This document shows positions 1-64,000 of a DNA stretch of 64,000 bases, in pieces. The stretch covers positions 1,713,026 through 1,777,025 of the forward strand of contig NZ_CP113797.1 in assembly GCF_026802175.1 (NCBI RefSeq), in the 5' to 3' direction. This stretch comes from Thermocoleostomius sinensis A174. GTDB taxonomy: Bacteria > Cyanobacteriota > Cyanobacteriia > Elainellales > Elainellaceae. The notes below the pieces were generated by a model. That model was given only the letters and a program-made list of their open reading frames with translations, was not told the DNA's origin and made no database searches. How positions within the stretch are numbered: position 1 is the stretch's first letter; each line of letters starts with the position of its first letter. Made by a program: the position numbers and the translations under genes.

Positions 1-80
1 ACTTGTACGCTGTTGACCGCAACGCTGTTTGAAATTTGTCAATCTCCTCTTACAATCTCCTCTTAATTGAAGGATTATTC

Positions 81-380
81 ATGGCTAACGTAGATGCAAT
101 GGGTTCCTCGATCGTTGAAATTCAGGAAACAGAAACGACGTTGGTTGTTACCGCCCAAATTCCTGCAATTGCGGCTGAGAATTTAGGCATTCGGGTTGCT
201 CCAAATGCGTTATTGCTTTGGGGCGAACAGATGGAACGAGTCACTATCGAAGGCTACTGCGATTTTTCCTATCCAGCCATAGAATTTCGGAAACTTATTT
301 CGTTACCCCATGCAGTTCAACCGGAAACCGCCAGCATCAGGTTGCAAGCAAATGCACTTGTTCTGACATTTCTTAAATAA
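81..380 (+). CDS. Small Hsp20/alpha-crystallin-like protein
   Basis: Encodes 99 residues from the ATG at 81, which has an AAGGA ribosome site about eight bases upstream; an in-frame ATG at 36 lacks such a site, so I prefer 81. The pattern of alternating beta strands (ETTLVVTAQIPAIAAENLGI, then a C-terminal ALVLTF strand) resembles the alpha-crystallin domain of Hsp20 proteins, where the C-terminal strand usually reads as ALVLTLPK. Hsp20 proteins hold unfolding proteins in the cytosol. This one is shorter than most Hsp20s, lacks an obvious N-terminal arm and ends right after the last strand with no IxI tail, so it may not oligomerise in the usual way. The assignment is by pattern only and is moderate. 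Confidence 0.6.
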   Translation: MANVDAMGSSIVEIQETETTLVVTAQIPAIAAENLGIRVAPNALLLWGEQMERVTIEGYCDFSYPAIEFRKLISLPHAVQPETASIRLQANALVLTFLK

Positions 381-422
381 TTTCCCATCAGGTTTTCGAG
401 CACTTTGTCTAATGTTTGCTGT

Positions 423-2483
423 CTAATGTTTGCCCAGCAACTTGTCGCGCAAATGCTTAATCCGATCGCGCAATTTGGCCGCTTCTTCAAATTCTAAATC
501 TTTGGCGGCTTGTTTCATCTCTGCTTCTAGTTTGACAATTAAATCAGGAATGTTTTCTAAGGGCAGATCATCGGCCTGTTCATAGGCTTGCTCGAGTTCC
601 TGAGCGGTGAGGCGACGAGACACCTCCAGGAATTGAAGAATTGAGTTGTTGGAGCGCTTAACAATCGGTTGTGGAGTAATGCCGTGCTTTTCGTTGTACT
701 CGAGTTGAATTTTGCGGCGACGTTCAGTCTCGCTGATAGCCCGAGCCATGCTGTCTGTGAGATTATCGGCATAGAGAATGGCTTGACCGCGCACATGCCG
801 TGCTGCTCGTCCAATTGTCTGAATCAGCGATCGTTCAGCCCGCAAGAAGCCCTCTTTATCGGCATCCAGAATCGCCACTAGAGAAACTTCCGGTAAATCC
901 AAGCCTTCCCTCAATAAGTTCACTCCAATCAGCACATCAAATTCACCTTGACGTAAATCTTGTAGAATTTCAATGCGTTCGATCGAATTAATTTCGGAGT
1001 GTAAATAGCGGACTCGAATAGCTCGCTCTTGCAGATATTCAGTTAAGTCTTCTGCCATTCGTTTTGTTAGCGTTGTGACAAGTGTGCGTTCATTCTTCTG
1101 TACTCGCTCTTGCACTTCATGCAACAAATCGTCAATTTGTCCGTCTGTATTGCGTACAAAGATTTCCGGATCAACCACACCTGTTGGGCGAATCACCTGC
1201 TCTACCACGCGCCCCGTCCCAGGTACATAGGTTTTAATTTCGTTCTTGCCTTCTCCTACTACATCAAACTTGCCATCCGAGACTTCTAACTCCCAGGTAC
1301 CCGGTGTCGCTGACACAAAGATACACTGATTGACCTTTTCCCAAAATTCTTCTGATTTTAGCGGACGATTGTCAGCGGCACTGGGCAAACGAAATCCGTG
1401 TTCAATCAGCGTCAGTTTACGCGATCGATCGCCATTGTACATGCCTCGAATCTGTGGAATTGTCACATGCGATTCATCAATTACCAGCAGCCAATCTTTG
1501 GGAAAATAATCGATCAAGCATTCGGGTGGTGAGCCGGGTAAGCGTCCTGCTAAGTGTCGGGCATAGTTCTCTACGCCGTTGCAGTAACCCACCTCTCGCA
1601 GCATCTCTAGATCGTAACGAGTGCGTTGCTCCAATCGTTGTGCTTCTAGTAATTTATTATCTTTTTCAAGTTCTTCTAAGCGGTCTTTTAACTCTTGTTC
1701 GATCGCGTTGCAGGCTTCCTCTAGGCGATCGTCTGGCGTAACAAAGTGACGAGCCGGATATACATTCAAGGCATCCATACTTTGCAGCGTTTCTCCAGTG
1801 ATTGGATCGATGTAGCGAATGGCATCAATTTCGTCACCAAAGAACTCAATCCGAATAATTCGATCTTCATAAGCTGGGCCAATTTCCAGCACATCTCCTT
1901 TGACGCGAAACTTACCGCGCCCCAAATCTAAATCATTGCGCTCGTATTGCACCGAAGCTAGGTCGCGTAAAATCTGCCGCTGATCGACTTCCATGCCCAC
2001 TTTGAACGGAATCGACGCATTCAAATATTCTGACGGAATCCCCAAACCGTAGATGCAGCTAATCGACGCCACTACAATTACATCTTTGCGTTCAAACAGC
2101 GATCGAGTAGCCGAGTGCCGCAACATGTCGATCTCGTCGTTGATCGATGCGGTTTTTGCAATATAGGTATCGGTGACGGGAATGTAGGCTTCCGGCTGGT
2201 AGTAATCGTAATAGCTAATGAAATATTCAACAGCATTGTCAGGAAAGAACTCGCGCAACTCGTTGCACAACTGGGCTGCTAGGGTTTTGTTGTGGGCCAA
2301 CACAAGGGTGGGTTTGCCAACGTTCTGAATTACCCGTGCTACAGTGTGGGTTTTTCCAGTTCCCGTTGCACCTAGTAAGGTTTGATATTGCTGTCCATCC
2401 TGAATATATTTCGTCAGTTTTCTAATCGCTTTGGGCTGATCGCCAGTCGGTTCAAAGGGCGCTTTAATGTTGAACTCTGACAT
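423..2483 (-). CDS. uvrB: Excinuclease ABC subunit UvrB
   Basis: UvrB is the helicase-like damage-verification subunit of nucleotide excision repair, handing damaged DNA from UvrA to UvrC. The protein from the ATG at 2483 is 686 residues, close to the usual 660-690. Walker A GATGTGKT lies at residues 38-45, the beta-hairpin region [10 protein letters not shown] at 91-100 and Walker B with VIDESH near the middle. A UVR domain ([20 protein letters not shown]), which contacts UvrC, closes the C terminus. The reading frame is open 35 codons further upstream to 2588, but those residues do not look like UvrB, whose N terminus normally begins close to the [11 protein letters not shown] motif. It stands alone here; uvrA and uvrC are not in the window. 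Confidence 0.97.
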
Positions 2484-2651
2484 AGTGGGTGTGGGGCGTT
2501 GGAAGGAAAGCGTTCGCAGTGAGCTATTGTCGATCGTAGCGATTTTTCCCTGACTTTGCTGTGCAGGCGATACCAACTTGCAAGACAACTTGCAAGATAT
2601 GATGGCTACAGTGCTCCGTTCATAAATTTTATTGCTTAGTTCCTAGCACCG

Positions 2652-2804
2652 ATGTTGATTTCCTCTACCGTTTCCCCCCCTTCTCTCGAAGAGTTTATGA
2701 ACTGTCCAATCGATCGGCTGAAATGGATTGATGGGCATCTTATCGAAGAAGTGCCACTGACTAGCAAAACTAAACGCATTCAGGCAAGACTTGCTCGCCA
2801 TTAA
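2652..2804 (+). pseudogene. Uma2-family (DUF820) N-terminal remnant
   Basis: A 50-codon open frame whose product contains SLEEFMNCPIDRLKWIDGHL, which matches the usual start of Uma2 proteins (LEEF-x-Leu, then a YIDG-Q/L-I motif). Uma2 proteins are PD-(D/E)XK nuclease-fold proteins of about 190 residues that are very common in cyanobacteria. The remaining 140 residues, including the catalytic core, are missing, and a stop at 2802-2804 follows. No ribosome site is visible before the ATG. I read it as a decayed fragment between uvrB and the solute-binding protein gene; a functional micro-protein is less likely. A full-length family member lies at 43804-44376. Confidence 0.55.
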
Positions 2805-2861
2805 TGATTTAATCTCCTAAAAACGTGCTGTTCTACTTTTATTGCCGAATCTATTAAAGGT

Positions 2862-4730
2862 ATGCGTTGTTTTACGGCTTGGTTTCTTAAAGTCTGGTCA
2901 ACTATCATGACCTTCGGTGTTGGGTTAATCAGAAGGTTGAGGACTACAGCGCTGACTGCTTGGGTACGGCGAGGATTGGCGATCGGGCTGGCAATGGGGC
3001 TGGCAATGGGACTAGGAAGTTGTAGCATTGGGCAAATGCGATCGGCGGAGGCACGAGTGCCGCAGATTGTATCAGCCACATCCAGTGATCCCTCTACATT
3101 TAACTACGCGCTGAATGATTCGCTTTACTCTAACGCGGTCTTCAGCTTGATTTTCACCGGACTGCTCGAAACTAATGGTGTCACGGGGGATCTCGAACCC
3201 GGATTAGCCGAAGCCTGGGAGGTGGCTCCGGACAACAAACGCATTGTGTTTACCCTGCGCGAGGGGTTGCGATGGTCGGACGGAGAACCACTGACAACGG
3301 ATAATGTGGTGTTCACGTTCCAAGATATCTACCTGAACGAAGCCATTGCCAGTGGTGTGCGCGATATTCTGCGCATTGGAGACACTGGGGCGTTTCCGTC
3401 GGTGCGCAAGCTGGACGATCGCCGCGTTGAATTTGTCACCCCCGAGCCGTTTGCTCCCTTTTTGCGCTACAGCAGTGGTCTACCCATTCTGCCGGCTCAT
3501 GTGCTGCGCGAGTCAGTCCAGACAAAAGACGCTAACGGCAATCTCAAATTTCAATCTATCTGGACTGCCGACACTGATCCCCAAAAAATTATTGGTAGTG
3601 GACTCTACACCATGGAGAGCTATGCCCCTGGTCAGCGCGTGGTGTTTCGCCGTAACCCCTACTACTGGCGGCAAGATGCGCAGGGCAACCCGCAGCCCTA
3701 TATTGAGCGCATTATTTTGCAGGTGATTAGTTCAGAGGATAGTCAACTGCTGAGTTTTCGATCGGGTGAACTTGACAGTCTCAGCGTCAAGCCTGAACAG
3801 TTTCAATTGCTGAAGCTAGAGGAAGAGCGAGGCGGCTATAGCATCTATAACGGTGGGCCAGAGACCGGCAGCCGATTCGTTGGCTTTAACCTTAACAAAG
3901 CCAGCGATCAAAATGGCAAGCCGTTTGTTGATCCGATCAAATCGCGCTGGTTTAATACGCTAGAGTTTCGGCAGGCCGTGGCTCATGCTATCGATCGCCA
4001 ACGCATGCGAGACACCATCTATCAAGGGCTGGGCGAACTACAAAACTCTCCCCTAGATAGCCAAAATCCCTTTTACCTGTCGCCAGAGCAAGGACTAAAA
4101 GTCTATGACTATGACCCAGAGCAAGCCAAGCAGTTACTTCAGCAAGCGGGATTCAAATACAACGTGCTAGGACAACTGGAAGATTGGGACGGCAATCCGG
4201 TGCGGTTTGTGCTGCTGGTGCGATCGGAAGAAGTATCTCGCGTGCGAGTAGCCTCACAAATTAAGCAAGACCTAGAGGCGATCGGCATTCGCGTAGATTT
4301 ACAATCCCTCAGCTTTAATTCGGTGATTCAAAAGCTGCAACGCCGCGACTGGGAGGCCTATGTTGGCGGGTTTGGCGGGGGTGGCATTGATCCCCACAGT
4401 GGCTACAATATTTGGTCGAGCCAGGGATCGCTGCACCAATTTAATCAAGGGCCCCTCCCGGGAGAACCGAAAATAACTGGATGGGAAGTCTCAGAGTGGG
4501 AGCAGGAAATCGATCGGCTGTTTACTCAGGGGGTGCAAGAACTCGATGAAAGCAAACGACGCGAGATCTACAATCGCTTTCAGCAAATCGCCCAAGAACA
4601 ATTGCCCTTCATTCACCTGGTAAATCCCCTGACGCTCTCAGCCGTGCGCGATCGGATTCAAGGCGTGGAGTTTACCGCACTGGGCGGAGCCTTCTGGAAT
4701 TTGTATGAACTGAAAGTAGAGGCAGAGTGA
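2862..4730 (+). CDS. Peptide-type ABC transporter substrate-binding lipoprotein (SBP family 5)
   Basis: A family 5 extracellular solute-binding protein (DppA/OppA type) that would deliver peptides, nickel or a similar solute to an ABC importer. The first residues are basic and are followed by a hydrophobic stretch and a lipobox LGSC, with the lipidated Cys at residue 54 (or 39 if translation starts at the ATG at 2907, where the signal peptide would have a more usual length). Family hallmarks follow: [51 protein letters not shown], and a long C-terminal lobe. The signal peptide carries an internal nucleotide duplication giving [14 protein letters not shown]. No permease or ATPase genes are adjacent, as is common for such genes in cyanobacteria. 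The substrate cannot be read from the sequence. Confidence 0.9.
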
Positions 4731-4750
4731 GAAGGTATCTTCCCTACCTC

Positions 4751-4775
4751 GTCCCCAACCTCCCCAACCCCAATC
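4751..4775. repeat. Short C-rich heptanucleotide-like repeat
   Basis: The 3' flank of the solute-binding protein gene holds imperfect tandem units of the type CCCCAAC/CTCCCCAA. This resembles the short tandemly repeated (STRR) heptamers known from cyanobacterial intergenic DNA. Related patches occur at 8006-8029 and 27343-27366. Confidence 0.45.
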
Positions 4776-4965
4776 CGAAAATGTATTGGAAAAAATACCC
4801 CACCTAGCGAGTACCAGCGATATGATCGCATCGGAATCGCTTGGTTTCCGGGGCACATCGGTACATCACCGAATCCATCCTGCCTGTAGGAGCCGACACA
4901 AGCAAATAGGAAGCGATCGGGCTACTTTCCTGAGTTTATTAACGCAAGCACTGAAGGAAAAAGAG

Positions 4966-6147
4966 ATGGCTGAAAATCTATTGGAACAATTACGCAGAAT
5001 GACGGTTGTAGTTGCCGATACGGGCGACATCAAAGCGATCGAAAAGTTTAAGCCACGTGATGCAACCACGAACCCATCGTTGATTACGGCAGCGGCGCAA
5101 ATGCCGGAATATCAAAGCATTGTGGATGAAACATTAAAGCAAGCCAAGCAAGATGCAGGGGCAGATGCAAGCGCTCAAGACGTGGCGTCTTTGGCATTCA
5201 AGCGGCTGGCAGTAGCCTTTGGCTTAAAGATTTTGGAAATTATTCCAGGACGAGTTTCCACCGAAGTTGATGCTCGCTTGTCCTACGATACGGAAGCCAC
5301 GATCGCCACAGCACGGGAACTGATTGGACAGTATGAAGCGGCGGGTATCTCTCGCGATCGCGTGTTGATCAAAATTGCATCCACCTGGGAAGGCATCAAA
5401 GCTGCCGAAATTTTGGAGAAAGAGGGCATCCACTGCAATTTGACGCTGCTGTTTGGCTTGCATCAAGCGATTGCCTGTGCCGAAGCAGGAGTGACGTTAA
5501 TTTCGCCGTTTGTAGGACGAATTCTAGATTGGTATAAAAAAGATACCGGACGCGATAGCTACCCGCCTGCTGAAGATCCGGGCGTGTTGTCTGTGACACA
5601 AATCTACAACTACTACAAAAAGTTTGGCTATAAGACCGAAGTAATGGGTGCTAGCTTCCGCAATATTGGTGAGATCATAGAATTGGCCGGGTGTGATTTG
5701 CTCACCATTTCTCCGGGGCTATTAGCAGAGTTGCTGTCTACCACAGGTGAGCTATCCCGTAAGCTTGATCCCGACAAAGCCGCCGCCTCGGATGTCGAAA
5801 AAATCTCGGTCGATCAAGCTACATTCGAGCAAATGCACGCCGCCGATCGCATGGCTTCTGAAAAATTGGATGAGGGGATCAAAGGCTTTGCCAAAGCGCT
5901 GGAAACCTTGGAACAGTTGCTAATTACTCGTCTAGAGCGGCTAGAAGGCAACGAAGTGCTTAACCATGCCGCAGAAGATATGTTCCACGTGTATGACCTC
6001 GATGGCGATGGCTTTATCACCCGGGAAGAGTGGCTGGGTACAGATGCCGTGTTCGATGCACTTGATGTGAACAAAGACGGCAAAATTACCCCAGAAGAAA
6101 TGGGAGCAGGGTTGGGAGCCGTGTTCCAGCTTGTGCAAGTCGCCTAA
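4966..6147 (+). CDS. tal: Transaldolase with C-terminal EF-hand pair
   Basis: Transaldolase moves a dihydroxyacetone unit between sugar phosphates in the non-oxidative pentose phosphate pathway. From the ATG at 4966 (GAAGGA ribosome site 8 bases upstream) the product is 393 residues. The TalB-type core shows VVADTGDI with Asp18, ATTNPSL, and the Schiff-base lysine in [11 protein letters not shown] at about residue 136. After the core come two canonical EF-hand loops, [12 protein letters not shown] at about 344-355 and [12 protein letters not shown] at about 367-378, each with the expected Asp/Asn and final Glu ligands. Calcium binding is therefore probable. This architecture is known from other cyanobacterial transaldolases; what calcium does to the enzyme is not evident. 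The frame is open upstream to 4786, but that extension is not transaldolase-like. Confidence 0.95.
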
Positions 6148-6280
6148 GTTCAGATTGTAGGGTGGGTGCCTGCCCACCTTACTGGACTGATCTGCTCGGC
6201 CCTTGAAAAACCATCATGACTGTTGTAAACATATAAACCACAGCTTCAACTTCATGGTTCCACCCACATCGATCGCCAAA

Positions 6281-6634
6281 ATGCAATACAACAACCATTA
6301 TCAAAACCTCAGTTTTCTGGCCGATAATCAGTCTGTGGCATCGTTAATTAGCCAGTTGCATCAATACTTCAAGGACTCTACAACCTACTGCCAAATCGAT
6401 CGCTCGACTCTGATGGGGTTGCTAGAAACTGTCGGGCCTGAGCGAGAGCAGGACGTTCTAAATCAAATTCAAAAGCTGGATACGGAGTTGGCTCTGTTAG
6501 AAGTGCTACAAAATTCTCTATCGATTGCCGATCGCATCATTCACACGAAATCGGCAATTACACAATTTGGGTTGGAAAGTCCAGTGTATACGCGGTCAAA
6601 CCATGCACTCAATCACTCAACCATTAAGGTCTAG
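6281..6634 (+). CDS. Hypothetical protein, predicted mostly helical
   Basis: I do not recognise this family. From the ATG at 6281 it gives 117 residues; in-frame ATGs at 6203 and 6254 would add 26 or 9 residues of low-complexity, His-rich sequence. The body looks helical: an acidic/hydrophobic stretch (RSTLMGLLETVGPEREQDVL) and then NQIQKLDTELALLEVLQ could form a short coiled coil. No signal peptide or membrane segment is seen. It follows tal in the same direction after about 130 bases. It may be a real but lineage-restricted gene; codon pattern and length support translation only weakly. Confidence 0.45.
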   Translation: MQYNNHYQNLSFLADNQSVASLISQLHQYFKDSTTYCQIDRSTLMGLLETVGPEREQDVLNQIQKLDTELALLEVLQNSLSIADRIIHTKSAITQFGLESPVYTRSNHALNHSTIKV

Positions 6635-7155
6635 CTGAAGACGCTTGAGCATCAGAACGGCTTGTCAGAACTTGTCATCATTTCCTCACTTTTAAAGTAT
6701 TTGTTGCAAAGTTTTAAGTTTTCAAATCGTTTCCTTGTTTCGATTAAGATAAGCTAGAAGCTGAGTTGTTTAAGGTGAACTCAGCAATGTTCACTTGTGT
6801 TTTGTTATATCTATCCTGCCCTCGGTGTCCGTCACCAATATCTGTATCTACTGTATCTACAGCGTTCTACTCTGAAGATTGCTGAGTCGTGCGATCGGTT
6901 GTTCATCACGATTCATTGACCACAGTCCGCCTCCAAAATCATGGTTTTTGTCCTCTCTTGTTGCCACTGCCTGTACGGCGATCGTGCAGACAAGCGTGTG
7001 CCCATCGGGGCAGCTAATCCTTTCTATTAGAGACGGATAACCCGTCTATTAGAGACGGATAACCTCGACGCAACGGTATTAAAAGCTAACTCAACAATTC
7101 ATTTTTAACTAACTGGCGTTTTTTGATTTTCCATCTTCAAGTTGGTACAGGTTTC
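6635..7155. other. Long 5' region of the GH57 gene with a direct repeat
   Basis: About 520 bases without a supportable gene. Close to the downstream gene lies a perfect 20-base direct repeat, TCTATTAGAGACGGATAACC, at 7023-7042 and again at 7045-7064 (22-base period). A smaller duplication of GTATCTAC occurs near 6845. The tandem pair, 90 to 130 bases ahead of the GH57 start, could be a double protein-binding site or a simple slippage duplication. I see no tRNA, riboswitch or strong promoter match. Confidence 0.5.
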
Positions 7156-9945
7156 ATGACTACACCCAATAACTTGGATTCGGCTGGTTCGCTGTCATCC
7201 TTGACCAAGCAAACCTTCCAAACCCTCTCGCGTGATCCCGAAGCAAACGGCAACGGGATCGTACCGCACAGACCTGATGAGGATGCCCTTGATCCCCTTA
7301 AAACAGCCACAGGTATTTATATCACTGTGCACGGGCATTTTTACCAGCCACCTCGCGAAAATCCTTACCTGAATGCGATCGAGCGTCAGTCCAGTGCTGC
7401 TCCATTTCACGACTGGAATGAGCGCATTCACTACGAATGTTACCGCCCAAATGCCTTTGCTAGAGTCCTGAACGATCGCGAGGAGGTGATTGGGATCGTC
7501 AACAATTTTGAATACCTTAGCTTCAACATTGGCCCAACCCTGATGAGTTGGTTGGAACGGCACGATGTTGAAGTGTATCAACGGATTTTGGAAGCCGATC
7601 GCAAAAGCTGCGATCGCTTGAATGGACACGGCAATGCCATAGCGCAAGTGTATAACCACATCATTATGCCACTGGCAAATCAGCGCGATAAGCAAACGCA
7701 AATTCGCTGGGGCAAAGCCGATTTCCAAGCGCGGTTTGGGCGTGATCCCGAAGGCATGTGGTTAGCCGAAACAGCAGTCGATTATGCCACGCTGGAAGCG
7801 TTAGTAGCCGAAGGCATTAAGTTTATTATATTAGCTCCATCCCAAGCACAACGTTGTCGCCCCCTACCCACCGCCGATCGGCCGAATCCCGATTGGATTG
7901 AAGTTGGAGGAAGCCAAATTGATCCCGTGCGGCCCTATCGCTGTTATTTAAAAGCCCAGAGAGATCCAACAGTCGAAAATGAAGGAATAACGGATCAGTT
8001 AGCCCCTAATTCCCAACTCCCAACTTCCTATATCGACATCTTCTTCTATGACGGTCCGATTTCTCGCGACATGGGCTTCAACGATGTTCTCAGCAGCGCC
8101 GACCATTTTACTGGACGCATGACCCAAGCCGTGCGTGGAGATCACCGAACCGCCCAACTAATTGCAGTCGCCACTGACGGCGAAACCTTCGGACACCACA
8201 AAGGCGGCACGGAAAAAGCCCTAGCCTACGTATTTACAAATGAATTTCCCCGGCGTGGCTGGACGGTGACAAACTTTGCCCACTATCTCAGCTTAAATCC
8301 CCCCACGTGGGAGGTGGAACTGAAACCTGTTACTGCGTGGAGTTGCTCGCATGGGGTCGATCGCTGGCAGGACAATTGTGGTTGTGGTGGCGGTGGCAGT
8401 TGGCATCAACGGTGGCGCCGACCGTTACGCGATAGTTTGAACTGGCTGCGGGATCAGTTGGCCAAAGTATTTGAGGAAACAGGGCATAAGTTCTTCCGCG
8501 ATCCTTGGCAGGCCCGTGATGCTTATATTGCGGTGGTGCTCGATCGCAGCCCTGTTACCATCAATCGCTTTTTTGCCAAACAGCAGGTGCGCAAACTTAC
8601 AGGAGTCGAAAAAGTGGATGCTCTACGACTGCTGGAAATGCAGCGTCATGCCCTGTTGATGTACACCAGTTGCGGCTGGTTTTTTGATGAACTGTCTCGT
8701 CCAGAAGGAACCCAAATTTTGCGCTATGCTGCCCGAGCCATTGAACTGGCGGGGGATGTCGCAGGTGTGCAACTCGAGAAAGGTTTTGTGAAACGGTTGG
8801 CAGCGGCTCCCAGTAACGTGGTCGAGTTTTTCCAAACTGGAGCCGACATTTATCGACAGTTGGTGATCCCTGCTCAAGTCAGCCTAGAGCAAGTGGCCGC
8901 GCACTATGCCATCACCTCGCTGTTTGCTACCTACCCCCGCGATCAACGAGTATATTGCTATGCTGTGCATCAACTGGATTATCAACTACAACGGCTGGGG
9001 ACGTTAACGCTGGCGATCGGGCAAATTCAACTCACTTCAGAAATTACCTGGGAGAGCAATCATTTAATTTTTGCTGTGTTGCATTTGGGGGGGTGGGATT
9101 TCCACTGCTGCATTCTTTCTTTCCAAGGACGCCGACACTATAGCCAAATGAAAGAGCAGTTGTTTGAAGCCATGCGCCAAGCCAGTGCTGCCCAAACCAT
9201 TCTGGCCATGAACCGCTTTTTTGGCGATCAGTCCTACAATCTCCAGAGCTTATTTGCAGAAGAGCGCCATCGCATCATGCGCCTATTAAGTCAGGAAACC
9301 TTGACACGCTTGGATCAACTCTACACCCAGGTCTATCGCGATAACTACGGTATTTTAATGGCCTTTCATCGCGATGAATTAAACGTACCGCAAGAGCTAC
9401 AAGTGGCCGCCGAAATTGCCATCAGCCACCGAGCCATTACTTGCCTGCAAGCACTGGAGCGAGAAGTCAGCGATTTGCCGTTAAGCAATCCCTCTCTGGG
9501 TCAAACCTATCTGATTGAACTGGAAGCGATCGCCACCGAAGCCGAGCACCTACATTGCCAACTGAAAACTCTAGAAATCAAACAAATTCTAGAGCGGTTA
9601 GTGTGGCGCTTGCTATGGGCTGTGTTGACCCACCTTAGCCCTGACACCACCGAAGCAGATCTTCAACTGCTTGATCGCTTGCTGAACTTGGCAGAAAAAT
9701 TCCATCTGCACCTATCTCTTGATCGAGCACAAGAGCTATTCTTCAAAACTCTGCATAACGTCATTGCCCCACAGCTTGCTATTATCCAACAACCGGCCCT
9801 CGCGGGAAGTTCCAATGTCCATTCGTTCAGTGCCGCCCCCATTGAACTCAGTCATTGGACGCCAGCCCAACTACGACAACTGCTTCTGCTGGGGCAACGA
9901 CTGACGATCGACATAGACTATTGGCTGCGACAGTTAGAGGCGTAG
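7156..9945 (+). CDS. Glycoside hydrolase family 57 protein with DUF3536
   Basis: A 929-residue protein of the GH57 superfamily (retaining alpha-glucan-active enzymes: amylases, branching enzymes, 4-alpha-glucanotransferases). The N-terminal half begins with YITVHGHFYQPPRENPY, the family's first conserved block, and continues with MWLAETAVDYATLEALVAEG and ATDGETFGHHKGGTEKAL, which carries the acid residue of a GH57 active-site block. The C-terminal half matches the DUF3536 extension of large cyanobacterial GH57 proteins. The natural substrate is not established; glycogen metabolism is an inference. I chose the ATG at 7156; a TTG at 7123 is also open. A linker near residues 275-295 is derived from a heptanucleotide repeat (see 8006-8029). 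Confidence 0.88.
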   Translation: MTTPNNLDSAGSLSSLTKQTFQTLSRDPEANGNGIVPHRPDEDALDPLKTATGIYITVHGHFYQPPRENPYLNAIERQSSAAPFHDWNERIHYECYRPNAFARVLNDREEVIGIVNNFEYLSFNIGPTLMSWLERHDVEVYQRILEADRKSCDRLNGHGNAIAQVYNHIIMPLANQRDKQTQIRWGKADFQARFGRDPEGMWLAETAVDYATLEALVAEGIKFIILAPSQAQRCRPLPTADRPNPDWIEVGGSQIDPVRPYRCYLKAQRDPTVENEGITDQLAPNSQLPTSYIDIFFYDGPISRDMGFNDVLSSADHFTGRMTQAVRGDHRTAQLIAVATDGETFGHHKGGTEKALAYVFTNEFPRRGWTVTNFAHYLSLNPPTWEVELKPVTAWSCSHGVDRWQDNCGCGGGGSWHQRWRRPLRDSLNWLRDQLAKVFEETGHKFFRDPWQARDAYIAVVLDRSPVTINRFFAKQQVRKLTGVEKVDALRLLEMQRHALLMYTSCGWFFDELSRPEGTQILRYAARAIELAGDVAGVQLEKGFVKRLAAAPSNVVEFFQTGADIYRQLVIPAQVSLEQVAAHYAITSLFATYPRDQRVYCYAVHQLDYQLQRLGTLTLAIGQIQLTSEITWESNHLIFAVLHLGGWDFHCCILSFQGRRHYSQMKEQLFEAMRQASAAQTILAMNRFFGDQSYNLQSLFAEERHRIMRLLSQETLTRLDQLYTQVYRDNYGILMAFHRDELNVPQELQVAAEIAISHRAITCLQALEREVSDLPLSNPSLGQTYLIELEAIATEAEHLHCQLKTLEIKQILERLVWRLLWAVLTHLSPDTTEADLQLLDRLLNLAEKFHLHLSLDRAQELFFKTLHNVIAPQLAIIQQPALAGSSNVHSFSAAPIELSHWTPAQLRQLLLLGQRLTIDIDYWLRQLEA
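8006..8029. repeat. STRR-like heptamer patch inside the GH57 coding sequence
   Basis: Units TTCCCAA, CTCCCAA and CTTCCTA stand in tandem here, the complement of the GGGAGTT-type heptamers common in cyanobacterial spacers. They encode the local stretch NSQLPTS within a variable linker that separates two conserved GH57 blocks (RPYRCYLKAQ and YIDIFFYDGPISRD), and the reading frame stays open. Confidence 0.6.
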
Positions 9946-9997
9946 GAAGGTTAGAGGTTGGGAATTAGAGATTAAAGTTGATCCTGATATTTATTCT

Positions 9998-10930
9998 CTA
10001 CTCTGCGCCCAGGACACTTGCTAGCAGGGCTTTCTGCGCGTGCATTCGATTCTCGGCCTCGTCCCAAACGCGGGATTGGGGCCCTTCTAGGACAGCTTCT
10101 GTGATTTCTTCACCTCGATGCGCAGGCAAGCAGTGCAACACGATCGCCCTAGAATCAGCTAGCTGCAACAGTTGGTCATTAATCTGATAGGGTTGAAACA
10201 CCTTCATCCGATCGGCAGCTTCATCTTCTTGTCCCATACTGGCCCACACATCGGTATAGAGGACATGGGCCCCCTTCGCCGCAACCTCTGGATCGGAGGT
10301 AACAAGCACTTCCGATCGATCGCCTGCTATGTCGTTGGCTTTGGCAACGATCGCCGCATCCGGTTCATAGCCAGATGGGGCAGCAATGCGAACATTCATG
10401 CCAACCAAAGCGCAGCCCAGCAGCAGCGAGTTGGCCATGTTGTTGCCGTCGCCAATATAGGTCAACGTTAGATCTGTGAATTGACCAAACTCTTCACGCA
10501 CGGTTTGCAAATCTGCCAGCACTTGACAAGGATGTTCTAAATCCGTCAAGGCGTTGATGACGGGAATCTGAGCGTGGCTAGCAAAGACTTCTAGTTCCTG
10601 CTGCTCGAAGGTACGAATGGCCAATACATCCAAATAGCGATCGAGCACTCGCGCTGTATCGATCGTCGGTTCCCCTCGCCCAACTTGCGTAACGCTGGCA
10701 TTAAGATCGAGGACTTGTCCACCCAATTGGTACATAGCAACCGAGAAGCTGACGCGGGTACGAGTCGAAGCTTTAGAGAACAAAAGTCCTAACACATTTA
10801 CCTGATTCAAGCGAGGGGCAATCTTGCCCGATTTCATTGCCGCCGCCAGTTCTAATAATTCCTGAAGTTCATCAGCACTCAGATCCGCCATGCTGAGCAG
10901 ATCTCGCCCTTTTAATGACGTTACACTCAT
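9998..10930 (-). CDS. argF: Ornithine carbamoyltransferase
   Basis: Transfers the carbamoyl group of carbamoyl phosphate to ornithine, giving citrulline in arginine synthesis; cytosolic trimer. The 310-residue product has the family's normal length. The carbamoyl-phosphate motif STRTR is at residues 55-59, HPCQVLADLQT carries the second phosphate/carbamoyl contact region, and HCLPAHRGEE near residue 265 carries the catalytic Cys and the ornithine-binding loop. The ATG at 10930 gives the standard N terminus just ahead of the KGRDLLS motif. It is convergent with the GH57 gene (52 bases between stops). The product supplies arginine, one of the two building blocks of cyanophycin made by the cphA product in this window. 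Confidence 0.97.
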   Translation of the reverse strand: MSVTSLKGRDLLSMADLSADELQELLELAAAMKSGKIAPRLNQVNVLGLLFSKASTRTRVSFSVAMYQLGGQVLDLNASVTQVGRGEPTIDTARVLDRYLDVLAIRTFEQQELEVFASHAQIPVINALTDLEHPCQVLADLQTVREEFGQFTDLTLTYIGDGNNMANSLLLGCALVGMNVRIAAPSGYEPDAAIVAKANDIAGDRSEVLVTSDPEVAAKGAHVLYTDVWASMGQEDEAADRMKVFQPYQINDQLLQLADSRAIVLHCLPAHRGEEITEAVLEGPQSRVWDEAENRMHAQKALLASVLGAE

Positions 10931-11379
10931 CCCAGTCTACTCGATGTATGGTGCCCTAAAACCCTAGCAGATCTCGGAGCCTTGGAGCAGTTCTTGGGGT
11001 ACTTTTCGTCCAAATGACTCCAAAGGCAATGAGCAAGGGAAAGTCTCAAAGGGCGATCTGCCTCATCACCAAATCCTGACAAAAAAATGGCCCGATACGC
11101 TTGTGCAACCCGATCGAGTTGGTTTATGCTATGGCGATGCTGGTTCTTTCGCAGGACGAGAGGAACGGCTGAACGGCTCAAGGTACTGGCGCTGATTAGG
11201 GAAGTTTGGCCGCAACCCTAACCAGCTAACCTAACTTCCTGATTCCAGCAGGAGGCTAGGCTGTGTTGATTGTAGACCAGGTGTCTGCGATCGGCACACC
11301 TTGCTGATGCATGGTTGGGTGACACCCATGCCTTGGGCCGTTCTTAACCCAATAGAAAACATCAGCAAGGAACAAAACA
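10931..11379. other. Divergent spacer between argF and a small cyanobacterial gene
   Basis: About 450 bases between two divergent genes. An 84-codon open frame on the minus strand (10927-11181) overlaps the argF start by four bases, but its sequence looks random and I do not accept it. Between 11270 and 11345 are two short inverted repeats: AGGTGT with ACACCT around a HIP1-like core, and a CATGG/CCATG pair. These could form a structured 5' leader for the downstream gene. No defined riboswitch is recognised. Confidence 0.4.
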
Positions 11380-11580
11380 ATGACTGGAGAATGGAATACT
11401 GAGTTGCCCGTTCAGGAAAGCGATCGGGTACAGATTTGGATTATTGGGACACGCGACCAAGTGATACATCAGATCAATGAGTTCTACGTCAAACGCATTG
11501 CCACTGACCGAGTGCAGTTTACGCCGATCGTTCCGGCTCCGTTTGCCACAGGCAAGTACATGACGGTGTTGGTGCGGTAG
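11380..11580 (+). CDS. Small conserved hypothetical protein
   Basis: A 66-residue product starting at ATG 11380 with an AAGGA ribosome site 9 bases upstream, which supports the start. It has the composition of a compact soluble fold: VQIWIIGTRDQVIHQINEFY, then FTPIVPAPFATGKYMTVLVR, suggesting a beta-alpha-beta-beta arrangement. No transmembrane segment, cysteine pair or nucleotide-binding motif is present. I believe similar short proteins occur in cyanobacteria, but I cannot assign a role. A longer open frame on the opposite strand is a shadow. Confidence 0.6.
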   Translation: MTGEWNTELPVQESDRVQIWIIGTRDQVIHQINEFYVKRIATDRVQFTPIVPAPFATGKYMTVLVR

Positions 11581-11664
11581 TTCCCTATCTAAGAAGGCAG
11601 ACTCAATCCTTACTGTTTGCCTTCTGTTGCGCCCCTCTAATTGACTCGTAAATCTTTGCTTCCT

Positions 11665-11760
11665 CATTCACCAACCCCTTTCCCTTAGGAGAAGGGGAGC
11701 CGAATTTCAAAGTCCCTCTTCCTCAAAGAGAGGGATTTAGGGTGAGGGAAATCGGGGTTT
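11665..11760. repeat. Dispersed hairpin-rich intergenic repeat, possible terminator
   Basis: The spacer after the small gene and before the pdxA stop has the purine/pyrimidine-biased pattern (CCCCTTTCCC, AGGAGAAGGGG, then TCCCTCT paired with AGAGGGA) seen as a dispersed repeat in cyanobacterial spacers. The TCCCTCT/AGAGGGA pair can form a 7-base-pair stem with a 9-base loop. Lying between two converging genes, it may help stop transcription. A weaker relative is seen near 60745-60785. Confidence 0.45.
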
Positions 11761-11761
11761 T

Positions 11762-12814
11762 TCAGTCAATCAGGTTCACCAAACTGCGCTGCTGCACTAA
11801 TTCGATCGCTAACTGAATAGCAGCCTGAAAGCTAGTGGCGTCCGCAATCCCCTTACCGGCAATATCAAATGCTGTTCCGTGATCCGGTGAAGTACGGACA
11901 AATGGTAAGCCGATCGTGGTATTGACGGCCCGATCGAACGCCATCAGTTTGACGGGAATCAAACCTTGATCATGATATAGCGCCAAGTAAGCATCGTGTG
12001 CTTGTACTGTCTGCCCACCAAACCAGGCTTGCGCCGGTTTTACCCACAGCGTATCGGGAGGAATAGGGCCCTCTAGCGTGATCTGCGGAAATCGATCGCG
12101 CATGTCGTTGAGCCAAGCTATCAGCCAATCTTGTTCTTCGTGCCCCAGTTGTCCCTGTTCGCCACTGTGCGGATTGAGGCCAGCCACCGCAATTCGAGGA
12201 TGGGTAATGCCAAAATCCTGGTGCAAACACTCAATCAACAGATCCAGTTTCAGCGTCAGTAGCGCTGGAGAGAGAACATCGGGAACCGATCGCAGCGGAA
12301 TATGCGTAGTTGCTAATAGAGTTCTTAGTGTCCAAGCGGTATGGGGCGATCGAGCCACAAACAACATACCGAATCGCTGCGAGCCAGATTTTTCAGCCAG
12401 TAGCTCAGTTTGTCCCGGATAGACATGTCCAGCCGCTTTCCAAGCAGACTTAGCAATCGGAGCCGTGACAATGCCTTGAAACTCTCCTGCCAGCGTGCGA
12501 TCGATCGCTGTTTGCAAATAGCGAAAACTGGCATCTCCACTCGCGGCATTCCCTACTCCTAGCTGAATCGCTTGTTCAAGATTAGGGTGTGGTACATCCA
12601 AAACGGTCAAGTCTTTAGGATTAGCCAGCACAATATCTGGCATCCGAGCTACCAGATCCTCATAGGTTTGCTGAAGCAGCGATCGACTGCCCACTACCGT
12701 CATCGGCATTTGACCCACTGTTTGACCCACTGTTGGATCAGCCAGCGCCTTCAGCACCACCTCTGGCCCAATTCCCGCCGGATCTCCCAACGCGATCGCC
12801 ACCCGTTGTCCCAT
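11762..12814 (-). CDS. pdxA: 4-hydroxythreonine-4-phosphate dehydrogenase
   Basis: PdxA oxidises 4-phosphohydroxy-L-threonine in the DXP-dependent route to pyridoxal phosphate, using NAD and a divalent metal. From the ATG at 12814 the product is 350 residues and starts directly with the expected [20 protein letters not shown] block. The metal ligands are in PGQTELLA (His/Gln region) and in HDQGLIPVK, and a C-terminal [16 protein letters not shown] completes the metal and phosphate site. The frame extends upstream to 12892, but those 26 residues are not family-like. It is divergent from petM (about 115 bases between starts). No other vitamin B6 gene is nearby. Confidence 0.95.
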
Positions 12815-12928
12815 TGCCCCTTCTCCGACACCCGATTTTCTCTTCAACCCAACATCGATCCCAAACTGCCCTAAGATTTTATACAGACTCACTCAGTTTA
12901 TTTAGTGTTTGCTAGTAGAGGAAATGTC

Positions 12929-13033
12929 ATGGGCGGAGAAATTTTTAGCACAGCCGTTTTAATGTTCACCATAGTACTGATTGGTTTGGGAATTGGCTTT
13001 CTGATGCTCAGAGTTCAGGGCGGCGAAGAATAA
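12929..13033 (+). CDS. petM: Cytochrome b6f complex subunit PetM
   Basis: A 34-residue thylakoid membrane protein, one of the four small single-helix subunits of the cytochrome b6f complex, which passes electrons from plastoquinol to plastocyanin or cytochrome c6. The sequence starts MGGEIFSTAVL, continues with one hydrophobic helix (MFTIVLIGLGIGFLML) and ends in VQGGEE, as PetM normally does (K/R-x-QG-x-EE). Length is also right (32-35 residues). An AGAGGA ribosome site lies at 12917-12922, 6 bases before the ATG. It stands alone, as petM usually does. It is easily missed because of its size. Confidence 0.93.
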   Translation: MGGEIFSTAVLMFTIVLIGLGIGFLMLRVQGGEE

Positions 13034-13099
13034 CATTCTTTTTCTGGCTCCTGGCGCTTTCTAGCGCTTTCCAGCTTAATTTTCCGGTTAGTCTTCCGG

Positions 13100-13528
13100 T
13101 TAGTCTTCCGGTTCATCTAAATGCTCAGCCACTTCTCGGTATAGATTGAGAACGTGGCTGTCTTTTAGGTAATAAAACACATTGCGCCCCTGTTTGCGAT
13201 AGCTGACCAACCGCAGCGCCCGCAGCGCCCGTAGTTGATGAGAAACCGCCGATTCGCTCATCCGGACAATCGCCGCCAAATCACACACGCACAGTTCCTG
13301 CTTGGCTAAGGCTGACAAAATTCGCAGGCGATTGGCATCACCCAGCAAGCTAAAAAACTCAGCCATGCGCTGCGCTTTCTCTACACTCAGAATATCTTGG
13401 TGAAGCTGACGCACATGATTGAGATCAACCGGATGCTGAACTTCACAATTTAAACTTTTGTTTAAATTTTTGTCGTCCTGGGTGGGGGTGCGTGGGTTTT
13501 TGCGGTCTTGGAAAGAAGCAGGATTCAT
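13100..13528 (-). CDS. ArsR/SmtB-family metal-sensing repressor (ZiaR-like)
   Basis: A 142-residue winged-helix repressor that should leave its operator on binding metal. The helix-turn-helix [13 protein letters not shown] lies at 91-103. Both classical metal sites are present: the alpha5 zinc site of SmtB (Asp123, His125, His136, Glu139, with exactly the SmtB spacing) and the alpha3N-type ELCVCDLA with Cys80 and Cys82, plus Cys28 and His32 in the N-terminal arm. That combination is typical of zinc sensors such as ZiaR or the multi-metal BxmR. The usual partner gene (P-type ATPase or metallothionein) is not adjacent. A 22-base near-palindrome 51 bases upstream is a candidate operator. Metal identity is inferred. 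Confidence 0.88.
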
Positions 13529-13578
13529 GACTGATGTGACAATGAGGGCACAAGAGGGCTGAGCTAAGCTGACCGGGG

Positions 13579-13600
13579 TGCATCTAGAAATCTGGATGCA
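13579..13600. promoter_or_regulatory. Candidate operator: 22-base near-perfect palindrome
   Basis: Half-site TGCATCTAGA is followed by AATCTGGATGCA, forming an inverted repeat with one T/G mismatch in eleven positions. It lies in the divergent spacer between the ArsR-type gene and ycf39. The size and symmetry suit a dimeric winged-helix repressor, although the core is not the classical SmtB 12-2-12 TGAA-type sequence. Confidence 0.45.
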
Positions 13601-13738
13601 GAAAGCCTGCCCATCAAGATTTGATCGCGGGCTATCTCCAGAGTAACAATTTTTTATGTAACTCCCGCTTAAACTCGAAGCAGGCCCCCTATTTCTGGTA
13701 TATCTTAATAAAGTTAATATTTTGTTACGGAATCCCTC

Positions 13739-14713
13739 ATGACTTTATTGATCACTGGTGCCACTGGGACGTTGGGAAGGCAGATTGCCCGTCGCGCTTT
13801 GGACGAGGGATACGAGGTGAGATGTTTAGTCCGAAGTTTTAGAAAAGCGTCGTTTTTAAGAGAATGGGGGGCAGAGCTAGTCCGGGGCGACCTGTGCGAA
13901 CCTGCTACACTGCTGCCGGCCTTTGAAGGAGTGACGGCTGTCATCGATGCGGCCACCACTCGCCCGACCGATTCCCTCAGTATCCGCCAGGTGGATTGGG
14001 ACGGTAAAGTAGCGCTGATTCAAGCCGCGAAGGAAGCCGGGGTTGATCGATTTATCTTCTTTTCGATTCTCGATTCCGAGAAGCATCGCGATGTGCCGCT
14101 GATGGATGTCAAATATTGCACCGAGCAGTTTTTGGCAGAATCTGGTCTCAACTACACAATCTTGAAACCCTGTGGCTTTATGCAGGGGTTAATTGGTCAA
14201 TATGCCATTCCCATCCTAGAGAAACAGGCAGTGTGGGTCATGGGGGAAAGTTCGCCGATCGCCTACATGGATACGCAGGATATTGCCAAATTTGCCATTC
14301 AAGCGCTGAAGGTTCCCGACACCATCAACCGTAGCTTTCCGGTAGTGGGTACGCGAGCTTGGAGCGCTGGAGAGATTATTAAACTGTGTGAGCGTTTGTC
14401 TGGGCAGGATGCCAAAGTAACGCGGATGCCGATCGGTTTGTTGCGGTCGGTACAGCGGATGGCGCGCTTCTTCCAGTGGGGCTTGAATTTGGCCGATCGC
14501 TTGGCATTTACCGAAGTGGTGGCCTCTGGCAAGCCGTTAACGGCCTCGATGGACGATACCTACTCAACGTTTGGCATTGATCCCAATGACACCACCACGC
14601 TGGAACAATACATGCAAGAATACTTCAGCCGCATTATGAAGAAGCTGAAGGAACTGGAATACGAGCGAGAGAAGGCGAAAGAAAAATCCAAGAAAAAGAA
14701 GCTATTTCGGTAA
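13739..14713 (+). CDS. ycf39: Ycf39, photosystem II assembly factor (atypical SDR)
   Basis: Ycf39 is an NAD(P)-binding NmrA-like protein that works with high-light-inducible proteins and chlorophyll synthase when chlorophyll is inserted into newly made D1 during photosystem II assembly or repair. The 324-residue length matches. The Rossmann motif GATGTLG begins at residue 7 (here [20 protein letters not shown]), followed by the strongly conserved stretch around [18 protein letters not shown] and [14 protein letters not shown], which is nearly diagnostic. The catalytic YxxxK of ordinary SDRs is absent, as expected. The tail is highly basic ([11 protein letters not shown]), which could favour membrane or nucleic-acid contact. 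Divergent from the ArsR-type gene; stop 16 bases from the next convergent gene. Confidence 0.95.
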
Positions 14714-14729
14714 AGCTAGCGAAGCGTGA

Positions 14730-15878
14730 TTAAACCTGCGCTTGCTCCAAGCCGAGGGGAGGCATCTCAATTCCTTGGGCAGTTTCGGCAATAATGAAAT
14801 CCACCACCTCCTCAAATCGCCCGGCTTGTTGGTAGATTTGTCGCTGTCGAGTAGCACCATTCCCGTGTTGCAAAGTTGCCGCCACAAGAGAGGAAATTTC
14901 ATGCCACTCCCCTTGGGATTCTAAGGCAGGACGCACGAAGTCGAGCAGCTTTTCAATCAACTGAGGGGCTGGGATGGCCCGCTCGGTTTCCAGATCGATT
15001 AGATCCGCTGATAACCCATAACGGGCAGCCCGCCAGTGAGCAGCGCGTAAGAGTTCAGGACGGCTGGTGGGAAAAGCAATGTCCTGCAACGCCTGCTCAT
15101 AGCAGGTTCGTACCAATGCCCGCACTAGTCCTGCCACCATTACTGCCTCATCGATCGTCATACAAACATCGGTGACTCGAAATTCGATCGTTTCAAATCG
15201 CTGAGACAAACGCACATCCCAGTAAATCTTTGTGGCGTCTTCGACACTCCCTGTCTGTACCAGCGATTCAACCAGGGCATGGTATGCCGCCAGCGACTCG
15301 AAAATAGTGGGTGGTCCGGCGACGGGCCAACGACTCCAGATTTCAGTGCGATAGCTGGCATAGCCAGTTTCATCACCTAACCAAAAAGGAGAATTTGCAG
15401 ACAAGGCCAGTAAAGGAGCCAACCACACGCGGGCCCGATTCATAACCCGGATGGCAGCCTCACGATCGCGTAGCCCCACATGCACATGGCAGCCAAAGAT
15501 AACCAGTTCGCGAGTTAGTTGTTGGTAGTCTTGCAGCAGATCTTGATAGCGCTTTTTCGGTGTAATTTGCTGTCGTTGCCAATGGGAAAAGGGATGAGTT
15601 CCAGCCGCTGCAATGCGGTTGCCGTCTTTGGCGGCCGCTAGGATGACTTCCCGCCGTAGCTCGGTCAAAGCCGTTCTGACATCGGACAAGGATTGACAAA
15701 TGGGAGTGGCAATTTCAATCTGCGATCGCTGAGCTTCAGGCTGTACAGCTTCGCCAAGGATTTGTCGCGCTAAGGGCAGAATCTGTTGTACCCGCGAACA
15801 AAGCTCTCGATTAGCGGGGTCAATAATTTGATATTCCTCTTCAACTCCAATTGTGAAGGATTCTTCGGGAAGGGACAT
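14730..15878 (-). CDS. Glutamate-cysteine ligase, GCS2 family
   Basis: A carboxylate-amine ligase of the GCS2 family, 382 residues. In cyanobacteria this family is generally assigned the first step of glutathione synthesis (gamma-glutamylcysteine formation with ATP), though YbdK-like relatives have weaker or other ligase activities. The N terminus shows TIGVEEEYQIID, the conserved glutamate-rich metal/ATP block, followed by SQIEIATPICQSL, GTHPFSHW and FGCHVHVGLRDREAAIRVMN, all in the order found in GCS2 proteins. FRVTDVCMTIDEA near the middle adds a further conserved region. gshB is not in the window. I leave the symbol empty because gshA is applied to several unrelated families. Confidence 0.88.
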   Translation of the reverse strand: MSLPEESFTIGVEEEYQIIDPANRELCSRVQQILPLARQILGEAVQPEAQRSQIEIATPICQSLSDVRTALTELRREVILAAAKDGNRIAAAGTHPFSHWQRQQITPKKRYQDLLQDYQQLTRELVIFGCHVHVGLRDREAAIRVMNRARVWLAPLLALSANSPFWLGDETGYASYRTEIWSRWPVAGPPTIFESLAAYHALVESLVQTGSVEDATKIYWDVRLSQRFETIEFRVTDVCMTIDEAVMVAGLVRALVRTCYEQALQDIAFPTSRPELLRAAHWRAARYGLSADLIDLETERAIPAPQLIEKLLDFVRPALESQGEWHEISSLVAATLQHGNGATRQRQIYQQAGRFEEVVDFIIAETAQGIEMPPLGLEQAQV

Positions 15879-16250
15879 ATTGATTTGGCTCCCAAAGGGG
15901 GAATACTGGGTGTTAACTTGATCTTAACTGGACACCTAGAACTACCAGGAGCGTTGAAATACTTCTTACTCAACAACCCGATTGGGTAGATGCATCTTGT
16001 AGGGGTGTTGCGCGCAACGCTCTGACAGTCGGAATCACAGTCGGAATCACAGTCAAGATCAAGGTTGGTAAATCATGTCTGAATTCAGCCACGCCAAATT
16101 TCAATGCCGATTGTTCGATCACTAGCGATACCCTGTTTAAGCGATGCCACGTCAACGGGGCAATGTGGTTCGCTCCCGACCGTCTGTAGAGCCGGACGTA
16201 TAGAATGAATAGTCAGGACTTCTGAATTGGCGCTCATATTCCAAACTCTC
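15879..16250. other. Spacer with a 12-base tandem repeat
   Basis: No gene is supported here. At 16025-16060 there are three consecutive 12-base units: ACAGTCGGAATC twice, then ACAGTCAAGATC. The remaining sequence shows no tRNA, terminator or promoter I can defend. The downstream kinase has no clear ribosome site. Confidence 0.45.
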
Positions 16251-17708
16251 ATGATGAACTTGCCCAATGGTGGGGTCATACTCGGTGGGCGATATCAACT
16301 AATTCACTATCTGGGAGGTGGAGGCTTTGGTCAGACGTATCTGGCTCAAGACAACCATCTGCCAGGGAAACCGCGCTGCGTAGTCAAACATTTGCAGCCA
16401 ATGCTGATTGATGCAGTGAGTTTGGAAACGGCCCAGCGTTTATTTGAAACCGAAGCTCAAGTCCTGTATCGGCTCAACGGCTACAGTCAAATTCCTCGAC
16501 TTTTGGCCCATTTTCAAGAAAATCAGGAGTTTTATTTAGTTCAAGAGTTTATTGACGGTACAAATTTAAGCACGGAATTGCGGGCAGGACATCGCTTCTC
16601 CGAGCCAGACACGATCGCCTTGCTGCAAGACATTTTGGATGTGTTGCTGTACATCCACCACCACAATGTCATTCATCGAGATTTAAAGCCCTCGAACCTG
16701 ATTCGCCGCCGTCGCGATGGCAAAATTGTGCTGATTGACTTTGGAGCCGTCAAACAACTGACCACGCAAATTATTCACACCCATAGCCACACCACTCGCA
16801 CGATCGCGATTGGCTCTCCCGGGTACATGCCCAGCGAACAAATGGCAGGGCGACCGCGCTTTTGCAGCGACCTCTATGCGGTGGGAATGATTGGCATTCA
16901 AGCCTTGACCGGACTGCACCCCAAAAGCCTACCGGAAGATGCCCGCACCGGAGAAATGATTTGGCGCGATCGAACGGAGGTGAGTTTGGAACTGGGGCAG
17001 ATTCTCGATCGGATGGTGCGCTATGACTTTCGTGAACGCTATCAGTCCGCCCTAGAAGTACTCACGGATTTAAAACAACTGGCTCCTACCCGAGAAATTG
17101 TGGAGCCGATTGATGAGCCATCGACGCTCATTCACAATTTTGAAACTCGGATTCAAACCCTAACCGATTTTTCTATCAGTGCCAATGGCTCAGAAGTAGG
17201 GATTGATTATCAACCTTTACAAGACTTATTGGTTGCCAAAGCTTGGAAAGCCGCCGATCGTGAAACTCATCGGCTGTTATTGAAAGCCATCGGACGAGAA
17301 GTCGGACGGTTGCGGGGGGAAGAGATTCGACAATTGCCCTGCCGCGATTTATATACGATCGATTATCTTTGGCTACACTACAGTGATGGTGTGTTTGGCT
17401 TCAGCGTTCAACAAGATATTTGGAAAAGTGTCGGTGGCACTGCTGGTTCCTACCACCCTGATTGGGATCGGTTTTCTAAAAGTCGAGGAAAATGGCGGAT
17501 CAACAGCCCTTGGCATCGGTTTAGTGGCCGAGTAGGCTGGCGCATCAAGGACATCTGGCTACCCTACGATAAGCTGAATTTCTCCCTTGATGCACCCAAA
17601 GGACATTTGCCAACCTGGCATAAAGGGGAACAGCTTTCTGCATTGATGACCCGCTTGGAAACTTGTCGTCCTTATGTTCCACCAATCGACGTAACGCGCC
17701 GATCGTAG
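16251..17708 (+). CDS. Ser/Thr protein kinase with C-terminal GUN4 domain
   Basis: A 485-residue cytosolic protein joining a Hanks-type kinase to a GUN4 tetrapyrrole-binding domain. Kinase landmarks are LGGGGFGQTY at 21-30, Lys46 in VVKHL, HRDLKPSN at 142-149 and DFGAVK at 163-168, so the catalytic residues are intact. From about residue 330 the GUN4 fold starts: DYQPLQDLLVAKAWKAADRE, then DLYTIDYLWLHYSDGVFGFS and a Trp/Lys-rich end. GUN4 proteins bind protoporphyrin and Mg-protoporphyrin and stimulate Mg-chelatase. Such fusions occur in cyanobacteria; a role in coupling tetrapyrrole level to phosphorylation is inference. Start: ATG at 16251 or 16254; a TTG at 16227 is also open. Its kinase domain is closely similar to that encoded at 53020-54963. 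Confidence 0.92.
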   Translation: MMNLPNGGVILGGRYQLIHYLGGGGFGQTYLAQDNHLPGKPRCVVKHLQPMLIDAVSLETAQRLFETEAQVLYRLNGYSQIPRLLAHFQENQEFYLVQEFIDGTNLSTELRAGHRFSEPDTIALLQDILDVLLYIHHHNVIHRDLKPSNLIRRRRDGKIVLIDFGAVKQLTTQIIHTHSHTTRTIAIGSPGYMPSEQMAGRPRFCSDLYAVGMIGIQALTGLHPKSLPEDARTGEMIWRDRTEVSLELGQILDRMVRYDFRERYQSALEVLTDLKQLAPTREIVEPIDEPSTLIHNFETRIQTLTDFSISANGSEVGIDYQPLQDLLVAKAWKAADRETHRLLLKAIGREVGRLRGEEIRQLPCRDLYTIDYLWLHYSDGVFGFSVQQDIWKSVGGTAGSYHPDWDRFSKSRGKWRINSPWHRFSGRVGWRIKDIWLPYDKLNFSLDAPKGHLPTWHKGEQLSALMTRLETCRPYVPPIDVTRRS

Positions 17709-18160
17709 CTATGCTGGAAAGCGAATAGCATTTAATTGGATTTTGAACTAGCCCCTACTGGTTGATTGACGATTTCACTCAAATCCAGTTTATTTAAGAT
17801 AGTACTAGTGTGGAAGAATTAAGGACAAAGGACAAAAGATAAAGTGAAATGCTTCCTAACACTAAAATGTGAATAAGGCTTGTCCTAACTGTTCTCTTCA
17901 AAATCAAGCTGCTTAGGTATAAGTTGAACGTTAATTGAAAAACTCGATCGAAAAGATGAGTTTCGTTCACACTGTCGATTGCATTAACTAATTCATGACA
18001 TCGTGAATCATTACGTAACAACCGAGCTTATTCCATTTGTGGTGAGTGCAGGATGTATTTTGATTTATCTAATCATTTCTGCCAAAACTGAAATGGGAAC
18101 AAAGCTGTTCCGAAAGCATAACAAGAAATAATAACTGCTCAATTACTCAAGTTAACATCT
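17709..18160. other. Spacer before rarD
   Basis: About 450 bases. A short tandem AAGGACA/AAGGACA/AAAGATA patch near 17821-17842 resembles STRR heptamers. A 75-codon minus-strand open frame (17794-18021) is hydrophobic at its end but has no ribosome site and no recognisable family, so I do not annotate it. Nothing else is seen. Confidence 0.4.
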
Positions 18161-19078
18161 TTGAATACCAACGATCGTCCACCCATTTCTACCCAGTCGA
18201 TTGCGAAAACGGGTGCTCTATATGCACTTCTAGCTTATATCTCTTGGGGGTTGCTGCCCATTTACTGGAAATTCTTTGGGCAGGTTCCAGCGGTTGAAGT
18301 CCTATGTCATCGCATGATCTGGTCAATGGTGTTTTTGGCTGGAATTTTGATCGTGCAGCAGCGTAAAGCAGAAATTATTCAGCTTTGGCGATCGCCCCAA
18401 AAACTGGGACTGCTATTTTTAACGGCCGCTTTGCTGACGTTCAACTGGGGACTATATATTTACGGTGTCAACACCGATCGCGTCGTAGAAACGAGTTTGG
18501 GCTACTTTATTAATCCGCTGGTGAATGTGCTGTTGGGGTTTGTGTTTCTTAAAGAGCGACTGAATCTTAGCCAAACGATCGCGGTGTTGCTAGCGAGCAT
18601 TGGCGTTGCCTACTTTGTTTGGCAATTTGGGCAAGTGCCGTGGATTGCCCTAGGATTAGCATTCTCCTTTGCTTTCTACGGACTAGTACGCAAAGTAGTG
18701 TCGGTAGCCCCAATGGTGGGTCTTGCAGGTGAAACGTTGCTGATTGCCCCTATGGCCCTAGCGTTGGTGAGTTACTGGGCCATCACTGGCGTGGGACATC
18801 TAGGTACAAATAGCTGGATAACACTACTGTTTATCGGTGCAGGTGTCACCACCTCGATGCCGCTGCTATGGTTCAACAATGCTGCTAAACGATTACGTCT
18901 CTCTACATTAGGATTTTTTCAGTATTTAGCTCCCAGCATTCAATTAGCATTGGGCATTTTTCTCTATCGTGAGCCGTTTACCCACACCCATGCCGTTACG
19001 TTTGGCTGCATCTGGTCTGCTCTGTTGATTTACTCGCTCTCTTCTTTGCTGCAATCGAGAAAAGAGCAACCCATCTAA
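18161..19078 (+). CDS. rarD: RarD-type EamA-family transporter
   Basis: An inner-membrane protein of 305 residues with about ten hydrophobic segments, matching the RarD branch of the drug/metabolite transporter superfamily. RarD hallmarks include ALLAYISWGLLPIYWK at the first helix, EVLCHRMIWSMVFL, NWGLYIYGVNTDRVVETSLG, YFINPLVNVLLGFVFLKERL and a late FFQYLAPSIQLALGIFLYREPF. The substrate of RarD in cyanobacteria is unknown; chloramphenicol-sensitivity naming from other bacteria should not be carried over. No ATG precedes the first helix, so translation probably begins at the TTG at 18161; the ribosome site is weak. Converges with rsmH, leaving 26 bases between stops. Confidence 0.9.
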   Translation: MNTNDRPPISTQSIAKTGALYALLAYISWGLLPIYWKFFGQVPAVEVLCHRMIWSMVFLAGILIVQQRKAEIIQLWRSPQKLGLLFLTAALLTFNWGLYIYGVNTDRVVETSLGYFINPLVNVLLGFVFLKERLNLSQTIAVLLASIGVAYFVWQFGQVPWIALGLAFSFAFYGLVRKVVSVAPMVGLAGETLLIAPMALALVSYWAITGVGHLGTNSWITLLFIGAGVTTSMPLLWFNNAAKRLRLSTLGFFQYLAPSIQLALGIFLYREPFTHTHAVTFGCIWSALLIYSLSSLLQSRKEQPI

Positions 19079-19104
19079 AGCATCAATCCATCCTGGGTGT
19101 GGGT

Positions 19105-19992
19105 TCATTGATGGTCGATCTGAACTCGCTCCGCAATGCGTAACTTTGCCGAGCGCGATCGTGTATTTTCCTGAATTTCTGCTTGGTTGGGCGTGATTGG
19201 TTTTCTGGTAATCACTTGTAATAAGGAAGAGTTACGAAACGCATGTTTAACCAGTCGATCTTCCAAACTATGGAAACTAATAATGACCAATCTGCCACCT
19301 GGTTTTAACCAAGTTGGGGCCGCATTCAGGAAGGTTTCAAGTACATCGAGTTCACCATTTACAGCAATACGTAAAGCTTGAAAAATACGAGTAGCGGGAT
19401 GAATGCGTCCATAGCGATAGGAAGAAGGCACAGCATAGAAAATGACTTCTGCTAGATCGGTGGTAGTTTGCAAAGGCCGACGCTCCACAATGCGCCGTGC
19501 CAACTTGCGGGACAGCCGTTCTTCACCATAGGTGTAAAAAATTCTGGCTAATTCTGCCTCATCCCAAGTATTAATGATCTCAGCCGCTGTCAGCGATCGC
19601 CCTTGATCCATGCGCATATCTAGTGGGGCCGTTTGACGAAAGCTAAAGCCTCGATCGGCTTGATCAACCTGAGCAGAACTAACCCCCAGATCGGCAACAA
19701 TGCCATCAAATTGGGACTGCTCTGATTGAAACTCAGCAAAGTTTAAGTGATAGAATTCCACCCGATCGCTATAGATAGCTAGTCGTTGCTGGGCGGCTTG
19801 CAGAGCATGTTGATCTTGATCGATCGCGATTAACTCGACATTGGGAGCGGCAGATAGAATGAGTTGGCTATGTCCGCCACCACCAACCGTCGCATCGAGA
19901 TAACGACCACCTGCACAAATAGCCAACCCTTCTACAACTTCCCGCCCCATGACCGGAATATGGTAGAAGGAATTGGCGCTGTCAATTTGCAT
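19105..19992 (-). CDS. rsmH: 16S rRNA (cytosine(1402)-N4)-methyltransferase
   Basis: RsmH (MraW) methylates N4 of C1402 in the decoding centre of 16S rRNA using S-adenosylmethionine. The 295-residue product begins with [13 protein letters not shown] and has the SAM-binding loop [14 protein letters not shown]. It continues with the inserted family region [24 protein letters not shown] and the block [16 protein letters not shown], and ends with [14 protein letters not shown]. All are diagnostic and in order. In many bacteria rsmH opens the dcw cell-division cluster; here it is isolated, as is usual in cyanobacteria. Confidence 0.97.
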
Positions 19993-20032
19993 ATTGCGTC
20001 AGGGCAAACAACAATTTTTAAAATCCCATAGT

Positions 20033-20395
20033 TTAGGATGCCAGGTTGTGAACAATACTATTGACGATCGCTGCCTCAGAGGGCTGTGCATCACACACCA
20101 GTTCATAGAAACCAGTGGTAGGCGGTTTGGCAAACAAGGGAGACATTTGTTTGAGAATGCGCTCGTGGGTTTCAGTACGATTCGCCTCCATATCGGCAGC
20201 ACTGTCCCAAAAGATGATCGAAATTCCCCGATCGGTTCCTGGCTCGCGCAATAAGTAGGTTCCCTTAAATCCTTCGCCATAGGACGCGATTGCTTCTTCA
20301 TACAGCCGCTGGGCTTCCTCGAACTTACCGGACTTAAATTCTCCGATTGCTACATAGGCAAATGTTCGTCTTAAAAAGTCTTGAAACTCTGACAT
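20033..20395 (-). CDS. Antibiotic biosynthesis monooxygenase-like small protein
   Basis: A 120-residue soluble protein with the order expected for a ferredoxin-like dimeric alpha/beta barrel: VAIGEFKSGKFEEAQRLYEE, GFKGTYLLREPGTDRGISII, FWDSAADMEANRTE, and a short tail. That pattern fits the ABM (antibiotic biosynthesis monooxygenase)/dimeric barrel group, many of whose cyanobacterial members have no known substrate. ATG at 20395. It sits 40 bases upstream of rsmH on the same strand and could be cotranscribed with it. Enzymatic function is not claimed. Confidence 0.6.
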   Translation of the reverse strand: MSEFQDFLRRTFAYVAIGEFKSGKFEEAQRLYEEAIASYGEGFKGTYLLREPGTDRGISIIFWDSAADMEANRTETHERILKQMSPLFAKPPTTGFYELVCDAQPSEAAIVNSIVHNLAS

Positions 20396-20528
20396 AGCGC
20401 TTTCAACCTTTACTCGTAATTTAGAAGGGTTTTTAGTCTATCTTGAAACTATGCCCTGTTTCTGCAATCTTTAGCTTTATTTGATTCTGTAGTCAATTTG
20501 TTATGTGTTCAATTTATCAAATGATTTA

Positions 20529-21194
20529 TTAAGAACCGATCGCCGCCATCTCGTCGGCTGATTGCTGCAATAAATTTTGAACTTCTTGATCCGTCGTTTG
20601 GGAAAAATCTTCGTACCACATACCGATCGAATGCAACGATTCTGGCAACAACAAACACACTACTTCATCAACTATCGATTGCAATGATTCGACAACCGAT
20701 GGTGGGGCAACAGGGGCCGCGACGACCAGTCGCTGTGGGTGATGCTGCTGAATGGCAGCAATGGCAGCCCGGAGGGTGGAACTGGTAGCAATGCCATCAT
20801 CGACCAAAATTACGGTCTTGTCGTGCAGAATAGGTAGGGGGCGTTCACCCCGATACAGCCGATCGCGGCGTTCAAGTTCCTGTTTTTCTGCGGTAGCTAC
20901 CTGCTGAATGATACGTCGGGAAATTTGCAAACTGTTGATAATTTCGTTGTTGAGAATCATCATGCCCCCCATCGCGATCGCTCCCATCGCTAGTTCCTCT
21001 TGCCCTGGTACACCTAGTTTGCGCACCAGCCAAACATCTAGCGGGGCCCGAATTGCCTTGGCAATTTGATAGGCAACCGGAACGCCACCACGCGGCAAGC
21101 CCAAAACCAATACATTGGGCTGATTGGCATAATGACAAAGCTGCTCTGCCAAACGTTGTCCTGCTTCAACGCGATCGCAAAATCGTGAGTTCAC
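20529..21194 (-). CDS. Type I phosphoribosyltransferase-family protein
   Basis: A 221-residue protein with the PRPP-binding motif VILVDDGIATSST (residues about 128-140), the signature of type I phosphoribosyltransferases, and a first block LVLGLPRGGVPVAYQIAKAI. The preceding PLDVWLVRKLGVPGQEELAMGAI is typical of the stand-alone predicted phosphoribosyltransferases often found near dienelactone-hydrolase or erythromycin-esterase-like genes in other bacteria. The nucleobase or other acceptor is unknown. The start is a GTG at 21194 preceded by a strong GGAGGTGAGGG ribosome site, which decides it. Confidence 0.85.
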   Translation of the reverse strand: MNSRFCDRVEAGQRLAEQLCHYANQPNVLVLGLPRGGVPVAYQIAKAIRAPLDVWLVRKLGVPGQEELAMGAIAMGGMMILNNEIINSLQISRRIIQQVATAEKQELERRDRLYRGERPLPILHDKTVILVDDGIATSSTLRAAIAAIQQHHPQRLVVAAPVAPPSVVESLQSIVDEVVCLLLPESLHSIGMWYEDFSQTTDQEVQNLLQQSADEMAAIGS

Positions 21195-21437
21195 TTGCCC
21201 TCACCTCCCTACCATATTTATTTTCTGGGCTTATTCTGAGCTTATTCTGGCTGAGCTTGAATGTTCAAATGAACGGTTGCTACGGAAATTCTTAGAAGAT
21301 TAGTGCCTACTCTCTCAGGCTAACGTCGATCGCTGAGTAGCGTTACAGAAGTTAGAGTTTCTTCAAGTTCGAATTGGGGATTAGGGGCAAAGAGCAGAAC
21401 TGAGAAATTGGGTTTCCTTACTCCTCGTTCCTCGGTC

Positions 21438-22322
21438 CTAAAGCACTGCCCCCAACTCCATTCCTAGCAACAACACAAACCCAATCCAAACGTTTTGGCG
21501 AAACACTTGTGCGTAGATGCTAGCATCCGGGGTTTGAGGTCGAAGTTGCAGGTAGTGCCAACTCCAAGCACCAATCGCCACCACTAGCGCTAGCCAATAA
21601 ATTGGACCTAGGGATAACACCATGCCCAGAACCGCCAACAAAGCCGCTGTGGCAGCAAAACAAACAGCAACCGCTAAGGGAGTGTACCTTCCAAAAAATC
21701 GCGGACTAGATTGAACGCCCAACCGTTCGTCATCCTCGCGATCGGCCATGGCATAGGCAGTATCAAACCCCAAGGCCCAGAACACAGTGGCTCCCCACAA
21801 CAACCAAGTGGGCAAAGTCAGAGAGGCGGTAACGGCGCTCCAACTGATCAAAACCCCAAATCCCCACGCTAGGGCCATCACCAACTGCGGCACTGGAAAA
21901 AATCGTTTAGCGGAGGGGTAGAACACAATGAAGGGAACGGCAATCACACAGAGCCAGTAGCTGAGCGGATTAAGGTAAGATGCCAGCACCCAAGCACAAA
22001 CAAACGCAACAATCGCTACTCCAATCCCTACCTTCACAGAAAGGGCACGGGAAGCCAATGGCCGATTACGAGTTCGAGCCACATGGGGATCAATATTACG
22101 ATCCCACAAGTCGTTGACCACACAACCAGCCGCACTGGTGGCCAGGCTTCCTAACACAATCACCCCCAACAGTGGCAGTGGGGGCAACCCACCAGCGGCT
22201 AGAACCACAGCCCATAGGGCTGGCAACATGAGAATCAGGCGGCCAGCAGGTTTGTCCCAACGCAGCAACCGTACAATCGATTGCCAAACTGGTTCAACAG
22301 GAGGGTGAGGCTGAGTCAGCAT
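21438..22322 (-). CDS. 4-hydroxybenzoate polyprenyltransferase (UbiA family)
   Basis: An integral membrane prenyltransferase of 294 residues. In cyanobacteria this orthologue joins a solanesyl chain to 4-hydroxybenzoate, an early step of plastoquinone synthesis, rather than making ubiquinone. Both Asp-rich Mg-diphosphate motifs are intact: NDLWDRNID, followed by VARTRNRPLASR, and later YAMADREDDERLG. About eight hydrophobic segments surround them, including RLILMLPALWAVVLAAGG near the N terminus. ATG at 22322. The spacing to the preceding phosphoribosyltransferase gene argues for separate transcription. The chain length is inferred from family knowledge. Confidence 0.9.
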   Translation of the reverse strand: MLTQPHPPVEPVWQSIVRLLRWDKPAGRLILMLPALWAVVLAAGGLPPLPLLGVIVLGSLATSAAGCVVNDLWDRNIDPHVARTRNRPLASRALSVKVGIGVAIVAFVCAWVLASYLNPLSYWLCVIAVPFIVFYPSAKRFFPVPQLVMALAWGFGVLISWSAVTASLTLPTWLLWGATVFWALGFDTAYAMADREDDERLGVQSSPRFFGRYTPLAVAVCFAATAALLAVLGMVLSLGPIYWLALVVAIGAWSWHYLQLRPQTPDASIYAQVFRQNVWIGFVLLLGMELGAVL

Positions 22323-22855
22323 GGATGAATCGGTTTGAAGGAGTTATATAGAGCCGCGAATCAAGAATGATCAATGCCCGAAGGACTACTAATAACAACT
22401 GGCAGATAACGATTTGCCAAACGTTTGATAAGCAATTTACGTTTCTTTAACTCTTTCTTTAGTCTAATCTGAGTTAAGTGAGCGATCGCATTTAGGTAGA
22501 TTAGCCATAAGGAAGCTTAAAGTTAATCATCAAATACATACTAAATCAAAATAAGATGCCATACTAAGTGGAAATATCTTCCGCAAACCTGGCACTGAGT
22601 CGAGGACTAGGGTATATTGGAACGCCTGTCCTAATATATTTATTGGGAGGGAGGAAGTTAATTCATTTAAAGTTCCCTCCGGAACGGGTGAACCTATCTA
22701 GAAGCCCAAGCTAAGCGCCTACAATCGTTATCATCAATCATAAACGGATGAATAAGAATGGCATCTTTTTTGCAAGGCTATTGGAGCGGTTGACCCACGT
22801 CGTGCCCAGAAGCGATATGATGCTGCAACGAGACACTAACTGCCTTCAGCCAAGG
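22323..22855. other. 5' region of cphB with a GA-rich hairpin
   Basis: Between the divergent UbiA and cphB genes. At 22646-22680 GGAGGGA can pair with TCCCTCC (7-base stem, 21-base A/T-rich loop), within what would be the cphB leader. A TATATT/AATATA inverted pair precedes it near 22613-22640. Neither matches a known riboswitch. The frame of cphB is open back to an ATG at 22748. Confidence 0.35.
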
Positions 22856-23671
22856 ATGCCTCAATCGACAAAAACTGCTGTCATGGTTATTGGCGGCGCA
22901 GAAGACAAAATTCATGGACGGTTAATCTTACAAACCTTTTTTCAACGCTGTGGTGGGTCGGATGCTCGCATTGCTATTATTCCCTCTGCCTCGCGAGAGC
23001 CTGCGGTGATTGGTAGTCGTTATCACGATATTTTTGAGGAAATGGGCGCAAAGGCGATTGAGGTGCTGGACATTCGCGAGCGGGAGCACGGTGAAGATGC
23101 CGTTTGGCAAGCGTTTGTGGAAGACTGTACGGGTGTTTTTATGACTGGTGGTGATCAGTTGCGGTTGTGCGGGCTGCTGTCAGATACGCCAATCATGGAA
23201 CGAGTGCGAATGCGGGCCCAGCTTGGAGAAATTACGCTAGCTGGAACCAGCGCTGGTGCAGCTGTAATGGGACAGCAAATGATTGCAGGCGGCGGTAGCG
23301 GCGAGTCGCCAAATCGATCGCTGGTAGATATGACAACGGGCTTGGGAATTATTCCAGAAGTGATCGTCGATCAGCATTTTCATAACCGCAATCGCATGGC
23401 CCGTCTGTTGAGTGCAGTTGCGTCTCATACCGATCGCTTAGGAATTGGCATCGATGAAGATACCTGTGCCCTGTTTGAAGGAGACGGCACGTTTCAGGTA
23501 ATTGGCAAAGGAACAGTCACAATCGTTGATCCTAGAGAAGTCTCTCATACCAACTATGCCAGCGTAGGAGCCAGTGATCCGCTGAGCATTCATAACATGC
23601 GCCTGCACATCCTGAGTCATGGCGATCGATTTGACCTCCACAAACGGCAAATTGCAGTTCCAGGACGTTAG
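22856..23671 (+). CDS. cphB: Cyanophycinase
   Basis: A serine-type exopeptidase of the S51 family that releases beta-Asp-Arg dipeptides from the storage polymer cyanophycin. Starting at the ATG at 22856 the product is 271 residues and the catalytic Ser in GTSAGAAVM falls at residue 132, the same number as in the characterised Synechocystis enzyme. Other conserved blocks are VIGGAEDKIHGRLILQTFF, IIPSASREPAVIG, FMTGGDQLRLCGLL and DQHFHNRNRMARLLSA. In-frame ATGs at 22748, 22814 and 22817 would add 13-36 residues, and some cyanophycinases do have such an extension. cphA follows on the same strand, so the window encodes both synthesis and breakdown of the polymer. Confidence 0.96.
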   Translation: MPQSTKTAVMVIGGAEDKIHGRLILQTFFQRCGGSDARIAIIPSASREPAVIGSRYHDIFEEMGAKAIEVLDIREREHGEDAVWQAFVEDCTGVFMTGGDQLRLCGLLSDTPIMERVRMRAQLGEITLAGTSAGAAVMGQQMIAGGGSGESPNRSLVDMTTGLGIIPEVIVDQHFHNRNRMARLLSAVASHTDRLGIGIDEDTCALFEGDGTFQVIGKGTVTIVDPREVSHTNYASVGASDPLSIHNMRLHILSHGDRFDLHKRQIAVPGR

Positions 23672-24299
23672 AATAGATTAAGTACTTATACCCATGTAAA
23701 TATTTGATTGAATTTTGCCTTTGAATAAATGTGGCTTATAACTTTAATGGGCACGTCTGTGCGTGTCTGTTGCTTCGTCTAGGGGATTTTATCTAGAGAG
23801 CTTGCCCGAAAAGACAGCGATGGAAACTCTGTACTTTGCTACTGAGATTACGGTCTTACGACAACGAAAACGATAGGATCTAGCTAAAGAAATTATTCGC
23901 CCAAACAACCTGGATTCGCATCTAAGGTAACTAATTTTGGGCTAATCCGTCGCTTAAGTGAGTACTCTAATGCCATAGGACTTGGGTTTAAACTTCAAAG
24001 CTGAACTTCAAACCTGTTCATTCAAAAATACTTTTGACCATCCACACTTTGATTGCTTAGCTATTGTGACGACTGTTTTACTAGGTAGTATGTTCACTGC
24101 AATGAAGTCTTTTAGTCTATGGTGAGGCATTACAAAGCGATCGCTCGATTTGAGTTGGATTCGCTGGTTGCCTATTCAAACACTAAATTTCTAGCTCTGC
24201 AAAAATGTTCACACTGAACAGTTCAAAGGCTTTCAATAGCTTGAGACTAGTTTACTGTTGCAATAGCTGCTCCGCTGAAATGACTCCTTAAACATTGCT
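23672..24299. other. 628-base spacer between cphB and cphA
   Basis: I see no supportable gene, tRNA or terminator with a U tract. One HIP1 site (GCGATCGC) occurs near 24138. I searched by eye for an NtcA-type GTA-N8-TAC site, as nitrogen control of cphBA is known elsewhere, and found no good match. The length suggests cphA has its own promoter rather than relying only on read-through. Confidence 0.4.
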
Positions 24300-27041
24300 A
24301 TGAAAATTCTCAAAACTCAAACGCTGTGTGGGCCCAACTACTGGAGCATTCGATATCACAAACTGATAGTCATTCGTCTAGATCTAGAGACCGTTGCAAA
24401 TACGCTTACCAACGAAATTTCCGGCTTCTACGATGGACTGGTGGAAGTGTTACCCAGTTTGGTTGAACATCACTGCTCTCCTGGACAACGCGGTGGATTT
24501 CTCCGGCGAGTGCAAGAAGGCACGATGTTGAGCCATGTTGTTGAACATGTGGCACTGGAGTTACAAACGCTGGCTGGAATGCCTGTTGGGTTTGGCCGAT
24601 CGCGTGAAACCTCGACTCCCGGCATCTACCAAGTAGTGTTTGAGTATGTAGATGAGCAGGCCGGACGATACGCGGCGCGGGCAGCGGTGCGGCTGTGTCA
24701 AAGCTTGGTTGAGGTCGGACATTATCCTGCCTCTGAACTGGCTCAAGACTTAGCAGATTTACGCGATTTTGCGCTGCAATCGTCCTTGGGTCCCAGTACC
24801 GAGAATATTGTGCGTGAGGCTGAAACCCGTGGTATTCCCTGGATGCAGTTGGGAGCGCGGGCGTTAATTCAGCTAGGGTATGGTCTCCATCAAAAGCGCA
24901 TTCAGGCAACCCTCAGTAGCCGCACAAGCATCCTGGGAGTTGAGCTAGCCTGCGACAAGGAAGGAACGAAACGGGTATTACGTGACAGCGGTGTGCCAGT
25001 GCCCCGTGGAACCGTGATTTACTATCTCGATGAACTGGAGCAAGCTATCGAGGATGTGGGCGGCTATCCGATCGTGATTAAACCGCTAGATGGCAATCAT
25101 GGGCGCGGCATCACTATCAATATTGATAACTGGGATTTGGCTGAGGAAGCCTATGATGCGGCTAAGGCAGTATCCAAAGGAGTGATTGTCGAGCGCTTTT
25201 ATCGCGGGCGCGACCACCGAGTATTGGTTATCAATGGTAAGGTGGTGGCTGTAGCAGAGCGAGTGCCAGCCCATGTGGTAGGAGATGGACGCTCTACCAT
25301 TTCAGACTTGATTGAAGAAACAAACCGTGATCCCCGACGTGGCACGGGGCATGACAACATCCTGACGCGAATTGAACTCGATCGGACCTCGTGGGAGCTA
25401 CTCGATCGACAGGGGTACAATCTGGATACAGTATTGGAAAATGGCGAAGTTTGCTATCTGAAGGCAACGGCGAATTTAAGTACGGGCGGAATTGCCATCG
25501 ATCGTACCGATACAATTCACCCGGAAAACATCTGGTTGTGCCAACGGGTGGCTAAAATCATTGGGTTGGATATCGCCGGGATTGATGTAGTCACGCCGGA
25601 TATTTCTAAGCCACTGCGGGATGTCGATGGTGTTGTTGTCGAAGTGAATGCAGCCCCAGGCTTCCGGATGCACTTTTGCCCTAGTGAAGGCATTCCTCGT
25701 AATGTGGCTGAACCCGTTTTGGATATGCTGTTTCCGCCGGGAACGCCCTCTCGTATTCCAATCCTGGCGCTGACTGGAACCAACGGCAAAACCACCACCA
25801 CTCGCTTGCTAGCGCACATCATTAAGCAAACCGGGCAAACTGTGGGTTACACCACCACCGACGGCATTTACATTGGCGGTTACTTAGTGGAAAAAGGCGA
25901 CACGACCGGTCCTCAAAGTGCACAGGTGATTTTGCAAGATCCAACGGTGGAGGTAGCAGTGCTGGAAACAGCCCGGGGCGGCATTTTGCGATCGGGTTTG
26001 GGCTTCACGGAATGTGACGTTGCGATCGTGCTCAATGTGGCGGCAGACCACTTGGGCATTGGCGATATTGACACCGTAGAAGAGTTAGCCCATCTGAAGA
26101 GTGTGGTGGCAGAAACGGCGCGTCCGAATGGCTATGCTGTACTCAATGCTGATGATCCGCTGGTGGCAGCCATGGCGGAGCGGGTGAAGGCACAAATTGC
26201 CTATTTCTCGATGAATCCGGAAAATCCCATTTTACGAGAACACACGCAGCAAGGTGGACTGGCAGCGGTGTATGAAAATGGCTATCTGTCAATTCTTAAG
26301 GGTGATTGGACGCTACGAATTGAGCAAGCGGTGAATGTGCCATTGACAATGGGTGGTCGCGCTGCCTTTATGATTGCCAATGCGCTGGCGGCAAGTTTGG
26401 CGGCCTTTGCCCATGGTATCAAGATTGAGGACATTCGCACCGCCCTAGCTACGTTCCAGGCTTCGGTGGGTCAAACCCCTGGACGCATGAATTTGTTTAA
26501 CTTGGGTGATTTTCACGCCATGGTGGACTATGCTCACAATCCTCATAGCTATCAGGCGTTGGGCAGCTTTGTCCGCAATTGGCCGGGGCAGCGCATTGGG
26601 GTCATTGGTGGCCCGGGCGATCGGCGCGATGAAGACTTTGTCACGTTGGGGCGGTTGTCGGCAGATATGTTCGATCGGATCTTAGTTAAAGAGGATGACG
26701 ATAACCGAGGGCGGCTTCGGGGGGATGCGGCTCGGCTCATTGTACAGGGACTTAACGAAGCCAACACGGTTGCTGCTTATGAGACCATTTTGAATGAAAC
26801 CGAAGCCATTAACCTGGCTCTGGATACGGCTCCTAAAGGCAGCTTGGTGGTCATTCTTCCAGAAAGTGTTAGCCGGGCTATTAGCTTAATTCAGGCTCGT
26901 AACCCCAAGCCGGACTTGGCTTTGCCCACGGCGATTACTCCACAAACCAACCCAGAAGCTTCGTTGAACACAGCCGTTACCAATGGCAAAACGGAAGTGC
27001 ACAGTGAATCTGGAGGCTATGTTCCATCGGAAGCGCGGTGA
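24300..27041 (+). CDS. cphA: Cyanophycin synthetase
   Basis: CphA polymerises aspartate and arginine into cyanophycin, a nitrogen and carbon reserve, using two ATP-dependent active sites. The 913-residue product has the characteristic MKILKTQTLCGPNYWSIRY start and an N-terminal domain. An ATP-grasp domain follows (IKPLDGNHGRGITINI, VVEVNAAPGFRMH), which adds aspartate to the backbone. A Mur-ligase-like domain with P-loop ALTGTNGKTTTTRL near residue 492 adds arginine to the side chain. The Mur-type motif DYAHNPHSYQALG is present near the C-terminal domain. The tail is about 20-30 residues of variable sequence. Argininosuccinate-pathway enzyme argF lies 13 kb away and would feed arginine. No second CphA copy is in the window. 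Confidence 0.98.
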   Translation: MKILKTQTLCGPNYWSIRYHKLIVIRLDLETVANTLTNEISGFYDGLVEVLPSLVEHHCSPGQRGGFLRRVQEGTMLSHVVEHVALELQTLAGMPVGFGRSRETSTPGIYQVVFEYVDEQAGRYAARAAVRLCQSLVEVGHYPASELAQDLADLRDFALQSSLGPSTENIVREAETRGIPWMQLGARALIQLGYGLHQKRIQATLSSRTSILGVELACDKEGTKRVLRDSGVPVPRGTVIYYLDELEQAIEDVGGYPIVIKPLDGNHGRGITINIDNWDLAEEAYDAAKAVSKGVIVERFYRGRDHRVLVINGKVVAVAERVPAHVVGDGRSTISDLIEETNRDPRRGTGHDNILTRIELDRTSWELLDRQGYNLDTVLENGEVCYLKATANLSTGGIAIDRTDTIHPENIWLCQRVAKIIGLDIAGIDVVTPDISKPLRDVDGVVVEVNAAPGFRMHFCPSEGIPRNVAEPVLDMLFPPGTPSRIPILALTGTNGKTTTTRLLAHIIKQTGQTVGYTTTDGIYIGGYLVEKGDTTGPQSAQVILQDPTVEVAVLETARGGILRSGLGFTECDVAIVLNVAADHLGIGDIDTVEELAHLKSVVAETARPNGYAVLNADDPLVAAMAERVKAQIAYFSMNPENPILREHTQQGGLAAVYENGYLSILKGDWTLRIEQAVNVPLTMGGRAAFMIANALAASLAAFAHGIKIEDIRTALATFQASVGQTPGRMNLFNLGDFHAMVDYAHNPHSYQALGSFVRNWPGQRIGVIGGPGDRRDEDFVTLGRLSADMFDRILVKEDDDNRGRLRGDAARLIVQGLNEANTVAAYETILNETEAINLALDTAPKGSLVVILPESVSRAISLIQARNPKPDLALPTAITPQTNPEASLNTAVTNGKTEVHSESGGYVPSEAR

Positions 27042-27122
27042 CAGCTAAAACCGGGAGGAGAGGATGACGATCGAAATCAACCCTCCCACCATTTATTAAG
27101 TGTTTGGTCAATCACTTGGCAA

Positions 27123-27299
27123 CTAAGCGTCGTGATCGTATTCCTGTTCCTCATCCTCCGCTGGTTTGTTCATTTCTTCCTTGAACCCACGTAGGGTTTT
27201 TCCCAGAGCACCCCCCAACTCTGGGATTTTTTTAGGACCAAAAATAATCACTGCTGCCAACAGAATAATCAATACTTCGGGCCAGCCTAGATTAAACAT
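27123..27299 (-). CDS. tatA: TatA/E-type twin-arginine translocase subunit
   Basis: A 58-residue membrane protein of the pore-forming subunit of the Tat system, which exports folded proteins across the thylakoid and plasma membranes. It begins MFNLGWPEVLIILLAAVIIF with the usual N-terminal helix, continues with the invariant FGPKKIPELGGALGKTLRGFKEE amphipathic segment broken by the Gly hinge, and ends in an acidic, unstructured tail. The ATG is at 27299. It is shorter than typical TatA (about 90 residues) and lacks a long C-terminal tail, as is common for cyanobacterial TatA. Downstream of cphA on the opposite strand. tatC is not here. Confidence 0.92.
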   Translation of the reverse strand: MFNLGWPEVLIILLAAVIIFGPKKIPELGGALGKTLRGFKEEMNKPAEDEEQEYDHDA

Positions 27300-27342
27300 G
27301 AAATGCTCCTGTTGCTGATTCCTTCTCTAACTATAGGGGAAT

Positions 27343-27366
27343 GGGAGTCGGGAGTTGGGAGTTGGG
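27343..27366. repeat. STRR-type heptamer repeat
   Basis: Three tandem heptamers, GGGAGTC, GGGAGTT and GGGAGTT, then GGG, lie in the spacer between tatA and the DUF3531 gene. Such short tandem heptamers are widely scattered in cyanobacterial spacers. The same unit in reverse appears inside the GH57 coding region. Confidence 0.6.
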
Positions 27367-27370
27367 CAAT

Positions 27371-27841
27371 TTAGTTATACCGACTGTTCTTCGCTTCTCC
27401 CTCCATAAAAACCGATCGCTTATTCCCAGGAATTTTCCAATCAGCGTTTTCACCACCAATAATTAATCGTTCGATCGTCACATAATCTTTGCTGAGTTGT
27501 TCCAGTGCGTTAATCAACACATCCAGCGCCAATGCATCACTGGTTCCCAAGTCAAACCAACAGCGCCCCCACACCCCCTGATACTCTAACTCGCTCATAT
27601 TATGCATCAGAGCCATGAAGCTATGATCGGCTGCGTCTTGGTTATAGTCCATGTAGCTAATGTCTAAGCCAGTATCCTGAACTTGCAAATTTTCAGCATT
27701 GAACCCGCCCAGTTTTCCCAATAGAAACCAGGAATTAAAGACTTCTTCCACATACTGTTGCTCCATTGGAGAAGGGGCTGTACTGAACTCTAGCCAAATC
27801 CACAAATCAAAGAAATCACATTCACGAAACTCGACTTTCAT
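27371..27841 (-). CDS. DUF3531 family protein
   Basis: A 156-residue soluble protein whose sequence ([19 protein letters not shown], later [20 protein letters not shown] and [20 protein letters not shown]) matches the DUF3531 group found in cyanobacteria and plant plastids. Its function is not established. Aromatic residues are abundant near the N terminus and there is no signal peptide. Its first 20 bases overlap the 3' end of pyrD, so the two are very likely translated from one transcript. The conserved distribution in oxygenic phototrophs hints at a plastid or photosynthesis-linked job, which is inference. Confidence 0.8.
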
Positions 27842-29000
27842 AGTTCATCCCCACCGCGTCAGTGATTTGGTTCAGCTTATGCTCCTCTAGTTTACGCACT
27901 AGCCCTTGCAAAATGCGTTTCACCATCCATGGCCCTTCGTAAATCCAACCGGTATACACCTGGACTAGGCTTGCGCCAGCGATAATTTTCTCCCAAGCAT
28001 CATCTGCGGTGAACACGCCGCCCACCCCAACGATCGGCAATCCTCCTTGGGTTTGCTGGTAAATAAACCGAATCACTTCCGTCGATCGCTGCCGTACGGG
28101 CGCACCGCTGATGCCGCCCGCTTCTGCGGTAACGGGTTGTCCGGTTGCAGCAATAATCTGAGTTTTCAAGCGATCGCGCCGAATGGTGGTGTTGGTGGCA
28201 ATAATTCCTGCTAGGTGATAGGTTTGGGTGAGGTGGACGATCGCGGCAATGTCTTCCCAGTCCAGATCGGGGGCAATTTTGATCAACAGCGGCTTTTGGT
28301 TCTGATTCTCCTGCTGCAATCCCGACAAAATTGGTTCTAGTTGTTCCACCGCTTGCAGAGAGCGTAGACCTGGTGTGTTAGGTGACGAGACATTAATGAC
28401 AAAATAATCGCCTAGTGATTTGAGTAGTCGAAAGCTGCCAACATAATCCTCTACAGCAGCTTCCAGGGGGGTGATCTTGGATTTACCCAAATTAATGCCA
28501 AGGGGAATGGAGGGGTGGGGGGCGATCGAATCGGTTGTTGATTCTGTCCCTGTTCGATCACGCAAGGCTTGTAGACGGGTAGCGAGGGCAGCGGCTCCCT
28601 GATTGTTAAAGCCCATGCGGTTAAGGGCGGCTCGATCGATCGGCAAACGAAACAGGCGTGGTTTCGGATTACCCGGTTGGGGATGAAAGGTGACGGTACC
28701 CAATTCCGCAAAGCCAAAACCAAAATCAGACCAAACACCAGCCGCTAGCCCATCTTTGTCGAACCCGGCCGCTAGCCCAACTGGATTTGAAAACTGGCAG
28801 CCCCACAAGGTTTGTGTCAATGCCGGATGCGTGAAACTGCACGATCGATGAATCTGTTGGCGCAGTAAGCGAACTAGCAGTAGCGGTTGAGCAGTGTCTA
28901 ACCCTGATAGCCACTGCATAGTTTGTTGATGAAGTTGTTCTGCGTCAGCGTTGATAACCGAAAACAACAGCGGGCGAATTAGAGCGGTATAAATATCCAA
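27822..29000 (-). CDS. pyrD: Dihydroorotate dehydrogenase, quinone-dependent (class 2)
   Basis: Oxidises dihydroorotate to orotate in pyrimidine synthesis, passing electrons from FMN to a membrane quinone. Length 392 residues; class 2 features are the N-terminal helical extension ([20 protein letters not shown]), the core [13 protein letters not shown], the catalytic-serine block [14 protein letters not shown] and the FMN phosphate loop [21 protein letters not shown] stop codon lies four codons upstream of the TTG at 29000 and no ATG precedes the conserved N-terminal helix, so TTG appears to be the start. The internal segment [18 protein letters not shown] is a low-complexity loop longer than usual. 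Ends inside the DUF3531 gene. Confidence 0.96.
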
Positions 29001-29044
29001 GGATGGTGCTCAAACGAATAGTAATATTCAGTCCCTCATCTCTA

Positions 29045-29995
29045 CTAGCCCTTATCCACTGACTCAGCCACAGCGGGAACTAGCTGTTCATTGCGTCCAC
29101 GCCACCAAGCTAATAACGTGCTGGCGATGAAGATACTGGAATAGGCTCCCGCAATGAATCCGACAATAAGCGCTAGGGCAAAGAACTTGAGAGTATCTCC
29201 ACCCAGTAGAAAAATAGCGACGAGCGGCAAGATAGTGGTGAGGGTGGTGTTGATGGAGCGGGCTAGGGTTTGATTAACGGCATCATCGACCGTATTCTCA
29301 ATCGATCGATCCGGGTTAAGCTTGAGGTTTTCTCGGATGCGATCGTAGATGACGACTGTATCGTTCACCGAAAAGCCCACAATAGTCAGGAGTGATACTA
29401 AAAATAGGCTGTCTACCTCAATGCCGAGCAGCAAACCCAGAATAGCAAACACGCCAATGGTGACAAGCACATCATGCAGCAGTGCCACGATCGCAAACAC
29501 AGCGTAGTCTGGCTGGAACCGAAAGCTGAGGTAGACCATGATGCCCACAAAGGAAACGATCAGAGCGATCAAGCCAGCAGACAAAATCTGTCGCCCCAGC
29601 GTAGGACCTACCGAATCAATCTGGGTTTGTTCAACGTCGAATGGGCCGATCGCTTCGTTAAGATCGGTTTGAAGTTGCGATCGCTGTTCGGGCGTCAAGT
29701 TGGTAGTACGAATTGAGAGTCCGTGTTCGTCCAGCACTTGAATGCTGCTATTCTCTAGGCCCTGTCTCGCTAAGACCTCTCGCACTTCACTAGCAGCAAT
29801 TGGTTCGTCGCAGTTGCCCGGCTGAGTGCAGTCTAACTCCAATTGCAGGCGGGTTCCGCCCACAAATTCCAGGTTGGGTCGCAGCGGGGACCCAATTTGC
29901 TGCCAGGAGATCAGCATGGCTATTAACCCGATTAGGATAACGAAGGACGAGATCGCCCACCACAGCTTTCTCCGTCGAATAACTTGCAGTTTCAT
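29045..29995 (-). CDS. secF: Protein translocase subunit SecF
   Basis: SecF pairs with SecD to pull secreted proteins through SecYEG using the proton gradient. The 316-residue product has one N-terminal membrane helix, a periplasmic/lumenal domain with [11 protein letters not shown], and a group of five further helices containing [18 protein letters not shown], the conserved SecF signature (Asp and Arg in helix 4 region), plus [18 protein letters not shown]. The start ATG overlaps the secD stop as ATGA, which indicates translational coupling. Tail is short and polar. Confidence 0.97.
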
Positions 29996-31401
29996 GATGA
30001 TTTCTCGGTCTGAAGGGAAGCAGACAACTTAGGACTGAATAGAGACGGTTTCCGTAAGGCTGGAAATCCCAGAACAAACAACAGCAGCGTGCGGCTACAG
30101 GTAAGCGCTGTAAACATACTGACCACAATTCCAACGGCTAGCGTGACTGCAAAGCCTTTGACCAGTCCAACCCCTAACCAAATCAAAGCACCGCAGGCAA
30201 TCAAGGTCGTTAGGTTGCCATCTAAAATACTGGAGAAGGCGCGGTAAAATCCAGCTTCGACCGATCGATACAGGGTTTTGCCCGCCTGTAATTCTTCGCG
30301 GGTACGTTCAAAAATTAACACATTGGCGTCTACGGCCATGCCAATGCTGAGAATGAATCCGGCGATGCCAGGGAGCGTGATCACCACCCCCAAAATATTG
30401 AACAGGGCCAGCGTGAACAGAGCATATAACATCAGGGAAATATCGGCGATTAAACCGGGGAGGCGGTAATACACCACCATGAAGATCAACACCAGCACCA
30501 GTCCCGCTAGACCCGCATAGATACTGCGGCGGATGCTGTCTTGTCCTAACGTAGCGCCAACGGTGCGGTTTTCGATAATTTCGACGGGAACTGGCAACGC
30601 TCCACCGCGTAACTGAATGGCTAAATCTGCTGCTTCTTGAGTAGTGAACTGGCCAGAAATGGTGGCTTGTCCGCCGGTAATTCCAGTTTCAGCGTAGCGG
30701 ACATCAACCGTGGGCGCACTCAGCAGGCGATCGTCAAGGAAAATCCCCAGCGTTCGGCCGGTTCCTGCTACGTTTTTGGTAATTTCAGCAAACTTCTCGC
30801 CGCCTTCATTGTTAAAGGATAGATTCACGCTCCAGGTGCCACTGCTAGCATCATAGGATTCACGAGCATCCTGCAACATATCTCCCGTTAGCCCGGTTTT
30901 GTCAAACAGAGCGGCAATGGCTGCTTCACGGGTTTGCAAGGCCTGTTGGTTGGCTTCAATCGCCTCTGTATCCCCGCTTGCTGCCAGCCTTTGCGCTTCA
31001 GACTCAAATTGCGATCGCAGGTTCAATTCCACCGGAAGTTGAGCTTCGGTGCCACGCCGTTGTTCTCGAAAGTCAAGCTGGGCCGTACCGCCCAATACTC
31101 GTTCAGCCTGGGCTGGATCACTGACCCCCGGCAGTTGAATAATCAACTGATCTTGCCCTGCCGTTTGCACTTGGGCTTCCGACACCCCAAGACCATTGAC
31201 CCGATTTTCGATCACACTTTGAACCGCTGCCAGTTTATCGGGGGTAATGGTTGGTACGGCTTCAGTAGGTTTGACCTGAAGCGTCAGTTGAGAGCCGCCC
31301 CGCAAATCTAGCCCCAGTTGAAGGGGAACCGTGACCAGCACGGCGATCGCCCCGATTGCCAAAATCAAAATTAGTGCAATGAGTGAACGTTGTCTGCCCA
31401 T
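29992..31401 (-). CDS. secD: Protein translocase subunit SecD
   Basis: The larger partner of SecF, 469 residues with an N-terminal helix, a large external P1 domain and six-helix RND-type membrane part. Signatures are [14 protein letters not shown] after the first helix, [18 protein letters not shown] in the P1 base, and [18 protein letters not shown] with the functional Asp in helix 4. P1 is of the short, cyanobacterial/thylakoid style. ATG at 31401. secD-secF run toward pyrD but are separated from it by only 44 bases, so read-through into pyrD is possible. The two gene products are expected in the plasma and thylakoid membranes. Confidence 0.97.
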
Positions 31402-31497
31402 AGTTGTAGCCGCTGCAACAAACGCTATGATAGCGAGATTTGCCCCTAAGTGATGAGAGCAACCGCCGGATTCTCTCAGAAACCAGCCCGACTAATT

Positions 31498-32910
31498 TTA
31501 TTCGTTCATATTTTTATAGGTTGCTACGGCTGATGGAGAAACGCGATTAAGATATCGGAAAATCCAATACTTAAAAATAGTGTCTAAAATCACTGGAAAT
31601 GTAGCAATAAACAAAAAGATAAAATCTCGGTTAGCAGGCAGTCCAAAATGGCGAGAGACACCTTCTAGTAGGACTTCCCAACCATGAGGCGAGTGGAACC
31701 CCACAAACATATCGGTAAATAAAATAATTACAAATGCCTTGGCGCTATCACTGAGTCCATAGATCATTTGATCCATAAAGGACTTCAGGACTTCGATCTC
31801 CTTGCGGCTACTGATCAGCACTAGAAAAAATGCTAACAACCCAAAAATATCGGAAAAGACATTTTTGATGGCATCTCCGCTAATTTCTCGAAACTCTTCT
31901 TGAAGTTCTCTGGCTTTTTCTCGCACTTGTTCATTAATTTCCGCGTCCGATTGTGGTTCTGCTTCACCAATTAAAATTTTAAACCGCAAGCGTTGCTCAA
32001 ATTTTTGTAGTTCTGCCAATGCTTCCTCCTCCATTTCATCATTCAGGAAGATTCTGACCTGAGGAGCATCTCTGCGAAATTGATCAATCAGCGGGCCGAC
32101 CACAAAACTCTTCGTAATCTGCTGGGTTAGCAATGGAATAATAATTAAAAACAACACCAGCCGCATCGAAATAATCGTTCTAGCCTTCGATCGACGAAAA
32201 TCTCGAACTACTTCTTGCTCCGCATCTGGGTCTAATTCGCGTTTAATTCGATCGACAGTTTCTAAAATTGATCGCGGCAGTACTCCCGTTTTGTCGGTAA
32301 TCGATCGCGCATCTTTGCGAGTATTGGGATCATCCAACAAGGCATCTTTGACGCCAGTCAGTTGTGTTTTCGATCGAGGATTACCATAGTTTCGAGTAGC
32401 CTCTCGTTCGTCACTAGCTCGAACTAACGATGCCCCATTTGTCCCGTTAGATTGATTGGCATCCGCTATGACAATGACAGAGGTTGGATTTGGATCTCGC
32501 GATTCATATCGACTCAAGATTTCATCAATAAACCGCAACTTTTTTAAGATAGCGGCTGGCCGATCGATAACATTAATGCGCTGTAACTCGGCTGAATCCT
32601 CTAGCTGTACCTCCGTAATAGATTGATTGGACAACCGCACGATCGTGCGACTAGCCCGAAATTCTGTCATCCTCAACTTAATAATATCTAAATTCTTTTT
32701 AAGCTCAGATTGAAAATAATTTTGAGTCGTGCGGCCATAGCGCTTAGAATCAGGAAAAATTCGCTCGCCATTGAAATAGGAATCTTCTAAATTCTTGATA
32801 GCAAGAGCTGCTTCATAAGCTTCATTCAATGCCCGTTCCGGTGTCCTTAGAAGCCATCGATTAGCTGTGCGAACATAGCCTTTGATTGAACTAAAAATGG
32901 TGCTTCTCAT
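31498..32910 (-). CDS. pxcA: Proton extrusion protein PxcA (CemA-related)
   Basis: PxcA (formerly CotA) is needed for light-induced proton release and pH adaptation in cyanobacteria and is homologous to chloroplast CemA. The ATG at 32910 gives 470 residues; a TTG three codons upstream is open. The N-terminal third is polar with the diagnostic TPERALNEAYEAALAIKNLE and SYFNGERIFPDSKRYGR. A low-complexity acidic/basic middle follows. The C-terminal half has four hydrophobic segments, with LFLIIIPLLTQQITKSFVVGP and FGLLAFFLVLISSRKEIEVL, as in CemA. Located upstream of secD in the same direction, but 96 bases apart, so shared transcription is uncertain. Confidence 0.94.
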   Translation of the reverse strand: MRSTIFSSIKGYVRTANRWLLRTPERALNEAYEAALAIKNLEDSYFNGERIFPDSKRYGRTTQNYFQSELKKNLDIIKLRMTEFRASRTIVRLSNQSITEVQLEDSAELQRINVIDRPAAILKKLRFIDEILSRYESRDPNPTSVIVIADANQSNGTNGASLVRASDEREATRNYGNPRSKTQLTGVKDALLDDPNTRKDARSITDKTGVLPRSILETVDRIKRELDPDAEQEVVRDFRRSKARTIISMRLVLFLIIIPLLTQQITKSFVVGPLIDQFRRDAPQVRIFLNDEMEEEALAELQKFEQRLRFKILIGEAEPQSDAEINEQVREKARELQEEFREISGDAIKNVFSDIFGLLAFFLVLISSRKEIEVLKSFMDQMIYGLSDSAKAFVIILFTDMFVGFHSPHGWEVLLEGVSRHFGLPANRDFIFLFIATFPVILDTIFKYWIFRYLNRVSPSAVATYKNMNE

Positions 32911-33204
32911 CGCTATCAAGAATCATAATAGGGTTGATTCGTCCTGTTTCGATTCTGCATAAAACGATCGATTTTTGCAATTGATTGCTAATGTGACTCT
33001 ACTGTAATCAAGGCTCAAGACGGGTTGAGGTTTCTTCACGGTGATCCTGACTAAAGATGAAGTTTCAGAAGGGTATTGTGGAACGGCTTGAACAAAACGA
33101 CAGCCTGCCGTCTCAACCGTTGCTTAAGTAGCAATTTCAGCGTCGATCATCAGTAGCAAAATCCAAACCAAAGAAACAGTGCAGGGAATGAGTTTAAATG
33201 TAAC

Positions 33205-35340
33205 GTGTATCCTATCAAATCTACCAAAGCCCCCTTCGTGTCTTGCGACTCTATTTGGATCGTTGGAACCACGCGCAGTGGTAAAACCAATCGCCTAATC
33301 CAGCAGCTTCAACACTGGGCAGCGACCAATGTCACTAGCCAACCTCGTCTATTCTCCTCGTTTCTGGTATTCGCGGCGACGGGTGATAATCGCTTGGAGC
33401 TAGACGATCGCATTGTCACAGCCACCCAAGGACAGTGTCGCTTCATTTCTGCCACGCCGTTAGGGTTCTTTCAGGATGAGGTGCTGTTATTTCTGCCACT
33501 GCTAGCTCGTCGATTAAATTTGAAAGTGCCGTTTCCGCTGCGATTGCGCCCTGAAACCGAGCAGGAATTGGCGACCAATTTGTGGCGATCGCTATTGGAT
33601 CAAGGCAGGTTACGACTAGAAGGTGTGAGTGACTATTTTGTCGTTCGTCGAGCGCTAGACCTGTTGCAACTAGCGGCGGCCAGTGGCACTCCCCACGAAG
33701 ACATTCCTCTAATCTTGAAGCAAGGATTAACGGAACCAGAGGGGGCAGCAGATGTATGGACAGAAATGGGGGAAGCCGTGGCGCAATGGCTACGCTGGTG
33801 TTTGGAGCGGGGATTTCTCACCTATGGTATTATCACTGAACTCTATTGGCGTTATCTGTTACCTGATCCCACCTATCAGCAGCACTTAAAACGTCGCTAT
33901 CACGGAATTCTCGCCGACGATGTAGACGAATATCCAGCCGTTGCTAGCAAGCTCTTTGAGTTTTTCTTCGATCAACAGATGCCGATCGCGCTTACCTATA
34001 ACCCCCAGGGCGGCGTGCGAGTCGGACTAGGAGCCGATCCAGTGGCCCTCAACTTAGCTGATCGCTGTGCCCAAGTCGAAACACTGCCCGCTCCTCCTAG
34101 CTTGGGAGCACAGTGGGGAACAATGCTGGTGAATTACTTGAATGAACCAATGGTGTTGCCACCGCTGCCTGACTCGATTCAAGCAATTTTGACAACCTCT
34201 AGAGCCGAATTGCTCCGGCAAACCGCCGATGTGATTATTAATGCTGTACAAACTCAGCAAGCCCTTCCCCAAGATATTGCCATCATTACCCCTGGGATGG
34301 ATGCGATTACTCGTTATACCCTGCGCGAAATTCTGAGTAATCGCGGCATTTCTCTATTTTTGCTTAATGATCAAAGCCCACTCATCAGTGCGCCCTTGGT
34401 GCGGGCACTGCTAACTCTGCTGGCGTTAGTGTATCCGGGCTTAGGACGGTTGCTCAACCGCGAAGCTGTTGCCGAGATGTTGGTGTTGCTGAGTCAAGTT
34501 CCCAGACAAACGGTAGACGCAGAGGAATTTGTCGCGGCGATCGCCCCAAAAATCGATCCTGTGCGGGCCGGGCTATTGATGGATCATTGCTTTGTGCCTG
34601 ATCCTGAGCAGCCACATTTACTACCCGTGACGGCATTTCCCCGCTGGGACCGATTGGGACACCAAGCCACTCAAGCCTACGAAACTATTTTGCAGTGGCT
34701 AGAGGCACAGAAACAGCAGCAGCAACAACGATTAATTCCTAGCCCGGTTGTGTTGCTCGATCGCGCCATTCAACAGTTCCTCTATGGCGGTAGCCACTTA
34801 CCCTATCACCAACTGGCAGTTTTACGAGAACTGATGGAGACCGCACAGCACTATTGGGAGGTGGACACTCGACTACACCAACATGCCCGCTCTGGCACTG
34901 TACCGTCTGTGTCTGTAGGGCAATTCATTCAACTGCTGCAAGACGGAACGATCACCGCTGACCCGTATCCTGTCCGATCGCCGATCGCTCGCCAGTCTGT
35001 CACGCTGTCCACTATCTATCAATATCGCAGCAATCGCCAATTCCACCGCTGGCAATTTTGGCTCGATGCAGGTTCTCCCTTTTGGCTTACAGGCGGCAGT
35101 GGCTTATTTGGTTCCTCCTTGTTTTTGCGAGAGTGGTCGGGGCGTCCGTGGTCAGTAGCCGATACCCTAGCGGCCGATCAACGCCGACTAGAACGACAGG
35201 TGCTCGATCTATTGGGCCGCGCCACCGAAAAGGTATTTCTTTGCTATAGCGAATTAGCCACCAACGGACAGGAACAAACGGGCGTGTTGTTGCCATTGGT
35301 GAATGCAGCGGTTCCAGTGGCGATTGAAGTGAGGAAGTAG
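33205..35340 (+). CDS. UvrD/AddB-like superfamily 1 helicase-family protein
   Basis: A 711-residue protein with an N-terminal P-loop IVGTTRSGKTNRLIQQL and a likely Walker B in GILADDVDEYPAVASKLFEF. The middle contains TPGMDAITRYTLREILSNRG and the remainder is Leu/Gln-rich. The layout recalls the AddB (RexB) half of AddAB nucleases. However, AddB has a C-terminal nuclease with four Cys of an iron-sulphur cluster, and here I see neither a Cys cluster nor a nuclease motif, and the length is 400-500 residues shorter. The start is the GTG at 33205; its ribosome site is weak. I class it as an SF1-like ATPase of uncertain activity, possibly in recombination or repair. Confidence 0.6.
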   Translation: MYPIKSTKAPFVSCDSIWIVGTTRSGKTNRLIQQLQHWAATNVTSQPRLFSSFLVFAATGDNRLELDDRIVTATQGQCRFISATPLGFFQDEVLLFLPLLARRLNLKVPFPLRLRPETEQELATNLWRSLLDQGRLRLEGVSDYFVVRRALDLLQLAAASGTPHEDIPLILKQGLTEPEGAADVWTEMGEAVAQWLRWCLERGFLTYGIITELYWRYLLPDPTYQQHLKRRYHGILADDVDEYPAVASKLFEFFFDQQMPIALTYNPQGGVRVGLGADPVALNLADRCAQVETLPAPPSLGAQWGTMLVNYLNEPMVLPPLPDSIQAILTTSRAELLRQTADVIINAVQTQQALPQDIAIITPGMDAITRYTLREILSNRGISLFLLNDQSPLISAPLVRALLTLLALVYPGLGRLLNREAVAEMLVLLSQVPRQTVDAEEFVAAIAPKIDPVRAGLLMDHCFVPDPEQPHLLPVTAFPRWDRLGHQATQAYETILQWLEAQKQQQQQRLIPSPVVLLDRAIQQFLYGGSHLPYHQLAVLRELMETAQHYWEVDTRLHQHARSGTVPSVSVGQFIQLLQDGTITADPYPVRSPIARQSVTLSTIYQYRSNRQFHRWQFWLDAGSPFWLTGGSGLFGSSLFLREWSGRPWSVADTLAADQRRLERQVLDLLGRATEKVFLCYSELATNGQEQTGVLLPLVNAAVPVAIEVRK

Positions 35341-35475
35341 GGAATGGGGAACGGGGATAAAAGTAACTCTTAACTCCTAATCTGCAACCTCCACCCCTTC
35401 ACCTAAGCAGAGGATGGAGAAGCGGGAAATCGTCTGTTAATCTACCCATGTAACAGGCTGTTCACAACTCAATCC

Positions 35476-37398
35476 ATGCGCTCCCAGGTTTTGCCTCTTC
35501 CATCTTCGCTAATTCAATTGACTCAGCGGCTCTATCAACAGAGCTTTCGATCGTTCTTCCAGTTTCGGCGGTGGCGATGGATGGGGTTGGCAATTGGTTG
35601 TTTAGTTTGGGTTAGCGGTTTTTCTGGGCTGGCTCCGGCGGCGTGGGGGCAGTTATCGCTGCCAGATTCGTCTGTACCCACCCCCGGACTGCCTCCGCGG
35701 GTAGAACGGCTTGGCTCTCTGGAAACGGCTCCTGTAAGGTTTGAAAATCGTGATTTGTTTCGAGTAACGGCGGTGACAGTGCCCGATCGCGCTAATCCAG
35801 AAGGACAAATTTTGGTGGAGGCTAGGGCGGCTCAGATTGAGGCTAACTTACGGCAGGTGCTGACCAAAGATCCAACCTGGAATTTGGATAGTGGCCGCGA
35901 ATACTTTACCCTGTATGATCCAGACACGCTGCGGGTAGATGTGGCGACTTTAAATGGACAGACGGTGCTGACTGTTACAGATGCCTATCGATTGCAGCCA
36001 CTTGAACTGCTGACGGTGACGCCGTTGGATGCGCGCTACTACGGATTAACCGTCGAGGAACTGGCGCAACAGTGGCAGCAATTGCTGCAACAGCGGTTAA
36101 CACGGGCGTTGGAAGCTCGTAAACCAGACGTAATTACTCAACAGTTGCAACAAGCGATTCGGGTCGCAGTAGGAGTACTGGTGATCAGTGCATTGCTGTT
36201 GTTGTTGCAAAAGCTGTTCACTGTCAGAAGTCGAGCACTGAAGCGGCAATTGGCAGTTGAAACAGCCAAGTCTCGAACTCAAACTCAATCCTCGGAACCT
36301 GCTTCTCGTGCGACCCATCGCCTTGATTTCATTACCGCTATTCAACAGCAATTTCCCATTGAAAAACGACTGGCGATCGTTTCTCTGTTGCGCTGGCTCC
36401 TGTTTTGGGGGCAAGTATCGGTTTGGTTTGTAGGCATCAGTTGGATTTTACATATCTTTTCGTCTACCGAAGCCCTAGCAGAGAACTTGCTGCGGTTGCC
36501 GATCGCGCTACTGCTAGTGTGGTTTGTGCTGGGATTAGTAAATCGCTTGGGCGATATTCTGATTACCCGTGTCTCTAGGGCTTGGCAAAACAACGATCTA
36601 TTCACATTTGAGGATGCTCAACGCCGATCGCTGCGCATTTCCACGATTTTGCGATCGACTAAAGGGTTCAAAACGTTTGTCCTCTATGCTTTGGGGATTG
36701 GTGGACTGCTGAGTTATGTAGGGGTGCCGATCGGCTCTGTGCTTACCTTAGGGGCTGTTGTGGCGCTGGCTGTCTCACTGGCGTCTCAAAGTTTGATCAA
36801 AGACTTAGTTAACGGATTCTTGATTCTCTGCGAAGACCAATATGCGATCGGAGATTGGATTGCCGTTGGCACTGTAGACGGGTTGGTGGAAAATATGAAC
36901 TTGCGCATCACTCAAATTCGCACGGTGGAAGGGCGGTTGATCACAATTCCCAATAGCCTGATCTCGCAGGTGGAAAACTTAACGCGCAACTGGTCTCGCA
37001 CCGATTTTATGATTACCGTCGCTTACAACACGGATATTAAGCTGGCGTTGGATGTGATCAAGCAAGTTGCTCACGCAATGTACGACGATCCCAAATGGCA
37101 ACCGCATTTGTTAAAACCACCAGAGGTGGTGGGTGTGGAATCCATTTCCCATGAAGGACAAACCATCCGTGTCTGGATTGATACCCAACCGCTGCAACAA
37201 TGGCGGGCAGGGCGCGAGTTTCGGCTCCGAGTGCGCATTGCGCTTGAAGAAAGTAATATTGACATCGGAATGCCGCAGCAAGTAATTTGGCATCGTCAGC
37301 AGAACGATCGAAATTCTTCCTCAGAGGCAGATGTATGGACCCCAGCAAGCCACACCGAAAGTGTTAATGGCAAAGAACTCAAGGAAAACGCACAGTAG
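35476..37398 (+). CDS. MscS-family mechanosensitive ion channel with exported N-terminal domain
   Basis: A 640-residue membrane protein. It begins with a basic N terminus and a signal-like helix (GLAIGCLVWVSGFSGLAPAAWG), then a roughly 200-residue extracytoplasmic domain, then several transmembrane segments. The MscS pore and beta domain follow, with GIGGLLSYVGVPIGSVLTLG, ALAVSLASQSLIKDLVNGFL and QYAIGDWIAVGTVDGLVENM as family hallmarks. The C-terminal vestibule has the standard MITVAYNTDIKLALDVIKQV. Channels of this class relieve turgor after hypo-osmotic shock and in cyanobacteria may also pass small anions; specificity is unknown. The 3' end faces the small gene at 37412-37522. Confidence 0.93.
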   Translation: MRSQVLPLPSSLIQLTQRLYQQSFRSFFQFRRWRWMGLAIGCLVWVSGFSGLAPAAWGQLSLPDSSVPTPGLPPRVERLGSLETAPVRFENRDLFRVTAVTVPDRANPEGQILVEARAAQIEANLRQVLTKDPTWNLDSGREYFTLYDPDTLRVDVATLNGQTVLTVTDAYRLQPLELLTVTPLDARYYGLTVEELAQQWQQLLQQRLTRALEARKPDVITQQLQQAIRVAVGVLVISALLLLLQKLFTVRSRALKRQLAVETAKSRTQTQSSEPASRATHRLDFITAIQQQFPIEKRLAIVSLLRWLLFWGQVSVWFVGISWILHIFSSTEALAENLLRLPIALLLVWFVLGLVNRLGDILITRVSRAWQNNDLFTFEDAQRRSLRISTILRSTKGFKTFVLYALGIGGLLSYVGVPIGSVLTLGAVVALAVSLASQSLIKDLVNGFLILCEDQYAIGDWIAVGTVDGLVENMNLRITQIRTVEGRLITIPNSLISQVENLTRNWSRTDFMITVAYNTDIKLALDVIKQVAHAMYDDPKWQPHLLKPPEVVGVESISHEGQTIRVWIDTQPLQQWRAGREFRLRVRIALEESNIDIGMPQQVIWHRQQNDRNSSSEADVWTPASHTESVNGKELKENAQ

Positions 37399-37411
37399 TT
37401 GCTCTAGTTAC

Positions 37412-37522
37412 CTAGTTACGATTCATGGCAGACACCCCCTTTAGCAGCATCACCAATCCGCTCGCTAAAATCATGATTGCCAACATGCCAGCCAGCCAAT
37501 CTATCCAACCGATCGGTTCCAT
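37412..37522 (-). CDS. Single-helix 36-residue membrane protein
   Basis: From the ATG at 37522 with a GGGAGAG ribosome site 8 bases ahead, the product is MEPIGWIDWLAGMLAIMILA followed by SGLVMLLKGVSAMNRN. One hydrophobic segment of about 20 residues is followed by a positively charged tail, a pattern typical of small subunits or membrane regulators. The frame is open 36 further codons upstream, but without a ribosome site. It lies between the convergent MscS and PBP2 genes' flanks and is transcribed against them. I do not recognise the family; a photosystem or respiratory-complex subunit is one possibility. Confidence 0.5.
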   Translation of the reverse strand: MEPIGWIDWLAGMLAIMILASGLVMLLKGVSAMNRN

Positions 37523-37722
37523 AACGATTCTCTCCCTGAAACTCTCCTGAAACCAGCAGTCCTGAAGCAAGCTTACCTTAAATAACCCGTGAGGGAGCAC
37601 CAACCAACCCGCTCGATCGAATCTTGACACTCATTCCCCACTTCAGTCCGACCAAAACTAGCGGTAGACTGATGAAAGTGTAGATTTTTGAAGTTTAGGT
37701 TGCGATAGCTTTACTACGGTTT

Positions 37723-39537
37723 ATGGCCTTATCCCAACATTCCTCTCTGTCTCAGCAAAACAATGCTCGCACTGTGGGGCGACGCTATCAGTCATTGATT
37801 TTGATGCTGATCGTCACAATCACATTAATGGGAGGAGTTGCCAGTCGCTTGGTCTACCTGCAACTGCTGCAAGGAGAGCGCAATCGGCAACTGGCTGACG
37901 ATAACCGAATTCGGCTCATTCCTCGGCAACCCGAACGGGGTAGAATTCTCGATCGCAAAGGTCGGACCTTAGCAGGCAGTCGGCTGTCTCATGCGGTGTT
38001 TCTTTGGCCGATCGCCAATCCTAAAGAGCGCTGGGTCGAGATTTTACCGGAACTGTCGCAAATTCTCAATATTCCCCTCGAAGAAATTCAAGATCGGCTA
38101 GAGCAAGCGGGGTACAATTCGCCAGTGCGGGTGCGGGTGGCGCGTAGCATCAGTCCGGCTCAAGTCACTGCCTTAGCAGAATTTGGTCAAATCTTCAAAG
38201 GAGTGCAGGTAGAAGCAGAAGCCGTGCGCAATTACCCCTATGGAGATTTGGGGGCACATGTACTGGGCTATACCGGAGAAATGAATGATGAAGATTTGAA
38301 AGCGCGCGCTAGCGAAGGCTATCGATTAGGGGATGTTATTGGGCAAATGGGGGTGGAGGCTGCGTTTGAGTCGCAACTACGAGGAGAATGGGGCGGACAA
38401 CAAGTAGAAGTAGATGGCATTGGACAAGTGTTGCGGGTGCTGGAGGAAAAACCAACTCAAGCTGGCGAGGATGTGCAGTTGACGATCGATCTCGATTTGC
38501 AACGGGCGGTAGAGCGGGCATTGGGCAATCGTAAAGGAGCAATCGTGGCAATGAACCCCAACAACGGGGAAATTTTAGCGATGGTCAGCCGTCCCACATT
38601 TGATCCCAATTTATTCTCAACCTACATTACAGATGCCCAATGGCAACAGCTTCAAAACCAGGATTTTCCCTTTGTGAATCGAGCGCTGCAAGGCTATCCA
38701 CCTGCCAGTACCTTTAAGATTGTAACAACCACAGCGGCGATCGAGTCGGGGGCATTTCCCAGCGAAACGGTCTTACCGACCTTTCCATTTATTGAAGTTG
38801 GCGGCATTCAGTTTTGGGACTGGAACCGCGCCGGATTTGGCCCGCTTGACTTTCGCGGAGCGATGGCCTGGAGCAGTGACACCTTTTTCTACCAAACAGC
38901 CCTGAGCATGGGTGAAGCCCCCCTGATTGCCTGGACGAAGCGTTATGGATTTGGGCAGAAGACAGGAATTGAAATTGCCGGCGAAGAAGCGTCAGGACTG
39001 GTTCCCGATGCCACCTGGAAAAAGGCAGAACTGCAAGAAGATTGGTATGCCGGAGACAGCGTAAATATGTCGATCGGGCAGGGCTACTTACAGTCTTCTC
39101 CGTTGCAAGTGGCGGTCATGTTTGCGGTGGCGGCCAATGGAGGCGATCGGGTTAAACCCCACCTGTTGATGGGCAACCAAGAGGCTCGGGAATGGCGTCA
39201 GCCGTTGGGAATTTCACCTGCAACGATCGGCATTCTTCAGGATGGGTTGCGGCAGGTGATTACAGGTGGTACAGGACAAGCGCTGAATGTCCCTACGTTG
39301 CCTCCCCTAGCTGGAAAAAGCGGCACGGCTGAAGACCCACCGCGCTTATCTCATGCTTGGTTCGGAGCCTATGGCCCCATCAGTAAGCCAGAGATTGTCG
39401 TAGTGGCCTTTGCTGAGAATTCTGGCGGCGGCGGGGGTAAGGTAGCGGCTCCAATGGTGCGCCAGGTGCTAGAAACCTACTTTAACGGCACCGTGTCTAC
39501 GGAATCGGCTGCACCTGAAGAAGTGATCAGTGACTAG
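37723..39537 (+). CDS. mrdA: Penicillin-binding protein 2 (peptidoglycan transpeptidase)
   Basis: A class B penicillin-binding protein that crosslinks peptidoglycan during cell elongation; one N-terminal membrane anchor (LMLIVTITLMGGVASRLVYL) and a large periplasmic part. Catalytic motifs are the SxxK of YPPASTFKIV near residue 330, the SxN-type SSD motif in GAMAWSSDTFFYQTA, and KSGTAED near residue 532. The pedestal domain has RQPERGRILDRKGRTLAGSR and RNYPYGDLGAHVLGYTG, as in PBP2/MrdA. The gene name follows E. coli usage; its length of 604 residues fits. rodA is not adjacent, unlike in many bacteria. Confidence 0.94.
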   Translation: MALSQHSSLSQQNNARTVGRRYQSLILMLIVTITLMGGVASRLVYLQLLQGERNRQLADDNRIRLIPRQPERGRILDRKGRTLAGSRLSHAVFLWPIANPKERWVEILPELSQILNIPLEEIQDRLEQAGYNSPVRVRVARSISPAQVTALAEFGQIFKGVQVEAEAVRNYPYGDLGAHVLGYTGEMNDEDLKARASEGYRLGDVIGQMGVEAAFESQLRGEWGGQQVEVDGIGQVLRVLEEKPTQAGEDVQLTIDLDLQRAVERALGNRKGAIVAMNPNNGEILAMVSRPTFDPNLFSTYITDAQWQQLQNQDFPFVNRALQGYPPASTFKIVTTTAAIESGAFPSETVLPTFPFIEVGGIQFWDWNRAGFGPLDFRGAMAWSSDTFFYQTALSMGEAPLIAWTKRYGFGQKTGIEIAGEEASGLVPDATWKKAELQEDWYAGDSVNMSIGQGYLQSSPLQVAVMFAVAANGGDRVKPHLLMGNQEAREWRQPLGISPATIGILQDGLRQVITGGTGQALNVPTLPPLAGKSGTAEDPPRLSHAWFGAYGPISKPEIVVVAFAENSGGGGGKVAAPMVRQVLETYFNGTVSTESAAPEEVISD

Positions 39538-39606
39538 GAGATAGAGATTGGGAATTGAGTGCTTTCATCTAGCTCGATCGAGGTTTCTTGAAGCTCCTTA
39601 AGCATA

Positions 39607-40758
39607 CTAGAGCATCACATCGCTAGTATGGGTTGGAGCCGGATCAGGCGGGGGAGCCGGAGTGGATTTCACGGTAGATGCTAAATATTTGCGATTCTGT
39701 TCGCGGAGTTTGGCGTCTTCGTCGTCATAGAAAAACGATAGCAGCGCAAACCGTCGCCCTTGGGTTACGGGCGTTACCTCATGTAATAGGGAACAGGAGA
39801 AGATGATTGCTTCTCCCACGTCTGGACGATAAAGCTGAGTGCCATATTCTGGAAACCATAAACAGCCACCTTCATAGCCTGTGTTCAAGTTGAGGGTCAT
39901 CGCAAAGCGACGATGGGCAGTTCCTCGCGTGGTGTTATCGCGGTGACGATTGAAAAACCCTTGATTGTGGGCTTCATAGCAAGCCACAACATGCCGTTCA
40001 AAGCGGGTGATCTCAAACTGAAAGGCTTTTTTAATTTCAGGACTAATTCGTCTCAATACAAATGTGTTGATCTGTTCTAGCAACGCTGTATCTCGGATTA
40101 ATACATCTCGGCGTTTTTTGAAGTTCTCGTCTAGAATAGCGACGGTTTTGCCCTCCACTTCGCGCATAAATCCCGATTCTTCGCCGCCAGTAAACTCATA
40201 GTGATCAATCAACCTCTGACACAGCGATCGATCGACGGCATGAGGGATAGTTAAAATCGGAGCCTGACGAGCCGCCATACACGGTGGATCAAATTCAGGA
40301 AGCTGCTGAAGAAATGCCATCACTCGATCGACAAACTCATCTCCCTGGGGATCTTCCACAGGAAATACTTGCAGAACACGCAGATTGCGATCGAGCACAA
40401 AAACAGTAGGGGTATAGTAAACAGCTTCTTGGTCTAGCTCGCAAACGCCAAAGCGCTGACTAATTTCCTGATTAAAATCCCACAAAAACTTGCAGTAGGT
40501 GGGATATTCAATCGCGTCTTTTAGATGAACATCGTCAGGGTCGATGCTGACGCCAAAGAACGGAATATTGAAAGCGGCAAATTGTGCCTGATATTGACAA
40601 AACTCCTGAACCAATCGGGCCGATCGGGGAACTCTGGAACTGCCGAAGAAAAACAGCACCACTCGATGTCCCCCTACTGTATCAAAGTGATAGGACGCAT
40701 TCGATGTAGAAGGAAGGGTAAACCAGGGGATGGGATCTCCCGTCGTGAACCGTGCCAT
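39607..40758 (-). CDS. Redoxin-like domain fused to an Fe(II)/2-oxoglutarate oxygenase domain
   Basis: A 383-residue two-part protein. Residues 1 to about 155 have the thioredoxin-fold layout of AhpC/TSA peroxiredoxins (FTTGDPIPWFTLPS, VVLFFFGSS, GVSIDPDD, YTPTVFVLDRNLRVL). However, where the peroxidatic Cys is expected the sequence is FFFGSSRVPRSAR, with Ser40/Ser41 and no Cys; peroxidase activity is therefore doubtful. Residues about 165-350 form a prolyl-4-hydroxylase-type double-stranded beta helix with the iron triad His272, Asp274 and His326 and a 2-oxoglutarate-binding Arg (335 or 336). It starts 5 bases after the cupin gene's stop, so the two are translationally linked. Its substrate is unknown. 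Confidence 0.82.
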   Translation of the reverse strand: MARFTTGDPIPWFTLPSTSNASYHFDTVGGHRVVLFFFGSSRVPRSARLVQEFCQYQAQFAAFNIPFFGVSIDPDDVHLKDAIEYPTYCKFLWDFNQEISQRFGVCELDQEAVYYTPTVFVLDRNLRVLQVFPVEDPQGDEFVDRVMAFLQQLPEFDPPCMAARQAPILTIPHAVDRSLCQRLIDHYEFTGGEESGFMREVEGKTVAILDENFKKRRDVLIRDTALLEQINTFVLRRISPEIKKAFQFEITRFERHVVACYEAHNQGFFNRHRDNTTRGTAHRRFAMTLNLNTGYEGGCLWFPEYGTQLYRPDVGEAIIFSCSLLHEVTPVTQGRRFALLSFFYDDEDAKLREQNRKYLASTVKSTPAPPPDPAPTHTSDVML

Positions 40759-40763
40759 GATGG

Positions 40764-41822
40764 TTAAAGCCGTTGAATTAATTTACTCAGTTCTCCTTGG
40801 CGATTGCCACTGCTAATTGCACCCATCACATTCCCAAAAATATGCGGAGCCGCCAATACTCCTCCTAAATGCGCACGCCATTTGCTCCACGACGAAAACG
40901 CTCTGGACAGGGGCAGCACATGCCAAAACCGATTGATCGAACAAACCATCTCTTCACCAAGCGCTGTCACCTCATGCCACCATCCAGATGGCAAAAATAG
41001 AATTTCTTTAGGATACAGCGTAATTTCTTGGGCGTAGGGTATGGCGTGCTGAAACTTGGGAAATGCTTCCAAATCGGGTCGCTCTGGATAGACTTGACTA
41101 TACACGGCTCGCAACTTCAAGCCATGGTACAAATGCTTGATCACAGGAAACGGATAGAGATTATAAAGCTGTGAAGGTGGGAACAACAAGATTTTCTTAG
41201 CGCCATGTAGTTGCACCAGCGTTCCATCCATAGGGTCATAGTGTAGACAAGACGTATGTCCACCCAGACCCACCCATAGGTTAAGCGCAGTTGCCGGCAG
41301 CCGCAAACCCAACTGATTTTCTGCTTGCGTAAGATTTGGCAACTGAGATAAGGGAGTTTGTTGCAGTGAACACCTAGCTAAGTAGAGATCCTGATCCCGC
41401 ACCGTCCCATTCCGTAACCTGTCAGCATACTCCGAAAAGGAGAGCGTGATTGCCGGAACACCGCTGCCCGAACTTGTCCACTGGCGCTTATCTTGCTGAT
41501 ATCGATCGCGTCCATACTGTCGCACCGGGAACGGTTGGTCGCCAAGCTGCTGACACAAGTAATCCAGATTCCAGTCTGGCTCAGCATCTAATAGCCCGGT
41601 AATAATGACTGGTATACCAGGCTTTTGATAGTGCTGAAAAAACTCCGCTGCCGTCAGAGATGCCCCTGAAACTCGCTGAACAATTGCGTTGGTAGAGGTC
41701 CCAGAATTGGATAGAGAGGCCGTCTTAGGTGAGGAATGGGTAGATGAGGAGATAGCAGATCGGCTTCGCATGAGTATAACTAGAGGAAGGCACTGTTCAA
41801 GTGGTTCTCGATCGCCAACCAT
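40764..41822 (-). CDS. JmjC/cupin-8 family oxygenase (FIH-like)
   Basis: A 352-residue protein of the cupin_8/JmjC class, Fe(II)/2-oxoglutarate hydroxylases related to the asparaginyl hydroxylase FIH. The first 50-60 residues are Ser-rich and poorly conserved. The core shows the HxD iron motif in CLHYDPMDGTLVQLHGAKKI (His194, Asp196), with a nearby Lys suited to bind 2-oxoglutarate. The distal iron His283 is in LPSGWWHEVTAL. ATG at 41822; a TTG at 41846 and an ATG at 41771 are alternatives. The next gene encodes a second oxygenase, 5 bases downstream, and an amidohydrolase lies 67 bases upstream, all on this strand. The target of hydroxylation is not evident. Confidence 0.85.
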   Translation of the reverse strand: MVGDREPLEQCLPLVILMRSRSAISSSTHSSPKTASLSNSGTSTNAIVQRVSGASLTAAEFFQHYQKPGIPVIITGLLDAEPDWNLDYLCQQLGDQPFPVRQYGRDRYQQDKRQWTSSGSGVPAITLSFSEYADRLRNGTVRDQDLYLARCSLQQTPLSQLPNLTQAENQLGLRLPATALNLWVGLGGHTSCLHYDPMDGTLVQLHGAKKILLFPPSQLYNLYPFPVIKHLYHGLKLRAVYSQVYPERPDLEAFPKFQHAIPYAQEITLYPKEILFLPSGWWHEVTALGEEMVCSINRFWHVLPLSRAFSSWSKWRAHLGGVLAAPHIFGNVMGAISSGNRQGELSKLIQRL

Positions 41823-41889
41823 AGCGATTGAAGAAGAGGAAATCAAGAGATAAGCGGGAGGTTTTCGGGAGGGTGACTAACACGGTCGG

Positions 41890-43149
41890 CTAGGTCTTCT
41901 CGATCGCTGCTTGCTGTGTATCTGACTTTGCGGGACAACAAACCTTTTCTACACATCGAACAAAAATTTCTACCCCTATGCTCAAGGCAGTTTCATCAAA
42001 ATCGAAGCGGGGGTGGTGATGGGGATAAGCTAGCCCTTTATTGAGATTAGCTGACCCCAAGAAGAAATAGCAGCCGGGTACTTCTTGCAAAAAGAAAGAC
42101 ATATCCTCACCGCCCATCGTTTGACAATCGGGAACGATACCAGCCGGTGTTTCAATCACCGTTTCTGCCACCGATCGCACCAAATTGGCAATGTGCTGAT
42201 CGTTAATCACCGGGGGATAGAGTTTGCAGTACTCCAAGTGATAGCGCGCTCCGTGACTTTGACAAATTCCTGCAATTACGGCTTCAATGCGCTGCTTAAA
42301 AAAGTCACTGAGGCTGGGGTCAAAATAGCGCACGGTTCCCTTCAGTTCGGCACGATCGGGAATGACATTGTGGGCATGACCCGCATGGAGTGATCCCACC
42401 GTTACCACCGCCGATTGCAGTGGATTAACATTACGAGACACAATGGTTTGCAGGGCATTAACAATTTGGGCACTGACCACGATGGAATCAATGGTTTGAT
42501 GCGGCATCGCTCCATGCCCGCCTTTGCCCTGAATTATACAATCAAAGGTTTCCACCGCTGCCATCAGCGCACCTTCGCAAATTCCTACCGTACCCAAGGG
42601 CAAATTATTCCACAGGTGCAGCCCAATAATTGCATTGACATCAGGATTGCGCAGTACGCCCTCTGCGATCATGGGTTGAGCGCCACCAGGCCCCTCTTCA
42701 GCGGGCTGAAAGATGATTTTTACCGTACCCGTAAAGTCTGGTTGATGCACTAAATGGTGGGCTAGGTAATAGGCTGTACCCAAAGCAATGGCAGTATGTC
42801 CATCGTGACCACAGGCGTGCATTAACCCCGGATGCTGCGATCGATAAGGTACGTCATTTTCTTCCTGTACAGGCAGTGCATCCATATCAGCACGGATGGC
42901 CAACACGGGCCCCGGTTTGCCGCTGGCGATCGTGGCCACAATTCCGGTTTGTGCAATTCCAGTTTGATGGGGAATTTGCCACTGCTGCAATTTTTGTGCA
43001 ACAAATTTGGCTGTGAGGTGCTCTTGAAACCCAAGCTCTGGTTTTTGATGCAGCGATCGTCGCCACTGCACTAACTCTGACTGGAGGGCTTGAATATCCG
43101 ATCGTACAGAGGAATGTTCAGAAAAGAGAGATAAAGGAGTTGAAACCAT
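41890..43149 (-). CDS. M20D-family amidohydrolase (N-acyl amino acid / auxin-conjugate type)
   Basis: A 419-residue metal-dependent amidohydrolase of the M20D group, whose members cleave N-acyl or IAA-amino acid conjugates, hippurate or N-acetyl-diaminopimelate. Motifs in order are WRRSLHQKPELGFQE, IRADMDALPVQEENDVPYRS, MHACGHDGHTAIALGTA with the metal-binding Cys/His, FQPAEEGPGGAQPMIAEG, the dimerisation domain with GKGGHGAMPHQTIDSI, and MGGEDMSFFLQEVPG near the end. ATG at 43149. It is the first gene of a leftward run with the two oxygenase genes, 67 bases upstream of the cupin gene. The natural substrate is not known, so annotation as auxin-conjugate hydrolase is only a family-level analogy. 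Confidence 0.9.
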   Translation of the reverse strand: MVSTPLSLFSEHSSVRSDIQALQSELVQWRRSLHQKPELGFQEHLTAKFVAQKLQQWQIPHQTGIAQTGIVATIASGKPGPVLAIRADMDALPVQEENDVPYRSQHPGLMHACGHDGHTAIALGTAYYLAHHLVHQPDFTGTVKIIFQPAEEGPGGAQPMIAEGVLRNPDVNAIIGLHLWNNLPLGTVGICEGALMAAVETFDCIIQGKGGHGAMPHQTIDSIVVSAQIVNALQTIVSRNVNPLQSAVVTVGSLHAGHAHNVIPDRAELKGTVRYFDPSLSDFFKQRIEAVIAGICQSHGARYHLEYCKLYPPVINDQHIANLVRSVAETVIETPAGIVPDCQTMGGEDMSFFLQEVPGCYFFLGSANLNKGLAYPHHHPRFDFDETALSIGVEIFVRCVEKVCCPAKSDTQQAAIEKT

Positions 43150-43803
43150 TTTAGAAATACGTTTAAGAACTTCGTGTAGAACGCCAGAGTTAAACCGCGG
43201 TGTGTAGCAATGTCACATCAATATCTTCAATATCATCTTCAATATCTTCGTGCTTCCTTGCAATTTGTCCCAACCGAGCATCGATCGCCCAGCCATTACC
43301 GATCCAGAGCAGCTACTTCTGTTGCCTGCGGTTTGTAGCAATTCTTCAAGCAAACACAGGTGACTTTGGTTCATGAGTCTGATCAATCTGCTAAGACACT
43401 AGTCCTGTATCTTCTACCGTATCGCTTTCTTGCCGATGCCGTGGCGGGTGGCGTTGCCATTTGTCATACATTGGTCACAGATTAAAGATCTTTGCATGGA
43501 CAAAGATAACGAGCATTAGCTACAGTTACAAATTCCTCATGATGCCGGTTGCGACAATCTCCTATCGAAGTCGCGGCGTGAATGACAAGTCCTCTCACGG
43601 TTGGCTCTCCGCTATGAAGGGTCTCATTTTTTAGTGCTCTGCCGCCTGACTCTGGGAGGTTTGGTAACCATAAGTCATAGGTCAGCTCTGGAACAAAGGT
43701 TAAGATGGCTGTAGATAATCCCCTGCAAGGCAAGAGTGTAAAGCATATGCTTTTCAGCCTGGAATGAATGACGACTTCAGGAAGACGGCTTCAGGAAATA
43801 GTA
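43150..43803. other. Unassigned spacer of about 650 bases before the Uma2 gene
   Basis: No gene is supported. At 43222-43250 there is a short AT-rich tandem repeat of (A)ATATCTTC-like units. A 43480-43735 stretch (TCACGGTTGGCTCTCCGCTA and neighbours) has the look of an old element or remnant but I cannot assign it. An 83-codon minus-strand frame there is not convincing. A perfect 14-base palindrome is listed separately. Confidence 0.4.
43740..43753. promoter_or_regulatory. 14-base perfect palindrome upstream of the Uma2 gene
   Basis: AAAGCATATGCTTT is self-complementary over 14 bases and sits about 50 bases ahead of the Uma2 start. Size and location suit a dimeric regulator's site, but a chance palindrome of this length is possible in 64 kb. 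Confidence 0.3.
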
Positions 43804-44376
43804 ATGGTGTCAACGAAAGTCAAATTGTGGACAGTAGACGACTATCACCGCATGGTCGAAACTGGGATTTTGACGGAGGGCGATCGAGTTGAGCTATTAG
43901 AAGGGCAAATTATCGAGATGAATCCGCAACTGCCACCCCATGCGGCAACCACTCAACGTGCCTTTCGCTACCTGGATCGACTGCTGGAAACTGTTGCTTA
44001 TGTGCGGATGCAATTACCTGTAACATTGCAACCTAGATCAGAACCTGAACCGGATATTGCAGTTGTTCATATTGATGCCAATGAATATGGCGATCACCAT
44101 CCCACACCGAATGAGATTTTTCTGATTATCGAAGTTGCAGATTCTACCTTGCTGGGCGATCGTCAGCAAAAAGCCCCCATCTACGCCAAAGCAGGAATTC
44201 CTGATTACTGGATTTTGGATGTCAACACTCGGCAGGTTTACGTTTTTCGAGAACCAACCCAAGCGGGCTATCAGCAGCAAGAAACTGTCCTGGCTGTAAA
44301 TATGTTGCTTGCCCCCGTTGCGTTTCCTAACATTGCCATTTCACTCAATCAACTTTTTCTCCAAAATCTACCCTAG
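43804..44376 (+). CDS. Uma2-family endonuclease-like protein
   Basis: A 190-residue Uma2 (DUF820) protein with a PD-(D/E)XK nuclease fold. Conserved blocks are WTVDDYHRMVETGIL, RVELLEGQIIEMNP (catalytic Glu region), PEPDIAVV (Asp), and EVADSTLLGDRQQKAPIYAK (Glu and Lys) followed by IPDYWILDV. The fold suggests metal-dependent nuclease activity, but the biological role of this very large cyanobacterial family is unresolved. The start ATG at 43804 is preceded by AGGAA; an ATG at 43768 is also open. It is convergent with the prolyl oligopeptidase relic. A degenerate relative lies at 2652-2804. Confidence 0.9.
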   Translation: MVSTKVKLWTVDDYHRMVETGILTEGDRVELLEGQIIEMNPQLPPHAATTQRAFRYLDRLLETVAYVRMQLPVTLQPRSEPEPDIAVVHIDANEYGDHHPTPNEIFLIIEVADSTLLGDRQQKAPIYAKAGIPDYWILDVNTRQVYVFREPTQAGYQQQETVLAVNMLLAPVAFPNIAISLNQLFLQNLP

Positions 44377-44584
44377 ACAATCATCGTGACAGCCGTGATG
44401 CGTAACCGTGACAGTTCCCCTGACCAAATAAACAATCACTGCCATACTTGCAACAGCGGACCTCCCCGAAAGCAGGTATGAAGCATTTTTTAAAAACTTT
44501 CTTAAACTTAAAAACGTAGAAGACGCACTCTGGCTAGTCTAGGAAACAGCCAACTCTTCTGTCCTTTGAATTCTTTGTCTATGC

Positions 44585-45468
44585 TCAATCTACTTCCATG
44601 CCTAACACCTTCACCAGAAAGGCATAGCGATCGCTAATTTCCTCAATCACTTTAGCAGTGGGTTTTCCGGCCCCATGTCCAGCTTTGGTGTCAATGCGGA
44701 TTAGTACTAATGCCCATCTTCGGTGACAAAGCCATTGAGCAGCCAGTCCTTGTGATCGGGACGCTCGTAGATCAGCACATCCTCAGCTTGGGGTGTGCCC
44801 AGCCGATGAAAATAAATTTTTGGAAACAGGTTAATATCTTCAAACTGAGTCGTTTCGCTGGGTTCGTCATAGCGAGAATAGAAGAACCCTTGTCCATCTG
44901 GTGTCCAAGACGCTCCTGAGAATTTGCTCCATTTCAGCAGATCGGGCAAATCCTCTCCCGTTTCTACGTTTCGCACTTTCCAGTCTTTCCAATCAGACCC
45001 CGATGCTGACAGCGCGTAAGCCATTCGTTTAGCATCTTTGCTAATTGACAATCCCGTCAGGGCAATCGTGCCATCATCCGACAGCGTATTAGGGTCAAGC
45101 AGCAGGCGCGGTTCTGCCTCTAGGCTGGGCAGGGTGTACAGCACACTCTGATTTTGTAATCCATCGTTTTTAAAGTAAAAGTAGCGATCGTGCTTTTTGA
45201 AGGGAGTGCCGTACTTCTCATAGTTCCAAAGCTGAGTGATGCGCTGCTTTAAGGTGTCGCGAATCGGTAGTTGTTGCAGGTAGCTAAACGTTACTTGATT
45301 TTGAGCTTCAATCCAGGCTTGTGTCGCCTCCGAGTTAGGATCTTCCAGCCAGCGATACGGATCAGGCACCAGCGTGCCGTGATAATTATCAACGTGGTCG
45401 ATCGCGCGCGTTTCAGGGTAAACCAATGGGTTAGGCAAAGGCTCAAGCTCAGGCATGATCAAACGCAT
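44585..45468 (-). pseudogene. Prolyl oligopeptidase gene with a large internal deletion
   Basis: The S9A prolyl oligopeptidase cleaves short peptides after proline; complete proteins have about 690 residues. Here the N-terminal part (YPETRAIDHVDNYHG, PDPYRWLEDPNSEATQAWIE, beta-propeller start) runs for 253 codons to a stop at 44707. The frame then continues, shifted by one base, for about 42 codons of the normal C terminus: [20 protein letters not shown], with the catalytic His, ending at 44585. The roughly 390 residues between them, with the catalytic Ser and Asp and most of the hydrolase domain, are absent. The product cannot be an active peptidase. Flanking sequences look intact, so this is a deletion and not an insertion. 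Upstream ATG at 45468 or 45456. Confidence 0.87.
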
Positions 45469-46069
45469 TCAAGGGGCATCTTCAATCTACCTTGCTCTGT
45501 AGCAATCTGGTAATTCGTTTCTCGAGCAGGATTTCTATCCGCTTCTCATCCATCCCACCTTTTCACTGTTTCATCCCCTCTAAAACTTTGCACTAGTGGT
45601 ACCACTTTAAAGAAACGGTAAATACGGTCAATGTTCGGATGACGCAGCCGCCGCATTTCAGTAAATTTAATCACATCAGCCGACGAAAAACACGCAATAA
45701 TAATTCAACAGTGCTGTTCTCATTTCTTCTCGCTGTCTGGCTTTTAGACGCATGGTAGTGAAAAGATTGGTTGTTGACTCTATGTCGCTGTATTCAATGT
45801 AACTGCATCAACTCTCTTGGCTTGTAACATAGAAGTCGATCGGCTGAGTCCTCTTAAACACCCCGCCCCGCTCTGACGGTTCCTTAGCGCCCTACCGCCC
45901 CACCTACCTAGATTCGTCTAGGCTCCATTGCCGCTAAGCCTCAAGTCGTTCATTTCCTTAACTCAAACCACAGCGCTTGAAGGGTGAGAGGGTTCTTTGC
46001 GGACTGTCCATTTGTGGACTGTTCATTTCGTCTCGTTAACCTTAGATATTTACTCAATTTACAACGCTT
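45469..46069. other. 600-base spacer upstream of the PEP-CTERM gene
   Basis: Between divergent genes. No gene is supported. A 12-base perfect palindrome AGTGGTACCACT lies at 45595-45606. Nothing else stands out; the PEP-CTERM gene should have its promoter in the last few hundred bases. Confidence 0.35.
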
Positions 46070-46849
46070 ATGTCTTTCAAACGTGCTCTCGCATCTATCG
46101 GCCTAGTGGTTGGAACAGCTTTCACGTTAACCACGGCTCCTGCACAAGCAGCAAAACTTACCCCGGCTCAGTTGGGTTTGCCTGTACTATCCAATCAAGC
46201 ACCAGTAGGTAATGGGTTAAGCAGTCCCAAAGCCTCGTTTCCATACTACACTTCAACCTTCTCGCCCTCACAGTCGTTACGGGTTAGGTTCAGCATTCTG
46301 ACTCCTGAAGGGCTGGGTAGCCGAGGCATGGGAATGTCAAGTTTTGGCTACACTGTGATTGGCAGTGACGGCAAAGCTACGTTTCAATCCATCTTCTCGG
46401 AAACTAGGCCTTATGATCCTAATGCTAGCGCCAAGGGGAATGATTGGCTTGGAAGCTGTGGTAAGGCGATTACGGGTGCTTGTGAGGTGACAATTACCTT
46501 TGAAGCGAATAAAACCTACCAATTGTCCTTACTATCAAAGGGAATTAGTACTTACGGAGTTGGTGTCCTAAACTCCTATACGTTTGATACGGCGTCTGAC
46601 CAGTTCTATAAAAATGGCACGGTTGCTGGGCACAAACAACCGTTTACAACGGTTTCTCAGCCAGGCGCATTGTTCATTGGCATGGAAGACGGCGAGTACA
46701 AGAAGTCTGGCAACAATTTTTACTATGACTATCAAGATTGGGTTGTGAAGGCAGAAGCTGTACCAGAACCAGCTACGTTGCTGGGTTTGGGTGCAGTAGC
46801 AGGTGGAATGCTGGTAGCGCGTCGTCGTAAGGCTGCTCCGTCAGTTTAA
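46070..46849 (+). CDS. PEP-CTERM sorting-signal protein
   Basis: A 259-residue exported protein. The signal peptide covers about residues 1-28 (ALASIGLVVGTAFTLTTAPA, cleavage near AQA). The C terminus is a full PEP-CTERM tail: VPEPATLLGLGAVAGGMLVA with a following RRR cluster, which exosortase (EpsH) recognises before cutting and surface attachment, often linked to exopolysaccharide. The body is Ser/Gly/Tyr-rich, likely beta-rich, with two cysteines at GSCGKAITGACEV that could pair. The specific role is unknown. Exosortase is not in this window. A strong terminator follows at 46903-46934. Confidence 0.9.
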   Translation: MSFKRALASIGLVVGTAFTLTTAPAQAAKLTPAQLGLPVLSNQAPVGNGLSSPKASFPYYTSTFSPSQSLRVRFSILTPEGLGSRGMGMSSFGYTVIGSDGKATFQSIFSETRPYDPNASAKGNDWLGSCGKAITGACEVTITFEANKTYQLSLLSKGISTYGVGVLNSYTFDTASDQFYKNGTVAGHKQPFTTVSQPGALFIGMEDGEYKKSGNNFYYDYQDWVVKAEAVPEPATLLGLGAVAGGMLVARRRKAAPSV

Positions 46850-46902
46850 TTAATTGCGCAAAATGTAGGAGCGATTTGCTGCCCCCTAGTCTCAACGATT
46901 AA

Positions 46903-46934
46903 AAAAGCCTTCTAGTTACTGCTAGAGGGCTTTT
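46903..46934. terminator. Bidirectional intrinsic terminator
   Basis: AAAAGCCTTCTAG pairs with CTAGAGGGCTTTT, a 13-base-pair stem with one T/G wobble and a 6-base loop. Read rightward it ends the PEP-CTERM gene with TTTT at 46931-46934. Read leftward it ends the sqdB-sqdX unit, giving a run of six U. It lies between the two converging transcription units. Confidence 0.8.
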
Positions 46935-46999
46935 CAGAATTAAAGATTAAAGAAAGGTGTGGGACGTCGCCTTGGCTAAACACTTTGGCTAAGCTTTGG

Positions 47000-48133
47000 C
47001 TAAGCAGCGGTAGGGAACGATTGAGCCGACAACACCGATCGATAAAATCGTTGTAGTTGCCGAGTGGCTGCTGCCCATCCCCATTTTTCCGCCTCCAGTC
47101 GGGCATTGTGCCGCAGGGTAGCTCGTGCTTCAGAATTGCTCAACAGGCGTTGTGTGGCTGCAATCGCCCCATTTTCATCTTGTGGATCAAATAGGTAGCC
47201 ATTGACGCCATCGGTGACAATATCGGGAATACCACCTGCATTCGCGGCAATCACCGGACAACCCGCGGCCATGGCTTCTAAGAGGACTAATCCCAACGTT
47301 TCTGTGCGCGATGGAAAGATAAAGGCATCGGCAGAGGCAAACGCAGCGGCTAAATCTTTGCCAGTTAAATAGCCCACAAAATGCGTTGGGGTATCGGCGA
47401 AATGTTTTTCCAGTTCCTGTCGGTGTGGCCCATCGCCAACAAGAGCTAAACGGGCATCGGGAATGGCTTTCAAAACTGGCTTGATTCGATCGATTTCTTT
47501 CTCTGCCGAGAGTCGCCCGACGTACAGCAGAATTGGACTTTCTGGTGAACCTTGGGATAAGTGCGATCGCACCGCTTGGCTAGCTAAATCGGGTTGAAAC
47601 AACTCGGTATCGACCCCCTTTTGCCACACCTCTACCCGCTCAATGCCATGGGAGGTCAAGGCCTCCTGCATAGCAGTGGAGGTACACAAATTTAACTGCG
47701 CCTGGTTATGCATCATTTTCAGCAGTTCCCACAGTACGCCTTCTAACATGCCCAAACCGTAGTGTTCTAGGTATTTTGGCAAATGAGTGTGATAGGACGC
47801 TAGCAGCGGCACATCCAGTGATTTGGCGTAGTATAGTCCCCCTAGTCCTAGAACGGCTGGATTGACAATATGAATAAGCTCCGGCTGAAACTCTTCGAGG
47901 ACTTGCCGCAAGGATGGACGTGGCAGTGCCAGCTTCAATTCTGGATACAGGGGTAACGGAAACCCAGGAATGCCGCAAATTTTTGCCCCTTTGTATTCGC
48001 GTAGCCCTCCATCTGGTGAAACAACCAACACCTGATCGCCAAGTCGCTGAAGATGATCGACCGTATGACTGAGGCGCGTGACGATGCCGTCAACTTTAGG
48101 CAAGAAAGTTTCGGTAAAGAGGGCAATTCGCAT
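47000..48133 (-). CDS. sqdX: Sulfoquinovosyl diacylglycerol synthase (glycosyltransferase)
   Basis: The last step of sulfolipid synthesis: transfers sulfoquinovose from its UDP form to diacylglycerol, giving SQDG for the thylakoid membrane. From the ATG at 48133 the product has 377 residues, the length of known SqdX proteins, and starts RIALFTETFLPKVDGIVTRL, typical of the family. The GT4 signature PSRTETLGLVLLEAMAAGCP and the nucleotide-binding YVGRLSAEKEIDRIKPVLK are present. The frame extends to 48172, but that extension is not conserved in known SqdX. It follows sqdB on the same strand after 46 bases. Confidence 0.95.
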   Translation of the reverse strand: MRIALFTETFLPKVDGIVTRLSHTVDHLQRLGDQVLVVSPDGGLREYKGAKICGIPGFPLPLYPELKLALPRPSLRQVLEEFQPELIHIVNPAVLGLGGLYYAKSLDVPLLASYHTHLPKYLEHYGLGMLEGVLWELLKMMHNQAQLNLCTSTAMQEALTSHGIERVEVWQKGVDTELFQPDLASQAVRSHLSQGSPESPILLYVGRLSAEKEIDRIKPVLKAIPDARLALVGDGPHRQELEKHFADTPTHFVGYLTGKDLAAAFASADAFIFPSRTETLGLVLLEAMAAGCPVIAANAGGIPDIVTDGVNGYLFDPQDENGAIAATQRLLSNSEARATLRHNARLEAEKWGWAAATRQLQRFYRSVLSAQSFPTAA

Positions 48134-48179
48134 AAAGGGAACAGAAATTGAACGTTGAGAATCGATCGCCAAACAGAAC

Positions 48180-49373
<1,194 letters not shown>

Positions 49374-49565
49374 CTAAATCTATCAGACTTGTGTACCTTC
49401 TTGAGCATTTTGAGAAAGCAATTCTGCAATTTTTAAGTTGGAATTCATTGTTAATCATCTGAATCATACCGATCATCATCAGCAACGTGCAATTCCACAC
49501 GCTGGGCTTTCAACTTATGAAATAAAGTAAGACTGGTCGTCTCATGTGCAATCGTTTAGCTCTCC

Positions 49566-51293
49566 ATGAAAACTTTTCCATCTCCGGAAGCGCTGCGGCG
49601 GTTTCCCTTTGGGCTGGCAGATGTTGCTGTCATTCTGGGGACATTGGTTCTACTGGCATTAATCGCTCGAATTGGAGCAGGGACATTAGTCAGCTTTTAT
49701 CCCCCGGATGTTGTGCCTGCGGTTGATCTGAATCCGCGTAATTTACCGTATTATGCGGGGCGATCGACCTTACGCATGTTCATTGCCCTGTTTTTCTCTA
49801 CAGTGTTCACGTTGGTTTATGGGTATATTGCTGCCAATAGTCGCCGCGCTGAACGGGTGATGATCCCGCTGTTAGACATTTTGCAATCGGTTCCAGTTTT
49901 GGGGTTTCTCTCGATTACTGTGACTGGCTTCATTGCCTTGTTTCCCGGTAGCTTGCTGGGGCTAGAAGCAGCTTCGATTTTTGCCATCTTCACTAGCCAA
50001 GTTTGGAATATGACCTTCTCGTTTTATCAGTCCTTACGAACAGTTCCTAAGGAATTAGATGAAGCGGCAACGCTCTATCAACTATCGCGCTGGCAACGGT
50101 TTACGAAATTGGACGTTCCATCAGCCACGATCGGGCTACTGTGGAATGCCATGATGAGCTTTGGCGGAGGTTGGTTTTTCGTGGCAGCCAGTGAAGCGAT
50201 CAGTGTATTGAATCAGGAGTATACGTTGCCGGGGATTGGCTCTTATGTAGCGGCAGCGATCGTCGCTGAAAATTTGCCCGCCCTGGGCTGGGCACTGCTC
50301 ACCATTGCGATTGTCATTGTGCTAGTGGATCAACTTTTTTGGCGGCCTCTCATTGCTTGGTCGGATAAGTTTCGCATGGAGCAAAGCGCTTCAGCAGAAG
50401 CCCCAGAATCTTGGGTATATGACCTGTTGCAAGCAGCACGGATTCCTCGGATGCTAGGCAAGGCACTCACGCCAACAAGGGAAGCGGTTAATCGAGTGTT
50501 GTCTCGGCTCACTCTCCCTAAATCCACTTTCAAGGTTGATGTGGATCAAGAACAGCGGGGCGATCGTCTTTATAACGTTATCTTGCTAATCATTATTGGT
50601 ATCCTGGTTGCTTGGGCATTACACTTCATCCTAACCACAGTTGGCATAGGTGAAGTGTTCAAAACCTTTTGGCTGGGACTGCTCACGCTGTTGCGGGTGA
50701 CAGTACTTCTGTTGTTCGCCACCGTAATTTGGACACCTATCGGCGTAGCAATTGGGTTTAACCCCAAACTGGCACGAACGCTGCAACCGGTGGTGCAGTT
50801 TCTCGCCTCTTTCCCTGCCAACTTCATTTTTCCCTTCGCCACTTTGTTTTTTATTCGCACCAACATCAGCATTGAGTGGGGCAGCATTTTATTGATGGCA
50901 CTGGGTGCCCAATGGTACATTCTCTTTAACTCGATCGCTGGTGCACAGAGTATTCCCACTGATCTGCGCGAAATGGCAGATGATATCGGTTTAAAGGGCT
51001 GGCAACGCTGGAGAAAGCTGATTATTCCGGGCATCTTTTCCGCGTGGGTGACGGGAGGCGTTACCGCAAGTGGTGGCGCTTGGAACGCTAGCATTGTCTC
51101 GGAAATTGTTGCCTGGGGACAAACGACGCTGGTAGCTACCGGATTAGGCGCTTACATTGCGGAAGCTACAACCGTTGGCGATTGGCCCCGAATTACCCTT
51201 GGTATCGGCATGATGAGTCTATTTGTGGTGGGGTTAAACCGTTTGTTGTGGCGACGACTCTATCAACTTGCCGAAACAAAATATCATCTGTAG
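49566..51293 (+). CDS. ABC transporter permease, two fused BPD-type domains
   Basis: A 575-residue inner-membrane protein carrying two copies of the binding-protein-dependent permease domain in one chain, with about twelve membrane segments. Each half has an EAA loop that contacts the ATPase: DEAATLYQLSRWQRFTKLDV near 160-180 and REMADDIGLKGWQRWRKLII near 470-490. The halves are divided by a soluble linker around residue 285-330. The type resembles the nitrate/sulfonate/bicarbonate importers and also some manganese or opine systems. Its ATPase gene follows 74 bases downstream. No substrate-binding protein gene is in the neighbourhood. Confidence 0.85.
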   Translation: MKTFPSPEALRRFPFGLADVAVILGTLVLLALIARIGAGTLVSFYPPDVVPAVDLNPRNLPYYAGRSTLRMFIALFFSTVFTLVYGYIAANSRRAERVMIPLLDILQSVPVLGFLSITVTGFIALFPGSLLGLEAASIFAIFTSQVWNMTFSFYQSLRTVPKELDEAATLYQLSRWQRFTKLDVPSATIGLLWNAMMSFGGGWFFVAASEAISVLNQEYTLPGIGSYVAAAIVAENLPALGWALLTIAIVIVLVDQLFWRPLIAWSDKFRMEQSASAEAPESWVYDLLQAARIPRMLGKALTPTREAVNRVLSRLTLPKSTFKVDVDQEQRGDRLYNVILLIIIGILVAWALHFILTTVGIGEVFKTFWLGLLTLLRVTVLLLFATVIWTPIGVAIGFNPKLARTLQPVVQFLASFPANFIFPFATLFFIRTNISIEWGSILLMALGAQWYILFNSIAGAQSIPTDLREMADDIGLKGWQRWRKLIIPGIFSAWVTGGVTASGGAWNASIVSEIVAWGQTTLVATGLGAYIAEATTVGDWPRITLGIGMMSLFVVGLNRLLWRRLYQLAETKYHL

Positions 51294-51367
51294 CGTTGGT
51301 TCTGCTTAGACCTTAGTAGTTACGATTTGTATCTAATCCATAAACTGCTCTGCGAGGTTGGATCTCT

Positions 51368-52732
51368 ATGGCTGCCGCTCCAAATATTCTGATTACGGTG
51401 GAAAATATTCATAAGCGGTTTCCTTTACCGGATGGAAAAGGAGAGTTCACAGTTTTAAGTGATGTGAGTTTCACCGTGCGATCGGGCGAGGTCGTTGCTT
51501 TACTTGGACGCAGCGGCAGTGGCAAAAGCACACTTCTCCGGATCATGGCAGGGCTGATTCCTCCAAGCCAAGGTCAGGTTTTTAGTAACGGCAAACCCCT
51601 ACGCGGCGCTAATCATGATGTGGCGATGGTGTTTCAAAGCTTTGCCTTGCTACCCTGGTTAACCGTTCAGGAAAATGTGGAATTAGGGCTAGAAGCACGA
51701 GGGGTTCAGCGAGATGAACGCCGACAGCGTGCTCTGAAAGCGATTGATATTGTGGGATTAGATGGATTTGAGAGTGCCTATCCGAAAGAGCTTTCGGGGG
51801 GTATGAAGCAGCGAGTTGGCTTTGCCCGCGCCTTTGTGTTAGAACCCCAAGTTCTCTTCATGGATGAACCCTTCAGTGCCCTCGATGTCCTGACTTCGGA
51901 AAACCTACGGGGGGAAATTGACGATCTCTGGAATGCAAAAGCCTTTCCATCTAAAAGTATTCTGATTGTCACTCACAACATTGAAGAAGCTGTATTTCTG
52001 GCCGATCGCATTGTGATCTTAGGCTCCAATCCAGGGCGTATCCGAGGTGAAGTCGTCATTGATCTGCCTCGTCCTCACGATCGCACCACTCCCCGCTTCG
52101 CTTCACTAGTTGATTATATCTATACCGTAATGACCAATCCTGAAATTGAAGTAACTGGGAAAGTTGCGACTACAACACCCGTGTTAGCTGTACCATCTCC
52201 CTATGCCAAAGCGCTACCTCATGTGCGTGTCGGGGGAATCAGCGGTTTGTTAGAACTGATTGTTGATCAGCCAGAAGGAACAGATGATATTCCTCGATTA
52301 GCAGAACGGCTTCAGCTTGCAGTCGATGATCTGTTACCGATTCTGGATGCGGCTGTTTTGCTAGGATTTGCTGAAATCTCTCAAGGAGATGTGCGACTTA
52401 CAAAGGTTGGGCAAGACTTTGCCACAACCACCATTCTGCGCAGCAAAGATCTTTTTCGTCAGCAAGCCCTAACTCATGTTCCCGTTTTAAACAGCATCGT
52501 CCAGACCTTGCGAGAGAAGCGTAGCGGTTCTATGCGGGCAGATTTCTTTTTAGATTTATGGGATGAACATTTTCCCCATGAAGAAGCCGAGCGCCAGTTT
52601 GCCACAGCGGTAGACTGGGGGCGCTATGCCGAGTTGTTTGAGTACGATGCTAGTGAGGAACGATTGTACTTACCTGAAGCTAACCCGAATCTAGAAAAAC
52701 CTGTTTCCCTGGGTAGGGGTGAAGACAATTAA
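51368..52732 (+). CDS. ABC transporter ATP-binding protein with AAA-associated C-terminal domain
   Basis: A 454-residue ATPase. The first 250 residues are an NrtD/SsuB-type nucleotide-binding domain with Walker A LLGRSGSGKSTLLRIMAGL, signature LSGGMKQRVGFARA, Walker B VLFMDEPFSALD and the H-loop in IVTHNIEEAVFLADRI. The remainder, from about residue 290, is a globular domain (SGLLELIVDQPEGTDDIPRL, ADFFLDLWDEHFPHEEAERQ) known as the AAA-associated C-terminal extension of this ATPase subgroup. A GAGG ribosome site precedes the ATG at 51368. It most likely powers the permease encoded just upstream. The solute is unknown. Confidence 0.88.
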   Translation: MAAAPNILITVENIHKRFPLPDGKGEFTVLSDVSFTVRSGEVVALLGRSGSGKSTLLRIMAGLIPPSQGQVFSNGKPLRGANHDVAMVFQSFALLPWLTVQENVELGLEARGVQRDERRQRALKAIDIVGLDGFESAYPKELSGGMKQRVGFARAFVLEPQVLFMDEPFSALDVLTSENLRGEIDDLWNAKAFPSKSILIVTHNIEEAVFLADRIVILGSNPGRIRGEVVIDLPRPHDRTTPRFASLVDYIYTVMTNPEIEVTGKVATTTPVLAVPSPYAKALPHVRVGGISGLLELIVDQPEGTDDIPRLAERLQLAVDDLLPILDAAVLLGFAEISQGDVRLTKVGQDFATTTILRSKDLFRQQALTHVPVLNSIVQTLREKRSGSMRADFFLDLWDEHFPHEEAERQFATAVDWGRYAELFEYDASEERLYLPEANPNLEKPVSLGRGEDN

Positions 52733-53019
52733 CACAAATCCTCCTTCCACCTAGTTAGAACTCTACCTAGTTGGGATGTACCGAAACAATAAGCGAGAGT
52801 TTTGAGTCCAGAAAGGAGGCGTCGGCAGATCGGCGCTTAGACAGCAGAAGGTGCAAGATAGGGTGCAACCCGATCGCGGTTCATCGCTACGGATGAACGA
52901 AGGAAAATAATGATACGAAAGGGGTACACACCTTACGGAAATTGCGAGTAAGCTTGACCTGATGTTCGGTGCAATTGTTGAAGAGTATTCCAGGTAGCGT
53001 TTTGTATCGAGGGTGAGCT

Positions 53020-54963
53020 GTGGATTTTCTGCGCTTGTTTCGATCGACTGAACCCACTGCTCTGTTAGGTGGGCGTTATAAAGTAATTAATCAGCTAGGG
53101 GCTGGCGGGTTTGGTCAAACCTTCCTAGCAGAGGATTTGCACTTACCAGGACATCCTCGCTGTGTGATCAAGCAGCTTAAGCCGCAGTTTAGCAGTGCTC
53201 AAGGCTTAGAGACTGCCAAGCGCTTGTTTGATACCGAGGCGAAAGTACTGTATCAACTGGGTGATCATGATCAAATTCCTCGACTGCTGGCCCACTTTGA
53301 GCACAATCAAGAATTTTACCTAGCTCAAGAACTGATTGTTGGTGCTCCGTTGTCGGAGGAGTTAATCAATGGCCAACCTTGGACAGAAGAACAGGTGGTC
53401 GCGTTGGCGAAAGACATGCTGACGGTGCTATCGTTTGTGCATCAGCAGGGGGTCATTCACCGGGACATTAAACCCCAAAACCTGATTCGTCGCAGCCGCG
53501 ATGGTCGGGTGGTGCTAATCGATTTTGGAGCCGTAAAGCAAGCCAGCATTCAACTGGCTGATGCTGATGCTGGCCCCACTAAAACCATCTCGATCGGGAC
53601 GCAGGGATACATGCCCAGCGAGCAGATAGCGGGTAGTCCGCGCTTTAGCAGCGATATCTACGCCGTCGGCAAAATTTGCATTCAAGCCTTAATTGGCGTT
53701 GCTCCTAGACATCTCCAGGATGATCCGCATACCGGCGAAGTCAGATGGCGTTATCTAGCTCCCCACGTCAGTTGTGAATTTGCCGAGTTTTTAGAGCAAA
53801 TGGTGCGGTATGATTTCCGTGCCCGATTCTCCACGGCGATCGACGCACTGTCAGCCCTCGAACAGCTTCCGATCTATGCCAAGGCGACTCCGCTTGCACC
53901 ACCTCCCACGCCAGCAGCCCTCCTCGATCCGCTACTTCAACCAACGGTGGCTTGGTCAGAGCCATCGACAGCGGTGGCTTCGGATGTAGTTGCCAGTGAA
54001 GTTGTCAAGGCCACAACGCTTTTAACCGAAACCTCTCCGCCGCAAGAGTTAATTGGTTCCCCGCTGATTAATCTCCCTGTAACAGAGCCACAGGTTGGCA
54101 GTCGATCGCCGACGGATGTGGTAGCTGGAGTGTCACCTCCTGTTCCGATCGCTCCGATTTCAGACCATCTTCCAGAACATCATGCTCGCTCTAGGTTGCA
54201 GGGGTTGGATCGAATTCGCACTCAACGCCTTCTGTTGCCACTGATGGGTATAGTGGCGATCGGGTTGCTGTTTGGCGTAGTTAAACTTTCTGCTCCTAAT
54301 GCTTCATCGGCTGATCCAACGTCTGCTCCTGTAACAGCCCCAACAGATGTCTCTTCTGACAATCCAGGCGATTCAACAACTCCTCCTAATAGCCAGATTC
54401 AAGTAGCGGCCCTGCAAACCCAGGCCGATCAACTGCGCCAGAAAGAACAATTTCAGCAGGCGATCGTCCTGTACGATCAGGTCATTTCTCTCAACGCTAA
54501 GTCAGCCGAAGCCCAATGGGGACGCTGCTATAGCCTGAATCGATTGCTGAAACCTACTGAAGCATTAGCGGCTTGCAACGCGGCGTTAGCCGTTAATCCA
54601 GATTATCCGGAAGCCCTCTGGAGTAAAGGATACGCCCTTGACTTGCAGCAGAAACCTCAGGAAGCACTGCCGTTATATGAACGCGCGATCGCCCTCAAGC
54701 CCGATTTTGCCGAAGCATGGAGCAATAAAGGCACAGCGCTATTTCAATTAGGGCGATTTGAAGAAGCGCTTACGTCGTTAAACAAGGCGATCGAGCTAAA
54801 TCCTAACCTAGCAGAGGCCTGGAACAACCGAGGGGCAGTATTGTGGAGCTTGCGTCGCTTTGATGAAGCCGTTGCTTCGATTGATCGCGCCATCCAAATC
54901 AAGCCGGATTATCAAGATGCTTTAAGTTTGCGTGAACAGGTGCGGCAACGGCTTGGACGGTAG
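53020..54963 (+). CDS. Ser/Thr protein kinase with membrane segment and TPR repeats
   Basis: A 647-residue protein, start GTG at 53020 with a strong GAGGGTGAG ribosome site. A Hanks-type kinase fills residues 18-285: LGAGGFGQTF at 26-35, Lys51, HRDIKPQN at 147-154 and DFGAVK at 169-174. The catalytic residues are intact. A Pro/Thr-rich linker follows, then one membrane helix near residue 405 (LLLPLMGIVAIGLLFGVVKL). The C-terminal part holds at least four TPR units from about 465 onward (QFQQAIVLYDQVISLNAKSA and similar), which would mediate protein contacts on the other side of the membrane. The kinase half is closely similar to that of the GUN4-linked kinase at 16251-17708. Confidence 0.95.
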   Translation: MDFLRLFRSTEPTALLGGRYKVINQLGAGGFGQTFLAEDLHLPGHPRCVIKQLKPQFSSAQGLETAKRLFDTEAKVLYQLGDHDQIPRLLAHFEHNQEFYLAQELIVGAPLSEELINGQPWTEEQVVALAKDMLTVLSFVHQQGVIHRDIKPQNLIRRSRDGRVVLIDFGAVKQASIQLADADAGPTKTISIGTQGYMPSEQIAGSPRFSSDIYAVGKICIQALIGVAPRHLQDDPHTGEVRWRYLAPHVSCEFAEFLEQMVRYDFRARFSTAIDALSALEQLPIYAKATPLAPPPTPAALLDPLLQPTVAWSEPSTAVASDVVASEVVKATTLLTETSPPQELIGSPLINLPVTEPQVGSRSPTDVVAGVSPPVPIAPISDHLPEHHARSRLQGLDRIRTQRLLLPLMGIVAIGLLFGVVKLSAPNASSADPTSAPVTAPTDVSSDNPGDSTTPPNSQIQVAALQTQADQLRQKEQFQQAIVLYDQVISLNAKSAEAQWGRCYSLNRLLKPTEALAACNAALAVNPDYPEALWSKGYALDLQQKPQEALPLYERAIALKPDFAEAWSNKGTALFQLGRFEEALTSLNKAIELNPNLAEAWNNRGAVLWSLRRFDEAVASIDRAIQIKPDYQDALSLREQVRQRLGR

Positions 54964-54993
54964 CCCCCCATCGAGGTGATGGTTCTAAACCGC

Positions 54994-55500
54994 TCAGGCA
55001 TTCACGGGCGACTTGTAATAGTTGCCCAATAGCACCGTGCCGATCGCCAGCTTGCAAACTTCCAACACCCAATATTCGCCGTGCATGAGGTTCATGCGAG
55101 TGGGAATTTCTGTAGCCGTTTCAAACAAGTTCAACGGTAATCCCAACGCGCTCATTTCAGGCGTAAGACCGTAGGTGTAGAATAGGCCGATCGACAGTAA
55201 TGCTAGTGATAGCAGGACTGTCCGATGATGCTGCCAATTGGCTGTAGAGAGTTGGCGACGTAGGATCATGCCTCCCGTCAGAACCACAGCCGCACAGACT
55301 AATTCAATGCGATTAAAAACCCAAAAAATCGAATATCCGGCAGTGGCAAAATTTGCCTCGGTCATCATACCGCTGGCGTACAGTGTTGGCATTATGACGA
55401 GATCAAGAATGAGACTGCTGCTTATCCAAAATGCCAGAACCGAGATGACAACTGTTCGCCATTGGGGGCGCTGAACATCGAGATGAGAAAAGCTTGTCAT
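54994..55500 (-). CDS. Four-helix membrane protein, DUF4149-like
   Basis: A 168-residue membrane protein with four hydrophobic segments: a first helix (VVISVLAFWISSSLILDLVI), a second (WVFNRIELVCAAVVLTGGMI), a third (TVLLSLALLSIGLFYTYGLT) and a last one near the C terminus (LEVCKLAIGTVLLGNYY). The conserved GMMTEANFATAGYSIF resembles the motif of the DUF4149/TMEM205-like family found in cyanobacteria. No function is known to me. It is convergent with the TPR kinase gene, with only 30 bases between the stops. Confidence 0.6.
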   Translation of the reverse strand: MTSFSHLDVQRPQWRTVVISVLAFWISSSLILDLVIMPTLYASGMMTEANFATAGYSIFWVFNRIELVCAAVVLTGGMILRRQLSTANWQHHRTVLLSLALLSIGLFYTYGLTPEMSALGLPLNLFETATEIPTRMNLMHGEYWVLEVCKLAIGTVLLGNYYKSPVNA

Positions 55501-55680
55501 AATTTTATGTATGCAAAATCGCGTCTCTATCTTTGAGCTTAGCGGCTATATCTGTCCTTGGTTGGAGATCGGCGTTAATAATTGTGTCGCGGATAGCGTT
55601 CAGATAGGTGGCTCTCTACACCCCCGGCTGTGGTCCCCTCACTAAGGGAGACCATAAGACTGCAAGCAGCTCCAGCACGA

Positions 55681-55880
55681 GGATCATACTTCTGTTCAGC
55701 AACGCCGCAGATAAAACGAAGAAGGGCAAGTTCTGCTCACCCTTCTAAATGAATCTATTGAAAAACGCATGAAAGGCGCATAGGCCATGAAGAGTCCGTT
55801 GCTGAATTCCAGTATGATTGACGGATCTTGACTATCAGGGCGTTTCACAAAACACCCAAGATTCATTCAATCAGCAACGC
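55681..55880. repeat. MITE-like inverted repeat patch
   Basis: A motif of the type CGTTGCTGAA with AGTATGAT eight bases on occurs three times: in minus orientation at 55681-55705, plus at 55796-55819 and minus (more diverged, CGTTGCTGATTGAATGAAT) at 55861-55880. The last two face each other and enclose 85 bases, as expected for a tiny inverted-repeat element without coding capacity. The first looks like the end of a second copy. No gene for a transposase is present. An additional GAAGGG/CCCTTC hairpin lies between at 55720-55747. Confidence 0.5.
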
Positions 55881-55942
55881 CACAAAGAACACAAAGAAAA
55901 GTTGTAGAGTGTGCAGGTCGGGTCGAAACCTCCCTATCTTTT

Positions 55943-56683
55943 CTAGCGAAAGGCTGGTTGATGACGAATTAAGCTGAGAAACTCATCGCGAGTTCTGAGA
56001 TCTTCCTGGAAAACCCCAATCATGGCACTAGTAACCGTCCACGAGCCAGGCTTTTGCACCCCACGCATGACCATACACATGTGAGTGGCTTCAATCACAA
56101 CTGCTACCCCTTGCGGATCAAGAATCTCCTGAATTGCTTCAGCAATCTGGCGAGTTAGGCGCTCTTGCACTTGCAGGCGACGGGCATACATTTCCACAAT
56201 TCGAGCCAATTTGCTTAGACCCACTACCTTCTGGTTGGGAATATAAGCAACGTGCGCTTTGCCCATAAACGGCAGCATGTGATGTTCGCACAAACTGAAC
56301 ACATCAATATCGCGCACCAACACCATCTCGTTGTGTCCTTCATCAAAGATGGCTCCATTCACCAACTCGTCTAGCGATTGATTGTAGCCACTGGTCAAAA
56401 AGCGCATTGCTTCTGCGACTCGCTTTGGGGTTTTCAGCAACCCTTCCCGTTCTGGATCTTCTCCCAGGGCTGCCAGCATGGTGTGAACCGAGTCTGTTAG
56501 TTGTTGAAATGCCTCGGCTGGGGGATGCTGCGGTTTTGATTGGCGACCGTGCGATGTGCTGCGATCGGGTCGAGTATTGACCCGTTGAGGCAAAGTTGGC
56601 TCTGCGGTGACATCTTTGGTAAGAGAAGAATTTGCCGTGAAGGAGTTTGCGCCGTTAGAAGCGTTGGAAGAAGCAATAGTCAT
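55943..56683 (-). CDS. folE: GTP cyclohydrolase I
   Basis: Converts GTP to 7,8-dihydroneopterin triphosphate, the entry step to tetrahydrofolate, tetrahydropterins and queuosine precursors. The 246-residue protein starts at the ATG at 56683 (AGGTT ribosome site). It has a poorly conserved N-terminal region of about 65 residues, then the catalytic core with the zinc ligands in [20 protein letters not shown] and [17 protein letters not shown], and the conserved [14 protein letters not shown]. The N-terminal tail is Ser/Pro-rich, longer than in E. coli. The same-strand SDR gene ends 55 bases upstream of its start, suggesting cotranscription. Confidence 0.96.
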
Positions 56684-56738
56684 AGTTAACCTAGATAAAC
56701 CTTCAATGATGAGAATCCAAACGTTAAAACTCAACGAA

Positions 56739-57452
56739 TTAAATTGCTCCAGCCCGAGGCATCACAATCAACTCGTCAATAACTGCCTGCGGCGGAAGCA
56801 GCACAGTATGAAGGATGGACTGAGCAACCACATCGGGTGTCAGCATTTGAGACCGATCGAACTCTTCTGGAATGGTGTCCCAAATGGGAGTATTAACTGC
56901 CCCTGGCGTAATCACAGCCACACGAATGCCGTAGGCCCGCTCTTCAGCGGCTAAAACTTTAGACAACGAGGCAATTCCTGCTTTGCTGACACTGTATGCC
57001 CCCCAGCCCGCAAAGGTATGGTGAGCCGCGATCGACGACACATTGACAATAGTGCCCCGTTGCCGCTCCCGCATTCCTGGCAGTACCGCCTGAATACACT
57101 GAAAAACACTGGTGAGATTAAGGTCAATCACCCGTTGCCAGTCTGACAACGAAGTAGAGAGCACCTCGCCCGTTTGAGCAATACCAGCATTGTTCACCAA
57201 AATGTCGATCGGCAGTTCAGCCGCAATCTGACTAATAGCGGCGTTGACCTGATCCACCACTGCCAAATCCAATGGATAGGTCTTGACGGTAACGCCAGTC
57301 TGCGCCACTGTAGCAGCAACTTCGTCTAGCTTAGCTGGAGAACGACTGACCAGTGCCAAATCAATTCCCGCCTCTGCAAACGCTTGAGCCGTTGCCCGAC
57401 CAATTCCACTGCCTGCTCCTGTAATGAGCGCACATCCAATTGAAGAACCCAT
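56739..57452 (-). CDS. SDR-family oxidoreductase
   Basis: A 237-residue short-chain dehydrogenase/reductase. The NAD(P)-binding GAGSGIG is at residues 12-18, the NNAG block at about 88-91 and the catalytic YSVSK with Ser about 13 residues before it ([12 protein letters not shown]) follows. The Tyr, Lys and Ser of the active site are therefore all in place. The C terminus is MPRAGAI. Its position directly before folE, in a window that also encodes a tetrahydropterin synthase, makes a role in pterin reduction (sepiapterin-reductase-like) possible, but the sequence itself does not show this. General SDR is secure; substrate is not. Confidence 0.88.
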
Positions 57453-57974
57453 GCAATTTTCCGACTACCAACATTGACTAAAGATCCAAAGGATTCGCCT
57501 TAAAGTTGTGCCTCAGTTGTCTAAGGCACAATTGCAGTTCTGCCAAACTATGTCCAGAACTCAATTTCAATAAATAAACAAGCTATATAAAAACTTTTTG
57601 AGCAAACGCCCCCGCTCTCTTCAAGCTCGTTGAGCCAAGGCTGCATTGAGAACCAGCTAATAGACGTAACCAGCGGGTGGCTGTTACGGAGAAACAGTAA
57701 GTAGGGATCAAAGCAAAACCCTCAAAAATTACGTTAACCTGCGATGTGTTAACAATTGTTTCTGTTCACATTATAGCACTGGCGCTCCGAACACTAGACA
57801 ATGACAACCGAATCTCTATCAATCAATCTTTGTCTATTTATCTATTTGATTGAATAGAAGCAACTTGGCTAACAACTTCAGATAACAAAGGATTTAGGTA
57901 TTAGTAGATAACCGGTCGAATCAATAATCAAATTAATGATGGCTATCAGTAGATTGCATAGCAAGTGTTCCCAG
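57453..57974. other. Spacer between SDR gene and accA, with a promoter candidate
   Basis: No gene is seen in about 520 bases. On the minus strand, 57770-57778 reads TGCTATAAT, an extended -10 that could drive the SDR-folE pair; a perfect 10-base palindrome AACAATTGTT lies just beyond it at 57751-57760, near where transcription would begin. No good -35 is present. The leader to the SDR gene would be about 300 bases. Confidence 0.35.
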
Positions 57975-58958
57975 TCAAGCCGGAACCTCAACAAACATAC
58001 CGATCTTACGAAATTTTTGATACCGTAATGCGCGACGCTGATGATTCGACATGGCGCAAAGTTCGTCGAGATAGTCTAACAACGTTCGTTTTAAAGTAGA
58101 TGCCGTTTCCAACGGATCAGAATGTGCCCCTCCAACGGGTTCGGGTAAAACCTGGTCAACAATGCCCAACTCGACCAAGTCAGGTGCGGTAATCTTCAAG
58201 GCTTCTGCGGCTTGGGGAGCGTTACTAGCATCGCGCCAAAGAATCGCTGCACATGCTTCTGGGGGGGCTACACAATAGATAGAGTGTTCAAACATCAGCA
58301 ATCGATCGCCCACGCCAATCCCGAGTGCCCCACCCGATCCACCTTCTCCAATCACCGTGCAAATGATGGGTACTTCCAAGCGAAACATTTCTCGCAAGTT
58401 GTAGGCGATCGCCTCTCCTTGTCCTAAGCGTTCAGCCTCTGCCCGAGGATCAGCGGCGGGCGTATCGATGAAGGTGAGAATGGGCATTCCAAAGCGATTT
58501 GCATGGTTCATTAATCGAATTGCCTTGCGATACCCCCCCGGCGAAGCCATCCCAAAGTTACGAGCAATATTATCTTTGGTATCGCGCCCCTTCTGGTGTC
58601 CCAGCATCACCACAGGCCGCCCTCCCAATCGCGCCACGCCACCTACAATTGCTGGATCATCAGTGCCTGTGCTGCGATCGCCGTGCATTTCAATCCACTC
58701 ATCGGTCATCGCTTGAATGTAATCAAGCGTACTAGGGCGGCGAGGATGACGAGCGACTTGCAGCCGTTGAAACGGAGTTAAGCTGCCAAAAATTTCCTGT
58801 CGCAACTGAACAGCCCTTGCCTCTAACTGCCGAATTTGGTCAGATACATCGACCTCATTTTCTTCTGCAAGTTCCCGAATTTGGGCTATGCGGGCATCTA
58901 GCTCGGCTAATGGTTTTTCAAAATCTAATAGGATTGTTCGGCGTTCAGGAGTGGCCAT
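57975..58958 (-). CDS. accA: Acetyl-CoA carboxylase carboxyltransferase subunit alpha
   Basis: One half of the carboxyltransferase of bacterial-type acetyl-CoA carboxylase, which makes malonyl-CoA for fatty acids together with AccD. The 327-residue protein has the usual N-terminal coiled-coil ([20 protein letters not shown]) and the crotonase-type core with [20 protein letters not shown] and [20 protein letters not shown], the oxyanion glycines. The normally invariant loop after FIDTP (usually TPGAYPG or a close variant) reads [11 protein letters not shown] here, at residues 166-172, without a change in length. Other conserved positions are intact. accB/C/D are not in this window. Confidence 0.94.
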
Positions 58959-59119
58959 AGGATATAAGCAGCTAAAAATACTAAATTCAATGAAGATTTT
59001 AAGGAGGTGAAAAGGACGGTTGCCTGCTCACCGGTTGAGCCGTAAAGAAGCAGTAAAACTGTGACAACTCGGCCCAACGTGCAAATAGTTTCACCATACC
59101 ACTGACCAAGGCATAGATT

Positions 59120-60400
59120 TTATAGGGTTTTCCGACCCTTGAAGTAGGGTTGGAGCACCTCTGGAATCTGTACCGTTCCATCGGGTTGTTGATAGTTTTC
59201 CAAAATAGCCGCCATGGTGCGCCCTACTGCTAGCCCGGAGCCATTCAACGTGTGCACAAATTGTGTTCCTTTCTTCCCCGCTTCCTTAAACCGAATATTC
59301 CCTCGTCTTGCTTGAAAATCGCGACAGTTAGAACAACTGGAAATTTCGCGATATTTACCTGACGACGGCAGCCACACCTCTAAGTCATACGTTTTGGTGG
59401 AAGCAAAGCCCAAATCGCCGGTACACAGTTCAATGACTCGATAGGGCAATTTTAGGGCTTGTAGAATAGCTTCAGCATCTTGCAGTAAGGTTTGATGCTC
59501 GGCTTCAGAGGTGTCGGGGTGCACAAACTTATATAGCTCGACCTTATTAAATTGGTGCAGCCGAATCAGCCCCCGGGTATCGCGTCCATAGCTACCGGCC
59601 TCTCGTCGAAAGCAGGGCGTGTAGGCACAGTAGTGTTTGGGTAATTCTTCGGCCGATAGAATTTCGTCGCGATGCAGGCTAGTAATCGGAACTTCGGCGG
59701 TTGGGGTTAGCCACAGATCGTCTCGATCGCACTTAAAGCTTTCTTCGGCAAACTTGGGTAATTGACCAGACGCCGTTAGCGAGGCGGTGTTCACCAAAAA
59801 CGGTGGCAGGATTTCCGTGTAGCCTGCTTCGATTTGACGATCGAGCATGAACTGAATCAACGCTCGTTCCAGTGCCGCTCCAGCCCCAATTAAGGTGACA
59901 AAGCGACTTTGAGCTATGCGGGTCGATCGTTCAAAATTAAAAATTCCCAGTTTCTCGCCAATTTCCCAATGCGGCAGAATATCGGCATGTTGGGGCAAAT
60001 AGTCATCGCCCCAGCGCTTAAGCTCAACGTTATCCTCTTCATCTTTACCGATGGGTGTACTGTCGCTGGGCAAATTGGGAATCGTGAGCAGCAATGCCTC
60101 CAGTTGTGCCTTCAGCTCTCGCTCTTGTGGTTCCAGTTCACTTAATTGAGCTTTAACTTGATTGCCTTCCTCGCGCAGGGTTTGAACTTCGGCATCATCC
60201 GGTTTAGCTCCAGCTTTCATTCGTTGCCCTACTAGCTTGCCAATTTCATTACTGCGGGCTTGTAAGGCCGATCGACGAACCTCTAGGTCGCGCTGGTTTT
60301 GATCTAATTCTAAAATGGGGCTGAGGTCGAATGTGCCTCGGGATTTTAATCGGGCTTGAAAGTGTTCTGGATTTTCCCGTAACTGCTTGAGATCAATCAC
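59120..60400 (-). CDS. serS: Seryl-tRNA synthetase
   Basis: A class II synthetase charging tRNA-Ser (and tRNA-Sec where present). It has 426 residues: an N-terminal antiparallel coiled-coil arm ([20 protein letters not shown] onward, about 120 residues) and a catalytic core. The core shows motif 2 around [21 protein letters not shown], with its HQFNKVELY, and motif 3 in [20 protein letters not shown]. The start is a GTG at 60400, directly before the conserved [11 protein letters not shown]. It is followed by accA on the same strand after about 160 bases; the linkage has no clear meaning. Confidence 0.97.
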
Positions 60401-60919
60401 AACGGCTCCTCAAACTTTAGGCTGCGATCGGTTGCCAATACACCAGGATAACCTGGATTTGAGCCACTGAAATGCATAAAAGAGAAGGAAGCCAGGGCAA
60501 CTGGATAAAAATCGCTGAACTCCAGAAGGCACGATGGGGCATTATTCCCTTGTTGGGGCATTATTCCCTTGTTGTCGATTCGCGATCGTTTTACTCCATT
60601 TGGGTTGCCCGTGTAACCAGCTTTACAAGCATAGTTCACCCCCACCCTTTCAGCAGAATTTAGGGAATACAACCACTATGAGCCTGACCATAATCAGTGC
60701 GATCGTATCAACTCATACCAATTTAGAGCTATGACTGCAACAGACGAGACCCCTCCCAATCTCCCCTTACTAAGAGGAGGTGCCACGGGCGGTTCAGTAT
60801 CGACTAGAGCCAACCGCTGTCTTCAGAAGATCTAGCATTCTCTGGGCATCTTCTTGCCCCTCATCCCTCAATTTCTGCTCCCACACGGGGCGAAGGGACT
60901 TCAACGATCGAAGATTAAA
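60401..60919. other. Spacer with a 19-base tandem duplication
   Basis: Two perfect copies of TGGGGCATTATTCCCTTGT stand in tandem at 60535-60553 and 60554-60572. A minus-strand frame (60397-60672) overlaps the serS start by four bases and is not convincing as a gene. Near 60745-60785 there is a variant of the CCCCTCCC/CTAAGAGGAGG-type dispersed repeat. No tRNA was found. Confidence 0.4.
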
Positions 60920-61567
60920 TTAGTTAGGCTGAATGAATTTATCAATTAAAATGTAAGGAATTGGCAGTAGAAACCAAATATAATCCCACCAGGAAGGGTT
61001 AATGAATACTACGCCAATTGTTAAAAATGAGAAAATAGGTTCGATCAAAGCGTAATAGAAAATAGAGTTGATTGTTTTTTGATCTAAGCTTGAATCAATT
61101 AGGCGATGATTTTGCGTAGCGTAGAGCCAACTGATCGCAGCTAGAAATCCAATGAATGCGGTATTGATGCTAAACCATATTTTGACGATCGTATTTTCAG
61201 AAAAATACATTGTAAGCGTATTGGAATACGGAATTAGAAACATCCCCATCAAATATAGTAATTGCAACCAAATATGTAGCTCATTCTCTCGTTTGTAAAA
61301 TTTGAAACGTTTAGTGTGCTCAAACCAGTAGAAGCCCACCACAATGAAGGCGACAGCATACGCGCTAAGTGGTTGTAATTGAGACCATAGAAAATTAATA
61401 ATTTCTTGATTGGCAAGCGATCGAGCCGCTTCAGGTTCCTGCAAAATTAAGAAATTTTGGGCCATGGCCAGTGCAAATAAAACATCAGCTACTCGTCCAA
61501 GGTGCATTAGCATGGTTTGGGGCGCTTGACCTGAAACCGCCTGATTATCTGTCGAAGGTTGATTCAT
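60920..61567 (-). CDS. TMEM175-family (DUF1211) potassium channel-like protein
   Basis: A 215-residue membrane protein with about six hydrophobic segments. The N-terminal RVADVLFALAMAQNFLIL corresponds to the RxxxFSDGVFAIAxTLLxL filter helix of TMEM175-type channels, although here FSD is replaced by VAD. Further matches are FIVVGFYWFEHTKRFKFYKR (the SYxxIxxYWxxHHR region) and LYLMGMFLIPYSNTLTMYF. Bacterial TMEM175 homologues conduct K+; here the altered filter helix makes selectivity uncertain. ATG at 61567, 17 bases downstream of the LuxR-type gene's stop on the same strand. Confidence 0.78.
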   Translation of the reverse strand: MNQPSTDNQAVSGQAPQTMLMHLGRVADVLFALAMAQNFLILQEPEAARSLANQEIINFLWSQLQPLSAYAVAFIVVGFYWFEHTKRFKFYKRENELHIWLQLLYLMGMFLIPYSNTLTMYFSENTIVKIWFSINTAFIGFLAAISWLYATQNHRLIDSSLDQKTINSIFYYALIEPIFSFLTIGVVFINPSWWDYIWFLLPIPYILIDKFIQPN

Positions 61568-61583
61568 CTTGTTTGTTTGCAGT

Positions 61584-61799
61584 TTAGTCTACTAAACCCG
61601 ATCGTACGGCCAGTACTACCGCCTGAATGCGATGATTGACTCCGAACTTATTCAGGATATTACGCACATGGGTTTTGACCGTGCTAATACTAATGCAAAG
61701 GCTGGTAGCAATTTCTGGATTGCTGTATCCTTCTGCAAGCAGCTTAAGAACTTGCAGTTCACGGGCTGAGAGATTGGCTGAAAGATGCAAAGTAGACAT
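61584..61799 (-). CDS. Solo LuxR-type HTH protein (NarL-like)
   Basis: A protein of 71 residues from the ATG at 61799 (88 if an upstream ATG at 61850 is used) consisting only of a GerE/LuxR DNA-binding domain: LSARELQVLKLLAEGYSNPE and ISISTVKTHVRNILNKFGVN, then RIQAVVLAVRSGLV. There is no receiver or other sensor domain. Such stand-alone HTH proteins (FixJ C-terminal type) act as activators or repressors, sometimes with a partner. Its stop is 16 bases before the channel gene's start, suggesting a joint operon and control of it. No ribosome site is evident at either start. Confidence 0.83.
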   Translation of the reverse strand: MSTLHLSANLSARELQVLKLLAEGYSNPEIATSLCISISTVKTHVRNILNKFGVNHRIQAVVLAVRSGLVD

Positions 61800-61912
61800 A
61801 GTAAAAAACAAGCAATAAGAAGCTGAAATTAATCTTTGATTTGAATCCATTGAGAAACTAATTTAATTGATATCAGCTTAAATCGTGAATTATTAAAAAA
61901 TCTATTCATCTA

Positions 61913-62269
61913 TCAAATAGTGACTTGATTGCAAGCATCTAGTTGACGTTGTCGCATCAGCAAAAATAATGGTAGTGCAAGAGAAACTCCAACCAGTAAG
62001 TGACTGACAAGATACAGCCATAAGTGATTTATCTTTAACCGCTTTCCTTCAGAAAGGATAAATACCCAAAGCACGATTGATGTAACAATCAAATCCACAC
62101 CAAAAAAACTAGAAATTCGGTTAGCAAACAATTGTTCTAAGAACAAATGACTATCAAAACCATGTTCTAGAAGAAAAGGAATGAGTTGCGTATACGGCAA
62201 CGTAGTTCCCACAATGCAAAGCGCCCAATACACAATCACTAGCATTCTAAGTTTCTCCCACCAACTCAC
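61913..62269 (-). CDS. DUF2834 membrane protein
   Basis: A 118-residue protein with three hydrophobic segments: VIVYWALCIVGTTLPYTQLI, FGVDLIVTSIVLWVFILSE, and LWLYLVSHLLVGVSLALPLF. The FANRISSFFGVDLI and SLALPLFLLMRQ motifs fit DUF2834, a small membrane family of unknown function. Its ATG at 62269 faces the divergent TetR-family gene, and a likely operator for that regulator lies between them. It may therefore be a target of that regulator. It is also upstream of, and co-directional with, the LuxR and channel genes. Confidence 0.78.
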   Translation of the reverse strand: MSWWEKLRMLVIVYWALCIVGTTLPYTQLIPFLLEHGFDSHLFLEQLFANRISSFFGVDLIVTSIVLWVFILSEGKRLKINHLWLYLVSHLLVGVSLALPLFLLMRQRQLDACNQVTI

Positions 62270-62332
62270 AGAATGAAGTTAGACAACGACTTTCGCTTGT
62301 AAGACAACCCTTATTTGAGGACTATAATATAT

Positions 62333-62351
62333 ATACGAAACTGTATCGTAT
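62333..62351. promoter_or_regulatory. Inverted repeat, likely TetR-family operator
   Basis: ATACGA, seven spacer bases, then TCGTAT: a perfect 6+6 inverted repeat of 19 bases overall. It lies in the spacer between the divergent DUF2834 and TetR genes, and just downstream of a TATAAT at 62323-62328 that could serve the TetR gene. Its position suits autorepression and control of the neighbours. No good -35 was found. Confidence 0.55.
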
Positions 62352-62414
62352 TGAAAATAAAACGTCAATAGAGCTTTGCTTTTAGGTAGCAGTCAGTGCA
62401 GTGAATAGAAATGT

Positions 62415-63074
62415 ATGGCTGAGTGCAACAGCCTGAGCGATGATGAAGAGATGAGCAAATCAACAAAAAGTGGAATCGGTCGTCCTCGCAGCATTGAAGC
62501 AGACCAAGCGATCCTGCAAGCAACATTAAGTCTGTTAGCCGAAGTTGGCTATCAGTCTATGAGCATAGAAGCGATCGCCGCTCGAGCTGGTGTAGGAAAA
62601 GCAACCATTTATCGGCGCTATTCTTCCAAAGAAGAACTAGTGGCCGACGCCCTTGAAAGTCAATTTGGTGAGGAAGAACCAATCCCTGATACAGGCAACT
62701 TTTGGCAGGATCTAGAAGCGGTGATTGGAAACGTTATTGAAGCCACGCTCACCGATTTGGGGCGTCAAACTATCGCTTTGATCATTAGTACAGCCTCCAG
62801 CAGCCCTCAGTTTGCCCAAATTTACTATGCGAAATACATTGCTCCTCATCGCGACGCTCTAGCCGTACTATTCGATCGCGCTACGCAACGGGGAGAAATT
62901 GAGCGGTCAATTGACGCTGAATTCTTTGTGGATTTAGTTGCCAGCTCTATCCTTTATGCCATTATGTTTAAGCCCACCCTTAGCACCATAGAGTCCCATA
63001 TTCGCCGAGTCGTGAATTTAGCAATTCAGGGACAAGATACAGCAGAAGAACCAAGGAGCCGAGTAGAGGAGTGA
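62415..63074 (+). CDS. TetR/AcrR-family transcriptional regulator
   Basis: A 219-residue repressor. The N-terminal DNA-binding domain (GRPRSIEADQAILQATLSLL then MSIEAIAARAGVGKATIYRR and YSSKEELVADAL) is a standard TetR helix-turn-helix; the C-terminal ligand-binding domain, about 120 residues, is of the TetR_C type (RDALAVLFDRATQRGEIERS). ATG at 62415 or 62451; the latter has a GAAGAG site. It is divergent from the DUF2834 gene and would control it and/or itself through the inverted repeat at 62333-62351. The ligand is unknown. Confidence 0.92.
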   Translation: MAECNSLSDDEEMSKSTKSGIGRPRSIEADQAILQATLSLLAEVGYQSMSIEAIAARAGVGKATIYRRYSSKEELVADALESQFGEEEPIPDTGNFWQDLEAVIGNVIEATLTDLGRQTIALIISTASSSPQFAQIYYAKYIAPHRDALAVLFDRATQRGEIERSIDAEFFVDLVASSILYAIMFKPTLSTIESHIRRVVNLAIQGQDTAEEPRSRVEE

Positions 63075-63162
63075 ATGGACAAAATGGACAATAAATCGTG
63101 AATCATCTGCATCTACTTATGCATTCCCTCTTCCCTATTTCCCCCCTCTATTTTCTCTCGCT

Positions 63163-64000
63163 TCACGCTTGAGTGAGGACTGGTTCCTGCGATCGCTGCT
63201 GTTGAGACGGTTGCTCTTCATCAGTACAATACACTTCGCAAGAATTGTTGGGGCTTTCGATCAGCTTTACTTTATAAAGTTTTGCGCCAATGTTCTGAAT
63301 TGGTTGTTTCAATCGATCGCGAATATGCACAGCAATATTCTCTGCTGTTGGCACAACTTCCGCAAAATAGGGAATATCTTTGTTCAAAAAGGTGTGATCG
63401 AATGGTTCTACTACATATTCGTTAACAGCCTTTTCAAATTCATCAAGATCGGCAATCATGCCAGTTCGGGGATCGATTTCTCCTTTGATTGTTACTTCTA
63501 GATGATAGTTATGTCCATGTCCGTGCACACGAGCGCACTTACCATAGATCTCACTATTTTGCTCCAAGGTTAAATAGGGCAACGCCAGTCGATGTGCCGC
63601 GCTAAAGTGAGTACTGATCGTGAGATAAGCTTCCATACCGTTTCCTTCGTAGTCTGCCCAAAGTTCAGGATGTTCAACGAGTTGAATGCGGACTAACGGC
63701 AGATGATCTGCCAACCGATGCCAAATTACTCTAGCGATATTTTCAGTTGTGGGTAACGTTTCGCGAAACTCTGACCATGCCTCATTTAAATAGGAGAAAT
63801 TAAGCTGGCTGATCACTTCGCGCTTAATCACCTGCTTCACATCTGACAGATTCAGCACCATGCCGTATCTATCTAGTTCTCCTTCCATCGAGACATATAG
63901 CACGTAGTTGTGCCCATGCCCAGGCGCTTTTGCGGTCAACCCAAAGCGGCGATCGTTTTCCTCATCACTCAATTCCGGCAGCCAATAGCGATGACTAGCA
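63163..64000 (-). CDS. Tandem-domain 6-pyruvoyl/6-carboxytetrahydropterin synthase (cut by window edge)
   Basis: The frame runs off the right edge, so only the 3' portion (about 279 codons) is seen. Two T-fold domains of the PTPS/QueD family are joined. The first has HRYWLPELSDEE and the zinc motif PGHGHNYVLYVSMEG, but has Ala-Pro where the second has Cys. The second has STHFSAAHRL, GKCARVHGHGHNYHLEVTIK with the catalytic Cys, and AEVVPTAENIAVHI. The start lies beyond 64000; a TTG at 63972 is not the real start since conserved residues continue upstream. The product acts on dihydroneopterin triphosphate, downstream of FolE, in queuosine or tetrahydropterin synthesis; which one is open. Tail is Gln-rich. 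Confidence 0.88.
   Translation of the reverse strand, partial: ASHRYWLPELSDEENDRRFGLTAKAPGHGHNYVLYVSMEGELDRYGMVLNLSDVKQVIKREVISQLNFSYLNEAWSEFRETLPTTENIARVIWHRLADHLPLVRIQLVEHPELWADYEGNGMEAYLTISTHFSAAHRLALPYLTLEQNSEIYGKCARVHGHGHNYHLEVTIKGEIDPRTGMIADLDEFEKAVNEYVVEPFDHTFLNKDIPYFAEVVPTAENIAVHIRDRLKQPIQNIGAKLYKVKLIESPNNSCEVYCTDEEQPSQQQRSQEPVLTQA

Follow-up and report, generated by a model that had tools for sequence, protein, structure and literature searches.

The window that we analysed is a stretch of 64,000 nucleotides of Thermocoleostomius sinensis A174 DNA, in which two adjacent genes code for a JmjC/cupin_8 oxygenase and a redoxin-oxygenase fusion (RDX). We found intact active sites in both proteins, recurrent pairing of the two genes, linkage to a regulator in relatives, and, in genomes that carry the JmjC family, the presence of GH3 and alpha-oxoamine synthase (AONS) genes as well. 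Our best explanation, in which we place about even confidence, is a regulated two-oxygenase module, possibly one that hydroxylates an amino lipid, with the neighbouring M20D amidohydrolase as a bystander.

Results

The M20D amidohydrolase gene (41890-43149, minus strand, 419 aa), the gene for the FIH/JMJD5-like JmjC/cupin_8 Fe(II)/2-oxoglutarate (2OG) oxygenase (40764-41822, minus strand, 352 aa from ATG) and RDX (39607-40758, minus strand, 383 aa) are intact and lie on one strand with gaps of 67 and 5 bases, confirming the spacing given for these three leftward genes in an earlier note. RDX is convergent with a PBP2-like transpeptidase gene (37723-39537, plus strand). The same convergence was seen in genome G193, with one gene intervening, which suggests that it reflects the ancestral locus. 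Starting JmjC instead at a TTG codon, 41846, would lengthen the protein to 360 aa and shorten the gap to M20D to 43 bases. The aligned core does not include the first 44 or so residues, whose pLDDT is below 50, so the JmjC start, and hence the 67-base gap, is uncertain. Scans of the locus found 5 promoter sites against 5.2 expected and 5 terminator matches against 4.7 expected; being at chance level, they are uninformative on operon structure. The single terminator match near the M20D-JmjC gap, itself at chance level, lies in the 3' end of M20D.

The JmjC protein matched Cupin_8 of Pfam at 2.4e-40 (139.5 bits, cut-off 27.4), and its gene, at 1.754 Mb, is the sole Cupin_8 match in the T. sinensis A174 genome. 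It resembled JMJD5 in phmmer (4e-20) and FIH in Foldseek (1.5e-20). H194, D196, H283 and K209 were invariant among 26 aligned sequences; by analogy with FIH, we take K209 to be the 2OG anchor. Judged by its sequence, the protein is a member of the JmjC/cupin_8 2OG oxygenases, with hydroxylation as the predicted reaction. RDX matched both AhpC-TSA (7.1e-13) and 2OG-FeII_Oxy_3 (2.4e-12; 48.1 bits, cut-off 27). Its peroxiredoxin-like domain, which lacks the peroxidatic Cys, spans residues 1-160 approximately, and its PiuC/prolyl-hydroxylase-like oxygenase about residues 165-360, with H272, D274, H326 and R336 invariant among 20 aligned proteins. The alignments thus bore out the earlier statement that both oxygenases keep their HxD...H iron ligands. 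The best Foldseek matches of RDX were the P. putida prolyl hydroxylase (P4H) complexed with EF-Tu, PiuC and PHD2, and PiuC was also the nearest sequence match of the oxygenase half. By profile and residues this half is a PiuC/P4H-type 2OG oxygenase. RDX scored below the equivalog cut-off for PKHD-type hydroxylases (NCBIfam PRK05467; 44 bits against 143). A paralog with 55% identity is located at genome position 3657263-3658336, and in G159 and G207 a GT4-type glycosyltransferase is fused to RDX (domain scan on G159). Among the 20 aligned proteins, three have a Cys somewhere in columns 40-50, two of these at the peroxidatic column; the peroxiredoxin-like domain is thus not dead in every member, which counts against our best explanation. 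An active peroxiredoxin was rejected for the T. sinensis A174 protein itself, where Ser46 stands in place of the peroxidatic Cys. The main text of PMC3514251 contains none of the terms 'oxygenase', 'fusion' and 'hydroxylase'.

In relatives, RDX was found beside JmjC in 7 of 76 named JmjC loci. At five of the seven the genes lie on one strand within 600 bases, at distances of 8, 159, 45, 28 and 32 bases counted from the last sense codon; 3 must be subtracted to compare these values with the 5 bases in T. sinensis A174. The two genes are 691 bases apart in L125, their order is inverted in L076, and a contig end cuts JmjC in L127. We consider it very probable that JmjC and RDX are a functional unit. 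In a sample of 242 genomes, 24 carried both families, which were adjacent in only 5 of them, T. sinensis A174 included (G000, G027, G077, G152, G207). This low adjacency counts against the paired-module reading.

A two-component regulator stands directly upstream of the pair in six of the seven loci and, inferring across contigs, of the seventh as well: in Oculatella G152, contig C82 carries a type-1 regulator with the 5' part of JmjC, and C135 the 3' part with RDX. Type-1 kinase-regulator genes precede L064, L066, L076 and L125, their kinases being 61-71% and their regulators 74-81% identical to the L064 counterparts. A regulator of a second kind precedes L065 and L068, and also L069, where JmjC is alone; regulators of this kind are 75-88% identical among themselves and about 43-46% to type 1, and all three that were scanned exceeded the RppA cut-off. 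In G186, RDX without JmjC lies behind the second kind. Searching outward from the type-1 regulator, with up to 12 candidates per genome scored so that counts may be low, we detected this regulator in at least 35 genomes; six of them (G159, G193, G152, G027, G002, G042) carry JmjC or RDX matches no more than 600 bases downstream of it. The T. sinensis A174 ortholog of this regulator is unlinked, 1.6 Mb from the oxygenase pair, and tblastn beside it gave only chance-level matches to JmjC or RDX remnants. This unlinked position counts against our best explanation.

Unexpectedly, about half of the JmjC genes have other company. Within 6 kb of JmjC, at least one of GH3, AspH (OlsC-like), Rieske or AONS genes was present at 34 of 71 loci, and two or more at 25 of 71; in L074 and L077 the reading frames of GH3 and JmjC overlap. 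In NCBIfam, AspH was matched best by OlsC (9.5e-78), but its 261 bits fall short of the cut-off, 450. The nearest PDB structure to AONS was serine palmitoyltransferase, and of the 11 NCBIfam models with a match to AONS, none was matched above its cut-off. According to PMC8895605, a cyanobacterial alpha-oxoamine synthase assayed in Nostoc punctiforme, a homologue and not necessarily an ortholog, did not form the sphingolipid precursor, a result that counts against our best explanation. With this failure and the scores under NCBIfam cut-offs, a sphingolipid-synthesis label for the cluster was not adopted; apparently these genes make up an amino-lipid pathway. In our literature search we found no description of this widespread cyanobacterial cluster of GH3, OlsC-like, Rieske, alpha-oxoamine synthase and exporter genes.

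Among the 242 genomes, GH3 occurred in 63 and AONS in 83, and all 32 JmjC-positive genomes carried both, as did 8 of 8 JmjC genomes outside the T. sinensis A174 family. This count excludes 12 of 44 genomes with nothing but a remote match (E values from 5e-19 to 5e-16, identity no higher than 33%), and its P values ignore shared ancestry and genome size. RDX occurred without GH3 in 12 of 43 genomes, which weighs against our best explanation. T. sinensis A174 has its GH3/AONS cluster at 2.356-2.363 Mb, without JmjC, so that its own JmjC gene lies outside. At none of the 71 JmjC loci did RDX and a lipid-cluster gene occur together, and G077 and G207 each hold one JmjC in either context; hence the two JmjC branches may differ in substrate, another point against that explanation. 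A JmjC tree of 65 rows left the basal forks open and gave no age order for the two contexts.

M20D belongs to the M20D amidohydrolases, with Peptidase_M20 (7e-49) and M20_dimer matches in Pfam, the M20D motifs, and a TIGR01891 score of 407 bits, above the cut-off of 153.75. With a close ortholog in 33 of 36 genomes of the T. sinensis A174 family, A174 itself included, it is a core gene there and codes for a common housekeeping enzyme. Of 19 relatives compared, 13 have a DUF3318-type gene adjoining the ortholog, and in none of the 19 was a JmjC or RDX gene nearby.

Discussion

Our data replace a three-gene guess with a testable two-gene module, for which they also suggest a regulator and a pathway as candidates. 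JmjC and RDX would together form an oxidation module, set in relatives behind a sensor kinase and an OmpR-type regulator of two kinds, which may control the pair. The FIH-type jelly-roll enzyme and the PiuC/P4H-type enzyme may hydroxylate one intermediate or successive ones, while the Cys-less peroxiredoxin-like domain of RDX could serve in docking rather than peroxide removal. The most likely substrate would be an N-acyl amino acid or amino lipid from the GH3/OlsC-like/Rieske/AONS pathway, and for an amino lipid our confidence is tentative.

The earlier proposal was a possible operon of all three genes, with product release as the task of M20D. The shared strand, the 67-base gap and the lack of a terminator-like match within it are in its favour, yet M20D was missing from all 76 JmjC loci, its ortholog occurs in relatives without JmjC in a different conserved setting, and an S9 peptidase gene close to M20D is truncated, which points to rearrangement. 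We regard such an operon as very improbable. M20D as a pathway member was rejected on its absence from the JmjC loci, the 19 neighbourhoods free of oxygenase genes and its core status; it very likely stands outside the module, and most likely rearrangement placed it there as a chance neighbour. Of the three-gene unit, the oxygenase pair was supported, being together in seven other genomes and adjacent in some relatives, while the third member and the idea of 'modification and release', which relied on it, were not supported. The refuting condition set in the earlier note, genes not neighbouring each other in relatives, thus applies to M20D and does not apply to the two oxygenases.

The two enzymes might instead modify proteins, JmjC as FIH, JMJD5 or ribosomal oxygenases do and RDX as does the Pseudomonas EF-Tu prolyl hydroxylase, with one or two proteins hydroxylated upon a trigger from the regulator and, in some species, the new hydroxyl sugared by the fused glycosyltransferase. 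The closest solved folds are FIH and JMJD5, the best Foldseek matches of JmjC, together with PHD2 and the P. putida P4H with EF-Tu. Protein hydroxylation is the activity for which most of them are known, which counts against the amino-lipid reading, and the fusions in G159 and G207 also fit protein hydroxylation. However, genes for probable lipid or small-molecule enzymes surround JmjC at 34 of 71 loci and, in the 242-genome sample, the JmjC family is confined to GH3- and AONS-positive genomes; we judge protein modification rather unlikely. Tailoring of a secreted small molecule, either a siderophore or an N-acyl amino acid signal, under metal or stress control is a still weaker candidate. The likeness to PiuC and the regulator agree with it, as do an MFS gene within 600 bases of JmjC at 16 of 71 loci and an FTR1-like permease gene, recognised by reading the sequence, near RDX in G145, G109 and G125. 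This FTR1-like link is however limited to one genus, and no peptide synthetase or siderophore gene was found among the six window genes scanned.

Returning to the amino-lipid reading of the two-oxygenase module, a wider and rather doubtful extension is that the cyanobacterial JmjC/FIH-fold family hydroxylates a lipid or N-acyl amino acid within an undescribed GH3/AONS amino-lipid pathway, and that in the T. sinensis A174 lineage JmjC, apart from the cluster and paired with RDX under the control of a regulator, would provide signal-controlled lipid hydroxylation. If the family does act on lipids, JmjC chemistry would reach membrane-lipid synthesis. Our results also draw attention to the widespread cluster itself.

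Among known systems, FIH, the HIF asparaginyl hydroxylase, and JMJD5 share with the JmjC protein the Cupin_8/JmjC fold, the HxD...H site and a Lys 15 residues past the first His. Identity in fold alignments is 21-29%, and the JmjC protein differs in about 50 additional C-terminal residues and its family in genomic links to regulator or lipid-type genes. RDX has the 2OG fold and HxD...H...R residues in common with PiuC (PKHD-type), the P. putida prolyl hydroxylase and PHD2 at about 20% identity but, unlike them, bears an N-terminal peroxiredoxin-like fusion and, in two species, a glycosyltransferase. That N-terminal domain resembles peroxiredoxins (AhpC/TSA, Bcp) in profile and sequence, although 18 of 20 aligned proteins have no Cys at the peroxidatic position. 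M20D has its closest solved structures in YxeP (1.7e-85) and ILR1-like amidohydrolases, and a genomic link to oxygenases was not found. Finally, the GH3-dependent ornithine-lipid synthesis of Singulisphaera (OlsH/OlsI; PMC12493201) shares a GH3 gene with the cyanobacterial cluster, which sets an OlsC-like hydroxylase gene alongside it. The cyanobacterial GH3 scores 83 bits against OlsH, under a cut-off of 620, and, unlike the OlsH/OlsI system, the cyanobacterial cluster adds JmjC, Rieske and alpha-oxoamine synthase genes.

Results

The source genome is cyanobacterial, with 5.81 Mb on one contig, of which the window covers 1713026-1777025. The three neighbouring leftward genes claimed for it in an earlier note are all intact and on the minus strand, namely those for the M20D amidohydrolase (41890-43149), the cupin_8 Fe(II)/2OG oxygenase (JmjC, 40764-41822) and the redoxin-oxygenase fusion (RDX, 39607-40758), spaced 67 and 5 bases apart. 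Profile scans bore out the domain assignments, and the iron ligands described as intact are retained in both oxygenases and invariant in aligned relatives (JmjC, n = 26; RDX, n = 20). JmjC K209, 15 residues past the first iron ligand, is also invariant in the 26 proteins, and by analogy with FIH it is the likely 2OG anchor. Residues 1 to about 44 of JmjC lie outside the aligned core with pLDDT below 50, so the start could be elsewhere.

The proposal that two oxygenases of different classes form a unit was upheld by their recurrence, as RDX accompanies JmjC in 7 of 76 named JmjC loci. Measured between the final sense codon of one gene and the start of the other, the two lie on the same strand 8 bases apart, JmjC leading, in Symplocastrum torsivum (L064), 159 in an Oscillatoriophycideae MAG (L065), 45 in Leptolyngbya DLM2.Bin15 (L066), 28 in Oculatellaceae Prado106 (L068) and, in reversed order, 32 in Leptolyngbyaceae SM1_3_5 (L076); without the stop codon, the L064 distance comes down to the 5 bases of the window. 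In Leptolyngbyaceae SL_7_1 (L125) JmjC is in two frames with RDX 691 bases off, and in Oculatella LEGE 06141 (L127) RDX is present and a contig end cuts JmjC. Such adjacency of two genes among several thousand, across several genera, is not chance, although the cases come from related genomes and are not independent. Weighing against this, within a 242-genome sample JmjC occurs in 32 genomes, RDX in 43 and both in 24, adjacent in only 5 of these 24, own genome included. In all likelihood, JmjC and RDX form a genuine two-oxygenase module. Distant JmjC relatives were seen in Granulicella (Acidobacteriota) and, as two tandem copies, in Hahella (L133, L134).

M20D behaved differently from the role of operon member that had been suggested for it. 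It has matches in 35 of 36 family genomes (E up to 1e-60) and a close ortholog in 33, own included (71-79% identity outside the own genome, fragments in two genomes counted); the three others are 68-78% complete. The ortholog is present and this JmjC absent in G173 and G233, for example. In 4 to 15 kb around it in each of 19 relatives, neither JmjC nor RDX was seen; a DUF3318-type gene adjoins it in 13 (one member scanned) and a GNAT-like gene, named by reading, in 10. Conversely, no M20D was detected at E 1e-8 in the 76 JmjC loci (up to 10 kb per side, some contigs shorter). Of interest for the history, 2 kb of contig C61 separate the M20D ortholog from the transpeptidase gene PBP2 in G077, where JmjC and RDX stand together on a different contig. 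M20D is thus very probably a bystander, to be left out of the module.

Divergent from M20D is a Uma2-family gene (PF05685, 43768-44376, plus strand); Uma2-type genes also follow JmjC in Hormoscilla loci L101, L106 and L124 (L106 scanned). Beyond it, upstream of M20D, lies a truncated prolyl oligopeptidase gene (44707-45468, minus strand), which encodes 253 aa with an S9 N-terminal domain. Past its stop, to about 44585, runs a remnant that by eye resembles a C-terminal part, the pattern that an internal deletion would leave; the truncated gene may point to rearrangement near M20D. A protein with a PEP-CTERM-like C-terminus, also read by eye, is encoded at 46070-46849 (plus strand).

A divergent two-component kinase-regulator pair (type 1) lies directly upstream of both oxygenases in L064, L066, L076 and L125, its kinases 61-71% and regulators 74-81% identical to the L064 proteins. 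A second kind takes this place in L065 and L068, precedes JmjC without RDX in L069, and is followed by RDX without JmjC in G186. Regulators of the second kind share 75-88% identity with one another and about 43-46% with type 1; the L065, L068 and L069 members score above the RppA cut-off. In Oculatella G152, contig C82 carries a type-1 regulator and then the 5' part of JmjC, while C135 opens on the 3' part and continues with RDX; these are probably pieces of one locus. The type-1 regulator occurs in 35 of 242 genomes (E up to 1e-95), and in 6 of the 35 a JmjC or RDX match starts within 600 bases downstream; in G118 and G099, RDX comes 3.3-3.4 kb after it. The own genome has a c7-kinase-regulator block at about 156.5-160 kb, 1.6 Mb from the oxygenases. 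In the window RDX converges on PBP2 (37723-39537, plus strand), as it does in G193 with one gene between and the regulator still in place. From these few genomes, the simplest history would be that the window lineage lost the regulator link and gained M20D upstream.

The peroxidatic column of 20 aligned RDX proteins holds Cys in two (G180, G118), and G120 has one five residues before it; loss of Cys is therefore the rule, not universal. The peroxiredoxin-like half may serve in docking. RDX is fused by a linker to a GT4-type glycosyltransferase in G159 (L168, contig C352; PF12000 and Glycos_transf_1 domains) and G207 (L068); the own genome encodes the same glycosyltransferase as a separate gene. 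At L215:6991-8984 (about 2.503-2.505 Mb of this genome) the stand-alone glycosyltransferase relative comes right after an AhpC/TSA gene that, by reading, has the cysteines of the usual motif, a redoxin-glycosyltransferase pairing that parallels the RDX fusion; a weakly PhyH-like gene is nearby. By reading, RDX also adjoins an ArsA/GET3-like ATPase gene in L170, L171, L172 and L182 (four genomes, two genera), with an FTR1-like permease gene near it in L170, L172 and L182 (one genus).

Discussion

An amino lipid is our leading guess for the substrate of JmjC and RDX, held tentatively, and a protein is its main rival. At least one of the GH3, AspH, Rieske and alpha-oxoamine synthase (AONS) genes lies within 6 kb of JmjC in 34 of the 71 loci with a JmjC frame, and at least two in 25, with multiple loci from a few genomes. 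The GH3 and JmjC frames as called overlap in two Nostoc loci, by 5 and 8 bases (stop codon excluded, start codons chosen mechanically). L074, L077, L078, L082 and L129 also have GNAT-like and epimerase-like genes (L074 members scanned), presumably reminiscent of bacterial ceramide synthesis. GH3 occurs in 63 of the 242 genomes, AONS in 83 and both in 59; all 32 JmjC-positive genomes have both, including 8 of 8 outside the window's family (P about 2e-7 and 1e-5, ancestry uncorrected). A bacterial GH3 enzyme is reported to make N-acyl ornithine (PMC12493201).

A simple transfer of this lipid role to the window pair is nevertheless disfavoured, because none of the 71 loci has both RDX and a lipid-cluster gene near the same JmjC, because G077 and G207 each keep one JmjC in each context, and because 12 of the 43 RDX genomes lack GH3. 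The own genome carries a GH3-AspH(OlsC-like)-MFS-Rieske-AONS cluster at 2355812-2362691 (L241:8813-15692) without JmjC.

No description of a JmjC-RDX module was found in the literature searched. Among known systems, the JmjC model (pLDDT 77) is nearest in fold to FIH and JMJD5, its best structural matches, and the RDX model (pLDDT 82) best matches P. putida prolyl hydroxylase, PiuC and PHD2, with PiuC also nearest by sequence to its C-terminal half. The N-terminal half resembles peroxiredoxin, with Ser46 at the peroxidatic position in the window protein. In the lipid cluster, AspH is closest to the lipid hydroxylases OlsC and LpxO, yet below the cut-offs of both, and GH3 is weakly like OlsH. 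The module is built from known enzyme kinds, in a new variant form.
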